The position numbers were made by a program, and so were the translations under genes. A DNA stretch of 37,541 nt from IMG/VR virus record IMGVR_UViG_3300032770_000059, positions 1-37,541 of that record. One strand, given 5' to 3'. The notes below the pieces were generated by a model, which worked only from the letters and a program-made list of their open reading frames with translations, was not told the origin of the DNA and ran no database searches. This DNA comes from a virus. How positions within the stretch are numbered: position 1 is the stretch's first letter; each line of letters starts with the position of its first letter. Positions 1 to 37,541 of the stretch are shown piece by piece.

Positions 1-875
1 TGGGCTGAGCCCGTGAACGTCTCGGCCGGGACGGTCCCGCTCGATCCGGTGAACGTCTGCGCCGACGTCGTCGCGCTCGTCCCGCTGAAGGTCGGCACGC
101 CCGCGGGCCACGCGATCGTGCCGGCCGCGTTGATCGTCGGTGTGAAGCTGTTGATGGTCGTCCCGCTGTGCGTCGGGACGCTCGCCGGCCACGCGATCGT
201 GCCCTGGCTGTTGATCGTCGGGGTGAACGACGACCCCGGCGCCGCGCCGCCGATGGCACTGAACCCTCCGCTCGATGTCCCTTTGAAGCTGCCGCTCGTC
301 GTCGTCACCGCGTTGATCGTCGTGCCGGAATGCGTCGGCACCGCCACCGGCCACGCGATCGTGCCCTGGCTGTTGATCGTCGGACTGACACTGTTGATCG
401 TCGTGCCGCTAATCGTCGGCACGCCGGCCGGCCACGCGATCGTGCCTGTCGCCGTCACCGTGCCGGTGCCGTTCGTGCCCGCCGGCGTGAAGCTGACCGT
501 CCCGTTGGTCCCCGCCGGCGTGTAGCTGTCCATCGTGACGGTCGGCTGCGACACCGTGCCCGCCGGCGTGCCGGCGCTCACCGCCGAGGACGTCACGGCG
601 TTCCCCGTGAACGTCGGCTGCGAGACAGTGCCCGTGGCCGTCAGCGTCGCCGACCCGCCGGTTGACCCGACGTTGCTGTGCGCCGCGATCGTCGATCGCA
701 GGTAGTACCCGTCGTACGAGGTTTCCTGAACCCAGCCAGCGGGGCACGTCCCATCGGCCAGGAACAGGAAGTGCGTCGCCGTGAACGGGTCCGGCGCCCG
801 ACCGCCAAACGCGTACCCGACCCCGAGGCTGACGATGACCGACACCAGGACCGTCTGGAACAGGTGACTTCTCAT
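1..875 (-). CDS. Exported collar-like tail protein with tandem repeats (3' part outside window)
   Basis: The frame stays open from ATG at 875 to the left edge, so at least 291 residues are present and the C-terminus is missing. It starts inside the stop of the preceding gene (ATGA overlap). Residues 1-24 are a signal-peptide-like stretch: a short basic end, then a hydrophobic run (VLVSVIVSLGVGYAFG). Residues 38-80 (core ADGTCPAGW, then YYLR and a Gly/Ser-rich GSTGGSAT) resemble the phage tail-collar pattern found near receptor-binding tips. The rest is Thr/Ser/Gly/Ala-rich with a repeating GTIAWPA-VPT-SGTTIN unit of about 27 residues. Position at the end of the tail genes fits a fibre or collar. 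A secretion signal on such a protein is odd. The collar match is by motif only; the fibre role is inferred. Confidence 0.7.
   Translation of the reverse strand, partial: MRSHLFQTVLVSVIVSLGVGYAFGGRAPDPFTATHFLFLADGTCPAGWVQETSYDGYYLRSTIAAHSNVGSTGGSATLTATGTVSQPTFTGNAVTSSAVSAGTPAGTVSQPTVTMDSYTPAGTNGTVSFTPAGTNGTGTVTATGTIAWPAGVPTISGTTINSVSPTINSQGTIAWPVAVPTHSGTTINAVTTTSGSFKGTSSGGFSAIGGAAPGSSFTPTINSQGTIAWPASVPTHSGTTINSFTPTINAAGTIAWPAGVPTFSGTSATTSAQTFTGSSGTVPAETFTGSA
106..446 (-). repeat. 81-bp tandem repeats inside the collar-like gene
   Basis: The 17-bp core ggccacgcgatcgtgcc occurs at 106-122, 187-203, 349-365 and 430-446. The offsets are 81, 162 and 81 bp, so the period is 81 bp (27 codons) with one degenerate unit near 268. 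The units at 185-221 and 347-383 are identical over 37 bp. The repeats keep reading frame and encode the GTIAWPA units of the overlapping minus-strand gene, so this is a protein repeat under recent duplication or homogenisation rather than a DNA array. Confidence 0.85.
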
Positions 876-1786
876 GCCGTCCACATCACGAGCAACTTCC
901 CGCCGCTCGTGTCCGTGCCTCCACCGTTATTGATCGTGTTGAGCGCCGTGATCGTGAACTCTGACGTCAGGTCGATCACGTCCGTCACCGCGAGCCCCGC
1001 CCCGGGGAAGAAGATCACCGAGACCAGCGTGTCGCCCACGTTGATCCCCGTGACCGTGACGTCGCCGGGCGCCGCGCCGGCCACCGCCTTCTGATACGGC
1101 ACCGTGATCACGGTCCACGGCACCGCCGACCATGCCGCGCCGTTCCAGTAGTCCACCCGGGGCACGTCCGACGCCCAGAACGTGAAGCCCGCGTCGTGCG
1201 CGCCAAGATCCGCCGGCCGGTTCGCCAGCACGTCCTTCATCGGCCGGCAGAGCAGGAAGACCCAGGTGTTGACGCCGCCGATGACCTCGATCGCGTAGAA
1301 CGCGTCGCGATCGCTCTCGAAGAACAGCTCGCCGACCGGCTGCGAGGCCGCCGCGTAGTGCGCCAGCCGGTTCGCGTGCGTATCGATGATGACCGCCGCG
1401 TTCGCCGTCAGCGGCACCCACTGCCCCGGCTCCGACGACGACGCGTCGAAGTAGTACAGGACGCCGTTCACGTTGATGAGCAGCCCGTCCGAGGCCCCGT
1501 CCGCCGACGGGAAGTCTGCCAGCAGCGGCACGCCCGGAAGTTGCGGCTGACCCAGCACGCCGACGAGCCCCGTCACGTCGAGCGACGATCCGCCGCCCCC
1601 GAGTTCGAGCTGCGCCTTGATGTCCGCGATCGTCAGCGGCGCCGGCTGGGCCGACAGCGCCGCCACCCGAGGCGTCAGCGACGCGATCATCGCGGCCTGC
1701 GCGCGCGCCTTCGCGATGAGCGTCCGGATCGTCAAGTCGACGGCCGGGTCGACCGTCCCGGTGATCGTCGGGAAGACCTGCTCCAC
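872..1786 (-). CDS. Phage tail-region structural protein, unrecognised
   Basis: This gene encodes 304 residues with a GTG start at 1786, chosen because GGAGGGG lies about 8 bases upstream and the preceding gene stops at 1790. The N-terminal 60 residues are helical (IRTLIAKARAQAAMIASL) and could trimerise. A Gly/Ser linker follows, then a domain containing NGVLYYFD and many aromatic residues. The C-terminal part (VTVTGINVGDTLVSV, later DLTSEFTITA and NTINN) has the feel of small beta-rich phage virion domains, but I cannot name the family. It overlaps the collar-like gene by 4 bp. Likely a tail or fibre-attachment component; function is inferred from position only. Confidence 0.75.
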   Translation of the reverse strand: MEQVFPTITGTVDPAVDLTIRTLIAKARAQAAMIASLTPRVAALSAQPAPLTIADIKAQLELGGGGSSLDVTGLVGVLGQPQLPGVPLLADFPSADGASDGLLINVNGVLYYFDASSSEPGQWVPLTANAAVIIDTHANRLAHYAAASQPVGELFFESDRDAFYAIEVIGGVNTWVFLLCRPMKDVLANRPADLGAHDAGFTFWASDVPRVDYWNGAAWSAVPWTVITVPYQKAVAGAAPGDVTVTGINVGDTLVSVIFFPGAGLAVTDVIDLTSEFTITALNTINNGGGTDTSGGKLLVMWTA

Positions 1787-1789
1787 GGT

Positions 1790-2251
1790 TTACCCCTCCA
1801 ACGTCGGTTCGGCCCAGACGATGAGCTTCACGGCCCCGTCGTCACCCGCCATCTTGTCCGTCGCCGCGTCGACGTTCGCCAGCACGACGTGCAGGAACTG
1901 CGGCGCCGCGATGGCCGCGTCCAGATCGACCAGCGGCATGTCCAGGCCACTCACCACATTCCGATACAGCCCGGCCGCGGCAATCTGGATGGGCGCCGAC
2001 GCGAACACGTACCGGCCCAGGAAGCAGTCAGGATCGGGCGTCGCCTGATACCCGTTCTCGGACCAGAAGAAGTCGACCTCCCACTTGATGTCTTGAATGC
2101 CCACGATCGCGATCGAGCGGATGCGACTCCGCTGGAACAGCGCCTTCGGCAACGGAAGGTTCGTGATGCCCGACGCCGCGCCATGCGCGATCGCGCCTCG
2201 GAAGTCGCGCGCGGCGCTGCTCGCCACCGAATACAACTGGCCTGCCTGCAT
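1790..2251 (-). CDS. Hypothetical virion protein, 153 aa
   Basis: The start at 2251 (MQAGQLYSVASSAARDF) is preceded by AGGAGACG at a good distance. The frame is open further upstream, but that part reads as a shadow of the 1390-residue gene ending at 2263. The protein has no recognisable catalytic motif. It is mixed alpha/beta with a hydrophobic middle (IRSIAIVGIQDIKWEVDFFW) and ends in FLHVVLANVDAA, KLIVWAEP. It sits in the tail block with 11 bp to the gene upstream and 3 bp to the gene downstream, so it is probably a small tail or fibre-associated structural protein. Confidence 0.75.
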   Translation of the reverse strand: MQAGQLYSVASSAARDFRGAIAHGAASGITNLPLPKALFQRSRIRSIAIVGIQDIKWEVDFFWSENGYQATPDPDCFLGRYVFASAPIQIAAAGLYRNVVSGLDMPLVDLDAAIAAPQFLHVVLANVDAATDKMAGDDGAVKLIVWAEPTLEG

Positions 2252-2262
2252 GGTCTCGTCTC

Positions 2263-5200
2263 CTATATCTGCGCGCCCGACGCCACCGAACTCCCCCCGA
2301 ACGGCCGAACCACCGTGTACGGCCCCGGATCGCCCCAGGCCCGCACGCCGAACTCGATGTCTTGCGCGTACGCGCGCACGCCGTCCGTCGACGTGAGCTG
2401 GTACACGACCGACTTGCCCTTCATCGGTCGCAACCGCACCTGGGTCTTCGCGTACGCCCCGCTCGTCGACGGCAGCGCGTACGTGAACGTCTGGCCGTCG
2501 ACCACCACCTTGAGCGTCGCCGGCGCCGTGGCCGTGTACGCCACGAACGCGAATGGCCGGAACGTCTGGAAGCCCGAGAGCCCGTGCGTCATGGGCGGCG
2601 TTTCCCAGTGCGTCGCCAACTCCGGCGCCGGCTCCGCCACCCACCGCACATTGAACAGCCGCCACGCATTCGCGTCAATCGGAATCAGGCGGATCAGGTG
2701 CGCGATGAACGGCGTCCAGTCCATCCCGGTGATCGGGTACGCCTTCTCTTCCTCGCCATCGTGGTTGATCGTCAGCGTCGGGCCGACGATGCCCCCGTCG
2801 TACTGGACTTCGACCTGCCGCTCCACGCCTCCCGTGTCGGCGCGGATGATGACGCCCTGCACGAACTTCGCGCCCGCCACGCCGGCGTCGTCCCAGTCGG
2901 TCGCTCGCAGGCCGGTCTCGTCGCCCTTGTTGAGCCACGCCGGCTGCCAGAGGTACAGGCCCGGGTGATGCTGATCGATCGAGTCCCAGGTGACTTCGAG
3001 CGCGACGTCGCGCGCCAGCTCGCCGGCGCCATCGGCGATCTCCACGATCGCCTGCCGACGCCCGTTCACGCCCGCGTTGACGATGGCCGGCGCGTCCGGC
3101 GTCCGTGAGAACTGGTCGTACCCGACCTGTACCGTGAACCCGACGCCGCCCACGGCGTCCGCGTCGACGACCACGTCCCCGACTTGCTTCGTGACGCGCG
3201 GATCGTCGCCTGGATCCGACGGCGTCCGGACGAGGCACGAGTACGCCACGCCGTCGTCCAGGTCCTTGCTCAAGAAGTATGCTTTGCCGTTGCGGCCGCC
3301 CAGGAAGGTCTCGCCGCCCTGCTCGCCGGTCTGGGCCGAGTGACAGGCGGAGCCCGACGCGAACACGTCAGGGAACCACGACTGCGTCGGCGGGTAGTAC
3401 GCCATCGAGCGCGAGGCCCCGTTCGTATCGATGTAGTCGAAGTACAGGAACCCGTTCGCGTACGCCAACCGCAGATCCGCCGGCCGCGTCATGTCGGGCG
3501 GGTACAGCCCGTTGACTGGGAAACCGCGCGTGCCCTCGTGCGGGAACAGCGGGTACAGGTCCGCGTCCGTGATCGACTGACAGCCCGCGCCCGCCGCCGT
3601 CACGTAGATCCCATCGGAGGCCAGGAAGTAGATCGACTCCCCGTCGGTCGCCAACGCCCACGGCGACCACAGCCCCTTGCCGCACTGCGTCCGCTGGAAG
3701 TCGAAATCGGTGATGCCGCCCGACGACGGCACCAGCTCGTACAGGTTGTCGGTGCTGAAGACGAACGGCCGCCGATCGCAAATGATGCCGTTCTGGAGCG
3801 CCTCCGACGGCGTCGTGACCTGAAGCCAGTTCGCATCGGACGCGACCTCGGGGTTGTTCCCCTTCGTCCAGCGGACCGCACCGGGATTGCGGACGTCGCC
3901 GCACCCGAAGTAGTACCCCTGGAAGTCACCCCAGAACATCGGGAGGGGTTGCCCGAGAATCGTCGCGTCGATGATCGAGTACGGCTGCGCCGCGAGCGTG
4001 CCGATATTCTCCAGCACGTCCATCCTGGTCTCGCTACTCGGCTGCGCGTACAGCGTGTACGTCTGCCCGCCGATCGTGATGGGTGTGCCGGGCGCCCAGC
4101 TCGTATTGAACTTGTCCCCCGAGACCCACTCAACCGCGGTGCCGGCCGCGTTGACCGTGCCCGTCCGCGGCTTGTCCGTCACCGGCCACGGCTGGAAGTT
4201 GTCCGTTTCGAGGCCGCCGTTCGAGATGACCACCGAGTCCGCGTACACGTCGGTCAGCGTCGGCGGGTTGTCGTTCGGTGTGATCGCGACCGAGCGCCAC
4301 GCCGGCAGCGCCCCGCCCATCCGGAACCACTCGATCTGATCAACCTCGGGCGACGGATGCTGCACGCCCGTCACCATGACCGCCTGCCGCCGCGGTGACA
4401 CGCCGGACCGCATCGCCGGCGACGCATTCCCCTTCGCCCCGGTCACGGTCGACAGCGGCCGGTAGCAGTACAGGTACGGGCTGCCGATCGTGCCGACGTC
4501 GGGACCCTGTGACCCGCCCAGCCAGAGCGACGAGTAGTAGATGTCCAGGGGCGCGTCGCCCGAGCACGAGACGATGATCTGGACCGCCTGCACGTTCGCC
4601 AGCGTGCGCGCCTGATCAGCGCCGATCCGGATCAAGTCGGAGACCCGCAAGCGAATCTCGGCCCACTGAAGCACGCCGCCGCCGATCTGCCTGGACACCG
4701 CGCCGCCGACGAGCGTGCCGACCGTGCCGGCCAAGGCGTCGTCCTGGGCGACGTCCTTCGGCACGATCCGATCCGCGCCGCCAGGACCGACGCCACCGGC
4801 GCTGCCGGATCCCCCGACCACCACGGCCGTCGGCGGGCCGATCGACACGAGCCGCGCGCCGGCGCGGCGACTGGCGCCACCTGTCGCCGCACCGCTCGAT
4901 CCGCTCGCGTTGATCTGCGACCGCTGCACCGCCGTCTGTCGCCCGGTCGTCAGGCTGACGACGTCCCCGGCGTTGGTCTCCTGGAGGGCGGCCGCGATGT
5001 CCGGCGGGCGCACCGAGTACATGTAGTAGTTGTGGGTGAAGTCATTGGTCGTCGCGTCGACGTCGAAGTAGATCCGCGCTTCCGTCACCTGCTGAAGACT
5101 GGAGAACTTCAGCGAAATGTGAATCTCGTCGTCTGGCTGCGTGGGCCGGCCGTTGATCTGCGACAGGTCGATCGCCAACGTCTTCGTGATGCCGCCGAAC

Positions 5201-6435
5201 ATGGCCGCCGGCGCCGGCGACGGCGGCGTCAGCGTGTTCTTCAGCACGACCGCGGTCGCGTCATCACCAGCCGAGCGCGTCGACGTCAGGAAGATCCGGA
5301 ACGACGGCACGCCCACGATCGCGTCGCCGGCCACATGCGGGTCCGTCGTCGAGCAGCGGAAGGACTGAATCCCGTCCGGACCCACCGCGACCGAGACGAT
5401 CCGCACCAACTCCCCGCCAATCGTGATGAGCGAATCCGTCCCCAAATCGATGATCTGCTGGCGCTGCGCGTCCGTCAGCGGCGAGGGCGGCAGGCGCGAC
5501 GGCGGTACGCGCGGGGAGAGCCAGCCGGCCGTGAGGTAGAAGGTCGACGGCGTCCCTGTCGGCGGTGCCGAGCCGCGCGAGCCCTGCGCGCCCGCCACCG
5601 GAGACGCGAGCTGCCCCAGCGCCACCGACGCGGCCGGCTGCACCGTGCAGAAGCCCGTGTCGCCAGAATCGTAGATGATGCTATCGACCGTCGTCGACGA
5701 GAGCGACGGCTTCACACTCTGGACGTACGCGACCTCGTCCGTCGGGAACGTGCCGATGCTCACATACATGCCAGGCTGAACGTTGTCGTCCATGATCGTG
5801 AGCGCGACGCTGCACCAGCCCGTCGACCCGTCGTCGTACAGGATGTCCGCCACGGTGGTGTTCACGCGATCCTCTTCAAACACCGCGCCCGCGTACGCTC
5901 CGACCGGCCCCCACCCTGTCGCATCCGAGTCGATCCGGTCGATCACGTTGATCGCCGGCGCGTCGAGCACGGCCGCGGGCGCCGTCATCGGCGGCGGCAG
6001 GCCGACGCCGTACACGACGCCGTCGGTCCGCACCTTCCGCATCTTGTTCGTGTCGGCGATGTAGGCCCACGGCTGCGGTTGCCCGTCCGGCAGCACGGAC
6101 ACGATCGTCAACGGGTTCCCTGAGAAGCCTCCGACGATCGCCGCCCCGAACGCGCCGGTCGTCCCCGCGTAGAGATTCGTGCCGGCGCCGATCAGGCGCA
6201 GGTACGCCTGCGTCGCGTACTCGGTCGGATCGTCGAGCTGGAACACCGTGTGGACGATCAGGTCGGCCAGCGCGTCGTTGATCACGGCGGTCCCGACGCG
6301 CGGCACGATCGCCGTGTCGAGGTACGGCCGCACGTTCTGGAGCCTCGGGTACTTCCCGTTCGGCAACGCGTCCGCCGGCGCCCGGACGTTGACGCCGAGG
6401 CACGCGAAGCGATGGGTCGGGCGCAGGTAGTCCAT
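2263..6435 (-). CDS. Giant tail hub/nozzle-like structural protein (1390 aa)
   Basis: The ATG at 6435 lies 1 bp beyond the stop of the upstream gene. An earlier in-frame ATG at 6477 would overlap that gene by 40 bp and gives an atypical Arg-rich start, so 6435 is preferred. The N-terminus (residues about 13-50, with ALPNGKYPRLQNVRP and PRVGT) resembles the start of P22 gp10 and T7 gp12-type tail nozzle proteins, which announce a list of solution values and then form a beta-propeller. Residues about 840-900 (FGCGDVRNPGAVRW, then NWLQV, NGIICDRRPFVFS, NLYEL) look like propeller blades of that group. The protein is far longer than gp10 or gp12, so extra beta domains are likely. No enzyme motif was seen. 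It probably forms the tail hub below the adaptors; family assignment is moderate. Confidence 0.6.
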   Translation of the reverse strand: MDYLRPTHRFACLGVNVRAPADALPNGKYPRLQNVRPYLDTAIVPRVGTAVINDALADLIVHTVFQLDDPTEYATQAYLRLIGAGTNLYAGTTGAFGAAIVGGFSGNPLTIVSVLPDGQPQPWAYIADTNKMRKVRTDGVVYGVGLPPPMTAPAAVLDAPAINVIDRIDSDATGWGPVGAYAGAVFEEDRVNTTVADILYDDGSTGWCSVALTIMDDNVQPGMYVSIGTFPTDEVAYVQSVKPSLSSTTVDSIIYDSGDTGFCTVQPAASVALGQLASPVAGAQGSRGSAPPTGTPSTFYLTAGWLSPRVPPSRLPPSPLTDAQRQQIIDLGTDSLITIGGELVRIVSVAVGPDGIQSFRCSTTDPHVAGDAIVGVPSFRIFLTSTRSAGDDATAVVLKNTLTPPSPAPAAMFGGITKTLAIDLSQINGRPTQPDDEIHISLKFSSLQQVTEARIYFDVDATTNDFTHNYYMYSVRPPDIAAALQETNAGDVVSLTTGRQTAVQRSQINASGSSGAATGGASRRAGARLVSIGPPTAVVVGGSGSAGGVGPGGADRIVPKDVAQDDALAGTVGTLVGGAVSRQIGGGVLQWAEIRLRVSDLIRIGADQARTLANVQAVQIIVSCSGDAPLDIYYSSLWLGGSQGPDVGTIGSPYLYCYRPLSTVTGAKGNASPAMRSGVSPRRQAVMVTGVQHPSPEVDQIEWFRMGGALPAWRSVAITPNDNPPTLTDVYADSVVISNGGLETDNFQPWPVTDKPRTGTVNAAGTAVEWVSGDKFNTSWAPGTPITIGGQTYTLYAQPSSETRMDVLENIGTLAAQPYSIIDATILGQPLPMFWGDFQGYYFGCGDVRNPGAVRWTKGNNPEVASDANWLQVTTPSEALQNGIICDRRPFVFSTDNLYELVPSSGGITDFDFQRTQCGKGLWSPWALATDGESIYFLASDGIYVTAAGAGCQSITDADLYPLFPHEGTRGFPVNGLYPPDMTRPADLRLAYANGFLYFDYIDTNGASRSMAYYPPTQSWFPDVFASGSACHSAQTGEQGGETFLGGRNGKAYFLSKDLDDGVAYSCLVRTPSDPGDDPRVTKQVGDVVVDADAVGGVGFTVQVGYDQFSRTPDAPAIVNAGVNGRRQAIVEIADGAGELARDVALEVTWDSIDQHHPGLYLWQPAWLNKGDETGLRATDWDDAGVAGAKFVQGVIIRADTGGVERQVEVQYDGGIVGPTLTINHDGEEEKAYPITGMDWTPFIAHLIRLIPIDANAWRLFNVRWVAEPAPELATHWETPPMTHGLSGFQTFRPFAFVAYTATAPATLKVVVDGQTFTYALPSTSGAYAKTQVRLRPMKGKSVVYQLTSTDGVRAYAQDIEFGVRAWGDPGPYTVVRPFGGSSVASGAQI

Positions 6436-6436
6436 C

Positions 6437-7750
6437 TCAGCTCGCCACGTCCTGAAGCCTCGGCTGCGTGGCCGCATCGCGGTCGGCCGACGTTTCGAGC
6501 ATGTCGCGGTTCGGCTCCGATGCCCGCTTGCGCGAGAGGGTCACGCCACAGAAGTTCATGAACCCGTCCAACAGGGGCGACGTCGCCGCGAACTCCGCCC
6601 CGCCCAGCTTGAGCATGCCGACGTGCTGCGCGTAGCCGAGAATCGCGTCGAGCGCCTCCGGTGCGACCTGTACCGGATCCTGGTTCACCGGCGCGTTCTG
6701 CAACACGTCGAACGTCAGTCCGTACGGTCCCGCGTCGGCCATCGGCGCGAGCGCGAAGATGTTCCGGCCGCCCACGAGGATCTGGCCCGGCACCCCTGGC
6801 ACGTTCAGCCAGCCGACCGAGTAGCGGTCGGCGTCCTGCACGGACATGATCGGCAGCTCCTGCCCGTTGATCGTACCAGCGAGTAGGAGGCTCGTCGACG
6901 CCTTTGCCAGCGCGATGCCATCCGTCCACCGCTGCTGACAGTACGTCGCGCGCGCAGGGTCCGCCGCGATGCCGTCCTCCGCGAACAGGTCGGCCAGGGC
7001 ACCGAACTTCACGACCCAGGCCCAATCGTCAGGGACGCCCAAGAGGACGCCGGCGACAGGGTTCAGCGTGGCGCCGTTCTCCACCGTCAACAGACGCAGT
7101 CGCCCGGTGTTGAGGGGGGCGGGGGCCACCTGCACCATCAACGGCGGGACGACGCTCACGCTGAACGCTTGCGGGGGCTGTTCGGCTTGATTCGCCCACC
7201 GGGACTTGAAGAGCGCGAAGGCCCACTCGTCTTCGCGCATCAGAATGTTTTCCGTGCCGTCGCCGTTCAACCACGCCACCCGGCGCAGGTCGATCACCGT
7301 GCCCGGGAGGACCGTCCGCGTCGCTGGCGGCAGCACCGCGTCGACGACGCGCGACGTCACCACCATGCCCGTTTCGACCAGGAACTGATTCCGGCGCCGC
7401 TCGATCGCTGCCGTCAGGTCCGCCAGGGTGAACTGCTCCGACCCCGTCCACGCCGTCGGCGTCGCCGGCTCCTGAAGCGCGTCCTCGATATCGACGATCA
7501 CGTCGCGATCGAGAACGTGGTACCCGCAAGCGTCGGGTGCCTCCGTTGCTAGATCGTAGAAGGGCGTCGACGCTGCCGACGCGAACGCCACGCGCTCCCG
7601 CCAGAACCCCGTACACGCCTGATACGTGCGCAGCCCGTCCGTGATCAGCCGGCCCAGCTCCGCGCTCGTCCAGAACGCCATCGTCGGGTCGTTCAGCCGG
7701 CCCGCCAGCGCGGTCTTCGCCGCCGCCAACGAGACCGCGGTGTAGCCCAT
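6437..7750 (-). CDS. Adaptor-like structural protein (437 aa)
   Basis: The start at 7750 overlaps the stop of the spike gene by one base (TGATG). The N-terminus (AKTALAGRLNDPTMAFW, ELGRLITDGLR, TGFWRE) carries the helical pattern seen in phage head-tail adaptor or tail-connector proteins, where a short helical module binds the portal or nozzle ring. The remaining 350 residues are mixed, with a WLNGDG turn and a long hydrophobic middle (DDWAWVVKFGALADLF). It lies between the spike and the giant hub protein, an arrangement that suggests it forms a ring at the tail base. I do not recognise a named family, and the adaptor idea rests on the N-terminal pattern and context. Confidence 0.65.
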   Translation of the reverse strand: MGYTAVSLAAAKTALAGRLNDPTMAFWTSAELGRLITDGLRTYQACTGFWRERVAFASAASTPFYDLATEAPDACGYHVLDRDVIVDIEDALQEPATPTAWTGSEQFTLADLTAAIERRRNQFLVETGMVVTSRVVDAVLPPATRTVLPGTVIDLRRVAWLNGDGTENILMREDEWAFALFKSRWANQAEQPPQAFSVSVVPPLMVQVAPAPLNTGRLRLLTVENGATLNPVAGVLLGVPDDWAWVVKFGALADLFAEDGIAADPARATYCQQRWTDGIALAKASTSLLLAGTINGQELPIMSVQDADRYSVGWLNVPGVPGQILVGGRNIFALAPMADAGPYGLTFDVLQNAPVNQDPVQVAPEALDAILGYAQHVGMLKLGGAEFAATSPLLDGFMNFCGVTLSRKRASEPNRDMLETSADRDAATQPRLQDVAS

Positions 7751-10700
7751 CAGCGCACCACAAGGACCCGGCAGGTCGCCGTCGATTGCGTGTTCGAGGA
7801 CTGGATCGTCAGCCCGGCCGTCGTCGGCGTCGCCGCCGAGAAGGTCTCAACCGCCGTGCAGGTCAGGCCGGTCGGCAACCAGTTGGCGTCGGGCTCATTG
7901 AGGCCCACCGTCGCCGTCGGCGTCGTCGTCCCATCCGGGAAGCTGGGCGTCCCAGGAGACGCGAAGACCGTAATGTGCGTCCCATCGACGATCGAGCTGA
8001 TTGTGCCCCAGAAGTCGCTCGCGGCCCCATCTCCGCAGCAGGTTGCGACGTGCAGCACCTTCCCCACGTCGTCGGCCGTGAAGTGTCCGCTCGTGACCGC
8101 GACCGTCCAGGTGTAGGTCGTGCTGTTGAAGTTGTCAGGACCGACGACCGTCAGGCCCTCGGATCGCTGGAACGGGCAGGTCAGCACCGCCGTCGTCGGC
8201 GCCGACGTCCCAAGGCTCCCGTCGGCCGTGTTGTCGGTGTAGCTCGTCGTGACGTTGTCGCTGATCGTCGTCAGGAGCTTCGCGTTCGCGAGGCCGCTCG
8301 TCCCGGCGCTCGTGCGCCAGACCTTGCGCGCGGTCGTGCCGGTCGGCCCGGTCGCGATCGACGTGACGCTGACCTTGCCGTCCGACGTGTGATCGGCCAC
8401 GTTGACCGATCCGGCGGACGAGATGTCGATCGCCGCCGGCCCGACGAACGTGACGTAGTACTCGTGCGTGCCGTTGTTGACGTTGCCGGACCCCGATCCG
8501 GCGAGCGCGGCCGACGGGGTCCCGGGCACCGGCCCGAAGCTGCATGCCTGCCGGAGATTCTGCCCGTTCGCGTAGACCCCTTCGCCGAAGGTCTTCACGC
8601 GCGCCAACTGCTGCACGGTGCCCACGGGCGCCGACGGCTTCTGGAGGATGAACGGATTCAGCGGCGACCCGAAGTTCTGAATCCCGGACTGGACCAGGGA
8701 CGTCACGTCGCTCAGGAAGTTCGGCACGCTGAAGCTGCCGTCGGGCAGCGTCCACTCGTCGTTCGCGTCCCCGTAGATCGACCCTGTGTTGCCGACGCTC
8801 GTCACGGTGACGAGGCCGCTCGCCCCGGCAATCACGCCGGTCTGGAGCGTCCACGGGAACGCCAACCCCGACGAGATCGCCGACGTGGGCGTCGGGAGCG
8901 CCGCGAGGATGTCGTCTTCGTTCATTTGCGGCGTGACCCCGAGTTCCCACCGCGGCCCGTTCGGGATCATCGTCACCGGGTTCGGCCCGAGCGCGAGCAC
9001 CTTGTTCTGGACCAGCGTGTAGTGGCCGTGCCCCATGTCGCTATTGACGATGCGGCCGGTCGAGAACAGGTTCGCCGTGTACGTCGCCCCGTAGCCGCCC
9101 CCGTACGCGGCGGTGTTCACGAAGACGACCGGGTTCGTCGTCGTCCCGGTGATGACCGGCCCCTGGCCTTGATTGCCAAGGAACCACCCGCACTGCCCGG
9201 CCGTGCTGGACGAGACGCTCGTCACGAGGCACCGCACGCCGGACCCATTGCCCGCCACCGTCGCGTTCGGGAGCTGCACGCTGGCCCCGACGTCGAACGC
9301 GGTGATCGCGTTGGCCGGGAAGGTCAGGTCCGCGAGCGCGTTGTCGTAGATCCTGCCCGTCACCGTTCCGCTCGTCGCGACGCAGTTGGTCACGCCGAGA
9401 CAATAGACCGTCCCCGTCGTCGAAGACAGCAGCGACCAGAACTCCGTGACCGCGGGGTTGCCGCCGATCCCCAGGCCCGGCAGAAGCAGCACCTTGCGCT
9501 CGTCCGCTCCCGTGAAGGTGTCAGCCGGGAAACTGACGGGGAAGAACGATCCCGTCGGCGAACCCGTGGAGACGTTCGAGACGACCAGACTCGCCAGATC
9601 GCGCGTGCTGTTGGGCGCCGCCGCCACGTCCCCCGTGATCGCTCGCGTGGCCGCCGGCTCCGCGATGTTCATTTGATCGAACTTCGACGACGGCTCCTGC
9701 CCGACGATCGGAATCCCTACGCCCTCGCTGCGGTAGTCGCTCACCGCGAACGGCCCGAAGCCGCCCTGCATGAAGTCGATATCGTCGAAGCTCGCACTGC
9801 CCTTGCGGATGAACACGTTGCCGGCAAAGTTCGTGTCCACCCCGACCTTGTTGAACCCCATGCTCAGGTCGTTGAACAGGATGTCGAGCGTGTTCGCCCC
9901 GTTGATGACTGTGCCGAAGCCGCCGTTGTTCAGCGTGAGCTGGTTGTAGGTCGCGTCCGACGCTTCGCCCCCGACGAAGTCGCCGATCTTCACATCGACG
10001 CCAAAGCCGGCCACGCCCACGCGGTTGATCGTGTACTCCAGACACTCCGTCCCACCACTCGGCAGCCCGCCGAAGTAAATCCCCCACTGCGTCGCGTCGT
10101 CGGTGTCCGACCCGCTCGCGTTGTTCACCGAGAAATCTTCCAGCGAGAAGTACTTGTTGCGCGACAGAATGAGCGCCGCGCACGCGTTCACCCACTGCCC
10201 CGTGTCCGGGCACCCGAGGAAGTTGAGCACTGACGACGCCTCACTCGCCCCCGCGATCGAGATGTACCGCTGCGCGGTGTCCACTGGCGACTGGTACGCC
10301 AGGAAGGTGAAGCCCCCGCTGGAGGCTTGCAGGTAGTCGGTCGTCGCCGTGAAGTCCACGAAGTGATCGAAGTGCGGGTTGCGAGCGATGAGCCCGCCGT
10401 CGGCGTCGTTGACCGCCCACTCGTTGACCGAGTACGCCCCGTCCCCTCGACTCGTCGCCGGGAAGTTGTACAGCGCGTTCGACCCACCCGAGAGCGTCGA
10501 TGCCAGGGTGAACGTGATGTGCTTGCCGTCGCCGATGTCCGTCACGACCCCGGTGAAGTACCTCAGCTTGACGTTCCCGCCGTTGAAACACTGCCAGTCG
10601 TCGGTCGGCGAGCCACCTACGCATGGGCTGGGCGTGTTGTACGGTTCGAGCGCATCGTGCGGGCCGGGCCGATTCGTGCAGGGGAGCGTCAGGCAGTCGA

Positions 10701-11622
10701 GCGGCGCCCGGAGCGTCGCCACGGCAAACGTCACCGACTTGTTCAGATTGTCGCTCGTCAGGCTGTTCGAGTCCGTGATCGTCAGGTGGTGATCGTCGGT
10801 GATGAAGACCGACTGACTGCCCGTGGTCGTCGTGTTCGGCACGACCCCGTCGTTGATGGCGTAGGTCGTCGGCACGCAGGTCGCCGACGTCGACGAGAGC
10901 AGCGCCGTGATCGTGCAGCCGTAGGTGGGCTGGAGCACGAGGTTCTCGCCCACCGCCTGATAGGCCGTGTCGTACGGCCCGTAGAAGACGAAGTTGCCGA
11001 CGTCGGCGGAGGTGATCGTCGACCCGGTCCAGGTGATCGTCGTCGAACTCGCCGTAAAGCTGACCGTCGCCGAGCGCGGTGCGTTGAGCGTCGCCGTCAC
11101 GTTCGGGAGCCACCCCGCGCCGGTCGGACTCTGCTGCCAGGGATTCGTGATGGGTCCGACGACCAGCGGCGCGCTGTACTGACACGATCCCGGCGGCAGG
11201 ACGACCTTCCCCGACTTCCCCCACACGTAGGCCGCATCGACGGCGCCCTGGAGGGCTACCGTGTCATCGGTCGACCCGTCGCACTTGGCCCCGAACGTCG
11301 ACGCGTTCGCGTAGAACTCGTTGCCGAGCTGCGTGCTGCTCGCCACCTGCACCCAGGTTCCGCTGGCCTGACAAAACCAGCCTGGACCGTTCACCGTGGC
11401 GGCTGCGGACTGCAAGTACAGGCTCCCGGGCGCGCACGAACCGGACGGCGCCGACGAACCCCACCGGATCTGTGGGTTGAACGTGACGCTCGTGCCCCCG
11501 AGGTAGATCCGGCTGAAGATGCCGATCACGGGCTGCTGGGCGACGAGCAGGCCGCTGACCGCCAGCACGGCCAGCACCGCGCCCGCTGAGGCGAATCCCA
11601 GTCGGCGAATCAGACGGTGCAT
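7750..11622 (-). CDS. Pectate-lyase-like tail spike with signal peptide (1290 aa)
   Basis: The ATG at 11622 is preceded by CCAGGAG with ideal spacing. An ATG 13 codons upstream lacks this. Residues 1-28 form a clear secretion signal (RLIRR, then ASAGAVLAVLAVSGLLVA, cleavage after A28 before QQ). Residues about 55-95 form a Cys-paired module (SGSCAPGSLYLQ, GWFCQASGTW). Residues about 105-145 (FGAKCDGSTDDTVALQ, GKVVLPPGSCQYS) match the entry of Pectate_lyase_3-type beta-helices, the usual fold of depolymerase spikes. A long beta-rich body follows. Residues about 1050-1145 (GTHEYYVTFVGPAA, GTTARKVWRT, YTDNTADGSLG) form an Ig/Fn3-like phage carbohydrate-binding-type module. It is expected to bind or cleave a host surface polysaccharide. 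The signal peptide is unusual for a spike. Confidence 0.8.
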   Translation of the reverse strand: MHRLIRRLGFASAGAVLAVLAVSGLLVAQQPVIGIFSRIYLGGTSVTFNPQIRWGSSAPSGSCAPGSLYLQSAAATVNGPGWFCQASGTWVQVASSTQLGNEFYANASTFGAKCDGSTDDTVALQGAVDAAYVWGKSGKVVLPPGSCQYSAPLVVGPITNPWQQSPTGAGWLPNVTATLNAPRSATVSFTASSTTITWTGSTITSADVGNFVFYGPYDTAYQAVGENLVLQPTYGCTITALLSSTSATCVPTTYAINDGVVPNTTTTGSQSVFITDDHHLTITDSNSLTSDNLNKSVTFAVATLRAPLDCLTLPCTNRPGPHDALEPYNTPSPCVGGSPTDDWQCFNGGNVKLRYFTGVVTDIGDGKHITFTLASTLSGGSNALYNFPATSRGDGAYSVNEWAVNDADGGLIARNPHFDHFVDFTATTDYLQASSGGFTFLAYQSPVDTAQRYISIAGASEASSVLNFLGCPDTGQWVNACAALILSRNKYFSLEDFSVNNASGSDTDDATQWGIYFGGLPSGGTECLEYTINRVGVAGFGVDVKIGDFVGGEASDATYNQLTLNNGGFGTVINGANTLDILFNDLSMGFNKVGVDTNFAGNVFIRKGSASFDDIDFMQGGFGPFAVSDYRSEGVGIPIVGQEPSSKFDQMNIAEPAATRAITGDVAAAPNSTRDLASLVVSNVSTGSPTGSFFPVSFPADTFTGADERKVLLLPGLGIGGNPAVTEFWSLLSSTTGTVYCLGVTNCVATSGTVTGRIYDNALADLTFPANAITAFDVGASVQLPNATVAGNGSGVRCLVTSVSSSTAGQCGWFLGNQGQGPVITGTTTNPVVFVNTAAYGGGYGATYTANLFSTGRIVNSDMGHGHYTLVQNKVLALGPNPVTMIPNGPRWELGVTPQMNEDDILAALPTPTSAISSGLAFPWTLQTGVIAGASGLVTVTSVGNTGSIYGDANDEWTLPDGSFSVPNFLSDVTSLVQSGIQNFGSPLNPFILQKPSAPVGTVQQLARVKTFGEGVYANGQNLRQACSFGPVPGTPSAALAGSGSGNVNNGTHEYYVTFVGPAAIDISSAGSVNVADHTSDGKVSVTSIATGPTGTTARKVWRTSAGTSGLANAKLLTTISDNVTTSYTDNTADGSLGTSAPTTAVLTCPFQRSEGLTVVGPDNFNSTTYTWTVAVTSGHFTADDVGKVLHVATCCGDGAASDFWGTISSIVDGTHITVFASPGTPSFPDGTTTPTATVGLNEPDANWLPTGLTCTAVETFSAATPTTAGLTIQSSNTQSTATCRVLVVR

Positions 11623-11665
11623 GAGAAGACTCCTGGACGAGACGCGCCGCCCCCACGGCACCGCG

Positions 11666-12340
11666 TCAGAGGCTGTAGATGATCCGACCGAAGAAGAACC
11701 CCGGGTTCGTCATGCCTCCGATGACCGTCGCCCGCAAGCGCAGGTTCTGAAGCGCCAGCGGATCCGGCGCCGGCAACTGCACGACGTGCGTCACGAACTG
11801 GGTCGAGTCCGTGAGCGGCACCGGGTCCTGAAGCACGACCCCCGCCGACACGAGGTCGTAGAGTTCGAGCTGGAGACTCCCGCCGAGCGGTGCCTGCCCG
11901 ATGAACGACACGTTCGCCAGGAGCCCGCCCGGCGCTTCCGGCCAGTTCAGCGTGACATCCAGGAAGCCGACCGCCGCCACGACGGTCGCGTCGTCCGAAT
12001 CCACCGCCGGCGCGGCCGACTGCGACCCACCGAGTTCAGCCTGCGAGACCGCGATCGGATTGCCGCCGACGTCGGCCAGGACGATGTCCGCCCAGGTGTA
12101 CGGCGTCACGATGCCCGTGCCGCTGAAGACGTTGTCGTACCGGCCATTCACGGCGTACCAATCGAAGAACCCACTGGCCGCGTCCGCGGTGAACGGGTTC
12201 GCCTTCGGCGTCACGCCGTCGGCGTCCTCGAAGATCGACGCGAGCGTGACGGGGTCGCCCGCCGGATGCACGGTGATCGTGCAGCCCGGCGCCGGCGCCC
12301 CCGTCGCGAGGATCCGCGAGTACCCGAAGAACCGCTGCAT
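11666..12340 (-). CDS. Head- or tail-fibre-like protein (224 aa)
   Basis: The N-terminal 60 residues (GAPAPGCTITVHPAG, LASIFEDADGVTPKANPF, GFFDWYAVNGRYDN) match a recurring phage fibre N-terminal module in which a value, a location and a fill-in segment alternate, ending in a Tyr-Asp turn. The remaining part is beta-rich and lacks catalytic motifs. It follows the small 75-residue gene with a 3-bp gap and precedes the spike, so it may anchor or cap that protein. No strong ribosome-binding site is visible and translation may be coupled to the gene upstream. Naming as fibre-like is by motif memory only. Confidence 0.65.
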   Translation of the reverse strand: MQRFFGYSRILATGAPAPGCTITVHPAGDPVTLASIFEDADGVTPKANPFTADAASGFFDWYAVNGRYDNVFSGTGIVTPYTWADIVLADVGGNPIAVSQAELGGSQSAAPAVDSDDATVVAAVGFLDVTLNWPEAPGGLLANVSFIGQAPLGGSLQLELYDLVSAGVVLQDPVPLTDSTQFVTHVVQLPAPDPLALQNLRLRATVIGGMTNPGFFFGRIIYSL

Positions 12341-12343
12341 CGC

Positions 12344-12571
12344 TTACCGCGCGCGCTTGAGGTTGACCGGACTGTCGATCTTGCCGGGCGTCGACGCGAG
12401 CCCCGTTTCCATGATCTTCTCGGGCGCCACGCCCGGGCTCATGTCCCGCGGCTTCGTGAACGGCGGGCACGGATAGCTCGTGCCGGCATTCGCCGTCGGC
12501 TGCATCGAGACACTCGCCATCGGAGTAATCGGCGAGTGCAGCGCCCCCTGACCCTTGTTCGTCTTCTTCAT
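12344..12571 (-). CDS. Small hypothetical protein, 75 aa
   Basis: A short gene starting MKKTNKGQG behind a clear AAGGAG, fitting exactly between the LAGLIDADG gene and the fibre-like gene (3-bp gap). It is basic at both ends (final residues NLKRAR), Pro/Thr/Ser-rich and probably largely disordered. I do not recognise it. The good ribosome-binding site and tight fit argue that it is real; it may be a minor virion or assembly peptide. Confidence 0.6.
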   Translation of the reverse strand: MKKTNKGQGALHSPITPMASVSMQPTANAGTSYPCPPFTKPRDMSPGVAPEKIMETGLASTPGKIDSPVNLKRAR

Positions 12572-12584
12572 GACTGCGCTCCTT

Positions 12585-13034
12585 CTATGCCGTCTTTTGA
12601 CCAGAACGGCGTCCGTACCAGCCGGTGCGCTTCCGTTCAGCGTTGAGACTCCTGAAGTAGAAGCCGTTCGCTGGTGGGTTGAGAATCCAGAAGCGATAGG
12701 TGTCTTCGACGATCTGCTTCTTCACGATGACGTACGGCCTGATGGCCGGCAGCAACTTCAGCAGGTTCTTGCGTCCCACGACGCGAAGGTACCAGAGCGC
12801 CTGCCGAGTCATGATCGGCCCGTCGCTCGCCTTCCGGTCGGACAGGTACGACGGAATCCCGTGCTCTCCGAGAAACGCCTTGATCGCCACCAGCACCTCG
12901 CGGCCTCGCTCTCCCGACTGACACAGCGTCAGCGTTGAGTTCCCGCCAGCCCGTGAGTTGTTGTTGTACGTGCCGAGCGAACCTTCGCCGTCGAAGAAGC
13001 CAGCCAGATAGGGCCACGTGATCATGGGCTTCAT
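12585..13034 (-). CDS. LAGLIDADG homing endonuclease, free-standing
   Basis: The protein opens with YLAGFFDGEGS (residues 9-19), a single LAGLIDADG motif in which D15 and E17 occupy the metal-binding positions. The rest shows the usual layout: a Gly/Asn-rich strand (TYNNNSRAGGNSTLTL), a helix, and LWYLRVVGRKNLLKLL, PYVIVKKQ typical of this family. With one motif and 149 residues it would act as a homodimer. The start at 13034 avoids overlap with the adaptor gene that stops at 13036; an in-frame start at 13061 is possible. It stands alone between two structural genes with no intron sign, so it is a selfish gene inserted in the operon. Such enzymes usually cut near their own insertion site in phages lacking the insert. 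Confidence 0.9.
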   Translation of the reverse strand: MKPMITWPYLAGFFDGEGSLGTYNNNSRAGGNSTLTLCQSGERGREVLVAIKAFLGEHGIPSYLSDRKASDGPIMTRQALWYLRVVGRKNLLKLLPAIRPYVIVKKQIVEDTYRFWILNPPANGFYFRSLNAERKRTGWYGRRSGQKTA

Positions 13035-13035
13035 T

Positions 13036-14004
13036 TTACAGCCCAAAGATGTTCGGATCATGCACCTGGAGCCACGACGCGTCTATAGGGAAGCCCACGC
13101 GCGACGTCTCGCGCGCGATCCGCCGCTTCAACATCCGGCCGTCGTCAAGCTTCTTCGTGTTCTGAAGGTCGATCACGTAGTTCTCGCGCGCGTCCTTCAA
13201 GAGTAGCGTGAAGTTCGCGCCCTTCAGGGCCGGGAACCGCATCGCGTTCGCCACCGCCCACGGAATCGCGTACCGGGCCAGCGCCCGATTCACCACGAGG
13301 CTCTCTGGCACGATGTCCGGCAGCGTCGCGGTGAGCCCCACCAGCGGCCAGTCGACGAGCTGGACCGTACACTCGAAGGTCTGGGGCACGATCGGGCTGG
13401 GCCACAGCTCGTAGCGCGTCGTGCCGTCCGTCGTCGTGTCGTGCTCCACGAGGTAGAACGGCATCCCCTGCGCGGACCGCGTCGGATCGCGACGGTCCAG
13501 GGTGGCCGCCGACACATGCAGCCTGCGGAACGCGTACCCGTTGTTGGGGTCCACGATCGATAGGAACCGCTGCGTGCCGGGCACCGGCGACGTGCAGTAC
13601 GCCTGCCAGACCAGATACGGCGCCGCCGCGTTCGTCGGCCCCTGAAAGGGCTGATCGAGCGTCAGCGTCCTCGTCCCGTGAGCGTAGGCCGTGATCGTGT
13701 AGAACGGCCCGGCGTTTGCCACGCGGAACTGCCGGCCGACGAGCGGCGGCACGCCGTTCACCACCGCGTTGAGCGCCGCATCGGCCGTCGCGTCCGCTAC
13801 GGCCGACCGCGAGAACTGCGTCACCGCCACCGAGCCGGCCGTGATGCCGGTCGGCACGGTGAACGGGGCGTCAGCTTGCAGGAAACTCCACTCGCGCTGC
13901 CGGACGATGTCCTGCCACGCCCGGCGCACGTAGGTCTGCGCCAGGAACACCGACAGATTGGAGATCGTGCCGACGATCTCCAGGTACATGTCCGCAAAGG
14001 CCAT
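13036..14004 (-). CDS. Head-tail adaptor/connector-like protein (322 aa)
   Basis: The N-terminus (VFLAQTYVRRAWQDIVRQREWSFLQADAPFTVP) carries the helix-then-WSFL pattern of phage adaptor proteins that sit beneath the portal ring. A beta-rich segment follows, with GRQFRVANAGPFYTITAY and LTLDQPFQGPTN. The C-terminal third is helical (VVNRALARYAIPWAVANA, LLLKDARENYVIDLQN). The length and order after the capsid genes fit an upper head-tail connector. A GAGG precedes the start and the gap to the upstream gene is 27 bp. The family match is by pattern only, but the position supports it. Confidence 0.65.
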   Translation of the reverse strand: MAFADMYLEIVGTISNLSVFLAQTYVRRAWQDIVRQREWSFLQADAPFTVPTGITAGSVAVTQFSRSAVADATADAALNAVVNGVPPLVGRQFRVANAGPFYTITAYAHGTRTLTLDQPFQGPTNAAAPYLVWQAYCTSPVPGTQRFLSIVDPNNGYAFRRLHVSAATLDRRDPTRSAQGMPFYLVEHDTTTDGTTRYELWPSPIVPQTFECTVQLVDWPLVGLTATLPDIVPESLVVNRALARYAIPWAVANAMRFPALKGANFTLLLKDARENYVIDLQNTKKLDDGRMLKRRIARETSRVGFPIDASWLQVHDPNIFGL

Positions 14005-14031
14005 GCGCGCGCCTCATGGCGGTCTCGTCGC

Positions 14032-14385
14032 CTACAGTCCGATCGCCGTCAGCCGCGCGATGCTCGCCGACAGGTCGACGTCGGCCGCGACCTCGTCGCC
14101 CGTCGCGACGACAATCCACATGAGCAGCACCGTCGCCTGTCCGCCGTTCGCCGGCGTGCCGGCCGTGTTCGTGAACACCGGAATGACGTCGTAGGTCCCG
14201 TCCTGTGTGCGCACGCGATCGAGGCTGTCGATCCGCCGCATCCCGCACGACTGCGCCGCCAGCGCGTCGCCGGCGCCCGTCGTGAGATCGATCTGAACGT
14301 ACGACGCTGGGCCGGCGTGCTGCACGACGGCCAGACGCTGCGAGCCGACGACGGTCGGGTAGCCCGAAAGAGGCACGGTAGGCAT
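14032..14385 (-). CDS. Hypothetical small virion protein, 117 aa
   Basis: The start at 14385 (MPTVPLSGYPTVVG) lies behind AAGGAG; the longer frame is an artefact overlapping the upstream gene. The protein is beta-rich with a Gly/Asp central part (DLTTGAGDALAAQSCGMRR) and a strand-like LLMWIVVATGDEVAAD. Neighbours are a signal-bearing 331-residue protein 11 bp upstream and the adaptor downstream. It may be a head decoration, tail completion or stopper protein. I do not recognise a family. Confidence 0.7.
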   Translation of the reverse strand: MPTVPLSGYPTVVGSQRLAVVQHAGPASYVQIDLTTGAGDALAAQSCGMRRIDSLDRVRTQDGTYDVIPVFTNTAGTPANGGQATVLLMWIVVATGDEVAADVDLSASIARLTAIGL

Positions 14386-14396
14386 CAGACCACTCC

Positions 14397-15392
14397 TTAG
14401 TACGCCGCCGACTTGTAGTACACCGCGAACGGAGCCATCGCGATCAGCGTCTTGGTCGAGCCGCCGCCGTTCGTGACGAACGCGATCTTCACGCACAGAA
14501 ATACGTTCGGCGAGTTCATCGCGAGCGCCGTGCCGGCCGTGATGTTGCCGCGGTACAGCACGCCTTCCGTGACCGCCGTCTTCTGCCAGTTCGTGCTCGT
14601 CGGCGTCAGGACGATCGTCCCGAGGGGCGTGGTCGAGACGGTGCCGGCCGCGGTGCCACCCGCGGTTGTCGGCCCCGTCACGGAGTAGACCACTGGATCC
14701 GTCACGGACGACAGCGTCGTCGTCGTCACGCCGTAGTTGATGTCCAACCCGGTGACGGTGATGCCGGCCCCTGACGTGGTCAGACTCGCCGGGATCAACA
14801 CCTGACAGGTGAGCGTCACCGTGCCGGAGGTCGTATTGGTCTGGAACTCACGGAGCGATTCCCCAGTCGCCGCAGTCGCCCACTTCGGGTAGCCGGTATC
14901 GGCCGCCGTCGTGGTGTACACGTCCGAGCAACTCTCCGGAGAAGCCAGGAAGAAGCGATCGGTCCGTGACGCCGAGGGCGTCGCGATATTGCGCGAGGCC
15001 GGCGTCACCGCCAGAATGTCGCCGCCCGTCGTCGTCACGAACGCCACGACCACGTTGCCCGGGGCGAACGCCGTCGCAAGCGTCGTCGTCGTCGACAGCG
15101 ACGTCCCGCTGTGCCAGTAGATGAAGTTGCACGACGCGTACGCCGGCGCCGTGCAGTCCGTCTCGGCATCCGTCGTCAGCAATCCGGTCGAATCGCCGGT
15201 GATCGCCTGACTCGCGCCGCCGTAGGTGATCGTGCCGGACGTGTAGATGGCCCGCAGCGACGTGCCGGAATGCGCGCTCACGATCGGCGGCGCTCCGCTG
15301 TAGCCCTGTGCCACGAGACGCGGCGCCATCGGCACCGCGGTCAGCATCGCCAGCATTGCCAGCATCAGAAGGCCGAAGGATCGTCGACTCAT
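14397..15392 (-). CDS. Exported Thr/Ser-rich structural protein with signal peptide (331 aa)
   Basis: Starts at 15392 behind GGAGAG. Residues 1-28 are a signal peptide: MSRRSF, a Leu/Met/Ala core (GLLMLAMLAMLTAVPMA), then RLVA cleaved before QGYSG. The end is the same V-A-Q at the same residue number (28) as in the tail spike. The mature part is Ser/Thr/Gly-rich and beta-predicted, with several Cys (TDCTAPAYASC, ESCSDVY, TLTCQV, FLCVKI), which would fit disulphides made outside the cytoplasm. It lies between the capsid-decoration-like gene and the adaptor region, where head or tail-completion proteins are expected. It could be a virion surface protein, or a secreted phage product rather than a virion part. 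I do not recognise a family. Confidence 0.7.
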   Translation of the reverse strand: MSRRSFGLLMLAMLAMLTAVPMAPRLVAQGYSGAPPIVSAHSGTSLRAIYTSGTITYGGASQAITGDSTGLLTTDAETDCTAPAYASCNFIYWHSGTSLSTTTTLATAFAPGNVVVAFVTTTGGDILAVTPASRNIATPSASRTDRFFLASPESCSDVYTTTAADTGYPKWATAATGESLREFQTNTTSGTVTLTCQVLIPASLTTSGAGITVTGLDINYGVTTTTLSSVTDPVVYSVTGPTTAGGTAAGTVSTTPLGTIVLTPTSTNWQKTAVTEGVLYRGNITAGTALAMNSPNVFLCVKIAFVTNGGGSTKTLIAMAPFAVYYKSAAY

Positions 15393-15454
15393 CGGTGTCT
15401 CTCCGTCAAAAGGTGAACGTGTGCTTCGTGTCCCTCTTTGTCGCCCGAGAGCGA

Positions 15455-16129
15455 TCAGAAGAGGCGCAGACGACGCAGGTCGAGCTGGACCGCCGTCAGG
15501 CCGCCGTCGACCGGCGTCGTGACGCCCGTGCCCAGGAACCGCGGCTGGAGCAGCACCCAGTCCGACTGGAGCACCGGGCTGTTGTCGCCCAGGACGTCCG
15601 CGAACCCGAGATCCGCGCCGCCCGCGGCCGCACAGAACACCGCGCAGCCCTTCGCGCCGGCCACCGTCAGCGCCGCGCGGAACTGCACGAGGACGATGCC
15701 CGCGACCTGAATCACGGTGTAGTTGCCCGGCGTGACGCCGCCCGTCAGGAAGATGCCCGCCGGCTGAAGCGCCGCGGACGTGCTCGCGCCGGTCTCCGAC
15801 GTCGTCACCTGACTCGGCTGCGCGCCCGTGAAGCCGTCTTCCTCGTTGCTGATGAAGTCCAGCGAGAACGCGATCTGCCCGGCCACCGGCGCGGCCGCCG
15901 CATCATCGAGGCGGACGTACTGGTACAGGCCGCCGTAGTTCTCGTTCGTGAGGTACCGCACGGTCGGGCCGTTCCCGAGGCCGTTCGGTCCGCCCATCCA
16001 GAAGAGCTGACCGACCTGCCCCGTGTACGGCGAGACGCCCGTCCCGCCGGGCACCGCGGCCATCCCAGGCACGGCATCATTGATCGCGTCAATGTAGCCG
16101 GACGACAAAATGATCTGCTGGCTCAGCAT
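15455..16129 (-). CDS. Capsid decoration-like protein (224 aa)
   Basis: The start at 16129 follows GGGGAG at good spacing. The sequence is rich in Gly, Ala and beta strands: VGQLFWMGGPN, LYQYVRLDDAAAAPVAGQ, then TPGNYTVIQVAGIVLVQF and a Gly/Ala-rich stretch. The YVRL-Ala-rich-GQ segment is often seen in head decoration proteins coded next to the capsid protein. It comes after the mobile PD-(D/E)XK gene, which separates it from the capsid gene. The decoration role is inferred from context; no family is certain. Confidence 0.6.
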   Translation of the reverse strand: MLSQQIILSSGYIDAINDAVPGMAAVPGGTGVSPYTGQVGQLFWMGGPNGLGNGPTVRYLTNENYGGLYQYVRLDDAAAAPVAGQIAFSLDFISNEEDGFTGAQPSQVTTSETGASTSAALQPAGIFLTGGVTPGNYTVIQVAGIVLVQFRAALTVAGAKGCAVFCAAAGGADLGFADVLGDNSPVLQSDWVLLQPRFLGTGVTTPVDGGLTAVQLDLRRLRLF

Positions 16130-16183
16130 GACTCAGACTCCCCGCGGTCTTCGGCCGCGACCGACGTGCTACTTCCGTGTTCG

Positions 16184-16828
16184 CTACGACGCGCCGACCG
16201 CGCCGATGACCTCTGCCGGTCGCGGCGAGACCCGCGCCGAAACGGCCGCCTCGATCAAGTCCCACCGACCTTCACACTCCCGCACCTGCGCCGAGATCGT
16301 GAGCTTAGGCGTGACGTGCTCCCCATGCAGCCGACGGTGAATTGTCACGCCGGCCACGCCGAACTGATTGGCGAGCGCGCGCTGTGACATGCCCTCGTCG
16401 TTGAGGCGCGTCAGCTCGTCTGCGTCCAGCGCCTTGTGCCACACGTCCGGCCCGACGACCACGAGCTGCCGTCCATCGACCCGTTCTGATGGCACCACCC
16501 AGAATCGATTCTGATCGATGCCCCACAGCACCACGAAGTCTGACCGCTCGCTGAAGATCCTGGGCCGGCTCTGCCACGTCTTCGACTTCGCCCGCTTCAT
16601 CGACTTCGCCAGCTTGAACCAATACGCGCCCTGGTCTTTGTACATCCCGCTTCGAACAACCAGACGCGCCGTCTTCACCTGAATGCGAACGCCGCCATCG
16701 ATGACGAGGTCGTACCCGTAATCCACCAACGGAAAATGCACGTTGAACCCACGCAGCGCCAACTGCGACGCGACCTGTAGCTCGCCGGCCTTGCCGGTGA
16801 GTAGCGACTGCGGTGCCTTCCCGTCCAT
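16184..16828 (-). CDS. PD-(D/E)XK endonuclease with C-terminal helix-turn-helix
   Basis: The start at 16828 lies behind AAAGGAG. Residues 12-55 hold the PD-(D/E)XK core of the PDDEXK_5-type group: GKAGELQVASQLALRGF (E16), then YGYDLVID (D40) and IQVKT (Q50, K52) replacing the usual D/E-X-K with Q-X-K. The middle has basic and aromatic residues, and VVLWGIDQNRFWVVP is typical. Residues 138-168 form a helix-turn-helix (LTRLNDEGMSQRALANQFGV, then TIHRRL) that could bind the target site. Such proteins act as homing or very-short-patch-like nucleases. It follows the major capsid gene by 33 bp and stands alone in the operon, which suggests a selfish insertion. The nuclease fold is well supported; homing activity is inferred. 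Confidence 0.8.
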   Translation of the reverse strand: MDGKAPQSLLTGKAGELQVASQLALRGFNVHFPLVDYGYDLVIDGGVRIQVKTARLVVRSGMYKDQGAYWFKLAKSMKRAKSKTWQSRPRIFSERSDFVVLWGIDQNRFWVVPSERVDGRQLVVVGPDVWHKALDADELTRLNDEGMSQRALANQFGVAGVTIHRRLHGEHVTPKLTISAQVRECEGRWDLIEAAVSARVSPRPAEVIGAVGAS

Positions 16829-16861
16829 GTGCGGTAACTCCTTTATTTCGCAGGAGTTATA

Positions 16862-17974
16862 TCACACTCCCAAACCGTATGCCTGCAACATGTACCGCGG
16901 CCCGAGGTACTGGTAGTTCTGCGCGGCCTTGATGTACCCGACGATCTTCGAGTTGTCGTTGTTGGGCAGGAAGCCGCTGAAGCCGTACCCGTACTCGGCG
17001 TCGTCGGTCAGCCGGAACAGGATCTGCTTCGTGTTGAACCAGCAGAAGACCTCGCCGACCGTGACCGTCACGCCCTCCGCCGGCAGGTTCGACGTCGGAT
17101 CCACGCCCGCGGGAACCGCGAACGAGCCCGTCAGGTAGTTCCCCAGGTCCGGGTCGTTCTTCCCGTAGCGCAGCGACGGGAAGTAGTCGTCCTTGAGGAT
17201 GATCGCGTTGTTGAACCGCAGCCCGGTCGCGCCCCAGAGCGGATCGCGCTCCTGCGCGAACCGCTGCTGGACCTGCATCCGTTCCTTGAACAGCGCGTAC
17301 GCCAGCTTGTTGCAGACGCCCAGATCCGGCTCGATGTTGCCGATCGAGCAGGTCTGGTAGGACTCTTCCATCTGGGCGTAGTTCGCCGGCCCCACCGACC
17401 CGTCCGGATTGCCCATCCAGAGGGGCACCGAGTTCAGCGCCGACCCGATCACGCCATTGCGGACCTGCGTGCCGTACTCGGTGTAGATGTTGCCGTCCCA
17501 GCTCGGCGTGATGCCGTCGTTGAGCGCCTCGGGCCACCCGTTCATGTTCAGCGGCCGCGTCTGCCCGTTGAGCGCCGCGTCGACCGCCGAGATGGCCGAC
17601 AGCGTGTTCATCGCGTTCGCCAGATCCGTCTGGAGCAGCGACAGCAGCGCGAGCGGCCCCTTGTTCAGCACCTGGAGGATTTCCTTGTACTCGGGGACCG
17701 CGACCTCGTAGTACTTCGGATCGAAGAGCGTCGCCGTCAGCGTCTCGCGCTTCGTCGTGTTCCAGGTCTGCCCAATCGCGTACGCGCCGCCGATCATCGG
17801 CGCGAACAGGTGCGTGTTCTGCATGAAGGCCCCGCCGCCGAACGGCACCATGCAGTGGTCCTTCACGTACGCCTGCAACGGCGTCCCCTTGAAGAACTGG
17901 TCGTTGATCACGACTGGATAGACCTCTTTCAAAGTCGTGATATTGAGTGCGTCGAGTACGGGATCGGTCGCCAT
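16862..17974 (-). CDS. Major capsid protein (HK97-fold-like)
   Basis: 370 residues from ATG at 17974, with AGGAG just upstream. It comes after a scaffold-like gene and before decoration and adaptor genes, the canonical place for the major capsid protein. Features in line with HK97-fold capsids of podoviruses: a helical start (LDALNITTLKEVYPVVINDQ), a long charged extended region, GNIYTEYGTQVRNGVIG, an A-domain-like central part, and a C-terminal strand set (VTVTVGEVFCWFN, QILFRLTDDAEYGYGF, YQYLGPRYMLQAYG). No protease motif is seen. It is flanked on both sides by endonuclease genes, at 10 and 33 bp. Identity is strong from context and size; the exact family was not checked. Confidence 0.85.
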   Translation of the reverse strand: MATDPVLDALNITTLKEVYPVVINDQFFKGTPLQAYVKDHCMVPFGGGAFMQNTHLFAPMIGGAYAIGQTWNTTKRETLTATLFDPKYYEVAVPEYKEILQVLNKGPLALLSLLQTDLANAMNTLSAISAVDAALNGQTRPLNMNGWPEALNDGITPSWDGNIYTEYGTQVRNGVIGSALNSVPLWMGNPDGSVGPANYAQMEESYQTCSIGNIEPDLGVCNKLAYALFKERMQVQQRFAQERDPLWGATGLRFNNAIILKDDYFPSLRYGKNDPDLGNYLTGSFAVPAGVDPTSNLPAEGVTVTVGEVFCWFNTKQILFRLTDDAEYGYGFSGFLPNNDNSKIVGYIKAAQNYQYLGPRYMLQAYGLGV

Positions 17975-17983
17975 TGCAGTCTC

Positions 17984-18481
17984 CTACTCAGAAGCCGCGG
18001 TGTCCGCGGTCCCCTTGCGATTGAGCACTCGGATCTTCCGGATGAACTCGGTGCGCCGATCGATCACCGACTGCGGCGTGCCGTAGAACCCAGACTTTTT
18101 CATCGTGGTCTGAAACGCGAGGCACACGTCGGCTTGCTCGCCTTTGAGCACGAAGTACGGGCGACAGAAGGCGAGGATCTGCGAGGCGCGCGCCGATGCG
18201 ACGTGCCACTGGAACGAGGACTTCCACTCCGGATGCGCACGATGCGCAGCACTGGTCACTCGCACGACGTGACCACCAAAGGTGGACTGAAGCCACATCA
18301 TCAACCGCGGATCGGTGTTCGAGATGTGAATCTGGACGTACTCGTGGTACCTCAGCGCCTTCGAGTTCTTCCGCGTCCGACGATGGATCCGAACGCAGCC
18401 CTCGCCATCGATGAACGCGGCGAGCCGCGCCCAATCGATTGCGCTGACCGTGTTGAGTTCGACCGTCTCGTGTGATCGCAT
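17984..18481 (-). CDS. LAGLIDADG homing endonuclease, free-standing
   Basis: Residues 20-28 (LAAFIDGEG, D25 and E27) form a single LAGLIDADG motif, followed by CVRIHRRTRKNSKAL and YVQIHISNTDPRLMMWLQ, the strand-helix layout of this family. The C-terminal half (WHVASARASQILAFCRPYF, KGEQADVCLAFQ) matches the lower part of such enzymes. The start at 18481 is 8 bp from the scaffold stop at 18489; a longer open frame upstream overlaps the scaffold gene and is not used. With one motif and 165 residues it would be a homodimer. It is inserted exactly between scaffold and major capsid gene, a hallmark of mobile selfish genes. Weak similarity in layout to the other LAGLIDADG protein, but not a close copy. 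Confidence 0.9.
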   Translation of the reverse strand: MRSHETVELNTVSAIDWARLAAFIDGEGCVRIHRRTRKNSKALRYHEYVQIHISNTDPRLMMWLQSTFGGHVVRVTSAAHRAHPEWKSSFQWHVASARASQILAFCRPYFVLKGEQADVCLAFQTTMKKSGFYGTPQSVIDRRTEFIRKIRVLNRKGTADTAASE

Positions 18482-18488
18482 CGTCGTC

Positions 18489-19430
18489 CTACGCCGCGTT
18501 CCGTCCCTGTCGCAAGAGCTTGTCGAACATCGCCACCGCCGGAGCGAGGGGATTTCCAACGCCGCCGGGATTGCCGTCCTTGACTCTCGCCGCCGCTCGT
18601 GCCGCCGCGTCGCGCAACACCGGCGACTGCGGCTCTTCGTCTCCGTATCCGGTCGTGCCACGCAACGCGGCCGCCGACCGTTCTTCTTGCAACCGCGCCG
18701 TGACCCGGTCGTTGATTTCCTTCTCGACCGCCGCCTTGCGCAGCTCTTCGCGCTTCTCGCCGACCTTGAACTTCCGCTCCCAGACGCCTTCGAGCGTCGC
18801 CGCGCTCTCGCCCCGCTTCACCGCCGCGAGCAGCTCGCCCGTCAGGTCGGCGTCGATCGGCAGGGACGTTCCGAACAACTCCCGGTGCATGTTCCCGATG
18901 TGGAACAGCTTCTCGGTGTTGCGCGTCTGCGCGATCGTCGCGTTCGCGAACTGCTCCAGGCTGACGAACTGCCCGGTCTCCGGGTCTCGCACGCGCCGCT
19001 CGTCGCCGCCACCGCCACCCGCGCCGCGCCGCTCGTCGCCGCCCGCGGCCGCCGCCGCTTCGTCGCGGTAGTACTCCGCGAGGGACCGCCCGGCGTCCGT
19101 CGCCGCCTTTTCGAGCGCCGCCCGGAGGGACGTGACGCGATTCGCCGCCGCCAGCTCCGCGGCCTTCGCCGCCTTCAGGTCCGTCTCGGCGCCCGTCTTC
19201 CAGGTCGTGAGCGCGTTGTACTCCGCTTCGACGTCCGCCCGCTTCTGCGCCAAATCCGCTTCGAGCGCACTCAACTTCGCCTTGCCGTCGTTCATCGCTC
19301 GGTCGTAATCCGCCTGACGCAGCACCAACCCCTGCGCCTTCGGGTTCTTCCCGAACAGCCGACGAAAGTCCTCGGCGTCTTGCCCTTCCGCACCCGTCTC
19401 CCGAATGAACGCTTCGACATCGAACGGCAT
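18489..19430 (-). CDS. Scaffold-like capsid assembly protein (313 aa)
   Basis: Starts at 19430 behind AGGAGGT. The protein is Glu/Arg/Ala/Lys-rich. Residues about 35-120 are strongly helical and heptad-like (AKLSALEADLAQKRADVEAE, then DLKAAKAAELAAANRV), predicted as a coiled coil. A Gly-rich flexible part with repeated GGDERR follows, then another helical part and a C-terminal end (LAPAVAMFDKLLRQGRNAA). A coiled-coil protein coded directly before the major capsid gene is the usual position of the scaffold. No maturation protease was seen. Scaffold assignment is inferred from composition and order. Confidence 0.7.
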   Translation of the reverse strand: MPFDVEAFIRETGAEGQDAEDFRRLFGKNPKAQGLVLRQADYDRAMNDGKAKLSALEADLAQKRADVEAEYNALTTWKTGAETDLKAAKAAELAAANRVTSLRAALEKAATDAGRSLAEYYRDEAAAAAGGDERRGAGGGGGDERRVRDPETGQFVSLEQFANATIAQTRNTEKLFHIGNMHRELFGTSLPIDADLTGELLAAVKRGESAATLEGVWERKFKVGEKREELRKAAVEKEINDRVTARLQEERSAAALRGTTGYGDEEPQSPVLRDAAARAAARVKDGNPGGVGNPLAPAVAMFDKLLRQGRNAA

Positions 19431-19453
19431 GGGACCTCCTGGTCAGCGCCTTC

Positions 19454-19515
19454 CCCCGTTCGACGGGGCTGCGGTCGCTGGCGCGTCCCTTCCTGTTTCC
19501 AGGCTGCGGGACGCG
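19454..19515 (-). promoter_or_regulatory. Two hairpins in the leader of the scaffold gene
   Basis: Within the 139 bp between two minus-strand genes, 19454-19468 is a perfect 6-bp stem with a 3-base loop (CCCCGT-TCG-ACGGGG). Positions 19482-19489 and 19508-19515 are perfect 8-bp arms (CGCGTCCC/GGGACGCG) with an 18-base loop. No T run follows, so these are not classic terminators. They lie between the 134-residue gene and the AGGAGGT of the scaffold and could set the ratio of scaffold to upstream products by RNA structure or processing. Confidence 0.45.
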
Positions 19516-19569
19516 ACTGAGGGTGCACCTTCCGGGGCAGGCCCCCCGGCTGCGGCGCGGACGTCCGAC

Positions 19570-19974
19570 CTACCGCATCGGCACGGGCTGGCCTGTGGCC
19601 GCCGGCGTCGACTGCGCCTGCTGCATCACGTCGAGCACGAGCTGCGCCATCTGCTTCTTGAGGGCCAGCACGCCGTCCGTGATCTGCTTCGGGAGGTCGG
19701 ATTGCACGGGGAATTGCGTCGTGATGCCCTTGACGACTTCCCCGAACTGAGACAGCAGCCCGTGGCCCTGCTCCACTTGCTTGCGGAGCCCCGCCAACTG
19801 CTCGGACATCGAACTCTGTGGCTTGCCGGCGCCCGGCTGGGCGCCGTCCATGCTCGCGTCACCGCCGCCGCCGAACGCCGGCGCCTGCATCATCGCGGAC
19901 GGGTCCCCGGGCATCGGCGGCAGTCCGCCGCTCGGCGCGTCCGTGACGTCTGTGCTGCCGGGAATCGGCGACAT
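19570..19974 (-). CDS. Hypothetical structural protein, 134 aa
   Basis: ATG at 19974 is 3 bp past the stop of the tiny arginine-rich gene. The N-terminal half is Pro/Gly/Ser/Asp-rich and probably disordered (STDVTDAPSGGLPPMPGDPS). The C-terminal half is helical and amphipathic (SEQLAGLRKQVEQGHGLLS, then LALKKQMAQLVLDVMQQAQ), able to form a coiled coil. It lies before the scaffold. This pattern suggests a small head-assembly or portal-associated protein. I do not recognise a family. Confidence 0.7.
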   Translation of the reverse strand: MSPIPGSTDVTDAPSGGLPPMPGDPSAMMQAPAFGGGGDASMDGAQPGAGKPQSSMSEQLAGLRKQVEQGHGLLSQFGEVVKGITTQFPVQSDLPKQITDGVLALKKQMAQLVLDVMQQAQSTPAATGQPVPMR

Positions 19975-19977
19975 CGA

Positions 19978-20103
19978 CTACCCGCGTCGGCGCCCGCCGC
20001 GCTTGCGGCCGCGCTTCATGCCGCGGCCGAACGTCGGCTGGTACGGCCCTTCGAGCGTGGTCGATCCGCCCTTGCGTGACTTCCGTCCTCGTCGACGAGC
20101 CAT
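19978..20103 (-). CDS. Tiny arginine-rich protein, 41 aa
   Basis: ATG at 20103 follows GAGGG at good spacing, and the TAG at 19980-19978 ends 3 bp before the next ATG. Of 41 residues, 16 are Arg or Lys, 11 are Gly and only one is acidic. It begins MARRRGRKSRKGG and ends RGMKRGRKRGGRRRG. Length and composition recall the small DNA-condensing J protein of Microviridae, by analogy only. It could neutralise packaged DNA, be a virion internal peptide or bind RNA. A similar start (MARRGRRRGKG) is found in the 17-codon frame at 20290-20343. I do not recognise a family. Confidence 0.6.
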   Translation of the reverse strand: MARRRGRKSRKGGSTTLEGPYQPTFGRGMKRGRKRGGRRRG

Positions 20104-20138
20104 GTGACCCTCGTGAAGTAACCGTGACCCTGGAAATC

Positions 20139-20177
20139 GAGCGGCGGGCACGAGCCCTGCGACTCGTGCCCGCGCTC
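20139..20177 (-). promoter_or_regulatory. Strong hairpin between the two arginine-rich micro-ORFs
   Basis: Positions 20139-20154 and 20163-20177 form a stem of 11 perfect pairs (GCGGGCACGAG/CTCGTGCCCGC), extended by four more pairs beyond a single bulge, with an 8-base loop. On the minus strand only GATTT follows, so termination would be weak at best. A second smaller hairpin (CGGCGG/CCGCCG) lies at 20246-20263. The stem may attenuate or protect transcripts of the basic peptides. Confidence 0.5.
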
Positions 20178-20289
20178 ACTGTCGTTGTGGTGAAGGCCCG
20201 AAGCCCGCACCCGGAAGAGACCCGCGCGACCCTGGGGAGCGTCGTCGGCGGCCGTAACCGCCGGTTCGCTCATTCGGGGCGCCCGGGGT

Positions 20290-20343
20290 TTACTTCCGGT
20301 GCTTGCCCCGGCCCTTGCCACGCCGACGTCCGCGACGCGCCAT
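20290..20343 (-). CDS. Micro-ORF for a 17-residue arginine-rich peptide
   Basis: A perfect AGGAGGT ends 6 bases before the ATG at 20343, among the strongest ribosome-binding sites in the window, and the frame ends in TAA after 17 codons: MARRGRRRGKGRGKHRK. Ten of 17 residues are Arg or Lys. The first residues echo the 41-residue protein downstream. No other frame could use this site. It is the first coding sequence after the terminator at 20519-20559. A longer in-frame extension upstream exists but lacks a start signal. The ORF is strongly suggested by its initiation signals; function unknown. Confidence 0.5.
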   Translation of the reverse strand: MARRGRRRGKGRGKHRK

Positions 20344-20518
20344 GCTGGACCTCCTGGTCACTCCGTTTGCTGCCCGGATGGCCGCACCCTCATCGCCCGT
20401 TCGCTCCAGCACACTGTTCGCGACGTGCGCCCACTGACGTGAACGCTTGCCCGTTCGGGCTCGCTTCGTGTGCCTTCGCGCGTCTCGACTCGACCACGGC
20501 ATCAGGCAACCCAACCGC

Positions 20519-20559
20519 CCAAAAAGCAAAAGGCCCGGCCAGGAATCCTGGTCGGGCCT
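20519..20559 (-). terminator. Rho-independent terminator splitting the structural operon
   Basis: Read on the minus strand, 20559-20531 forms a stem of about 13 pairs (AGGCCCGACCAGGA against TCCTGGCCGGGCCT, one G-U or mismatch) with a minimal loop. It is followed by TTTTGCTTTTT at 20531-20521. It lies after the packaging and portal genes and before the scaffold and capsid genes, so these would be separate transcription units or linked by read-through. I saw no clear promoter in the 175 bp downstream. Confidence 0.85.
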
Positions 20560-20629
20560 CAGGCTCCGCGACGTGCGGAGGTAGGCGGAAGTCGATCGCG
20601 GACAGCTTGCCTCCGCGTGTGTACGTTTG

Positions 20630-20833
20630 TCAAGTACGCCGGGTCACACCGTGCGCGTGATCGGGCAGCGAGTAGATGCGGCGCCGCCGATTCCGCTCGT
20701 CAACGGCCTGCTGCACATGGCCGTTCCGAACGAGCCGCCAGAGCGCCCACTCCACGGGCTTCTTCTCGCGGCCCAACCGCTCTGCCAGCTCCGTAATCTG
20801 CGCCGGCCCGTGCGCCAGCTCATCGAGAATCAA
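20630..20833 (-). CDS. Small winged-helix-like DNA-binding protein
   Basis: The readable part (LILDELAHGPAQITELAERL, then KPVEWALWRLVRNGHVQQ and RRRRIYSLPDHAHG) has the helix, recognition helix and wing layout of a small winged helix such as MarR/ArsR-type or replication-terminator folds. The best start is TTG at 20833, overlapping the stop of the upstream gene (TTGA), giving 67 residues. No ATG or GTG is near, and the frame upstream reads as a shadow. It is the last gene before the terminator. It may be a phage regulator of late transcription or a DNA-binding packaging helper; the exact start is uncertain. Confidence 0.55.
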   Translation of the reverse strand: MILDELAHGPAQITELAERLGREKKPVEWALWRLVRNGHVQQAVDERNRRRRIYSLPDHAHGVTRRT

Positions 20834-21066
20834 CTGCCAGAGGTGCGCGCCGGGAAGTGAATGTCGAACGACCCCATCGTGCCCTGCGAGAGATGCAGGT
20901 CGATCCGGACCTTGCCGGTGATCTTCTCGCTTTGCAGGGCCGACAGCGCCGGCCCCAGCATCCACCCCGGGTACCGGCGCACCGCTTGGCCGCGGCCGTC
21001 GATCCGCTCCGCAACGTGTGCGGAGTTGAACGAGGGCGTCGTGGGCTCGGAGGCTGTGCGTGCCAT
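20830..21066 (-). CDS. Hypothetical protein, 78 aa
   Basis: ATG at 21066 lies 13 bp past the portal stop, with a weak GGGGC upstream. The protein is compact (SFNSAHVAERIDGRGQAVRR, WMLGPALSALQSEKITGKVR, then IDLHLSQGTMGSFDIHF) and looks like a small alpha/beta domain. It overlaps the winged-helix gene by 4 bp. Function is unknown; position after portal suggests a head or packaging accessory. Confidence 0.65.
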   Translation of the reverse strand: MARTASEPTTPSFNSAHVAERIDGRGQAVRRYPGWMLGPALSALQSEKITGKVRIDLHLSQGTMGSFDIHFPARTSGS

Positions 21067-21079
21067 TCATTGCCCCGCG

Positions 21080-23101
21080 CTAACTCGTCACCACCGACGA
21101 GCGCGTCCCCTGATCTTTCTGCTGAATCTGCGGCGCGCGCGCGTTCGTGTTCGGCCGCCCGCCGCCGGCGCCCTGGCCCGGTCCGCCGCCCTTGCCCGTC
21201 TGCTCCGCCATGCGCGCCGCCGCCTCTTCGGCCATGCGCTGCTGCGCGACCCATCGCTCCATGATCGTGTTCGCGCCCTCCGGCGCCGCGCCGAAGTTCG
21301 TCAGGTTGAAGATGTCCGCCAGCGTCCAGTTGTCGATCGGGAACCCCATCTTCTTCAACTGCAACAGCACCAGCTTCTGCGAGAGCTGCGTGATCTGGTG
21401 CAACGACCCGGGCGTCACGAAGAACGAGAACTGGCCGGCGAAGTACTTCGCGCGTTCGAGGCGCGTCGCGCGTGACGGCTTGTCGGTCGACTCGCCCGGC
21501 AGGTGCGACGGCACGAGCGTCCCCGGGTCGTAGTCCAGGTCCTCTTCCGTGATCCCGTCCTTGCCCAAGACCTGAATGCGACGCTGCGCGGTGTAGAACT
21601 CGAACGCGAGCCACATCCACTGCGTGCCCAGCTCCTGCATCGACAGCTCGATCGACTCGGTCATCTCCTTCAAGATCGGCCCGGCCATCTCGCGGAGCTT
21701 CTCGATCGAGTCCGACGCCGGGAGCTGCCGCGCCTTCATGAGCGCCGACGCGTCGTTGACACCCATCAGCCGCTGGATCCGCGCTTCGAGGTACTTGACC
21801 CAGTCGACGATGTACGTCGGCAGGTTGTAGAAGTCGGCCGGCAGAATCGGCTTGATCGGCTCGCCCGAGAGCGACGTCATGTGCAACGTCTGGTTCGGCA
21901 TCCGCGGCGAGAAGCCTTCCGCGTACGCCGGCGGCAGCTCTTCCTGCGCGACGAGCGGCGGTGACGCGCGGCACACGGCCATGTCGTCGATCACGCGCAT
22001 CACGCGGGTCAGCGAGCGTTCGAGGCGCACCACGTCGTGCGTGAGCGGCCGCCCGATCGCTTCCCACTGCCAGCGATCGAGTTCGACCGGAATCGCCGGC
22101 ACGCGGCCGTGCCACCAGTACGACGTGTCGTCGTAGAGGATGCCCGACTCGCACCAGATCACGAGACGCCGCATCGGGTACAGCCGCGCATCCTCGGTCG
22201 TCGCCTTCCGGTAGAGCGGGTTCCCCGCTGCGTCGTTCACGCCGAGGGGAATGTCGTCGCCCAGCGACGGCACCGTGTACTCCCACATCGTGTTGGGCTG
22301 CCCCATCACGATCGGCTTGCCGGTCAGGTTCACGGAGAAATCGTCGATGTACGAGTAGACGATGTCGACCGTCGGGAACGTCGGGTCGTTGTCGCGCGGC
22401 AAGTTCGCCGCCCCGAACATTTGCAGCACCGGCGACAGGAACTCCGTGAACCGCTGCATGCCCTTCCGCATCCACGACGGCGTCTCGCGGTCGGCGCTGA
22501 TCTTGCCGCGCTGGTCCCACCACTTCTTGTGCGCCTGCGAAATCGGCGTTTCCTTCACCAGATGCACGCAGTACGCGCTCTGGTAGTCCCCGTCCTCGGG
22601 GAGCCCGACCGGCAGCACGCGGTGCGGCGGCAGCACCGTGAGCTGGATGTTGCCGCGGCCCTTGCCGTTCGCGTCCGGGTTCCAGTCCGGGCAGAGAAAC
22701 CCGGTGCCAGCGATCGCCGCGACCTGGATCGACCCCTTGACCTGACGCTTGGGGCGCTCCATGTACCACCACGCATCGGACAGCTTGTCGAGGACGACGC
22801 CGACGTTGTACAGCGACTTGTTCTCGGTCCGGAAGGTCGCGAGCGCGCGCAGGTCCGACAGCACCCCGACCATCTCCCGAATGTTCCGCCGGACCTCGCC
22901 GGCGGTCACGTTCGAGAGTTCCTCCGGGATGTCGTCGAGCCCGTCGGTCTCATCGAGAATCGAGACGGCCTCGTTGAACTCGCGGTACGACGGCTGCGTC
23001 TGCAACCACTGCATCGCCTCGGCGCGCGACCGCTTCAACCACGCGAGTCGATCCCCTTCGGGCGCCGTGCGCGCTGGACATTCGTACGATCGAGACGCCA
23101 T
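21080..23101 (-). CDS. Portal protein (podovirus-like)
   Basis: 673 residues from ATG at 23101, sharing one base with the stop of the previous gene. It follows TerL and the Cys-rich gene, the usual portal position. The N-terminus is helical and Trp/Gln-rich, the middle is a mixed domain with WWYMERPKRQVKGSIQVAAI, and the C-terminal third is long and helical (ASDSIEKLREMAGPILKEM, then LERAKYFAGQFSFFVTPGS). This suits a podovirus-type head-tail connector that forms the dodecameric DNA entry ring. The final 60 residues are Gln/Gly/Pro-rich and probably disordered. No clear signature motif was checked; the order TerL-portal-scaffold-capsid makes the assignment strong. Confidence 0.85.
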   Translation of the reverse strand: MASRSYECPARTAPEGDRLAWLKRSRAEAMQWLQTQPSYREFNEAVSILDETDGLDDIPEELSNVTAGEVRRNIREMVGVLSDLRALATFRTENKSLYNVGVVLDKLSDAWWYMERPKRQVKGSIQVAAIAGTGFLCPDWNPDANGKGRGNIQLTVLPPHRVLPVGLPEDGDYQSAYCVHLVKETPISQAHKKWWDQRGKISADRETPSWMRKGMQRFTEFLSPVLQMFGAANLPRDNDPTFPTVDIVYSYIDDFSVNLTGKPIVMGQPNTMWEYTVPSLGDDIPLGVNDAAGNPLYRKATTEDARLYPMRRLVIWCESGILYDDTSYWWHGRVPAIPVELDRWQWEAIGRPLTHDVVRLERSLTRVMRVIDDMAVCRASPPLVAQEELPPAYAEGFSPRMPNQTLHMTSLSGEPIKPILPADFYNLPTYIVDWVKYLEARIQRLMGVNDASALMKARQLPASDSIEKLREMAGPILKEMTESIELSMQELGTQWMWLAFEFYTAQRRIQVLGKDGITEEDLDYDPGTLVPSHLPGESTDKPSRATRLERAKYFAGQFSFFVTPGSLHQITQLSQKLVLLQLKKMGFPIDNWTLADIFNLTNFGAAPEGANTIMERWVAQQRMAEEAAARMAEQTGKGGGPGQGAGGGRPNTNARAPQIQQKDQGTRSSVVTS

Positions 23102-23748
23102 TACTGCCTCCGACGTTGGAGCCCGCCGACGACGGACTCGTTCGCACGTGTACTGCGGTCGTCACTGAACGCGCTGACGTGGCACCCCGGATCCTTCGTC
23201 GACGGCCTCGCGTTGCCCCGCTCGATCGCCGCGCGCGCGAAGTCGCGCATGATCGCCGGCATCGACTGCATCGCCCGGTACAGGTCGGGCCGGAGCTGCT
23301 CCTGGACCGCCTGCCGCCGCGCCTGTTCGCGCGAGACCGCCGCGTCGGCTCGGCCGCGTTCGATCTGATTCCACCGTCGCTCGAATTGTCGCACGTCCGA
23401 AATCGTGCGCAGCTCTTCACGAACGTACCCCTTCGGCGTCGGGGCGTCGTTGCGACCCGGGAAGCGATACTCGCCGGTCTTCGGATCCCGAAACACCAGG
23501 ACGGGGTCGAACCGCTGGGCCGGGTCGGTCCGCGTCCAGCCGTGTCCCGACGCGCCAAGTCGCCCGCAGAGCGGCCACTGGCCTTGCAGCACGAGCACGC
23601 CGCACTTCTCGCACGGCGCCGGCGTGTGCGTCCGGCAAATCGGTAGCCGGTGAATCAGCCCGACCGCGGGCTCATCGCAGTAGAAGCAGACGAGATCCGT
23701 CGCGTCCTCGGGCAACGGGTCTGGCGCCCACAAGGTGAACTCCGTCAA
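23101..23748 (-). CDS. Cys-rich putative zinc-binding phage protein (215 aa)
   Basis: A TTG start at 23748, with GGGAGGG upstream and a TTGA overlap with the TerL stop, is the best choice. Residues about 20-55 contain spaced Cys/His pairs (CFYCDEP, HRLPICRTHTPAPCEKCG, later PLCG) suggesting a zinc ribbon. The middle holds a strand set (FDPVLVFRDPKTGEYRFPG, RNDAPTPKGYVREEL), a pattern I have seen in phage proteins coded beside TerL and portal. The C-terminus is helical and basic. It may be a small packaging accessory or a head protein. I cannot name a family. Confidence 0.7.
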   Translation of the reverse strand: MTEFTLWAPDPLPEDATDLVCFYCDEPAVGLIHRLPICRTHTPAPCEKCGVLVLQGQWPLCGRLGASGHGWTRTDPAQRFDPVLVFRDPKTGEYRFPGRNDAPTPKGYVREELRTISDVRQFERRWNQIERGRADAAVSREQARRQAVQEQLRPDLYRAMQSMPAIMRDFARAAIERGNARPSTKDPGCHVSAFSDDRSTRANESVVGGLQRRRQ

Positions 23749-25940
23749 AAGACCCTCCCGCGTGGACCCGGGCGTCTCGCGCCGGGAAACTTCCGGTAGC
23801 CGGACAGCCGGCGTAGGTACCGCGCGACCTGTCCGGTGTCGCGCATGTCGCGCCCCTGCATGCCCGGATCGTACACGGCGTCGACGACGTCGTTCATCAC
23901 GCGCGCCGCGTCGCCCTGTGCCACCATCTCGCTGACGCCGGCGCCGTCGCCCTCCGACGTGCCCATCCGACGATACCGGAATCCGCGCACATCGAGAATG
24001 TGCATCGAGACGAGAATCATCCCCAGCGCCAGGATGCGATCGTCGTGGCCGCCGTAGTCGGCGCGGAACGATTGCTTGAACTCGTCGCGACTCAGCGCCT
24101 TCATCTGGTTGACGAAGAACGGGGAGTGAATCACCAGCCAGCGGTCGTTCAGGGCCGAGATGATCCAGTCCATCAGGAGCTGGCGCGTCGCCGCGTTCGT
24201 GTACCAGCCGATCTTCGCGCCCTCGCGCGGTCGAATGCGCCGGTTGTCGTAGTGGACCCACGGATGGAAGTTCGACCACCCGTGCTTGCGCATCGCGATC
24301 TGCGTGCCGTCGCCCGTGCCCCGGCATTCGATCGTCGCGCGGCACTGCCGTCCGGTCGGCGAGTACCACGTCGCGATCGCGAGCGCGATCGGCCAGACCG
24401 TGTCGGCCGACATGTAGGCCGACGCGAACTCCGCGGCCTGCTCCGGGCCGGACAGCAGCGTCGCTTTCTTGAGCACTTCACACACCGTCTCGTCTTCGCC
24501 CACCCCGTACGCCGTGTCGACGCCCATGCCGAACTCGTCGTTCACGTTGGGCGGCAACCAGACGTAGAAGCGTCCGTCCTTGACCGTGTAGCCCTCGAAC
24601 TTCAGCGGCACGAGCAGCATGTCCACCGGGTCGCGATCGGTGCCCGCACGGATCCGAATCTTCGGCCGGCTCGGATCGATCTCCCGCAGCGACGCCTGAT
24701 GCTTGCGCCCCAGCAGGTCCTCGCTGCACTCGAAGCCGAACACGCCCCACGGCGGTTTGGCGCTCGTCTCGTTCGCGTACATCGTGACGACGTCCTGGTC
24801 GAACGCCGACTCGTTGCTGGCCTGGAAGGCTTCGTTCTCGTCGGCCGGCATCTCCTGGAGGAACAGGTTCAGCCGCCGGCTCGCGCGCGCGCTCTCGTAC
24901 TCCGCTTCGTAGTACCACTGCTGATCGATCGGCATCCGCCAACTGAAGCCGAGGTACTTGCGCAGCCGCGGTTCGCTCGCCACGTACAGCCGCGCGCGCT
25001 CGGCGTGCGCCTTGACGAGCGCCGTCGGTTCCCACCCGTTCGGGATCGGCTGCTTGCGCAACCACGCCTCCGTCGGGTACAGGTCGCGCGAGATGAACCA
25101 CGGCAGGAACGCCGGCATGAACCGTGACCGCTGCTGCGGCCACCCGTCGCGCGCCTCCCGCCACTTCTTCGGCCAGTACCCGTAGAGCCCGTCCGCCGTC
25201 GACTCCTGGATGAAGAAGTGCCACGGGGTCTCGTGGAACGCGCGCAGGATCGACGCCTCGATCAAAATCTCGCCATCGATGAACGACGCGACCTCCGACA
25301 GATGCACGACCGACGGCGTGGTGCCGCGCGCGATGCCGCTCATCTGCGCGCCGTGCTGCACCGAGAGCCCGGAGTTCAGCTTCCCGAACTCGACCAACCG
25401 CAGCGTGTTGCGCGTCCGCTCGGGCATCAGGAACCACGGCTCGTGATCCCACGCCAGCCGGATGATGCCAGCCATCTTGTCCGACTTCTGCACGTCGGCG
25501 CTCGCGACGACCGCGTTCACGTCCGGGTAGAACTGCACGCGGTGCGCGATCGCCAGCTCGGTCAGCGTCGTCACGCCGGCCTGCCGCGCCTTCAACTGGA
25601 GCATCATGATCGCGAGCTGCTGTTCCTCCAGCTCCGACCACATGTCCAGGATGATGTTCTGCGCGATGTTCGGGGTGAAGTCGACGAGCCGGTTCGCCTT
25701 GTCGTTGATTTTCGCGTAGCGCGTCGACCAGTACCGGAAATCGGCCGTGCACCGGGCCTGCTCGTGCTTCGTCCACGCACGTTCTTCGAGCGTCAGCGCC
25801 CGCGACAGCTTCCCCGTGTCGGGATCCATCAGGGCGTCGATCGCCGCCGACCGTTGCCGGCACTCGTCGATCGACAGATCCTCGAAGACGATCCCCGGAA
25901 TCGCATCGAGACGCTGTTGACAGACCGTCCGCGAGTACAT
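23745..25940 (-). CDS. terL: Terminase large subunit (TerL): ATPase and nuclease
   Basis: 731 residues from ATG at 25940. Translocase ATPase motifs: a deviant Walker A at residues about 117-125 (KARQAGVTT) and a Walker B-like VVHLSEVASF at 211-220 (acidic E216). The typical PADENEAFQASNESAFD stretch lies at 366-382. Nuclease (RNase H-fold) motifs: GMGVDTAYG with D475, IECRGTGD with E538, and GGHDDRILALGM with D633/D634. This is the motor that packages DNA into the prohead and cuts the concatemer. It is followed with a TTGA overlap by a Cys-rich gene and then the portal. The C-terminal 90 residues are Arg/Gly-rich. Very sure by motif and order. Confidence 0.95.
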   Translation of the reverse strand: MYSRTVCQQRLDAIPGIVFEDLSIDECRQRSAAIDALMDPDTGKLSRALTLEERAWTKHEQARCTADFRYWSTRYAKINDKANRLVDFTPNIAQNIILDMWSELEEQQLAIMMLQLKARQAGVTTLTELAIAHRVQFYPDVNAVVASADVQKSDKMAGIIRLAWDHEPWFLMPERTRNTLRLVEFGKLNSGLSVQHGAQMSGIARGTTPSVVHLSEVASFIDGEILIEASILRAFHETPWHFFIQESTADGLYGYWPKKWREARDGWPQQRSRFMPAFLPWFISRDLYPTEAWLRKQPIPNGWEPTALVKAHAERARLYVASEPRLRKYLGFSWRMPIDQQWYYEAEYESARASRRLNLFLQEMPADENEAFQASNESAFDQDVVTMYANETSAKPPWGVFGFECSEDLLGRKHQASLREIDPSRPKIRIRAGTDRDPVDMLLVPLKFEGYTVKDGRFYVWLPPNVNDEFGMGVDTAYGVGEDETVCEVLKKATLLSGPEQAAEFASAYMSADTVWPIALAIATWYSPTGRQCRATIECRGTGDGTQIAMRKHGWSNFHPWVHYDNRRIRPREGAKIGWYTNAATRQLLMDWIISALNDRWLVIHSPFFVNQMKALSRDEFKQSFRADYGGHDDRILALGMILVSMHILDVRGFRYRRMGTSEGDGAGVSEMVAQGDAARVMNDVVDAVYDPGMQGRDMRDTGQVARYLRRLSGYRKFPGARRPGPRGRVF

Positions 25941-25948
25941 CGGCGGGC

Positions 25949-26530
25949 TCAGAACTCGTCGGCGGCAGGCGCCGCCGGCGCGTCGGCCGCGATCGGCGCC
26001 TCCGCCGGCGGTTCGATCTTCACCTGACGCACCGCGTTCGCGATCGACCGCTGATCCCGCTCGAAGGACGGCGTCGGCGCCTCATCGTCAGGCTCCGGAT
26101 CGCGCGCCGCGGCCGCCCGACGCGGCGGAGACGCCGGCGCGCGACGCTCCGGCTCGGCCGCACGATGATGCGACTTCGGCGCCGGCACCGCGGGCGGGTT
26201 CAGCCACCCGAAAAACGCCTTCAGATCCTCGATTTTCGCCGTCGGCGACGTCAACCGGGCATCGAGCGCGGCCACGACCCGCGGCGCGAGCATCGCCAAC
26301 CGCGCATTCACGGCCAGCCGGCTCGCCGAGAACACGATCGCGGCCCACCACGCGGCCAACTGCACCGCGTCGTACCCCTTGGCCGTGCACCACTGCTCGA
26401 AGGGGCGCCGGTCGACCATCGGCCTGCCGTGACTCCGCCGCTCGGCCGCCCACAGGTCCCACGCGGTGACGATCTTCCGCGCCTTTCCGTGGCTCGGGTC
26501 CGGAATCACCCCGACGACCGCCAGCCGCAA
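25949..26530 (-). CDS. Unrecognised protein before TerL; candidate small terminase subunit
   Basis: The TTG at 26530, 8 bases beyond the stop of the upstream gene, is the best start: 193 residues beginning LRLAVVGVIPDPSHGKARK. The frame is open upstream to an ATG at 26842, but that stretch has low G+C at third positions and reads as a shadow. A helical part follows (AAIVFSASRLAVNARLAMLA, IEDLKAFFGWL), then an Arg/Ala/Pro-rich tail that is probably disordered. The gene lies 8 bp before TerL, where the small terminase subunit is often found, but no DNA-binding motif is obvious. Function uncertain. Confidence 0.5.
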   Translation of the reverse strand: MRLAVVGVIPDPSHGKARKIVTAWDLWAAERRSHGRPMVDRRPFEQWCTAKGYDAVQLAAWWAAIVFSASRLAVNARLAMLAPRVVAALDARLTSPTAKIEDLKAFFGWLNPPAVPAPKSHHRAAEPERRAPASPPRRAAAARDPEPDDEAPTPSFERDQRSIANAVRQVKIEPPAEAPIAADAPAAPAADEF

Positions 26531-26538
26531 CGTCTCGA

Positions 26539-26832
26539 CTACGTCCGCGGGGGTGACGCCGGCCGCTCGGGCGAGGCCGAGGACGTCCGGCGCCCTTCCG
26601 ACGCCGCCAGGATCTCCGTCACCCGCGACCGCACCGCCGCGGGATCGAGCCCGGCCGACCGCCCGATCGCTTCCAGGCGCCGCTGTCGCGCCAGCCGCGG
26701 CAGATCCGCCCGCGTCACATGCGCCGGCCGCCCCGGCGTCGTCGGCCGGCTCGTCGGCGGGCTCAACCGTTCGAGCGCGTCCGCGATCCGTCTCAACTCC
26801 CGCGTGATCGCCCCGATCGAGAAGAAGCGCAT
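26539..26832 (-). CDS. Hypothetical small protein, 97 aa
   Basis: The start at 26832 is 2 bp past the stop of the upstream gene. Third codon positions are almost all G or C, unlike the alternative frame from 26842, which supports this one. The N-terminus forms an amphipathic helix (AITRELRRIADALERL), followed by a Pro/Thr/Arg-rich linker, a second helical part (DLPRLARQRRLEAIGR, PAAVRSRVTEILAASEG) and a disordered end. It could be a small DNA-binding or oligomerisation protein of the packaging block. No family recognised. Confidence 0.6.
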   Translation of the reverse strand: MRFFSIGAITRELRRIADALERLSPPTSRPTTPGRPAHVTRADLPRLARQRRLEAIGRSAGLDPAAVRSRVTEILAASEGRRTSSASPERPASPPRT

Positions 26833-26834
26833 CG

Positions 26835-27242
26835 TCAGCCATGACCCTCCGGGGCCATCGTCCCCGTGAACTTCCGCACCTGCGCCTCCGCCTGCATCCG
26901 GTGCTTCGCGCAGGTCACGCCCCCAGGTCCGCACGCGCAGTCGCGGAACCCGGCGAGCGCCGCGAAGAGCTGCTGCATCCGCGTGCCCACGACCGACGGC
27001 TGCGTCAGCACGTCCCCGCCCAGCACGCCCTGCACCATCACCGGCATCCCGTCGCTCCGTTCCGCGACGAGCGACACGAGCCACAACCCCTTCGGAAACG
27101 CCTGCCCGACCGCCTGCCCGGTCGCCGGCCACGGACTCGTCGGATCGATCTGCTGCCACGGCGCCATCTGCACCGACTTCCACGACCGCGCCGCCCCGAC
27201 GATCGGAATCCCCGGAGCGAAGTGCCCGTTCATCGCGCCCAT
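26835..27242 (-). CDS. Hypothetical protein with Cys/His cluster, 135 aa
   Basis: ATG at 27242 (GAGGCGACG upstream) begins MGAMNGHFAPG. The first 90 residues are globular: WKSVQMAPWQQIDPTSPW, GKLWLVSLVAERSDGMPV-like strands and RMQQLFAALAGF. A Cys/His cluster follows (CACGPGGVTCAKH), which may bind zinc, and then a basic helix. It is in the packaging-side block, 2-7 bp from its neighbours. No family recognised. Confidence 0.65.
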   Translation of the reverse strand: MGAMNGHFAPGIPIVGAARSWKSVQMAPWQQIDPTSPWPATGQAVGQAFPKGLWLVSLVAERSDGMPVMVQGVLGGDVLTQPSVVGTRMQQLFAALAGFRDCACGPGGVTCAKHRMQAEAQVRKFTGTMAPEGHG

Positions 27243-27249
27243 CGTCGCC

Positions 27250-27939
27250 TCAGAAGCTGTCGACGATCTGGCCCATCGGCGTCACCCGTGGCGCCGGCGT
27301 CGCCAGCCCCGCCTCGCGACGCGCCGCGTTCGGCGACGTCACCGTGACCACGCCCGGCGGCATCGGCTTCACCGCCGGCCGCATAACCTCGCCCGGCATC
27401 ATCCCGCCGCCGCTCACCGGCAATCGGCGCACCGTGTTCCGCCCGTCCGGCTGAATGTCCAGCCCGGCCGGCAGCCCGCCGTCGGCCAGCGCCGCTTCCC
27501 GCGCCCCGCCGAGACTGCGCACCGCCGGCGCCGCCGCGCCGCCGCGGCCGATGACCTGCACCGGCTTCGCCTCACGCGGCACAACCCGACCGCCCGCCCC
27601 CGTCCGCATCGACGCCGGAATGTTGTCCAGCCCCTCGCGATCACGCCCGGGCGCCTCGACCACATGCCCGCGCACGAACGGCGCCGGCTCGGCCGCCTCG
27701 ACCTCGGGCACGACCGCCCCAGGCTCGGCCGCCACGTCCCCCAGCGCCCCGCTTACCAGCCGATCCGTCGGCTGACCCTCCGGCGGGTAGCACCGCGTCT
27801 TCACCGCCACCGCAAACGTCACCAGCGGGAACGCGACGTGGTGCCCGAACTGCCCGCTCTCGACAAGCTGCCGCCGCACTTCCTGGCAAATCAGCTCGAT
27901 GCACTCCTGACCGTTCAACGGAACGTAGCCCGCTGTCAT
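27250..27939 (-). CDS. Hypothetical protein, 229 aa
   Basis: Starts MTAGYVPLNGQECIELIC at 27939 with GAGGGCAC upstream. The first 70 residues are globular (CQEVRRQLVESGQFGHHVAF, TFAVAVKTRCYPP). The rest is Pro/Gly/Ala/Val-rich and likely disordered, with short charged segments. It is coded 6-7 bp from its neighbours in the block before TerL. A virion-internal, packaging or head-completion protein is possible, but nothing is recognised. Confidence 0.65.
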   Translation of the reverse strand: MTAGYVPLNGQECIELICQEVRRQLVESGQFGHHVAFPLVTFAVAVKTRCYPPEGQPTDRLVSGALGDVAAEPGAVVPEVEAAEPAPFVRGHVVEAPGRDREGLDNIPASMRTGAGGRVVPREAKPVQVIGRGGAAAPAVRSLGGAREAALADGGLPAGLDIQPDGRNTVRRLPVSGGGMMPGEVMRPAVKPMPPGVVTVTSPNAARREAGLATPAPRVTPMGQIVDSF

Positions 27940-27945
27940 GTGCCC

Positions 27946-28500
27946 TCACTCTCCGTCCGCGACGGATGCCCCCAGCGTCTCACGCAGCCACTGTAACCGA
28001 CGCAGCTTCGTCGCCATCAGATCGGTCCAGGTCGTCGACGTCGCCTCGGCCTCTTGGCGCAGCCGGAGCGCGAACGCGACCCGACGCTCCACCTCACGCT
28101 CGATGTGCGCCACCTCGGCCGCCGTCCACCGCGGCGGGACCACCGTCGGCGTCACCGTCGGCGGCGGCGCCGCCACCACCGGCGCCGGATCGGCCTCCCA
28201 CCGGCGCCGCCGCTTCGCGTCCGCCTCCCACAGCTCCCGCTTGCACTGCGCCCGCAACCGCGCCACCGCCCGCGCCGCCAGCCGATCGACCTTCGCAATC
28301 CGCGCCCGCGACCGCGGCGGATCCAGCGTCAACCCCGACAACGCGTCCGTCGACTGCCCCAACGACCGCGCCGGCGAACTCGTATTCAACACACTCCGGC
28401 AGGTCGCCACGATCGACGGCGCCAGGACCTCCAGGCAGTCTTCGCGCGTCGGCCACGCGTCCGGACTCAAGTAGTACGCCCCGTAGAACCGTCGGCCCAT
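27946..28500 (-). CDS. Hypothetical helical protein, 184 aa
   Basis: Starts MGRRFYGAYYLSPDAWPT at 28500. Two helical basic regions (SRARIAKVDRLAARAVARLR, CKRELWEADAKRRRR) flank a Pro/Val-rich linker. The C-terminal part (AAEVAHIEREVERRVAFALR, then TTWTDLMATKLRRLQWLRE) is a long amphipathic helix. Its role is unknown. The basic helices suggest nucleic acid binding or oligomerisation in the head. Confidence 0.65.
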   Translation of the reverse strand: MGRRFYGAYYLSPDAWPTREDCLEVLAPSIVATCRSVLNTSSPARSLGQSTDALSGLTLDPPRSRARIAKVDRLAARAVARLRAQCKRELWEADAKRRRRWEADPAPVVAAPPPTVTPTVVPPRWTAAEVAHIEREVERRVAFALRLRQEAEATSTTWTDLMATKLRRLQWLRETLGASVADGE

Positions 28501-28507
28501 CGCGCCC

Positions 28508-28696
28508 CTACTCGTACCAGAACACCAGCCGAGCCCCGTCCCGGTGCGACTTCACCTTCCGCTTGTGCGCCGGATCGAACGCCTTCGCGACCTTCCGCAA
28601 CCCCGACACGAACTGTGCCCGAATCGCCTCCGCCTGCTCCACCATCGCCGGCTGCCCCGGGTGAAACGACCCGCCCACCGCCGTCTTCGCCGCCAA
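28508..28696 (-). CDS. Small hypothetical protein, 62 aa
   Basis: TTG start at 28696, 6 bp beyond the stop of the upstream 45-residue gene, no strong ribosome site. It has a helical N-terminal half (VEQAEAIRAQFVSGLRKVAK) and a basic C-terminus (AHKRKVKSHRDGARLVFWYE). Function unknown. Supported by frame, spacing and codon pattern. Confidence 0.55.
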   Translation of the reverse strand: MAAKTAVGGSFHPGQPAMVEQAEAIRAQFVSGLRKVAKAFDPAHKRKVKSHRDGARLVFWYE

Positions 28697-28702
28697 GAGC
28701 TT

Positions 28703-28840
28703 CTAACCCATCTCGACAATCGCCGGGTGCAGCCCGCCCAGCCGCGCCGCCTCGCGCAGCCGCACAAACCCCTCGCCCTGCACCAACTCGACCGTCAGCT
28801 TCTCCGGCAGCACGCCCTTCGCTTTCACTCCGCGCGGCAT
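28703..28840 (-). CDS. Small hypothetical protein, 45 aa
   Basis: A short frame missed by length filters: ATG at 28840 with AAGGAG 9 bases upstream, ending TAG at 28705-28703. It starts MPRGVKAKGVLPEKL and ends LGGLHPAIVEMG, with FVRLREAARLGG as a likely helix. It fits exactly between its neighbours (6-bp gaps on both sides), which is strong support for a gene. No family is recognised. Confidence 0.6.
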   Translation of the reverse strand: MPRGVKAKGVLPEKLTVELVQGEGFVRLREAARLGGLHPAIVEMG

Positions 28841-28846
28841 CGGGCC

Positions 28847-29188
28847 CTACTCCTTCGCGTCGCCCGTCGCCGCCGCCCCGCCCGCCGTCGGATCCACCGC
28901 CGCCACCGCCGCCTTCGCCGGCGCCGGCCCACTCCCCTTCCCGTTCCCCGCGCCGCCGGGCTGCGCCGCTCCCACAGCCTTCCCGCCGCCCGCCAGCTTC
29001 GCCCCAGCCGCTCGACCACTCGAATACCCAGGCCCCGCTCCCGTCCCCGCCGCCCCGCTCTTCGCCAGCGCCTTCCTGGCCGCCCATGCCTTCTTCACCG
29101 CCGACCCGCGCGTCGCCGGCCCATTCCCAACCACTCGCGCCGGCCCGCTCCGTCCCGTCCGACCTCGACCCGCTGTCGTCACGCCCAT
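28847..29188 (-). CDS. First gene of the late block: basic Ala/Gly/Lys-rich protein, 113 aa
   Basis: ATG at 29188 (GAGGCG just upstream) is the first gene after the minus-strand promoter. The N-terminal 40 residues are basic (MGVTTAGRGRTGRSG, then KKAWAARKALAKSG), the rest Gly/Ala/Pro/Lys-rich low complexity (GGGKAVGAAQPGGAGNGKG, APAKAAVAAV). It resembles histone H1-like or DNA-condensing proteins in composition only. A longer frame up to 29323 runs into the promoter region and is not used. It may be a DNA-binding early-late protein or a virion internal protein. Function is unproven. Confidence 0.55.
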   Translation of the reverse strand: MGVTTAGRGRTGRSGPARVVGNGPATRGSAVKKAWAARKALAKSGAAGTGAGPGYSSGRAAGAKLAGGGKAVGAAQPGGAGNGKGSGPAPAKAAVAAVDPTAGGAAATGDAKE

Positions 29189-29231
29189 CGCCTCACCACT
29201 CCCTTCGACCCTGCGCCCCGCGCTCTCGCGC

Positions 29232-29260
29232 AGTCTACGCCCGACCCCACTGGAACTCAA
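29232..29260 (-). promoter_or_regulatory. Sigma-70-like promoter for the minus-strand block
   Basis: On the minus strand, -35 TTGAGT (29260-29255) and -10 TAGACT (29237-29232) are separated by 17 bases. Each matches 4 of 6 consensus positions. An A/T-rich patch just upstream (29276-29282) could act as an UP element in an otherwise G+C-rich stretch. The expected start is about 29225, giving a leader of some 35 bases to the ATG at 29188. Confidence 0.6.
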
Positions 29261-29275
29261 CTCGAAAACCAGTGG
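29247..29275. promoter_or_regulatory. Perfect 7-bp inverted repeat overlapping the minus-strand promoter
   Basis: Arms CCACTGG (29247-29253) and CCAGTGG (29269-29275) are exact inverted repeats with a 15-base spacer. They lie over the -35 box and spacer of the minus-strand promoter. The position suits a repressor or activator binding site; which protein binds is unknown. Confidence 0.5.
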
Positions 29276-29954
29276 AAAAAAACCGCGCCGGCCTGAGTGC
29301 GCGCGCGCGCAGCGCGGGCGCACCCCTCAGACAACGTCGGGCGCCGGCCATCGGCCGCGGCCGCCGAGGGCGAAGCGCCAGCGTAGCGCCAGCCGGCCCG
29401 GCCCGGCCCCGGATCCGGCGCCCCGCCGGGCGCCGCGCGCACAGCCCGCGCGCGTCGCCCGGCTCCGCGGCTCCGGCCCGCGGGCGCGCTCGCGTGCGTG
29501 ACACCCGCTCGCACGACAATGCCGGCCGCCCGCCGGCCCGGCCGCCCACCTGGAGCACACACCACCGCACGCGGCCAGCGCCCTGACCGCCAGCCCGGCC
29601 GCTCGCTCTCCCTGCCGACCTGCCAGTTGCCCAGCCGCGCGCCTGACTGCCGGCGCGAGCGTGCTGCCGGCGCGGTGCGTGCGCTGCGGCGCGTGCTGCT
29701 GACGCAACGCGCGTGCGTGCTGCCGGCGCAGTGCGCCATCGCGGACGCGTGCGCCGTACTGACCCGTGCCGACGCGTGCCGCCGGCCAGGGCGGACGACG
29801 CGCGGCGCGTGCGAGCGAGCGTGCGAGCAGCGAGACGTGCGGAGAGAGAGCAGGGAACGCGCGCGACCCCGGACACCGGGCATCGGGTCTTTCTCTCTTG
29901 CTCTCTCCGGTCTCGCGCCCCCCGACGATACGGGTTGGCGGACGGGGTGATGAC
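29276..29954. other. Non-coding control region between divergent promoters
   Basis: About 680 bp between the two divergent promoters show no convincing gene: open frames here are low-complexity and lack ribosome sites. The stretch is extremely G+C-rich and full of dyads: 29293-29330 (CTGAG...CTCAG with GCGC arms), 29417-29434 (GGCGCCC-cgcc-GGGCGCC, perfect) and a nested one at 29841-29908 (GGAGAGAG...CTCTCTCC enclosing GACCC/GGGTC). Short direct repeats such as gtgctgccggcgc occur near 29660 and 29718. It could hold a replication origin, packaging site or regulator sites. This is a candidate assignment only. Confidence 0.5.
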
Positions 29955-29984
29955 TTGACACCTGCACCCCGGAAGGACTACGAT
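29955..29984 (+). promoter_or_regulatory. Sigma-70-like promoter for the plus-strand (early) operon
   Basis: A perfect -35 TTGACA (29955-29960), an 18-base spacer and -10 TACGAT (29979-29984, four of six matches) point right. The start would be near 29991, giving a leader of about 95 bases to the first gene at 30085. A perfect TTGACA in such G+C-rich DNA is unlikely by chance. It lies just after the nested dyad, which may be its control site. Confidence 0.7.
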
Positions 29985-30084
29985 CGTGGGGTCTGGGGCG
30001 ACGTTCGCCTTAGGTGACGGCACGCGGCCCGGTCCGGCCCGCGCGACGTCGTGAGACCTTTGACCGGACCGGGAAGGCTCGACG

Positions 30085-30552
30085 ATGACCCCCGCCCGCT
30101 TGCTTGCCGAATGCGCGCGCCTGCTGAAGTGTCAGCCGCGCGTCCTGTCCCTCGCCCGCTACTCCGGCACGACGTTGACCGCCCGCGAACGTGCGGACCT
30201 CCGCGCCGCGCTGCCGGCCGCCAAGGACGCCGCGCGCGCGGCCGCCGAGGCGCTCGACCAGCGCCGCCGCGCCGTGCTCGACGCCGATCCGGAGTATCAG
30301 CGCCTTTTGCGCGAGACGACCGCCCGCAAGGCGCACCGTGACGCGATCGTCCGCGACTTGAACCGGCCGCACCGGCTGACGCTCTACCGCACGATCTCTG
30401 TCGGCCCGATCCCGCTGAGCGAGCACATTGCCGAGGGCGCGACGCCAGCCGATGTTCTTGCCGACGTCCAGCGCCGCCTTGCTCCGCGCACCGTGCCCGC
30501 GACGCCGGACGGCACGCCCTCCGGTCCCACCGGCGATTCCGACCAGGAGTAA
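30085..30552 (+). CDS. First early gene: hypothetical helical protein, 155 aa
   Basis: Begins MTPARLLAECARLLKC with GGGAAGG upstream and is the first gene after the plus-strand promoter. Long charged helices dominate (ERADLRAALPAAKDAARA, EALDQRRRAVLDADPEYQRL, then RDAIVRDLNRPHRLTLYR). The end is Pro/Thr/Ser-rich and disordered, ending GDSDQE. An early regulatory or host-takeover protein is plausible from position; no family recognised. Confidence 0.6.
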   Translation: MTPARLLAECARLLKCQPRVLSLARYSGTTLTARERADLRAALPAAKDAARAAAEALDQRRRAVLDADPEYQRLLRETTARKAHRDAIVRDLNRPHRLTLYRTISVGPIPLSEHIAEGATPADVLADVQRRLAPRTVPATPDGTPSGPTGDSDQE

Positions 30553-30562
30553 CCGCCATGCC
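30541..30562 (+). repeat. Duplicated stop/ribosome-site/start junction (copy 1)
   Basis: The junction from GACCAGGAG (codons for the final Asp-Gln-Glu of the gene upstream) through TAA to the next ATGCC is exactly repeated, 22 bases, at 30775-30796. In both copies the AGGAG ribosome site overlaps the stop codon, so the upstream gene ends and the next begins within it. The unit looks like a spread translation cassette. Confidence 0.75.
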
Positions 30563-30785
30563 GCGCCTCTCACTGTCGCAAGTCAGGCTGACCCCCGACG
30601 TGTACGAGACCATCGCGCCGGCCATCGTCGCGGCCCAACGGCACGCGGATCGCCTGCGTCGCGCTGTGCGCGTGCTCGCCGTGCGCCCTACCGGCCTGTA
30701 CGTGCTCTCTGTCCTCGATGACGTGCCGGACGGGTACATCGACTTCGCCCTTGTGGACCCCGCCACGGGGCAGGACCAGGAGTAA
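30558..30785 (+). CDS. Hypothetical early protein, 75 aa
   Basis: Starts MPRLSLSQVRLTPDVYET with AGGAG 9 bases upstream. A compact alpha/beta shape: helix (IAAAQRHADRLRRAVRVL-like) and strands (RPTGLYVLSVLDDVP, YIDFALVDPATG). It ends QDQE, echoing the end of the gene upstream because of the repeated junction. Unknown function. Confidence 0.65.
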   Translation: MPRLSLSQVRLTPDVYETIAPAIVAAQRHADRLRRAVRVLAVRPTGLYVLSVLDDVPDGYIDFALVDPATGQDQE

Positions 30786-30796
30786 CCGCCATGCCC
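30775..30796 (+). repeat. Duplicated stop/ribosome-site/start junction (copy 2)
   Basis: The second exact copy of the 22-base junction described at 30541-30562. It ends the 75-residue gene and starts the lipoprotein gene. A looser version (AGGAGGTAGTAACCGCCA) precedes the ATG at 32340. Confidence 0.75.
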
Positions 30797-30952
30797 ACCC
30801 GCCTACGTACGCTCTGGATCATCGTCGTCGGCCTGACCGTGCTCGCCGCGCTCGCGATCGCCGCGGCCGGATGCACGCCGACGACGCCGACGCAACCGAC
30901 GACCAGCCGCCCGATCACGGAACCGAGCACCGGACACGCGCACATCCGTTGA
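30791..30952 (+). CDS. Small predicted lipoprotein, 53 aa
   Basis: A frame too short for length filters: ATG at 30791 behind AGGAG. The start is MPTRLRTLW, then a hydrophobic core (IIVVGLTVLAALAIAAAG), then Cys28 in an AAGC lipobox. The mature part is Pro/Thr/Gln-rich (TPTTPTQPTTSRPITEP) and ends HAHIR. This is the shape of a tail-spanning Rz1-like o-spanin or of a superinfection-exclusion lipoprotein. The early position argues more for exclusion. Coupled to the upstream gene by the repeated junction. Family not established. Confidence 0.65.
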   Translation: MPTRLRTLWIIVVGLTVLAALAIAAAGCTPTTPTQPTTSRPITEPSTGHAHIR

Positions 30953-31095
30953 CGCTCCCCAGGACGACGGCAGGGCCGGCCGAACGGCCCGCCCTGTAAC
31001 TCCCGCGGCCGGTCCGAACGCCGGCCAGGAGACCCGCACGGCCGCCCGCCGGCCGAACGTGTCGGGATCTTCCCTGCCGGCCGATAGGTGAACCC

Positions 31096-32298
31096 ATGCC
31101 GACCTCGCTTGCTCACTCCCAGGCCGCTCAAAGCAACTACTACCAGCGGCCCCCCGATGAACGCTTCCCGACCCTCGACGCCTTGATCGCGCACGCGCGC
31201 AACGTGCGCGAGCACTGCGCCGAACGGGTCTACAGCTTGCGGGATCTCCACGCGGAACCGAACGGCCGCGGGGTCGATCTGCACAGCCTGCGCGGCGCCG
31301 CGCCGCTCACGCACTGGAGTTTCGGACAGCTCACCAGGACCGTCGGCGCCCCGGCCGGCTACCTCCGCTCGCTCCCGGCGCCGCTCGCCGCCGATTGCAT
31401 CAACCACGGGATCAGCCAGACGCCGGACGGCACGCGCGCCAACGTCCTGATCCGCGTCGCGAACGGGACCGACCCCATCGTGCGCGCCTGCACCAGCGAC
31501 ACGTACGGCCGCGTCTGGGACGAAGTCCTGTACTCTGGCTTCCGCGACACCGTCGCGCGTCACACCAACGCGTACGGCCACGACTGGATCGCGCCGCCGA
31601 CCTGGACCGGGGAACCAGCCGGGTTCTACGCGGGCGATCGGGATTCATTCGTGATCATGATCGACGGGGGATCCATCGTGCCCGACCCGTCCGGGGAACG
31701 CGCGGCGCCGCTCGTCGTCGCCGGCCCGGCGCCGTTCGCCGGCCTGGCGTCGCCCGGCCCCGGCTCGACGTCGCCCGCCGGCCAGGACGCGCGCACGCTC
31801 TACCGCGGGATCCTGATGCGGAACTCCGAAGTCGGCGCCGCCGGGATCATCATCGAGTCGATTCTGTTCCGGGCGATCTGCGGGAATCACCTGTTGATGG
31901 GTGCCGTCCTCGATTCCCAGTTCCGGCGCCGGCACGTCGGAGACGCCAGTAACGCCACGATCCAGGAGATCGGGCGCATCGCGCTCAAGTGGACGCAGCG
32001 ATCGGCCGCCGCGGACGCCGCGCTGATCCAGAGCCTGATCAGCCACGAGATCGCCGTGAGTAAGGACGCGGTGATCTCTGAACTCCGCGCCCTCGGCGCG
32101 ACGGCCGAACAGGCGACGCACGCGTACGAAACCGCCGAACGGACCGAGGCGATCAGCCCGCGATCGTACTGGGGCATCGCGCAGGGGATCACGCGCGACG
32201 CCCAAACCGAGACGGACGGGTACCAGAACGACCGATATGACCTCGACCGCCTCGCGGCCCAGGTCCTCGCCCGCGGCGCGAAACTCGTTCGCGCGTGA
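31096..32298 (+). CDS. DUF932-like phage/plasmid protein (400 aa)
   Basis: 400 residues from ATG at 31096 with AGGTGA upstream. Pattern features typical of the DUF932 group: THWSFGQLTRTVGAPAGYLR (residues 72-91), ACTSDTYGRVWDEVL (131-145), and LMRNSEVGAAG...FRAICGNHLLM (240-268), the strongest signature. The group occurs in phages and plasmids and its function is unknown. It is the largest gene of the plus operon and follows a 143-bp GC-rich gap without a gene. Family assignment is from memory of the motif and is fairly good; biochemical role is unknown. Confidence 0.75.
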   Translation: MPTSLAHSQAAQSNYYQRPPDERFPTLDALIAHARNVREHCAERVYSLRDLHAEPNGRGVDLHSLRGAAPLTHWSFGQLTRTVGAPAGYLRSLPAPLAADCINHGISQTPDGTRANVLIRVANGTDPIVRACTSDTYGRVWDEVLYSGFRDTVARHTNAYGHDWIAPPTWTGEPAGFYAGDRDSFVIMIDGGSIVPDPSGERAAPLVVAGPAPFAGLASPGPGSTSPAGQDARTLYRGILMRNSEVGAAGIIIESILFRAICGNHLLMGAVLDSQFRRRHVGDASNATIQEIGRIALKWTQRSAAADAALIQSLISHEIAVSKDAVISELRALGATAEQATHAYETAERTEAISPRSYWGIAQGITRDAQTETDGYQNDRYDLDRLAAQVLARGAKLVRA

Positions 32299-32339
32299 CG
32301 TCGATCGCGTTCACGACAACCAGGAGGTAGTAACCGCCA

Positions 32340-32558
32340 ATGACCACGACCAAGACGACCGGCCAGACCTGCGTAGGTGATCTTCGACTGACGCCGCTCG
32401 ACGTCGGCTTTGACTTGCGGACGGCGGATGTCGCCGTCCGCCTGCCGGAGCACTTTGCCTCAGTCGGCATCGAACGCGACGGAGACACGTACCTGATCGT
32501 CGGCACGCGCGACGAGATGATCGCTGCCATCCGCCGCGCCGGCTATCGCATCGCGTGA
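32340..32558 (+). CDS. Hypothetical small early protein, 72 aa
   Basis: Starts MTTTKTTGQTCVGDLRLT at 32340, AGGAGGT about 10 bases upstream. A compact alpha/beta domain (FDLRTADVAVRLPEHFASVG, TYLIVGTRDEMIAAIRRAGY). Unknown role. Its ribosome region is a variant of the repeated junction, linking it to the same operon. Confidence 0.6.
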   Translation: MTTTKTTGQTCVGDLRLTPLDVGFDLRTADVAVRLPEHFASVGIERDGDTYLIVGTRDEMIAAIRRAGYRIA

Positions 32559-32640
32559 GGGATCCAGACGCGCGCGCGGTGCGCGTCCGGACGTAAACGC
32601 CGGCCCCGGTCCCAAGGCCAGGGGAGAGAGGGATCCGCCC

Positions 32641-32865
32641 ATGACCGTCTATCGCGTCACGACGACGACCGCCCGCGGCGCCGTCCGTATGTTCGACGTC
32701 GCGACCGCGCGCGACGCGCGCCGTGATCTCGGCGCCATGCTGATCGATCACCTCGGCCCGGACGAACGGATCATTACCGTCGATCACGTCCGCCACGCCG
32801 ACGACGACGAGGCTTTACTGCTAGCACCGGAATGGTCCCGCAGCGAAGGAAGGAACCAATCATGA
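32641..32865 (+). CDS. Hypothetical small early protein, 74 aa
   Basis: Begins MTVYRVTTTTARGAVRMF at 32641, after GGGGAGAGAGGG. Strands and a helix (ARDARRDLGAMLIDHLG, ERIITVDHVRHADDDEA) form a compact domain. It overlaps the next gene by 4 bp (ATGA). Unknown function. Confidence 0.6.
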   Translation: MTVYRVTTTTARGAVRMFDVATARDARRDLGAMLIDHLGPDERIITVDHVRHADDDEALLLAPEWSRSEGRNQS

Positions 32866-33062
32866 ACCGCCGTAACGCCGTCATCTCTGACGCGCTCACC
32901 CGCGCCCTGACGCAGCTCCGGATCGCCGACCAGGAATCCGACGAATTGATCGAGGCGATCCGGAAAGGCAACGCGCACAAGGCCGCCTATCTCGCGCAGA
33001 TGGCCGCCCACAACGCCCGCCGCGCCTTCGGCACGCTGCGTACGCTCGACCTCAACCCGTAA
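32862..33062 (+). CDS. Hypothetical helical small protein, 66 aa
   Basis: ATG at 32862 with GGAAGGAACC upstream gives MNRRNAVISDALTRALTQLR. It is almost all helix (QESDELIEAIRKGNAHKAAY, LAQMAAHNARRAFGTLRTL) and may pair as a small coiled dimer. Overlaps the stop of the previous gene (ATGA). Unknown function. Confidence 0.6.
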   Translation: MNRRNAVISDALTRALTQLRIADQESDELIEAIRKGNAHKAAYLAQMAAHNARRAFGTLRTLDLNP

Positions 33063-33086
33063 CCGCCACAGGGGAGAACCGCCGCC

Positions 33087-33530
33087 ATGCTGACCCCAGA
33101 CCTACCGCCGCCGCCCACCGCTGACGAGACCGCGCACGCGTACGGATTGCGCGTGTTTCTCCACGTCCTGACTGTCGGGAACACGTTCCGGATTGAGACA
33201 CCCGCGCTCGACTTGGCCTTGCACGCGGCCGCCTCGCCGCTCGCCACGGATGCGCTGCCGGCCGCCCATGACGCGGTGTCGCGCGCCAAGCACTTGATCC
33301 AGGCCACGATCGCCGCGCGCGCCGCGCTCGACGCCACCCCGGCCCAGGCGCCCGACCACGCGCCGGCCGGCCGCGATCCCGAGCCTGCCGGCCCGATGGC
33401 CCCGCTGCGGCCCGTGCCGGCCGCCCCGGCGCCCGCCACGCACGCCGACGAGACGCGGCCCAGGTACTACACCCCGCCGACCGGATCGCCCCGGCCTGCG
33501 CTGCCGGCGAAGGACGGGATCGCATGGTAG
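33087..33530 (+). CDS. Hypothetical early protein, 147 aa
   Basis: Begins MLTPDLPPPPTADETAHAYG at 33087 after GGGGAGAACCG. The N-terminal 80 residues are helical (RVFLHVLTVGNTFRIETP, DAVSRAKHLIQATIAARAAL); the C-terminal 60 are Pro/Ala-rich and disordered. Its end overlaps the ATG of the membrane zinc ribbon gene. Unknown function. Confidence 0.55.
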   Translation: MLTPDLPPPPTADETAHAYGLRVFLHVLTVGNTFRIETPALDLALHAAASPLATDALPAAHDAVSRAKHLIQATIAARAALDATPAQAPDHAPAGRDPEPAGPMAPLRPVPAAPAPATHADETRPRYYTPPTGSPRPALPAKDGIAW

Positions 33531-33700
33531 TCCTCGCCTTGCTGATCGTCGCCGCCGTCGTCTGGGCTCCGATCTGGAGCCTGCTGTTACAGGTCTGGTA
33601 CAGCATCGAACCGGGCCGGCCGCCGTGCCCGCACTGCCACCAGACCCCGGCGCCCGTCTGGCGTGCGCGCCGGTGTCCGCACTGCGGGGGGAGCCTGTGA
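33524..33700 (+). CDS. Membrane-anchored zinc ribbon, 58 aa
   Basis: Another frame below common length cut-offs. ATG at 33524 overlaps the stop of the previous gene, and its own TGA overlaps the GTG of the next (GTGA). The first 24 residues are one hydrophobic segment (VVLALLIVAAVVWAPIWSLL). After a short linker come two Cys pairs, CPHC and CPHC (residues about 35-38 and 52-55), the mark of a zinc ribbon in the cytoplasm or periplasm. It may tether a partner to the membrane or alter host membrane machinery. Family unknown. Confidence 0.65.
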   Translation: MVVLALLIVAAVVWAPIWSLLLQVWYSIEPGRPPCPHCHQTPAPVWRARRCPHCGGSL

Positions 33701-34293
33701 CCAGCCCCGACCCGTACCCCGGTCCTGTCCGCTGCGCATGGTGCCACGTCATCATCCGACCGGCGCAACCGGGGCACGAGTCCGACCAGACCTCACACGG
33801 AATCTGCGATCCGCCGTGCGCCCCGGCGATCGCGGCCGGCTGGGGAGCGTATCTGTCCGCCCCCGCCGCGCGCCGGCTCTGCGCGTGTGGCTGCGGACAA
33901 CCGACGCCACCAGCGAAGCAGACCAGCCAACGCTATGGATCCGTACGCGGCGAACCCCTCCGCTTCATCCCAGGCCACCAACGCCGCAGACACGGCCACG
34001 CGATAAAGATTCACCGGAGCCCGACCTACAACTCCTGGCGCTCAATGATCGAACGCTGCCGGTACCCGCAGCACCCGAAATACCGTCTCTACGGCGGACG
34101 CGGTATCGACGTCTGCGAGCGATGGGCCACCTTCGATCCGTTCCTCGCTGATATGGGCGTTCGACCCGCCGGCCGTTCGCTGGACCGCATCGATCCGGAC
34201 GGTCCGTACGAACCGGGCAACTGCCGATGGGCCACACCGCTTGAGCAACGACACAACCGACGACAACCACCGAAGGAGAAAACACAACCATGA
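33697..34293 (+). CDS. HNH homing-type endonuclease with Cys-rich N-terminus
   Basis: 198 residues from GTG at 33697 (GTGA overlap). Residues 13-41 hold CAWC and CDPPC pairs; residues 62-66 CACGCG followed by RGEPLRFIPGH (85-94), a pattern common before phage HNH domains. The nuclease part spans about 110-190, with SWRSMIERC, YGGRGIDVC, RPAGRSLDRIDPDG and YEPGNCRWAT (171-180). These are phage-type free-standing homing endonucleases. The last half is nearly the same as in the HNH protein at 35419-35973. It is inserted in the plus operon, coupled on both sides by 4-bp overlaps, with no intron sign. Confidence 0.85.
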   Translation: MTSPDPYPGPVRCAWCHVIIRPAQPGHESDQTSHGICDPPCAPAIAAGWGAYLSAPAARRLCACGCGQPTPPAKQTSQRYGSVRGEPLRFIPGHQRRRHGHAIKIHRSPTYNSWRSMIERCRYPQHPKYRLYGGRGIDVCERWATFDPFLADMGVRPAGRSLDRIDPDGPYEPGNCRWATPLEQRHNRRQPPKEKTQP

Positions 34294-34640
34294 GCATCCA
34301 CGTTCACTTCATCAGCAACGACAAGGGGAACCCGCCCGGCAAACTGGCGGACGCCGAGCTGCACTTCACGGCCGGACCGCTCACCGGCCTGAAACTCGTC
34401 GGCTTTGCCGTCTGGGAGCGCCGCTCCGGCGGACTGGCCCTGACGTGGCCCGCGCGTTCGTACTCCGTCAACGGGGAGCGCCGATCGTTCGCGCTCCTGC
34501 GTCCCGTCAGTGATGGCGCCGCGCAGGACGCGCTGCGGGATCTGATTCTCGACGCGTACCGCACGTTCGCGCGCGACGCCGAACCCGTGATCACCGACGA
34601 CGAACGATCGAACGGTCCGCGCCGCGCCGCCCTCCGCTGA
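34290..34640 (+). CDS. Hypothetical protein, 116 aa (weak SpoVG-like pattern)
   Basis: ATG at 34290 overlaps the HNH stop (ATGA), with AAGGAG about 11 bases upstream inside the HNH gene. The middle (KLADAELHFTAGPLTGLKLV, GFAVWERRSGGLALTWPARS, YSVNGERRSFALLRPV) alternates strands in a way that recalls SpoVG-like single-strand or RNA-binding domains, but the match is weak. The C-terminus is helical and acidic. Unknown function. Confidence 0.6.
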   Translation: MSIHVHFISNDKGNPPGKLADAELHFTAGPLTGLKLVGFAVWERRSGGLALTWPARSYSVNGERRSFALLRPVSDGAAQDALRDLILDAYRTFARDAEPVITDDERSNGPRRAALR

Positions 34641-34695
34641 CGACGGCCGGAAGGCCGAAACGCCCGGCGCCGCGCCGGACGTCCGGAGGTACCCT

Positions 34696-34887
34696 ATGAT
34701 CCGACGACAGCCCGATCCAGACGCCGCCGCGCGCGTCGAGCGCCTCGCCGCCGCCTTCCGCGCCGAACAGACGCGCGCGACCGAGCGCCTGCACCCGGAG
34801 AGCCTGCTCATGCTGCGAAAACTCGTGGCGCTACATGGCGCGGACCGGCTGATCGCCGCGATCCGCGAGATATCGATCGCCGGCTGA
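34696..34887 (+). CDS. Hypothetical small helical protein, 63 aa
   Basis: Begins MIRRQPDPDAAARVERLA at 34696 behind GGAGGT. It is helical (FRAEQTRATERLHPESLLML, RKLVALHGADRLIAAIRE). Last gene of the plus operon. Unknown; a small regulator is possible. Confidence 0.65.
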   Translation: MIRRQPDPDAAARVERLAAAFRAEQTRATERLHPESLLMLRKLVALHGADRLIAAIREISIAG

Positions 34888-34895
34888 CCGGGGCG

Positions 34896-34909
34896 GGCCG
34901 CTCACGGCC
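34896..34909. other. Small hairpin at the convergent junction
   Basis: GGCCG-ctca-CGGCC forms a 5-bp stem where the plus operon ends and the minus lysis genes end. The TGA stop of the 35-residue gene lies in its loop. No T run is present, so it is a weak terminator candidate; convergent transcription may end here anyway. Confidence 0.3.
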
Positions 34910-35009
34910 GCCGGCCACGCTCCCGCCGCCGGCCCACGCGATAACCCCAGTACCAGCCGCCCACGAGCGCCAAGAACGAGACCGCAACGACGCTCGCGGC
35001 CGGCATCAT
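34902..35009 (-). CDS. 35-residue single-span membrane protein, possible lysis helper
   Basis: A very short frame: ATG at 35009 overlaps the stop of the peptidase gene (ATGA), so translation is coupled. It reads MMPAASVVAVSFLALVGG, then WYWGYRVGRRRERGRRP. One transmembrane helix and a very basic tail (7 Arg in 11 residues) follow the inside-positive rule. Coded with a cell-wall peptidase, it may be a holin- or pinholin-like or spanin-like helper. No family is established. Confidence 0.6.
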   Translation of the reverse strand: MMPAASVVAVSFLALVGGWYWGYRVGRRRERGRRP

Positions 35010-35416
35010 GGCTGCGCCGGATCGAACGTGTGGCCCTTGCGGACCTGGAGATGTAGGTGTGGCGCCGTCACCGGCCCGACGTACGCCAGATCCGCCAGCT
35101 CCGGCGGCACCGTGGCGCCCGGCGCGACTTCCCAGAGCACGGTGAACTGGCGCCCGAGCGCCTCGACGAGCGCGACGTAGACCGCCCGGATCTGGGCCGG
35201 CGTCAGATCGTCGGTCCGGACATCGAGCGCGTGCCCGAGCGTATGCGGATCGGTCGGCCCGTGCCCCTCGCAGCCGCAGGTGATCACGAGTGGCGCCTGG
35301 AGCGTGCCGGCCGAGACGAGCGCGTCGGACTGCGCATCGAGCACCGCCTTCAACCACTGCCCCCCGGCATCGAGCCCCGCCAGATCGACCGACGCGTCCT
35401 TCAGTGTGGCGCCCAT
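35006..35416 (-). CDS. M15-type peptidase (endolysin candidate, 136 aa)
   Basis: ATG at 35416 follows GCGAGGT. The metal site fits the M15/VanY-like pattern: HTLGHALD with H58 and D65 (H-x2-G-x-A-x-D), and PHLHL with H120 and H122. A short helical start precedes the site. Such enzymes cut cross-links in the bacterial cell wall and often act as phage endolysins. There is no signal peptide, so it needs a holin for export. It is coded with a small membrane protein, in a lysis cassette after dnaB. Peptidase family fairly sure, endolysin role inferred. Confidence 0.8.
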   Translation of the reverse strand: MGATLKDASVDLAGLDAGGQWLKAVLDAQSDALVSAGTLQAPLVITCGCEGHGPTDPHTLGHALDVRTDDLTPAQIRAVYVALVEALGRQFTVLWEVAPGATVPPELADLAYVGPVTAPHLHLQVRKGHTFDPAQP

Positions 35417-35418
35417 GA

Positions 35419-35973
35419 TTACCTCGCGTTGCTCCGACGACGCTCGTGCGCCGCCTGAATCCGTTTGGCGTTCGCGGCGGACAACTGCGCTTGCCTTGCC
35501 GGGGTGAATCGGCTGTTTTTCGCCTGCTCTTGCCGCGTCGCCCATCGGCAATTGCCCGGCTCGTAGTGCCCGTCGTTGTCAATTCGATCCAACGACCGCC
35601 CCGCCGGCCTCGGCCCCATGTCCCTCAGAAAGTCTCTCACATCGTCCCATTGACTGGAGAATCGAATACCCCGGCCGCCGTAGTCGCGCCACTGGGGATG
35701 ACTCGGATTGCGACATCGGTCCCGAGCCGACCACCACGCGTAGTACTCTGGCCGGTCAGCCAGTCCGTGCTTCATCACCCTCTCGCGCCTCCAACACCCG
35801 CAACTGACGATCAGGCCGGCGCGGAGATCGGAACCAGTGACAATCGACTTCCCTCCGCAGTCGCATTGACAAACCCACCGGGTGTTTCGACGCACGCCGA
35901 CCGCATCCGCTCGCCGCACCACACGCAAGCGGCCGAACCGTTGCCCGGTTTCGTCAATGCAAACTCTCGGCAC
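35419..35973 (-). CDS. HNH homing-type endonuclease with zinc-finger-like N-terminus
   Basis: 184 residues from a GTG at 35973, 15 bp beyond the dnaB stop; GGGAG lies a little far upstream. Residues 10-20 (GQRFGRLRVVR) and Cys pairs C35/C37/C39 and C58/C60 form the small N-terminal zinc-ribbon seen in phage HNH proteins. The nuclease part is at about 78-150: WWSARDRC, YGGRGIRF, PRPAGRSLDRIDNDG, YEPGNCRWATRQEQ. It is nearly the same in this half as the HNH protein at 33697-34293 on the other strand. It sits between dnaB and the lysis gene as a free-standing selfish gene. Confidence 0.85.
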   Translation of the reverse strand: MPRVCIDETGQRFGRLRVVRRADAVGVRRNTRWVCQCDCGGKSIVTGSDLRAGLIVSCGCWRRERVMKHGLADRPEYYAWWSARDRCRNPSHPQWRDYGGRGIRFSSQWDDVRDFLRDMGPRPAGRSLDRIDNDGHYEPGNCRWATRQEQAKNSRFTPARQAQLSAANAKRIQAAHERRRSNAR

Positions 35974-35988
35974 GTCTCGGTCTTCTCC

Positions 35989-37311
35989 CTACGAATCGAG
36001 CAGGCTCCGCTGTCGGTCCGCGAAGCGCGTCTGCTCAGCGATCCAGCGCACGACCACGGATCCCGTGGGACCGTTGCGCTGCTTCAAGACGATCAATTCG
36101 GCAACATCGGCATTCTCGATCTTGGGGGAGTACAAATGCTCTCGATGTACGGCAATGACGACGTCGGCGTCCTGTTCGAGTGCGCCCGACTCACGCAGGT
36201 CTGAAAGCTGCGGCCGTTTGTCGCGCCGGCCTTCCGACGCGCGCGACAACTGCGAGGCGGCCACGACCGGAATCTTCAGCTCGCGGGCCAGCCCCTTGAG
36301 CGCCGACGAGATGCCGGCCAGGGCCTGCGTCCGGTTCTCCGCGTCCGGATCGCCGGGCATCAACTGGATGTAGTCCACCATGACCAGATCCAGCGACGCC
36401 CGGAATTGCATCGCGCGCACCTTCGCCATCAGCTCGTGCGTGAGCAGGCGGACCGTGTCGTCGATGTAGATCCGCTGGGCTTCGACCTCGCCGAGCGCGT
36501 CCGCCACGCGCCGGTAGTCGACGTCGGTCAGTGTCCCGCGGAGCAAGTGGCGCCCGGAGACTTGCGCCGTTGCCGCGAGCATCCGCAGGCAGAGTTCCTC
36601 GCGTTCCATTTCGAGCGAGAAGAGCGCCACCCGCTTGCCGGCCGCCGACACCGCCGACGCCATCGAGAGCAGGAGCGACGACTTGCCCACGGACGGCCGG
36701 GCCGCCACGATGATCAGCTTCCCCGGCAGGAGCCCGCCGAGCATGTCGTCGAGGTCCGCGAGCCCCGTGCTCAGGCCCGACAGGTGCGTGGCGCTGTTCG
36801 CGCGCGCCTCGATCGACGCCATCGTGCCGGCGAGCGCGGACCCGATCGGCAGGAGCTTGCTGTGCTCCCGGTGTTCGGCGATCTCCAGGAACTGCTGGCC
36901 GGCGCGGTCGACGATCGCGTCCGGGTCCTCGCCCTCGTACGCGCGGTGCAGGACTTCATTCGCCGTCCCGATGCACGCCCGAAGCTGCGCGGCCCGGCGC
37001 ACGATCGCCGCGTACCGGAGGATGTTCGACGATCGTGGTACCCCGTCCGTGAGCGCCGTCAGGTACGCGATGCCGCCGCAGTCGTCGAGTGCGTCGCCGA
37101 GCGCGTCGGCCAGGGTGAGCAGGTCGATCGCGCCGCCGGCGCTCTTCGCCAGCTCGCCCATCGCCCGGTAGATCCGTTGATGCGCGCCCCGGAAGAACTC
37201 ATCGGCCCGCAGCTCCGGCAGCACGGTCGCCAGCAGCTCCGCGTCGACGAGAATCGCCCCGAGCACGGCGCGTTCTGCGTTCAGGTTGTGCGGAAGGATA
37301 CGCTCCGACAT
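35989..37311 (-). CDS. dnaB: Replicative DNA helicase, DnaB family
   Basis: 440 residues from ATG at 37311, 3 bp past the stop of the upstream gene. The N-terminal domain (PHNLNAERAVLGAIL, residues 7-21) is the DnaB primase-interaction part; the linker follows and then the RecA-like domain: ARPSVGKS Walker A at 204-211, FSLEME at 231-236, LVMVDYIQL Walker B with D313, SQLSR at 353-357 and DLRESGALEQDAD at 371-383. Full-length for the family. It unwinds DNA ahead of the phage or host replisome, showing that the phage carries its own helicase. No intein seen. Confidence 0.97.
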   Translation of the reverse strand: MSERILPHNLNAERAVLGAILVDAELLATVLPELRADEFFRGAHQRIYRAMGELAKSAGGAIDLLTLADALGDALDDCGGIAYLTALTDGVPRSSNILRYAAIVRRAAQLRACIGTANEVLHRAYEGEDPDAIVDRAGQQFLEIAEHREHSKLLPIGSALAGTMASIEARANSATHLSGLSTGLADLDDMLGGLLPGKLIIVAARPSVGKSSLLLSMASAVSAAGKRVALFSLEMEREELCLRMLAATAQVSGRHLLRGTLTDVDYRRVADALGEVEAQRIYIDDTVRLLTHELMAKVRAMQFRASLDLVMVDYIQLMPGDPDAENRTQALAGISSALKGLARELKIPVVAASQLSRASEGRRDKRPQLSDLRESGALEQDADVVIAVHREHLYSPKIENADVAELIVLKQRNGPTGSVVVRWIAEQTRFADRQRSLLDS

Positions 37312-37314
37312 CGC

Positions 37315-37541
37315 TCAGCGGGACACGCGATGTTGCTCTTCCGGTCCGTACTTCCCGCCGCACGCCTCGCAGTACGCCCCGTTGAGCGAGGTGGTCTGTT
37401 TCCGATCGTTGCCGCACCACGGCGTCCCGTCCTCGTCGACGGTGTACAGGCACCGCTCAGGCCGGACCAGCGTGGGATGATCGCCCGTCAGATCGACGTT
37501 CTTGACCGTGAGCGGCGCCGCCGGTCGGATCAGTTCCTCCA
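37315..37541 (-). CDS. Cys-rich small protein before dnaB (5' end at or beyond window edge)
   Basis: The frame is open to the right edge and ends 3 bp before dnaB. The readable part starts EELIRPAAPLTVKNVDL and has Cys residues in RCLYTVDEDGTPWCGN and YCEACGGKYG, a likely zinc-binding site. The bases at the edge read xTG GAG GAA, so the start may be the next base outside, giving a complete protein of 75 residues. A Cys pattern like GcrA's C-terminus is only a vague similarity. Function unknown. Confidence 0.65.
   Translation of the reverse strand, partial: EELIRPAAPLTVKNVDLTGDHPTLVRPERCLYTVDEDGTPWCGNDRKQTTSLNGAYCEACGGKYGPEEQHRVSR

Follow-up and report, generated by a model that had tools for sequence, protein, structure and literature searches.

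Predicted signal peptides in the window

The window, meaning the whole stretch of DNA analysed in this work, is a 37,541-base IMG/VR virus record with its late genes on the minus strand. Those of its features which are referred to in the text are listed below with their coordinates, strand and evidence; a slash marks a predicted cleavage site.

3..875, minus strand: collar-like protein, truncated by the window end (homologue L039:13424-14521)
804..875, minus strand: residues 1-24 of the collar-like protein, predicted to be a signal peptide or anchor, with a weak site AFG/GR (N-terminus reading, caller)
6437..7750, minus strand: conserved structural protein g437, downstream of the fibre slot, never with a signal (gene families of relatives)
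7750..11622, minus strand: spike, 1290 aa, 23 Cys (PHROG tail-protein match and weak pectate-lyase-like match, PF12708)
11539..11622, minus strand: predicted spike signal peptide, residues 1-28, LVA/QQ (N-terminus reading, start site, caller)
11666..12340, minus strand: 224-aa protein with a signal-less head-binding-type domain, adjoining the spike (alignment; fold from the model of the L014 homologue)
13036..14004, minus strand: conserved tail protein g322, upstream of the fibre slot, never with a signal (gene families of relatives)
14397..15392, minus strand: 331-aa protein (homologous to L042:2990-3688, which occupies this gene slot)
15309..15392, minus strand: residues 1-28 of the 331-aa protein, predicted to be a signal peptide, LVA/QG (N-terminus reading, start site, caller)
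16862..17974, minus strand: major head protein, query for relatives (homology search)

As read from the sequence, the spike begins with MHRLIRRLGFASAGAVLAVLAVSGLLVA followed by QQ and the 331-aa protein with MSRRSFGLLMLAMLAMLTAVPMAPRLVA followed by QG, the segment L26-V27-A28/Q29 being common to both. The original prediction of a basic tip, a hydrophobic core and V-A/Q at residue 28 in these two proteins is thereby borne out, and both are positive in our signal caller. It had also proposed a third signal on the collar-like protein, which starts at 875 with MRSHLFQTVLVSVIVSLGVGYAFG followed by GR; here the basic tip, the hydrophobic core and a positive call were found as well, but the cleavage site is weaker. 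Cleavage after residue 28 in both the spike and the 331-aa protein is probably a coincidence; signal length varies among relatives.

The ATGs at 11622 (spike) and 15392 (331-aa protein) are plausible as true starts because Shine-Dalgarno-like sequences, AGGAG and GGAG, lie 7 and 8 nt upstream, respectively. A longer GTG start of the spike at 11661 has no such AGGAG/GGAG-type site upstream. In none of the three signal proteins is there a lipobox Cys at +1, the residue being Q, Q and G. The beginning of the 331-aa protein, MSRRSFGL(L), together with an Arg in the c-region, resembles a Tat signal (S-R-R-x-F-L-K); its L042 homologue does not, and the Tat models of NCBIfam gave no match to the 331-aa protein. 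Since neither Rfam matches nor tRNAs were found in the window, an intron-based origin of the N-termini is unsupported.

The match of the spike to PF12708 scored 25.3 bits, under the 27-bit cut-off. Just past its signal there is a cysteine module, SCAPGSLY...GWFCQASGTW; this cysteine-tryptophan module occurs in signal-bearing proteins only, but just three times. The predicted structure of the 331-aa protein, obtained from a two-sequence alignment, had a pLDDT of 37.5, too low to assign a fold.

Several free-standing homing-type nuclease ORFs lie among the window genes (12585-13061, 16184-16828, 17984-18406 and 35419-35973 on the minus strand, 33625-34293 on the plus strand). Sequence reading and weak PHROG matches place them as LAGLIDADG-like and HNH-like, with one PD-(D/E)XK/HTH-like. 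The segment 28500-30000, which separates the late genes on the minus strand from the genes on the plus strand, has about 75% GC and a strong GC skew, and no genes were assigned to it.

Signal calling and controls

Signals were called with a home-made, rule-based caller requiring a basic n-region, an uncharged 10-aa core with a mean Kyte-Doolittle value of at least 1.9, and agreement with the -3/-1 rule. In the window it was positive for 3 of 27 genes, exactly those flagged in the original prediction, and among the structural genes of T7, P22 and MyoSmar for none of 49. Random 44-mers taken from each protein's own body passed in 0.1-1.7% of cases and shuffled versions of the same N-termini in 4-31%; the latter are a poor control because the composition itself carries signal.

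Relatives of the window

Relatives were gathered via the head protein and g437. The former finds the Tunturiibacter phages Tunturi_1 and Tunturi_2 at 31% identity, both being podovirus-type isolates with 63-kb genomes which grow on Tunturiibacter (Acidobacteriota). Eleven IMG/VR loci were matched in the head-protein search and 34 in the g437 search. The window belongs to a family of podovirus-type soil phages that includes the Tunturiibacter isolates, and its own host is presumably also a member of Acidobacteriota. A head-protein relative was also present in one contig of a Bryobacterales MAG, the downstream part of which is too short for fibre genes to be read; the search of genome contigs with g437 gave no match. 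For the spike and the 331-aa protein, direct search of viral contigs yielded no relatives, and phage records contained none except for a 111-residue spike stretch in a Thermoanaerobacterium phage.

Distribution of signals among genes of the family

No signal-bearing protein was present among 213 unique members of ten other gene families in the relatives. Nine of these are late-gene families (terminase, portal, scaffold, head protein, g224b, g154, g322, g437 and g1404), and the tenth, g304, is a conserved family of the tail region. In the fibre family, in contrast, the caller was positive for 17 of 27 members from unique loci (Fisher p about 2e-19, uncorrected for kinship). With a looser signal test and a wider search, signals were present in 31 of 43 usable fibre-family members and absent in 12. 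In Tunturi_1 and Tunturi_2 they are found on gp12, gp13, gp14, gp16 and gp17 (predicted sites ASA/Q, GFA/Q, ATA/Y, ANA/Q and AGA/Q), all in one block whose proteins include some annotated as tail fibre, spike or virion structural protein. A small Tunturi_1 protein encoded outside the late block has a signal of the lipoprotein type, LSGCA (L013:39529-39912, minus strand).

Homologues of the window proteins keep their signals: L042:2990-3688, in the gene slot of the 331-aa protein, has the site ALA/Q and retains the Cys-pair motif C..P.YA.CNF.Y, and L039:13424-14521, related to the collar-like protein, has ALG/Q. Related phages differ in the form that they carry. In one (G003) four large late genes bear signals and the fibre family has no signal-less member, its relative G012 has signal-less fibres, and in L042 one member of each form stands in tandem. 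No signal was found on the structural genes read in Tunturi_3 and Tunturi_4, which are unrelated phages of the same host genus; therefore export is not required by the host, and it is the phage lineage that the signals characterise. The arrangement may not be confined to the Tunturi-type family, as a fragment of a different phage lacking recognisable core genes of the family (L097:3805-8299 and L098:2-4505) has three consecutive signal-bearing genes. In the first of these a head-binding-type domain follows the signal, with an original-looking Met directly after the cleavage site (TWA/MENYSQ).

The domain behind the signal

The domain directly behind the signals in the fibre family is predicted to be of the tailspike head-binding type, i.e. 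a virion-docking part. Its model for L014, built from an alignment without signals, had a pLDDT of 91 and resembled the solved head-binding domains of the tailspikes of Pan3 (Z 9.4), Pam1 (Z 8.8) and P22 (Z 7.8); Foldseek placed Pan3/Pam1 at ranks 1-3, with a weak E-value of 7e-3. The fold alone is no proof, because Cna-B/pilin-like folds gave Z values nearly as high, and weight is added by gene position and by sequence matches to tailspikes from several phages, among them those of Serratia and Escherichia. Four of these matching tailspikes were read and all start without a signal. The same domain is also present in signal-less form within the family. In the window the copy of it, placed by alignment only, is in the signal-less 224-aa protein; neither the spike nor the 331-aa protein matched the domain profile.

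A pair of cysteines in the fibre family of the relatives tracks the signal; in the numbering of the L014 domain, the predicted disulfide would link Cys9 and Cys34. Both are present in 25 of 31 signal-bearing members vs 1 of 12 signal-less ones (Fisher p 2e-5), the single exception being an unusually long ORF whose start is probably mis-called and lies later. Among the 31 signal-bearing members, 24 have an acceptable -3/-1 site at a distance of exactly 7 residues from the first Cys column, on its N-terminal side, and in most signal-less members Met1 stands at this same distance, so that cleavage would restore nearly the same N-terminus as that of the signal-less forms. On a poorly resolved tree about 8 changes are counted for the signal and about 7 for the Cys pair. 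Well-supported branches provide just two independent contrasts for a joint change of Cys pair and signal, which is too few for a kinship-corrected test.

Proposed assembly route and alternative explanations

Tailed phage particles are regarded as being completed in the cytoplasm before lysis. Sequence and model show that signals are present, that they are confined to appendage-type genes and where their sites fall, and also give the Cys pair and the predicted fold of the domain; from these we infer translocation, cleavage, disulfide formation and late docking of the spikes. It is fairly probable that many spikes and fibres of this phage family carry a cleavable Sec-type signal in their precursor form and are exported, cleaved, oxidised and docked late, the head, portal and tail-core proteins being cytoplasmic.

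According to this route, the latter proteins would be synthesised and assembled in the cytoplasm, while the Sec machinery of the host would move the spikes across the inner membrane, with Tat possibly serving the 331-aa protein. Signal peptidase I would cut directly ahead of the docking domain and periplasmic oxidation would form the disulfides. At lysis, the particles assembled in the cytoplasm would meet the periplasmic spikes, which would dock through the N-terminal head-binding-type domain. P22 tailspikes can be added in vitro to spike-less particles, which makes late docking plausible; how it would proceed against dilution after lysis is not explained by the proposed route. The window spike might dock via the signal-less 224-aa protein, or through another part of the spike.

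The wider picture is about evenly balanced in our judgement: assembly would take place in two compartments, with capsid and tail core made in the cytoplasm and disulfide-bonded receptor-binding spikes in the periplasm, joined around lysis, and relatives would switch between exported and cytoplasmic spikes by gain or loss of the signal and the Cys pair on the same docking domain.

The original prediction had assigned the signals to predicted virion proteins and offered three options for them. At the level of the lineage, the option with the best support is export followed by late joining, in view of the domain type, the site position and the Cys pair, and the signals of the relatives do precede a head-binding-type domain. 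For the window proteins themselves it stands less firmly: the spike and the 331-aa protein have no such domain, and their membership of the virion is less sure.

This is also where the main rival explanation takes its strength. The proteins might be exported but not belong to the virion, acting as phage-encoded secreted or surface proteins which share spike domains, either as depolymerases loosening the matrix at lysis or as receptor blockers. Signals without a head-binding-type domain on the two window proteins, the separate signal-less protein with that domain, and the weak match of the spike to a pectate-lyase-like family would all suit such a role. In the relatives, however, the signal directly precedes the head-binding-type domain, needless for a secreted enzyme, sister phages have signal-less versions in the same slot, and the fibre block of Tunturi_1 has no evident signal-less spike candidate. 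We regard this explanation as rather unlikely.

Much less probable is the second option of the original prediction, in which the hydrophobic N-termini would be uncleaved anchors tethering spikes to the host inner membrane or aiding contact between particle and membrane. The weak site of the collar-like protein would fit it, but in the fibre family acceptable peptidase sites recur at a fixed place, where signal-less homologues begin (24/31). The third option, N-termini acquired from host secreted proteins, is not supported as capture of a whole N-terminus, since the domain behind the signal is phage-type. That the signals are hitch-hiking sequence, captured with host secreted proteins and with no present function in phage growth, we likewise consider very improbable: their diversity and their repeated gain and loss on the tree would fit it, but the domain behind them is phage-type, the Cys pair follows them and they are kept in divergent homologues.

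Comparison with known systems

The fibre family is like the P22-like and the Pam1 and Pan3 cyanophage tailspikes in the fold predicted for its N-terminal domain (Z 7.8-9.4) and in the position of this domain ahead of diverse, often pectate-lyase-like distal parts. P22 gp9 and the other homologues read differ from it in that the domain lies at their very start, with no signal peptide ahead of it, whereas members of the fibre family have a Cys pair and a signal predicted to be cleavable.

Virion proteins pIII and pVIII of filamentous phages are made as signal-peptide precursors, and the proposed route shares with them the use of Sec-exported virion proteins. Filamentous phages, in contrast, assemble at the membrane and are extruded without lysis, and the phages described here are tailed, of podovirus type, with terminase, portal and head genes. 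Sec-type N-termini are also known from other exported phage proteins, namely endolysins (PMC8951688, PMC10820202) and Lom (PMC12309495). The Sec and SAR endolysins and Lom are, however, not appendages and have no head-binding-type domain.

Both parts, the head-binding-type domain and the signal peptide, are known. Of their combination in a tailed phage, with exported spikes, we found no description in the open-access PMC literature, and descriptions elsewhere are possible. In the main text of the Tunturi paper there is no mention of signal peptides and no result from virion proteomics, N-terminal sequencing or fractionation.

If export with late docking is true, receptor-binding parts mature elsewhere than the rest of the particle, acquire disulfides there and are attached late. 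This would bear on the annotation of such phages, on the expression of their depolymerases and on mixing of spikes between phages within one cell. This reading is directly testable because Tunturi_1 and Tunturi_2, which have this arrangement, and their host strain are already in culture.
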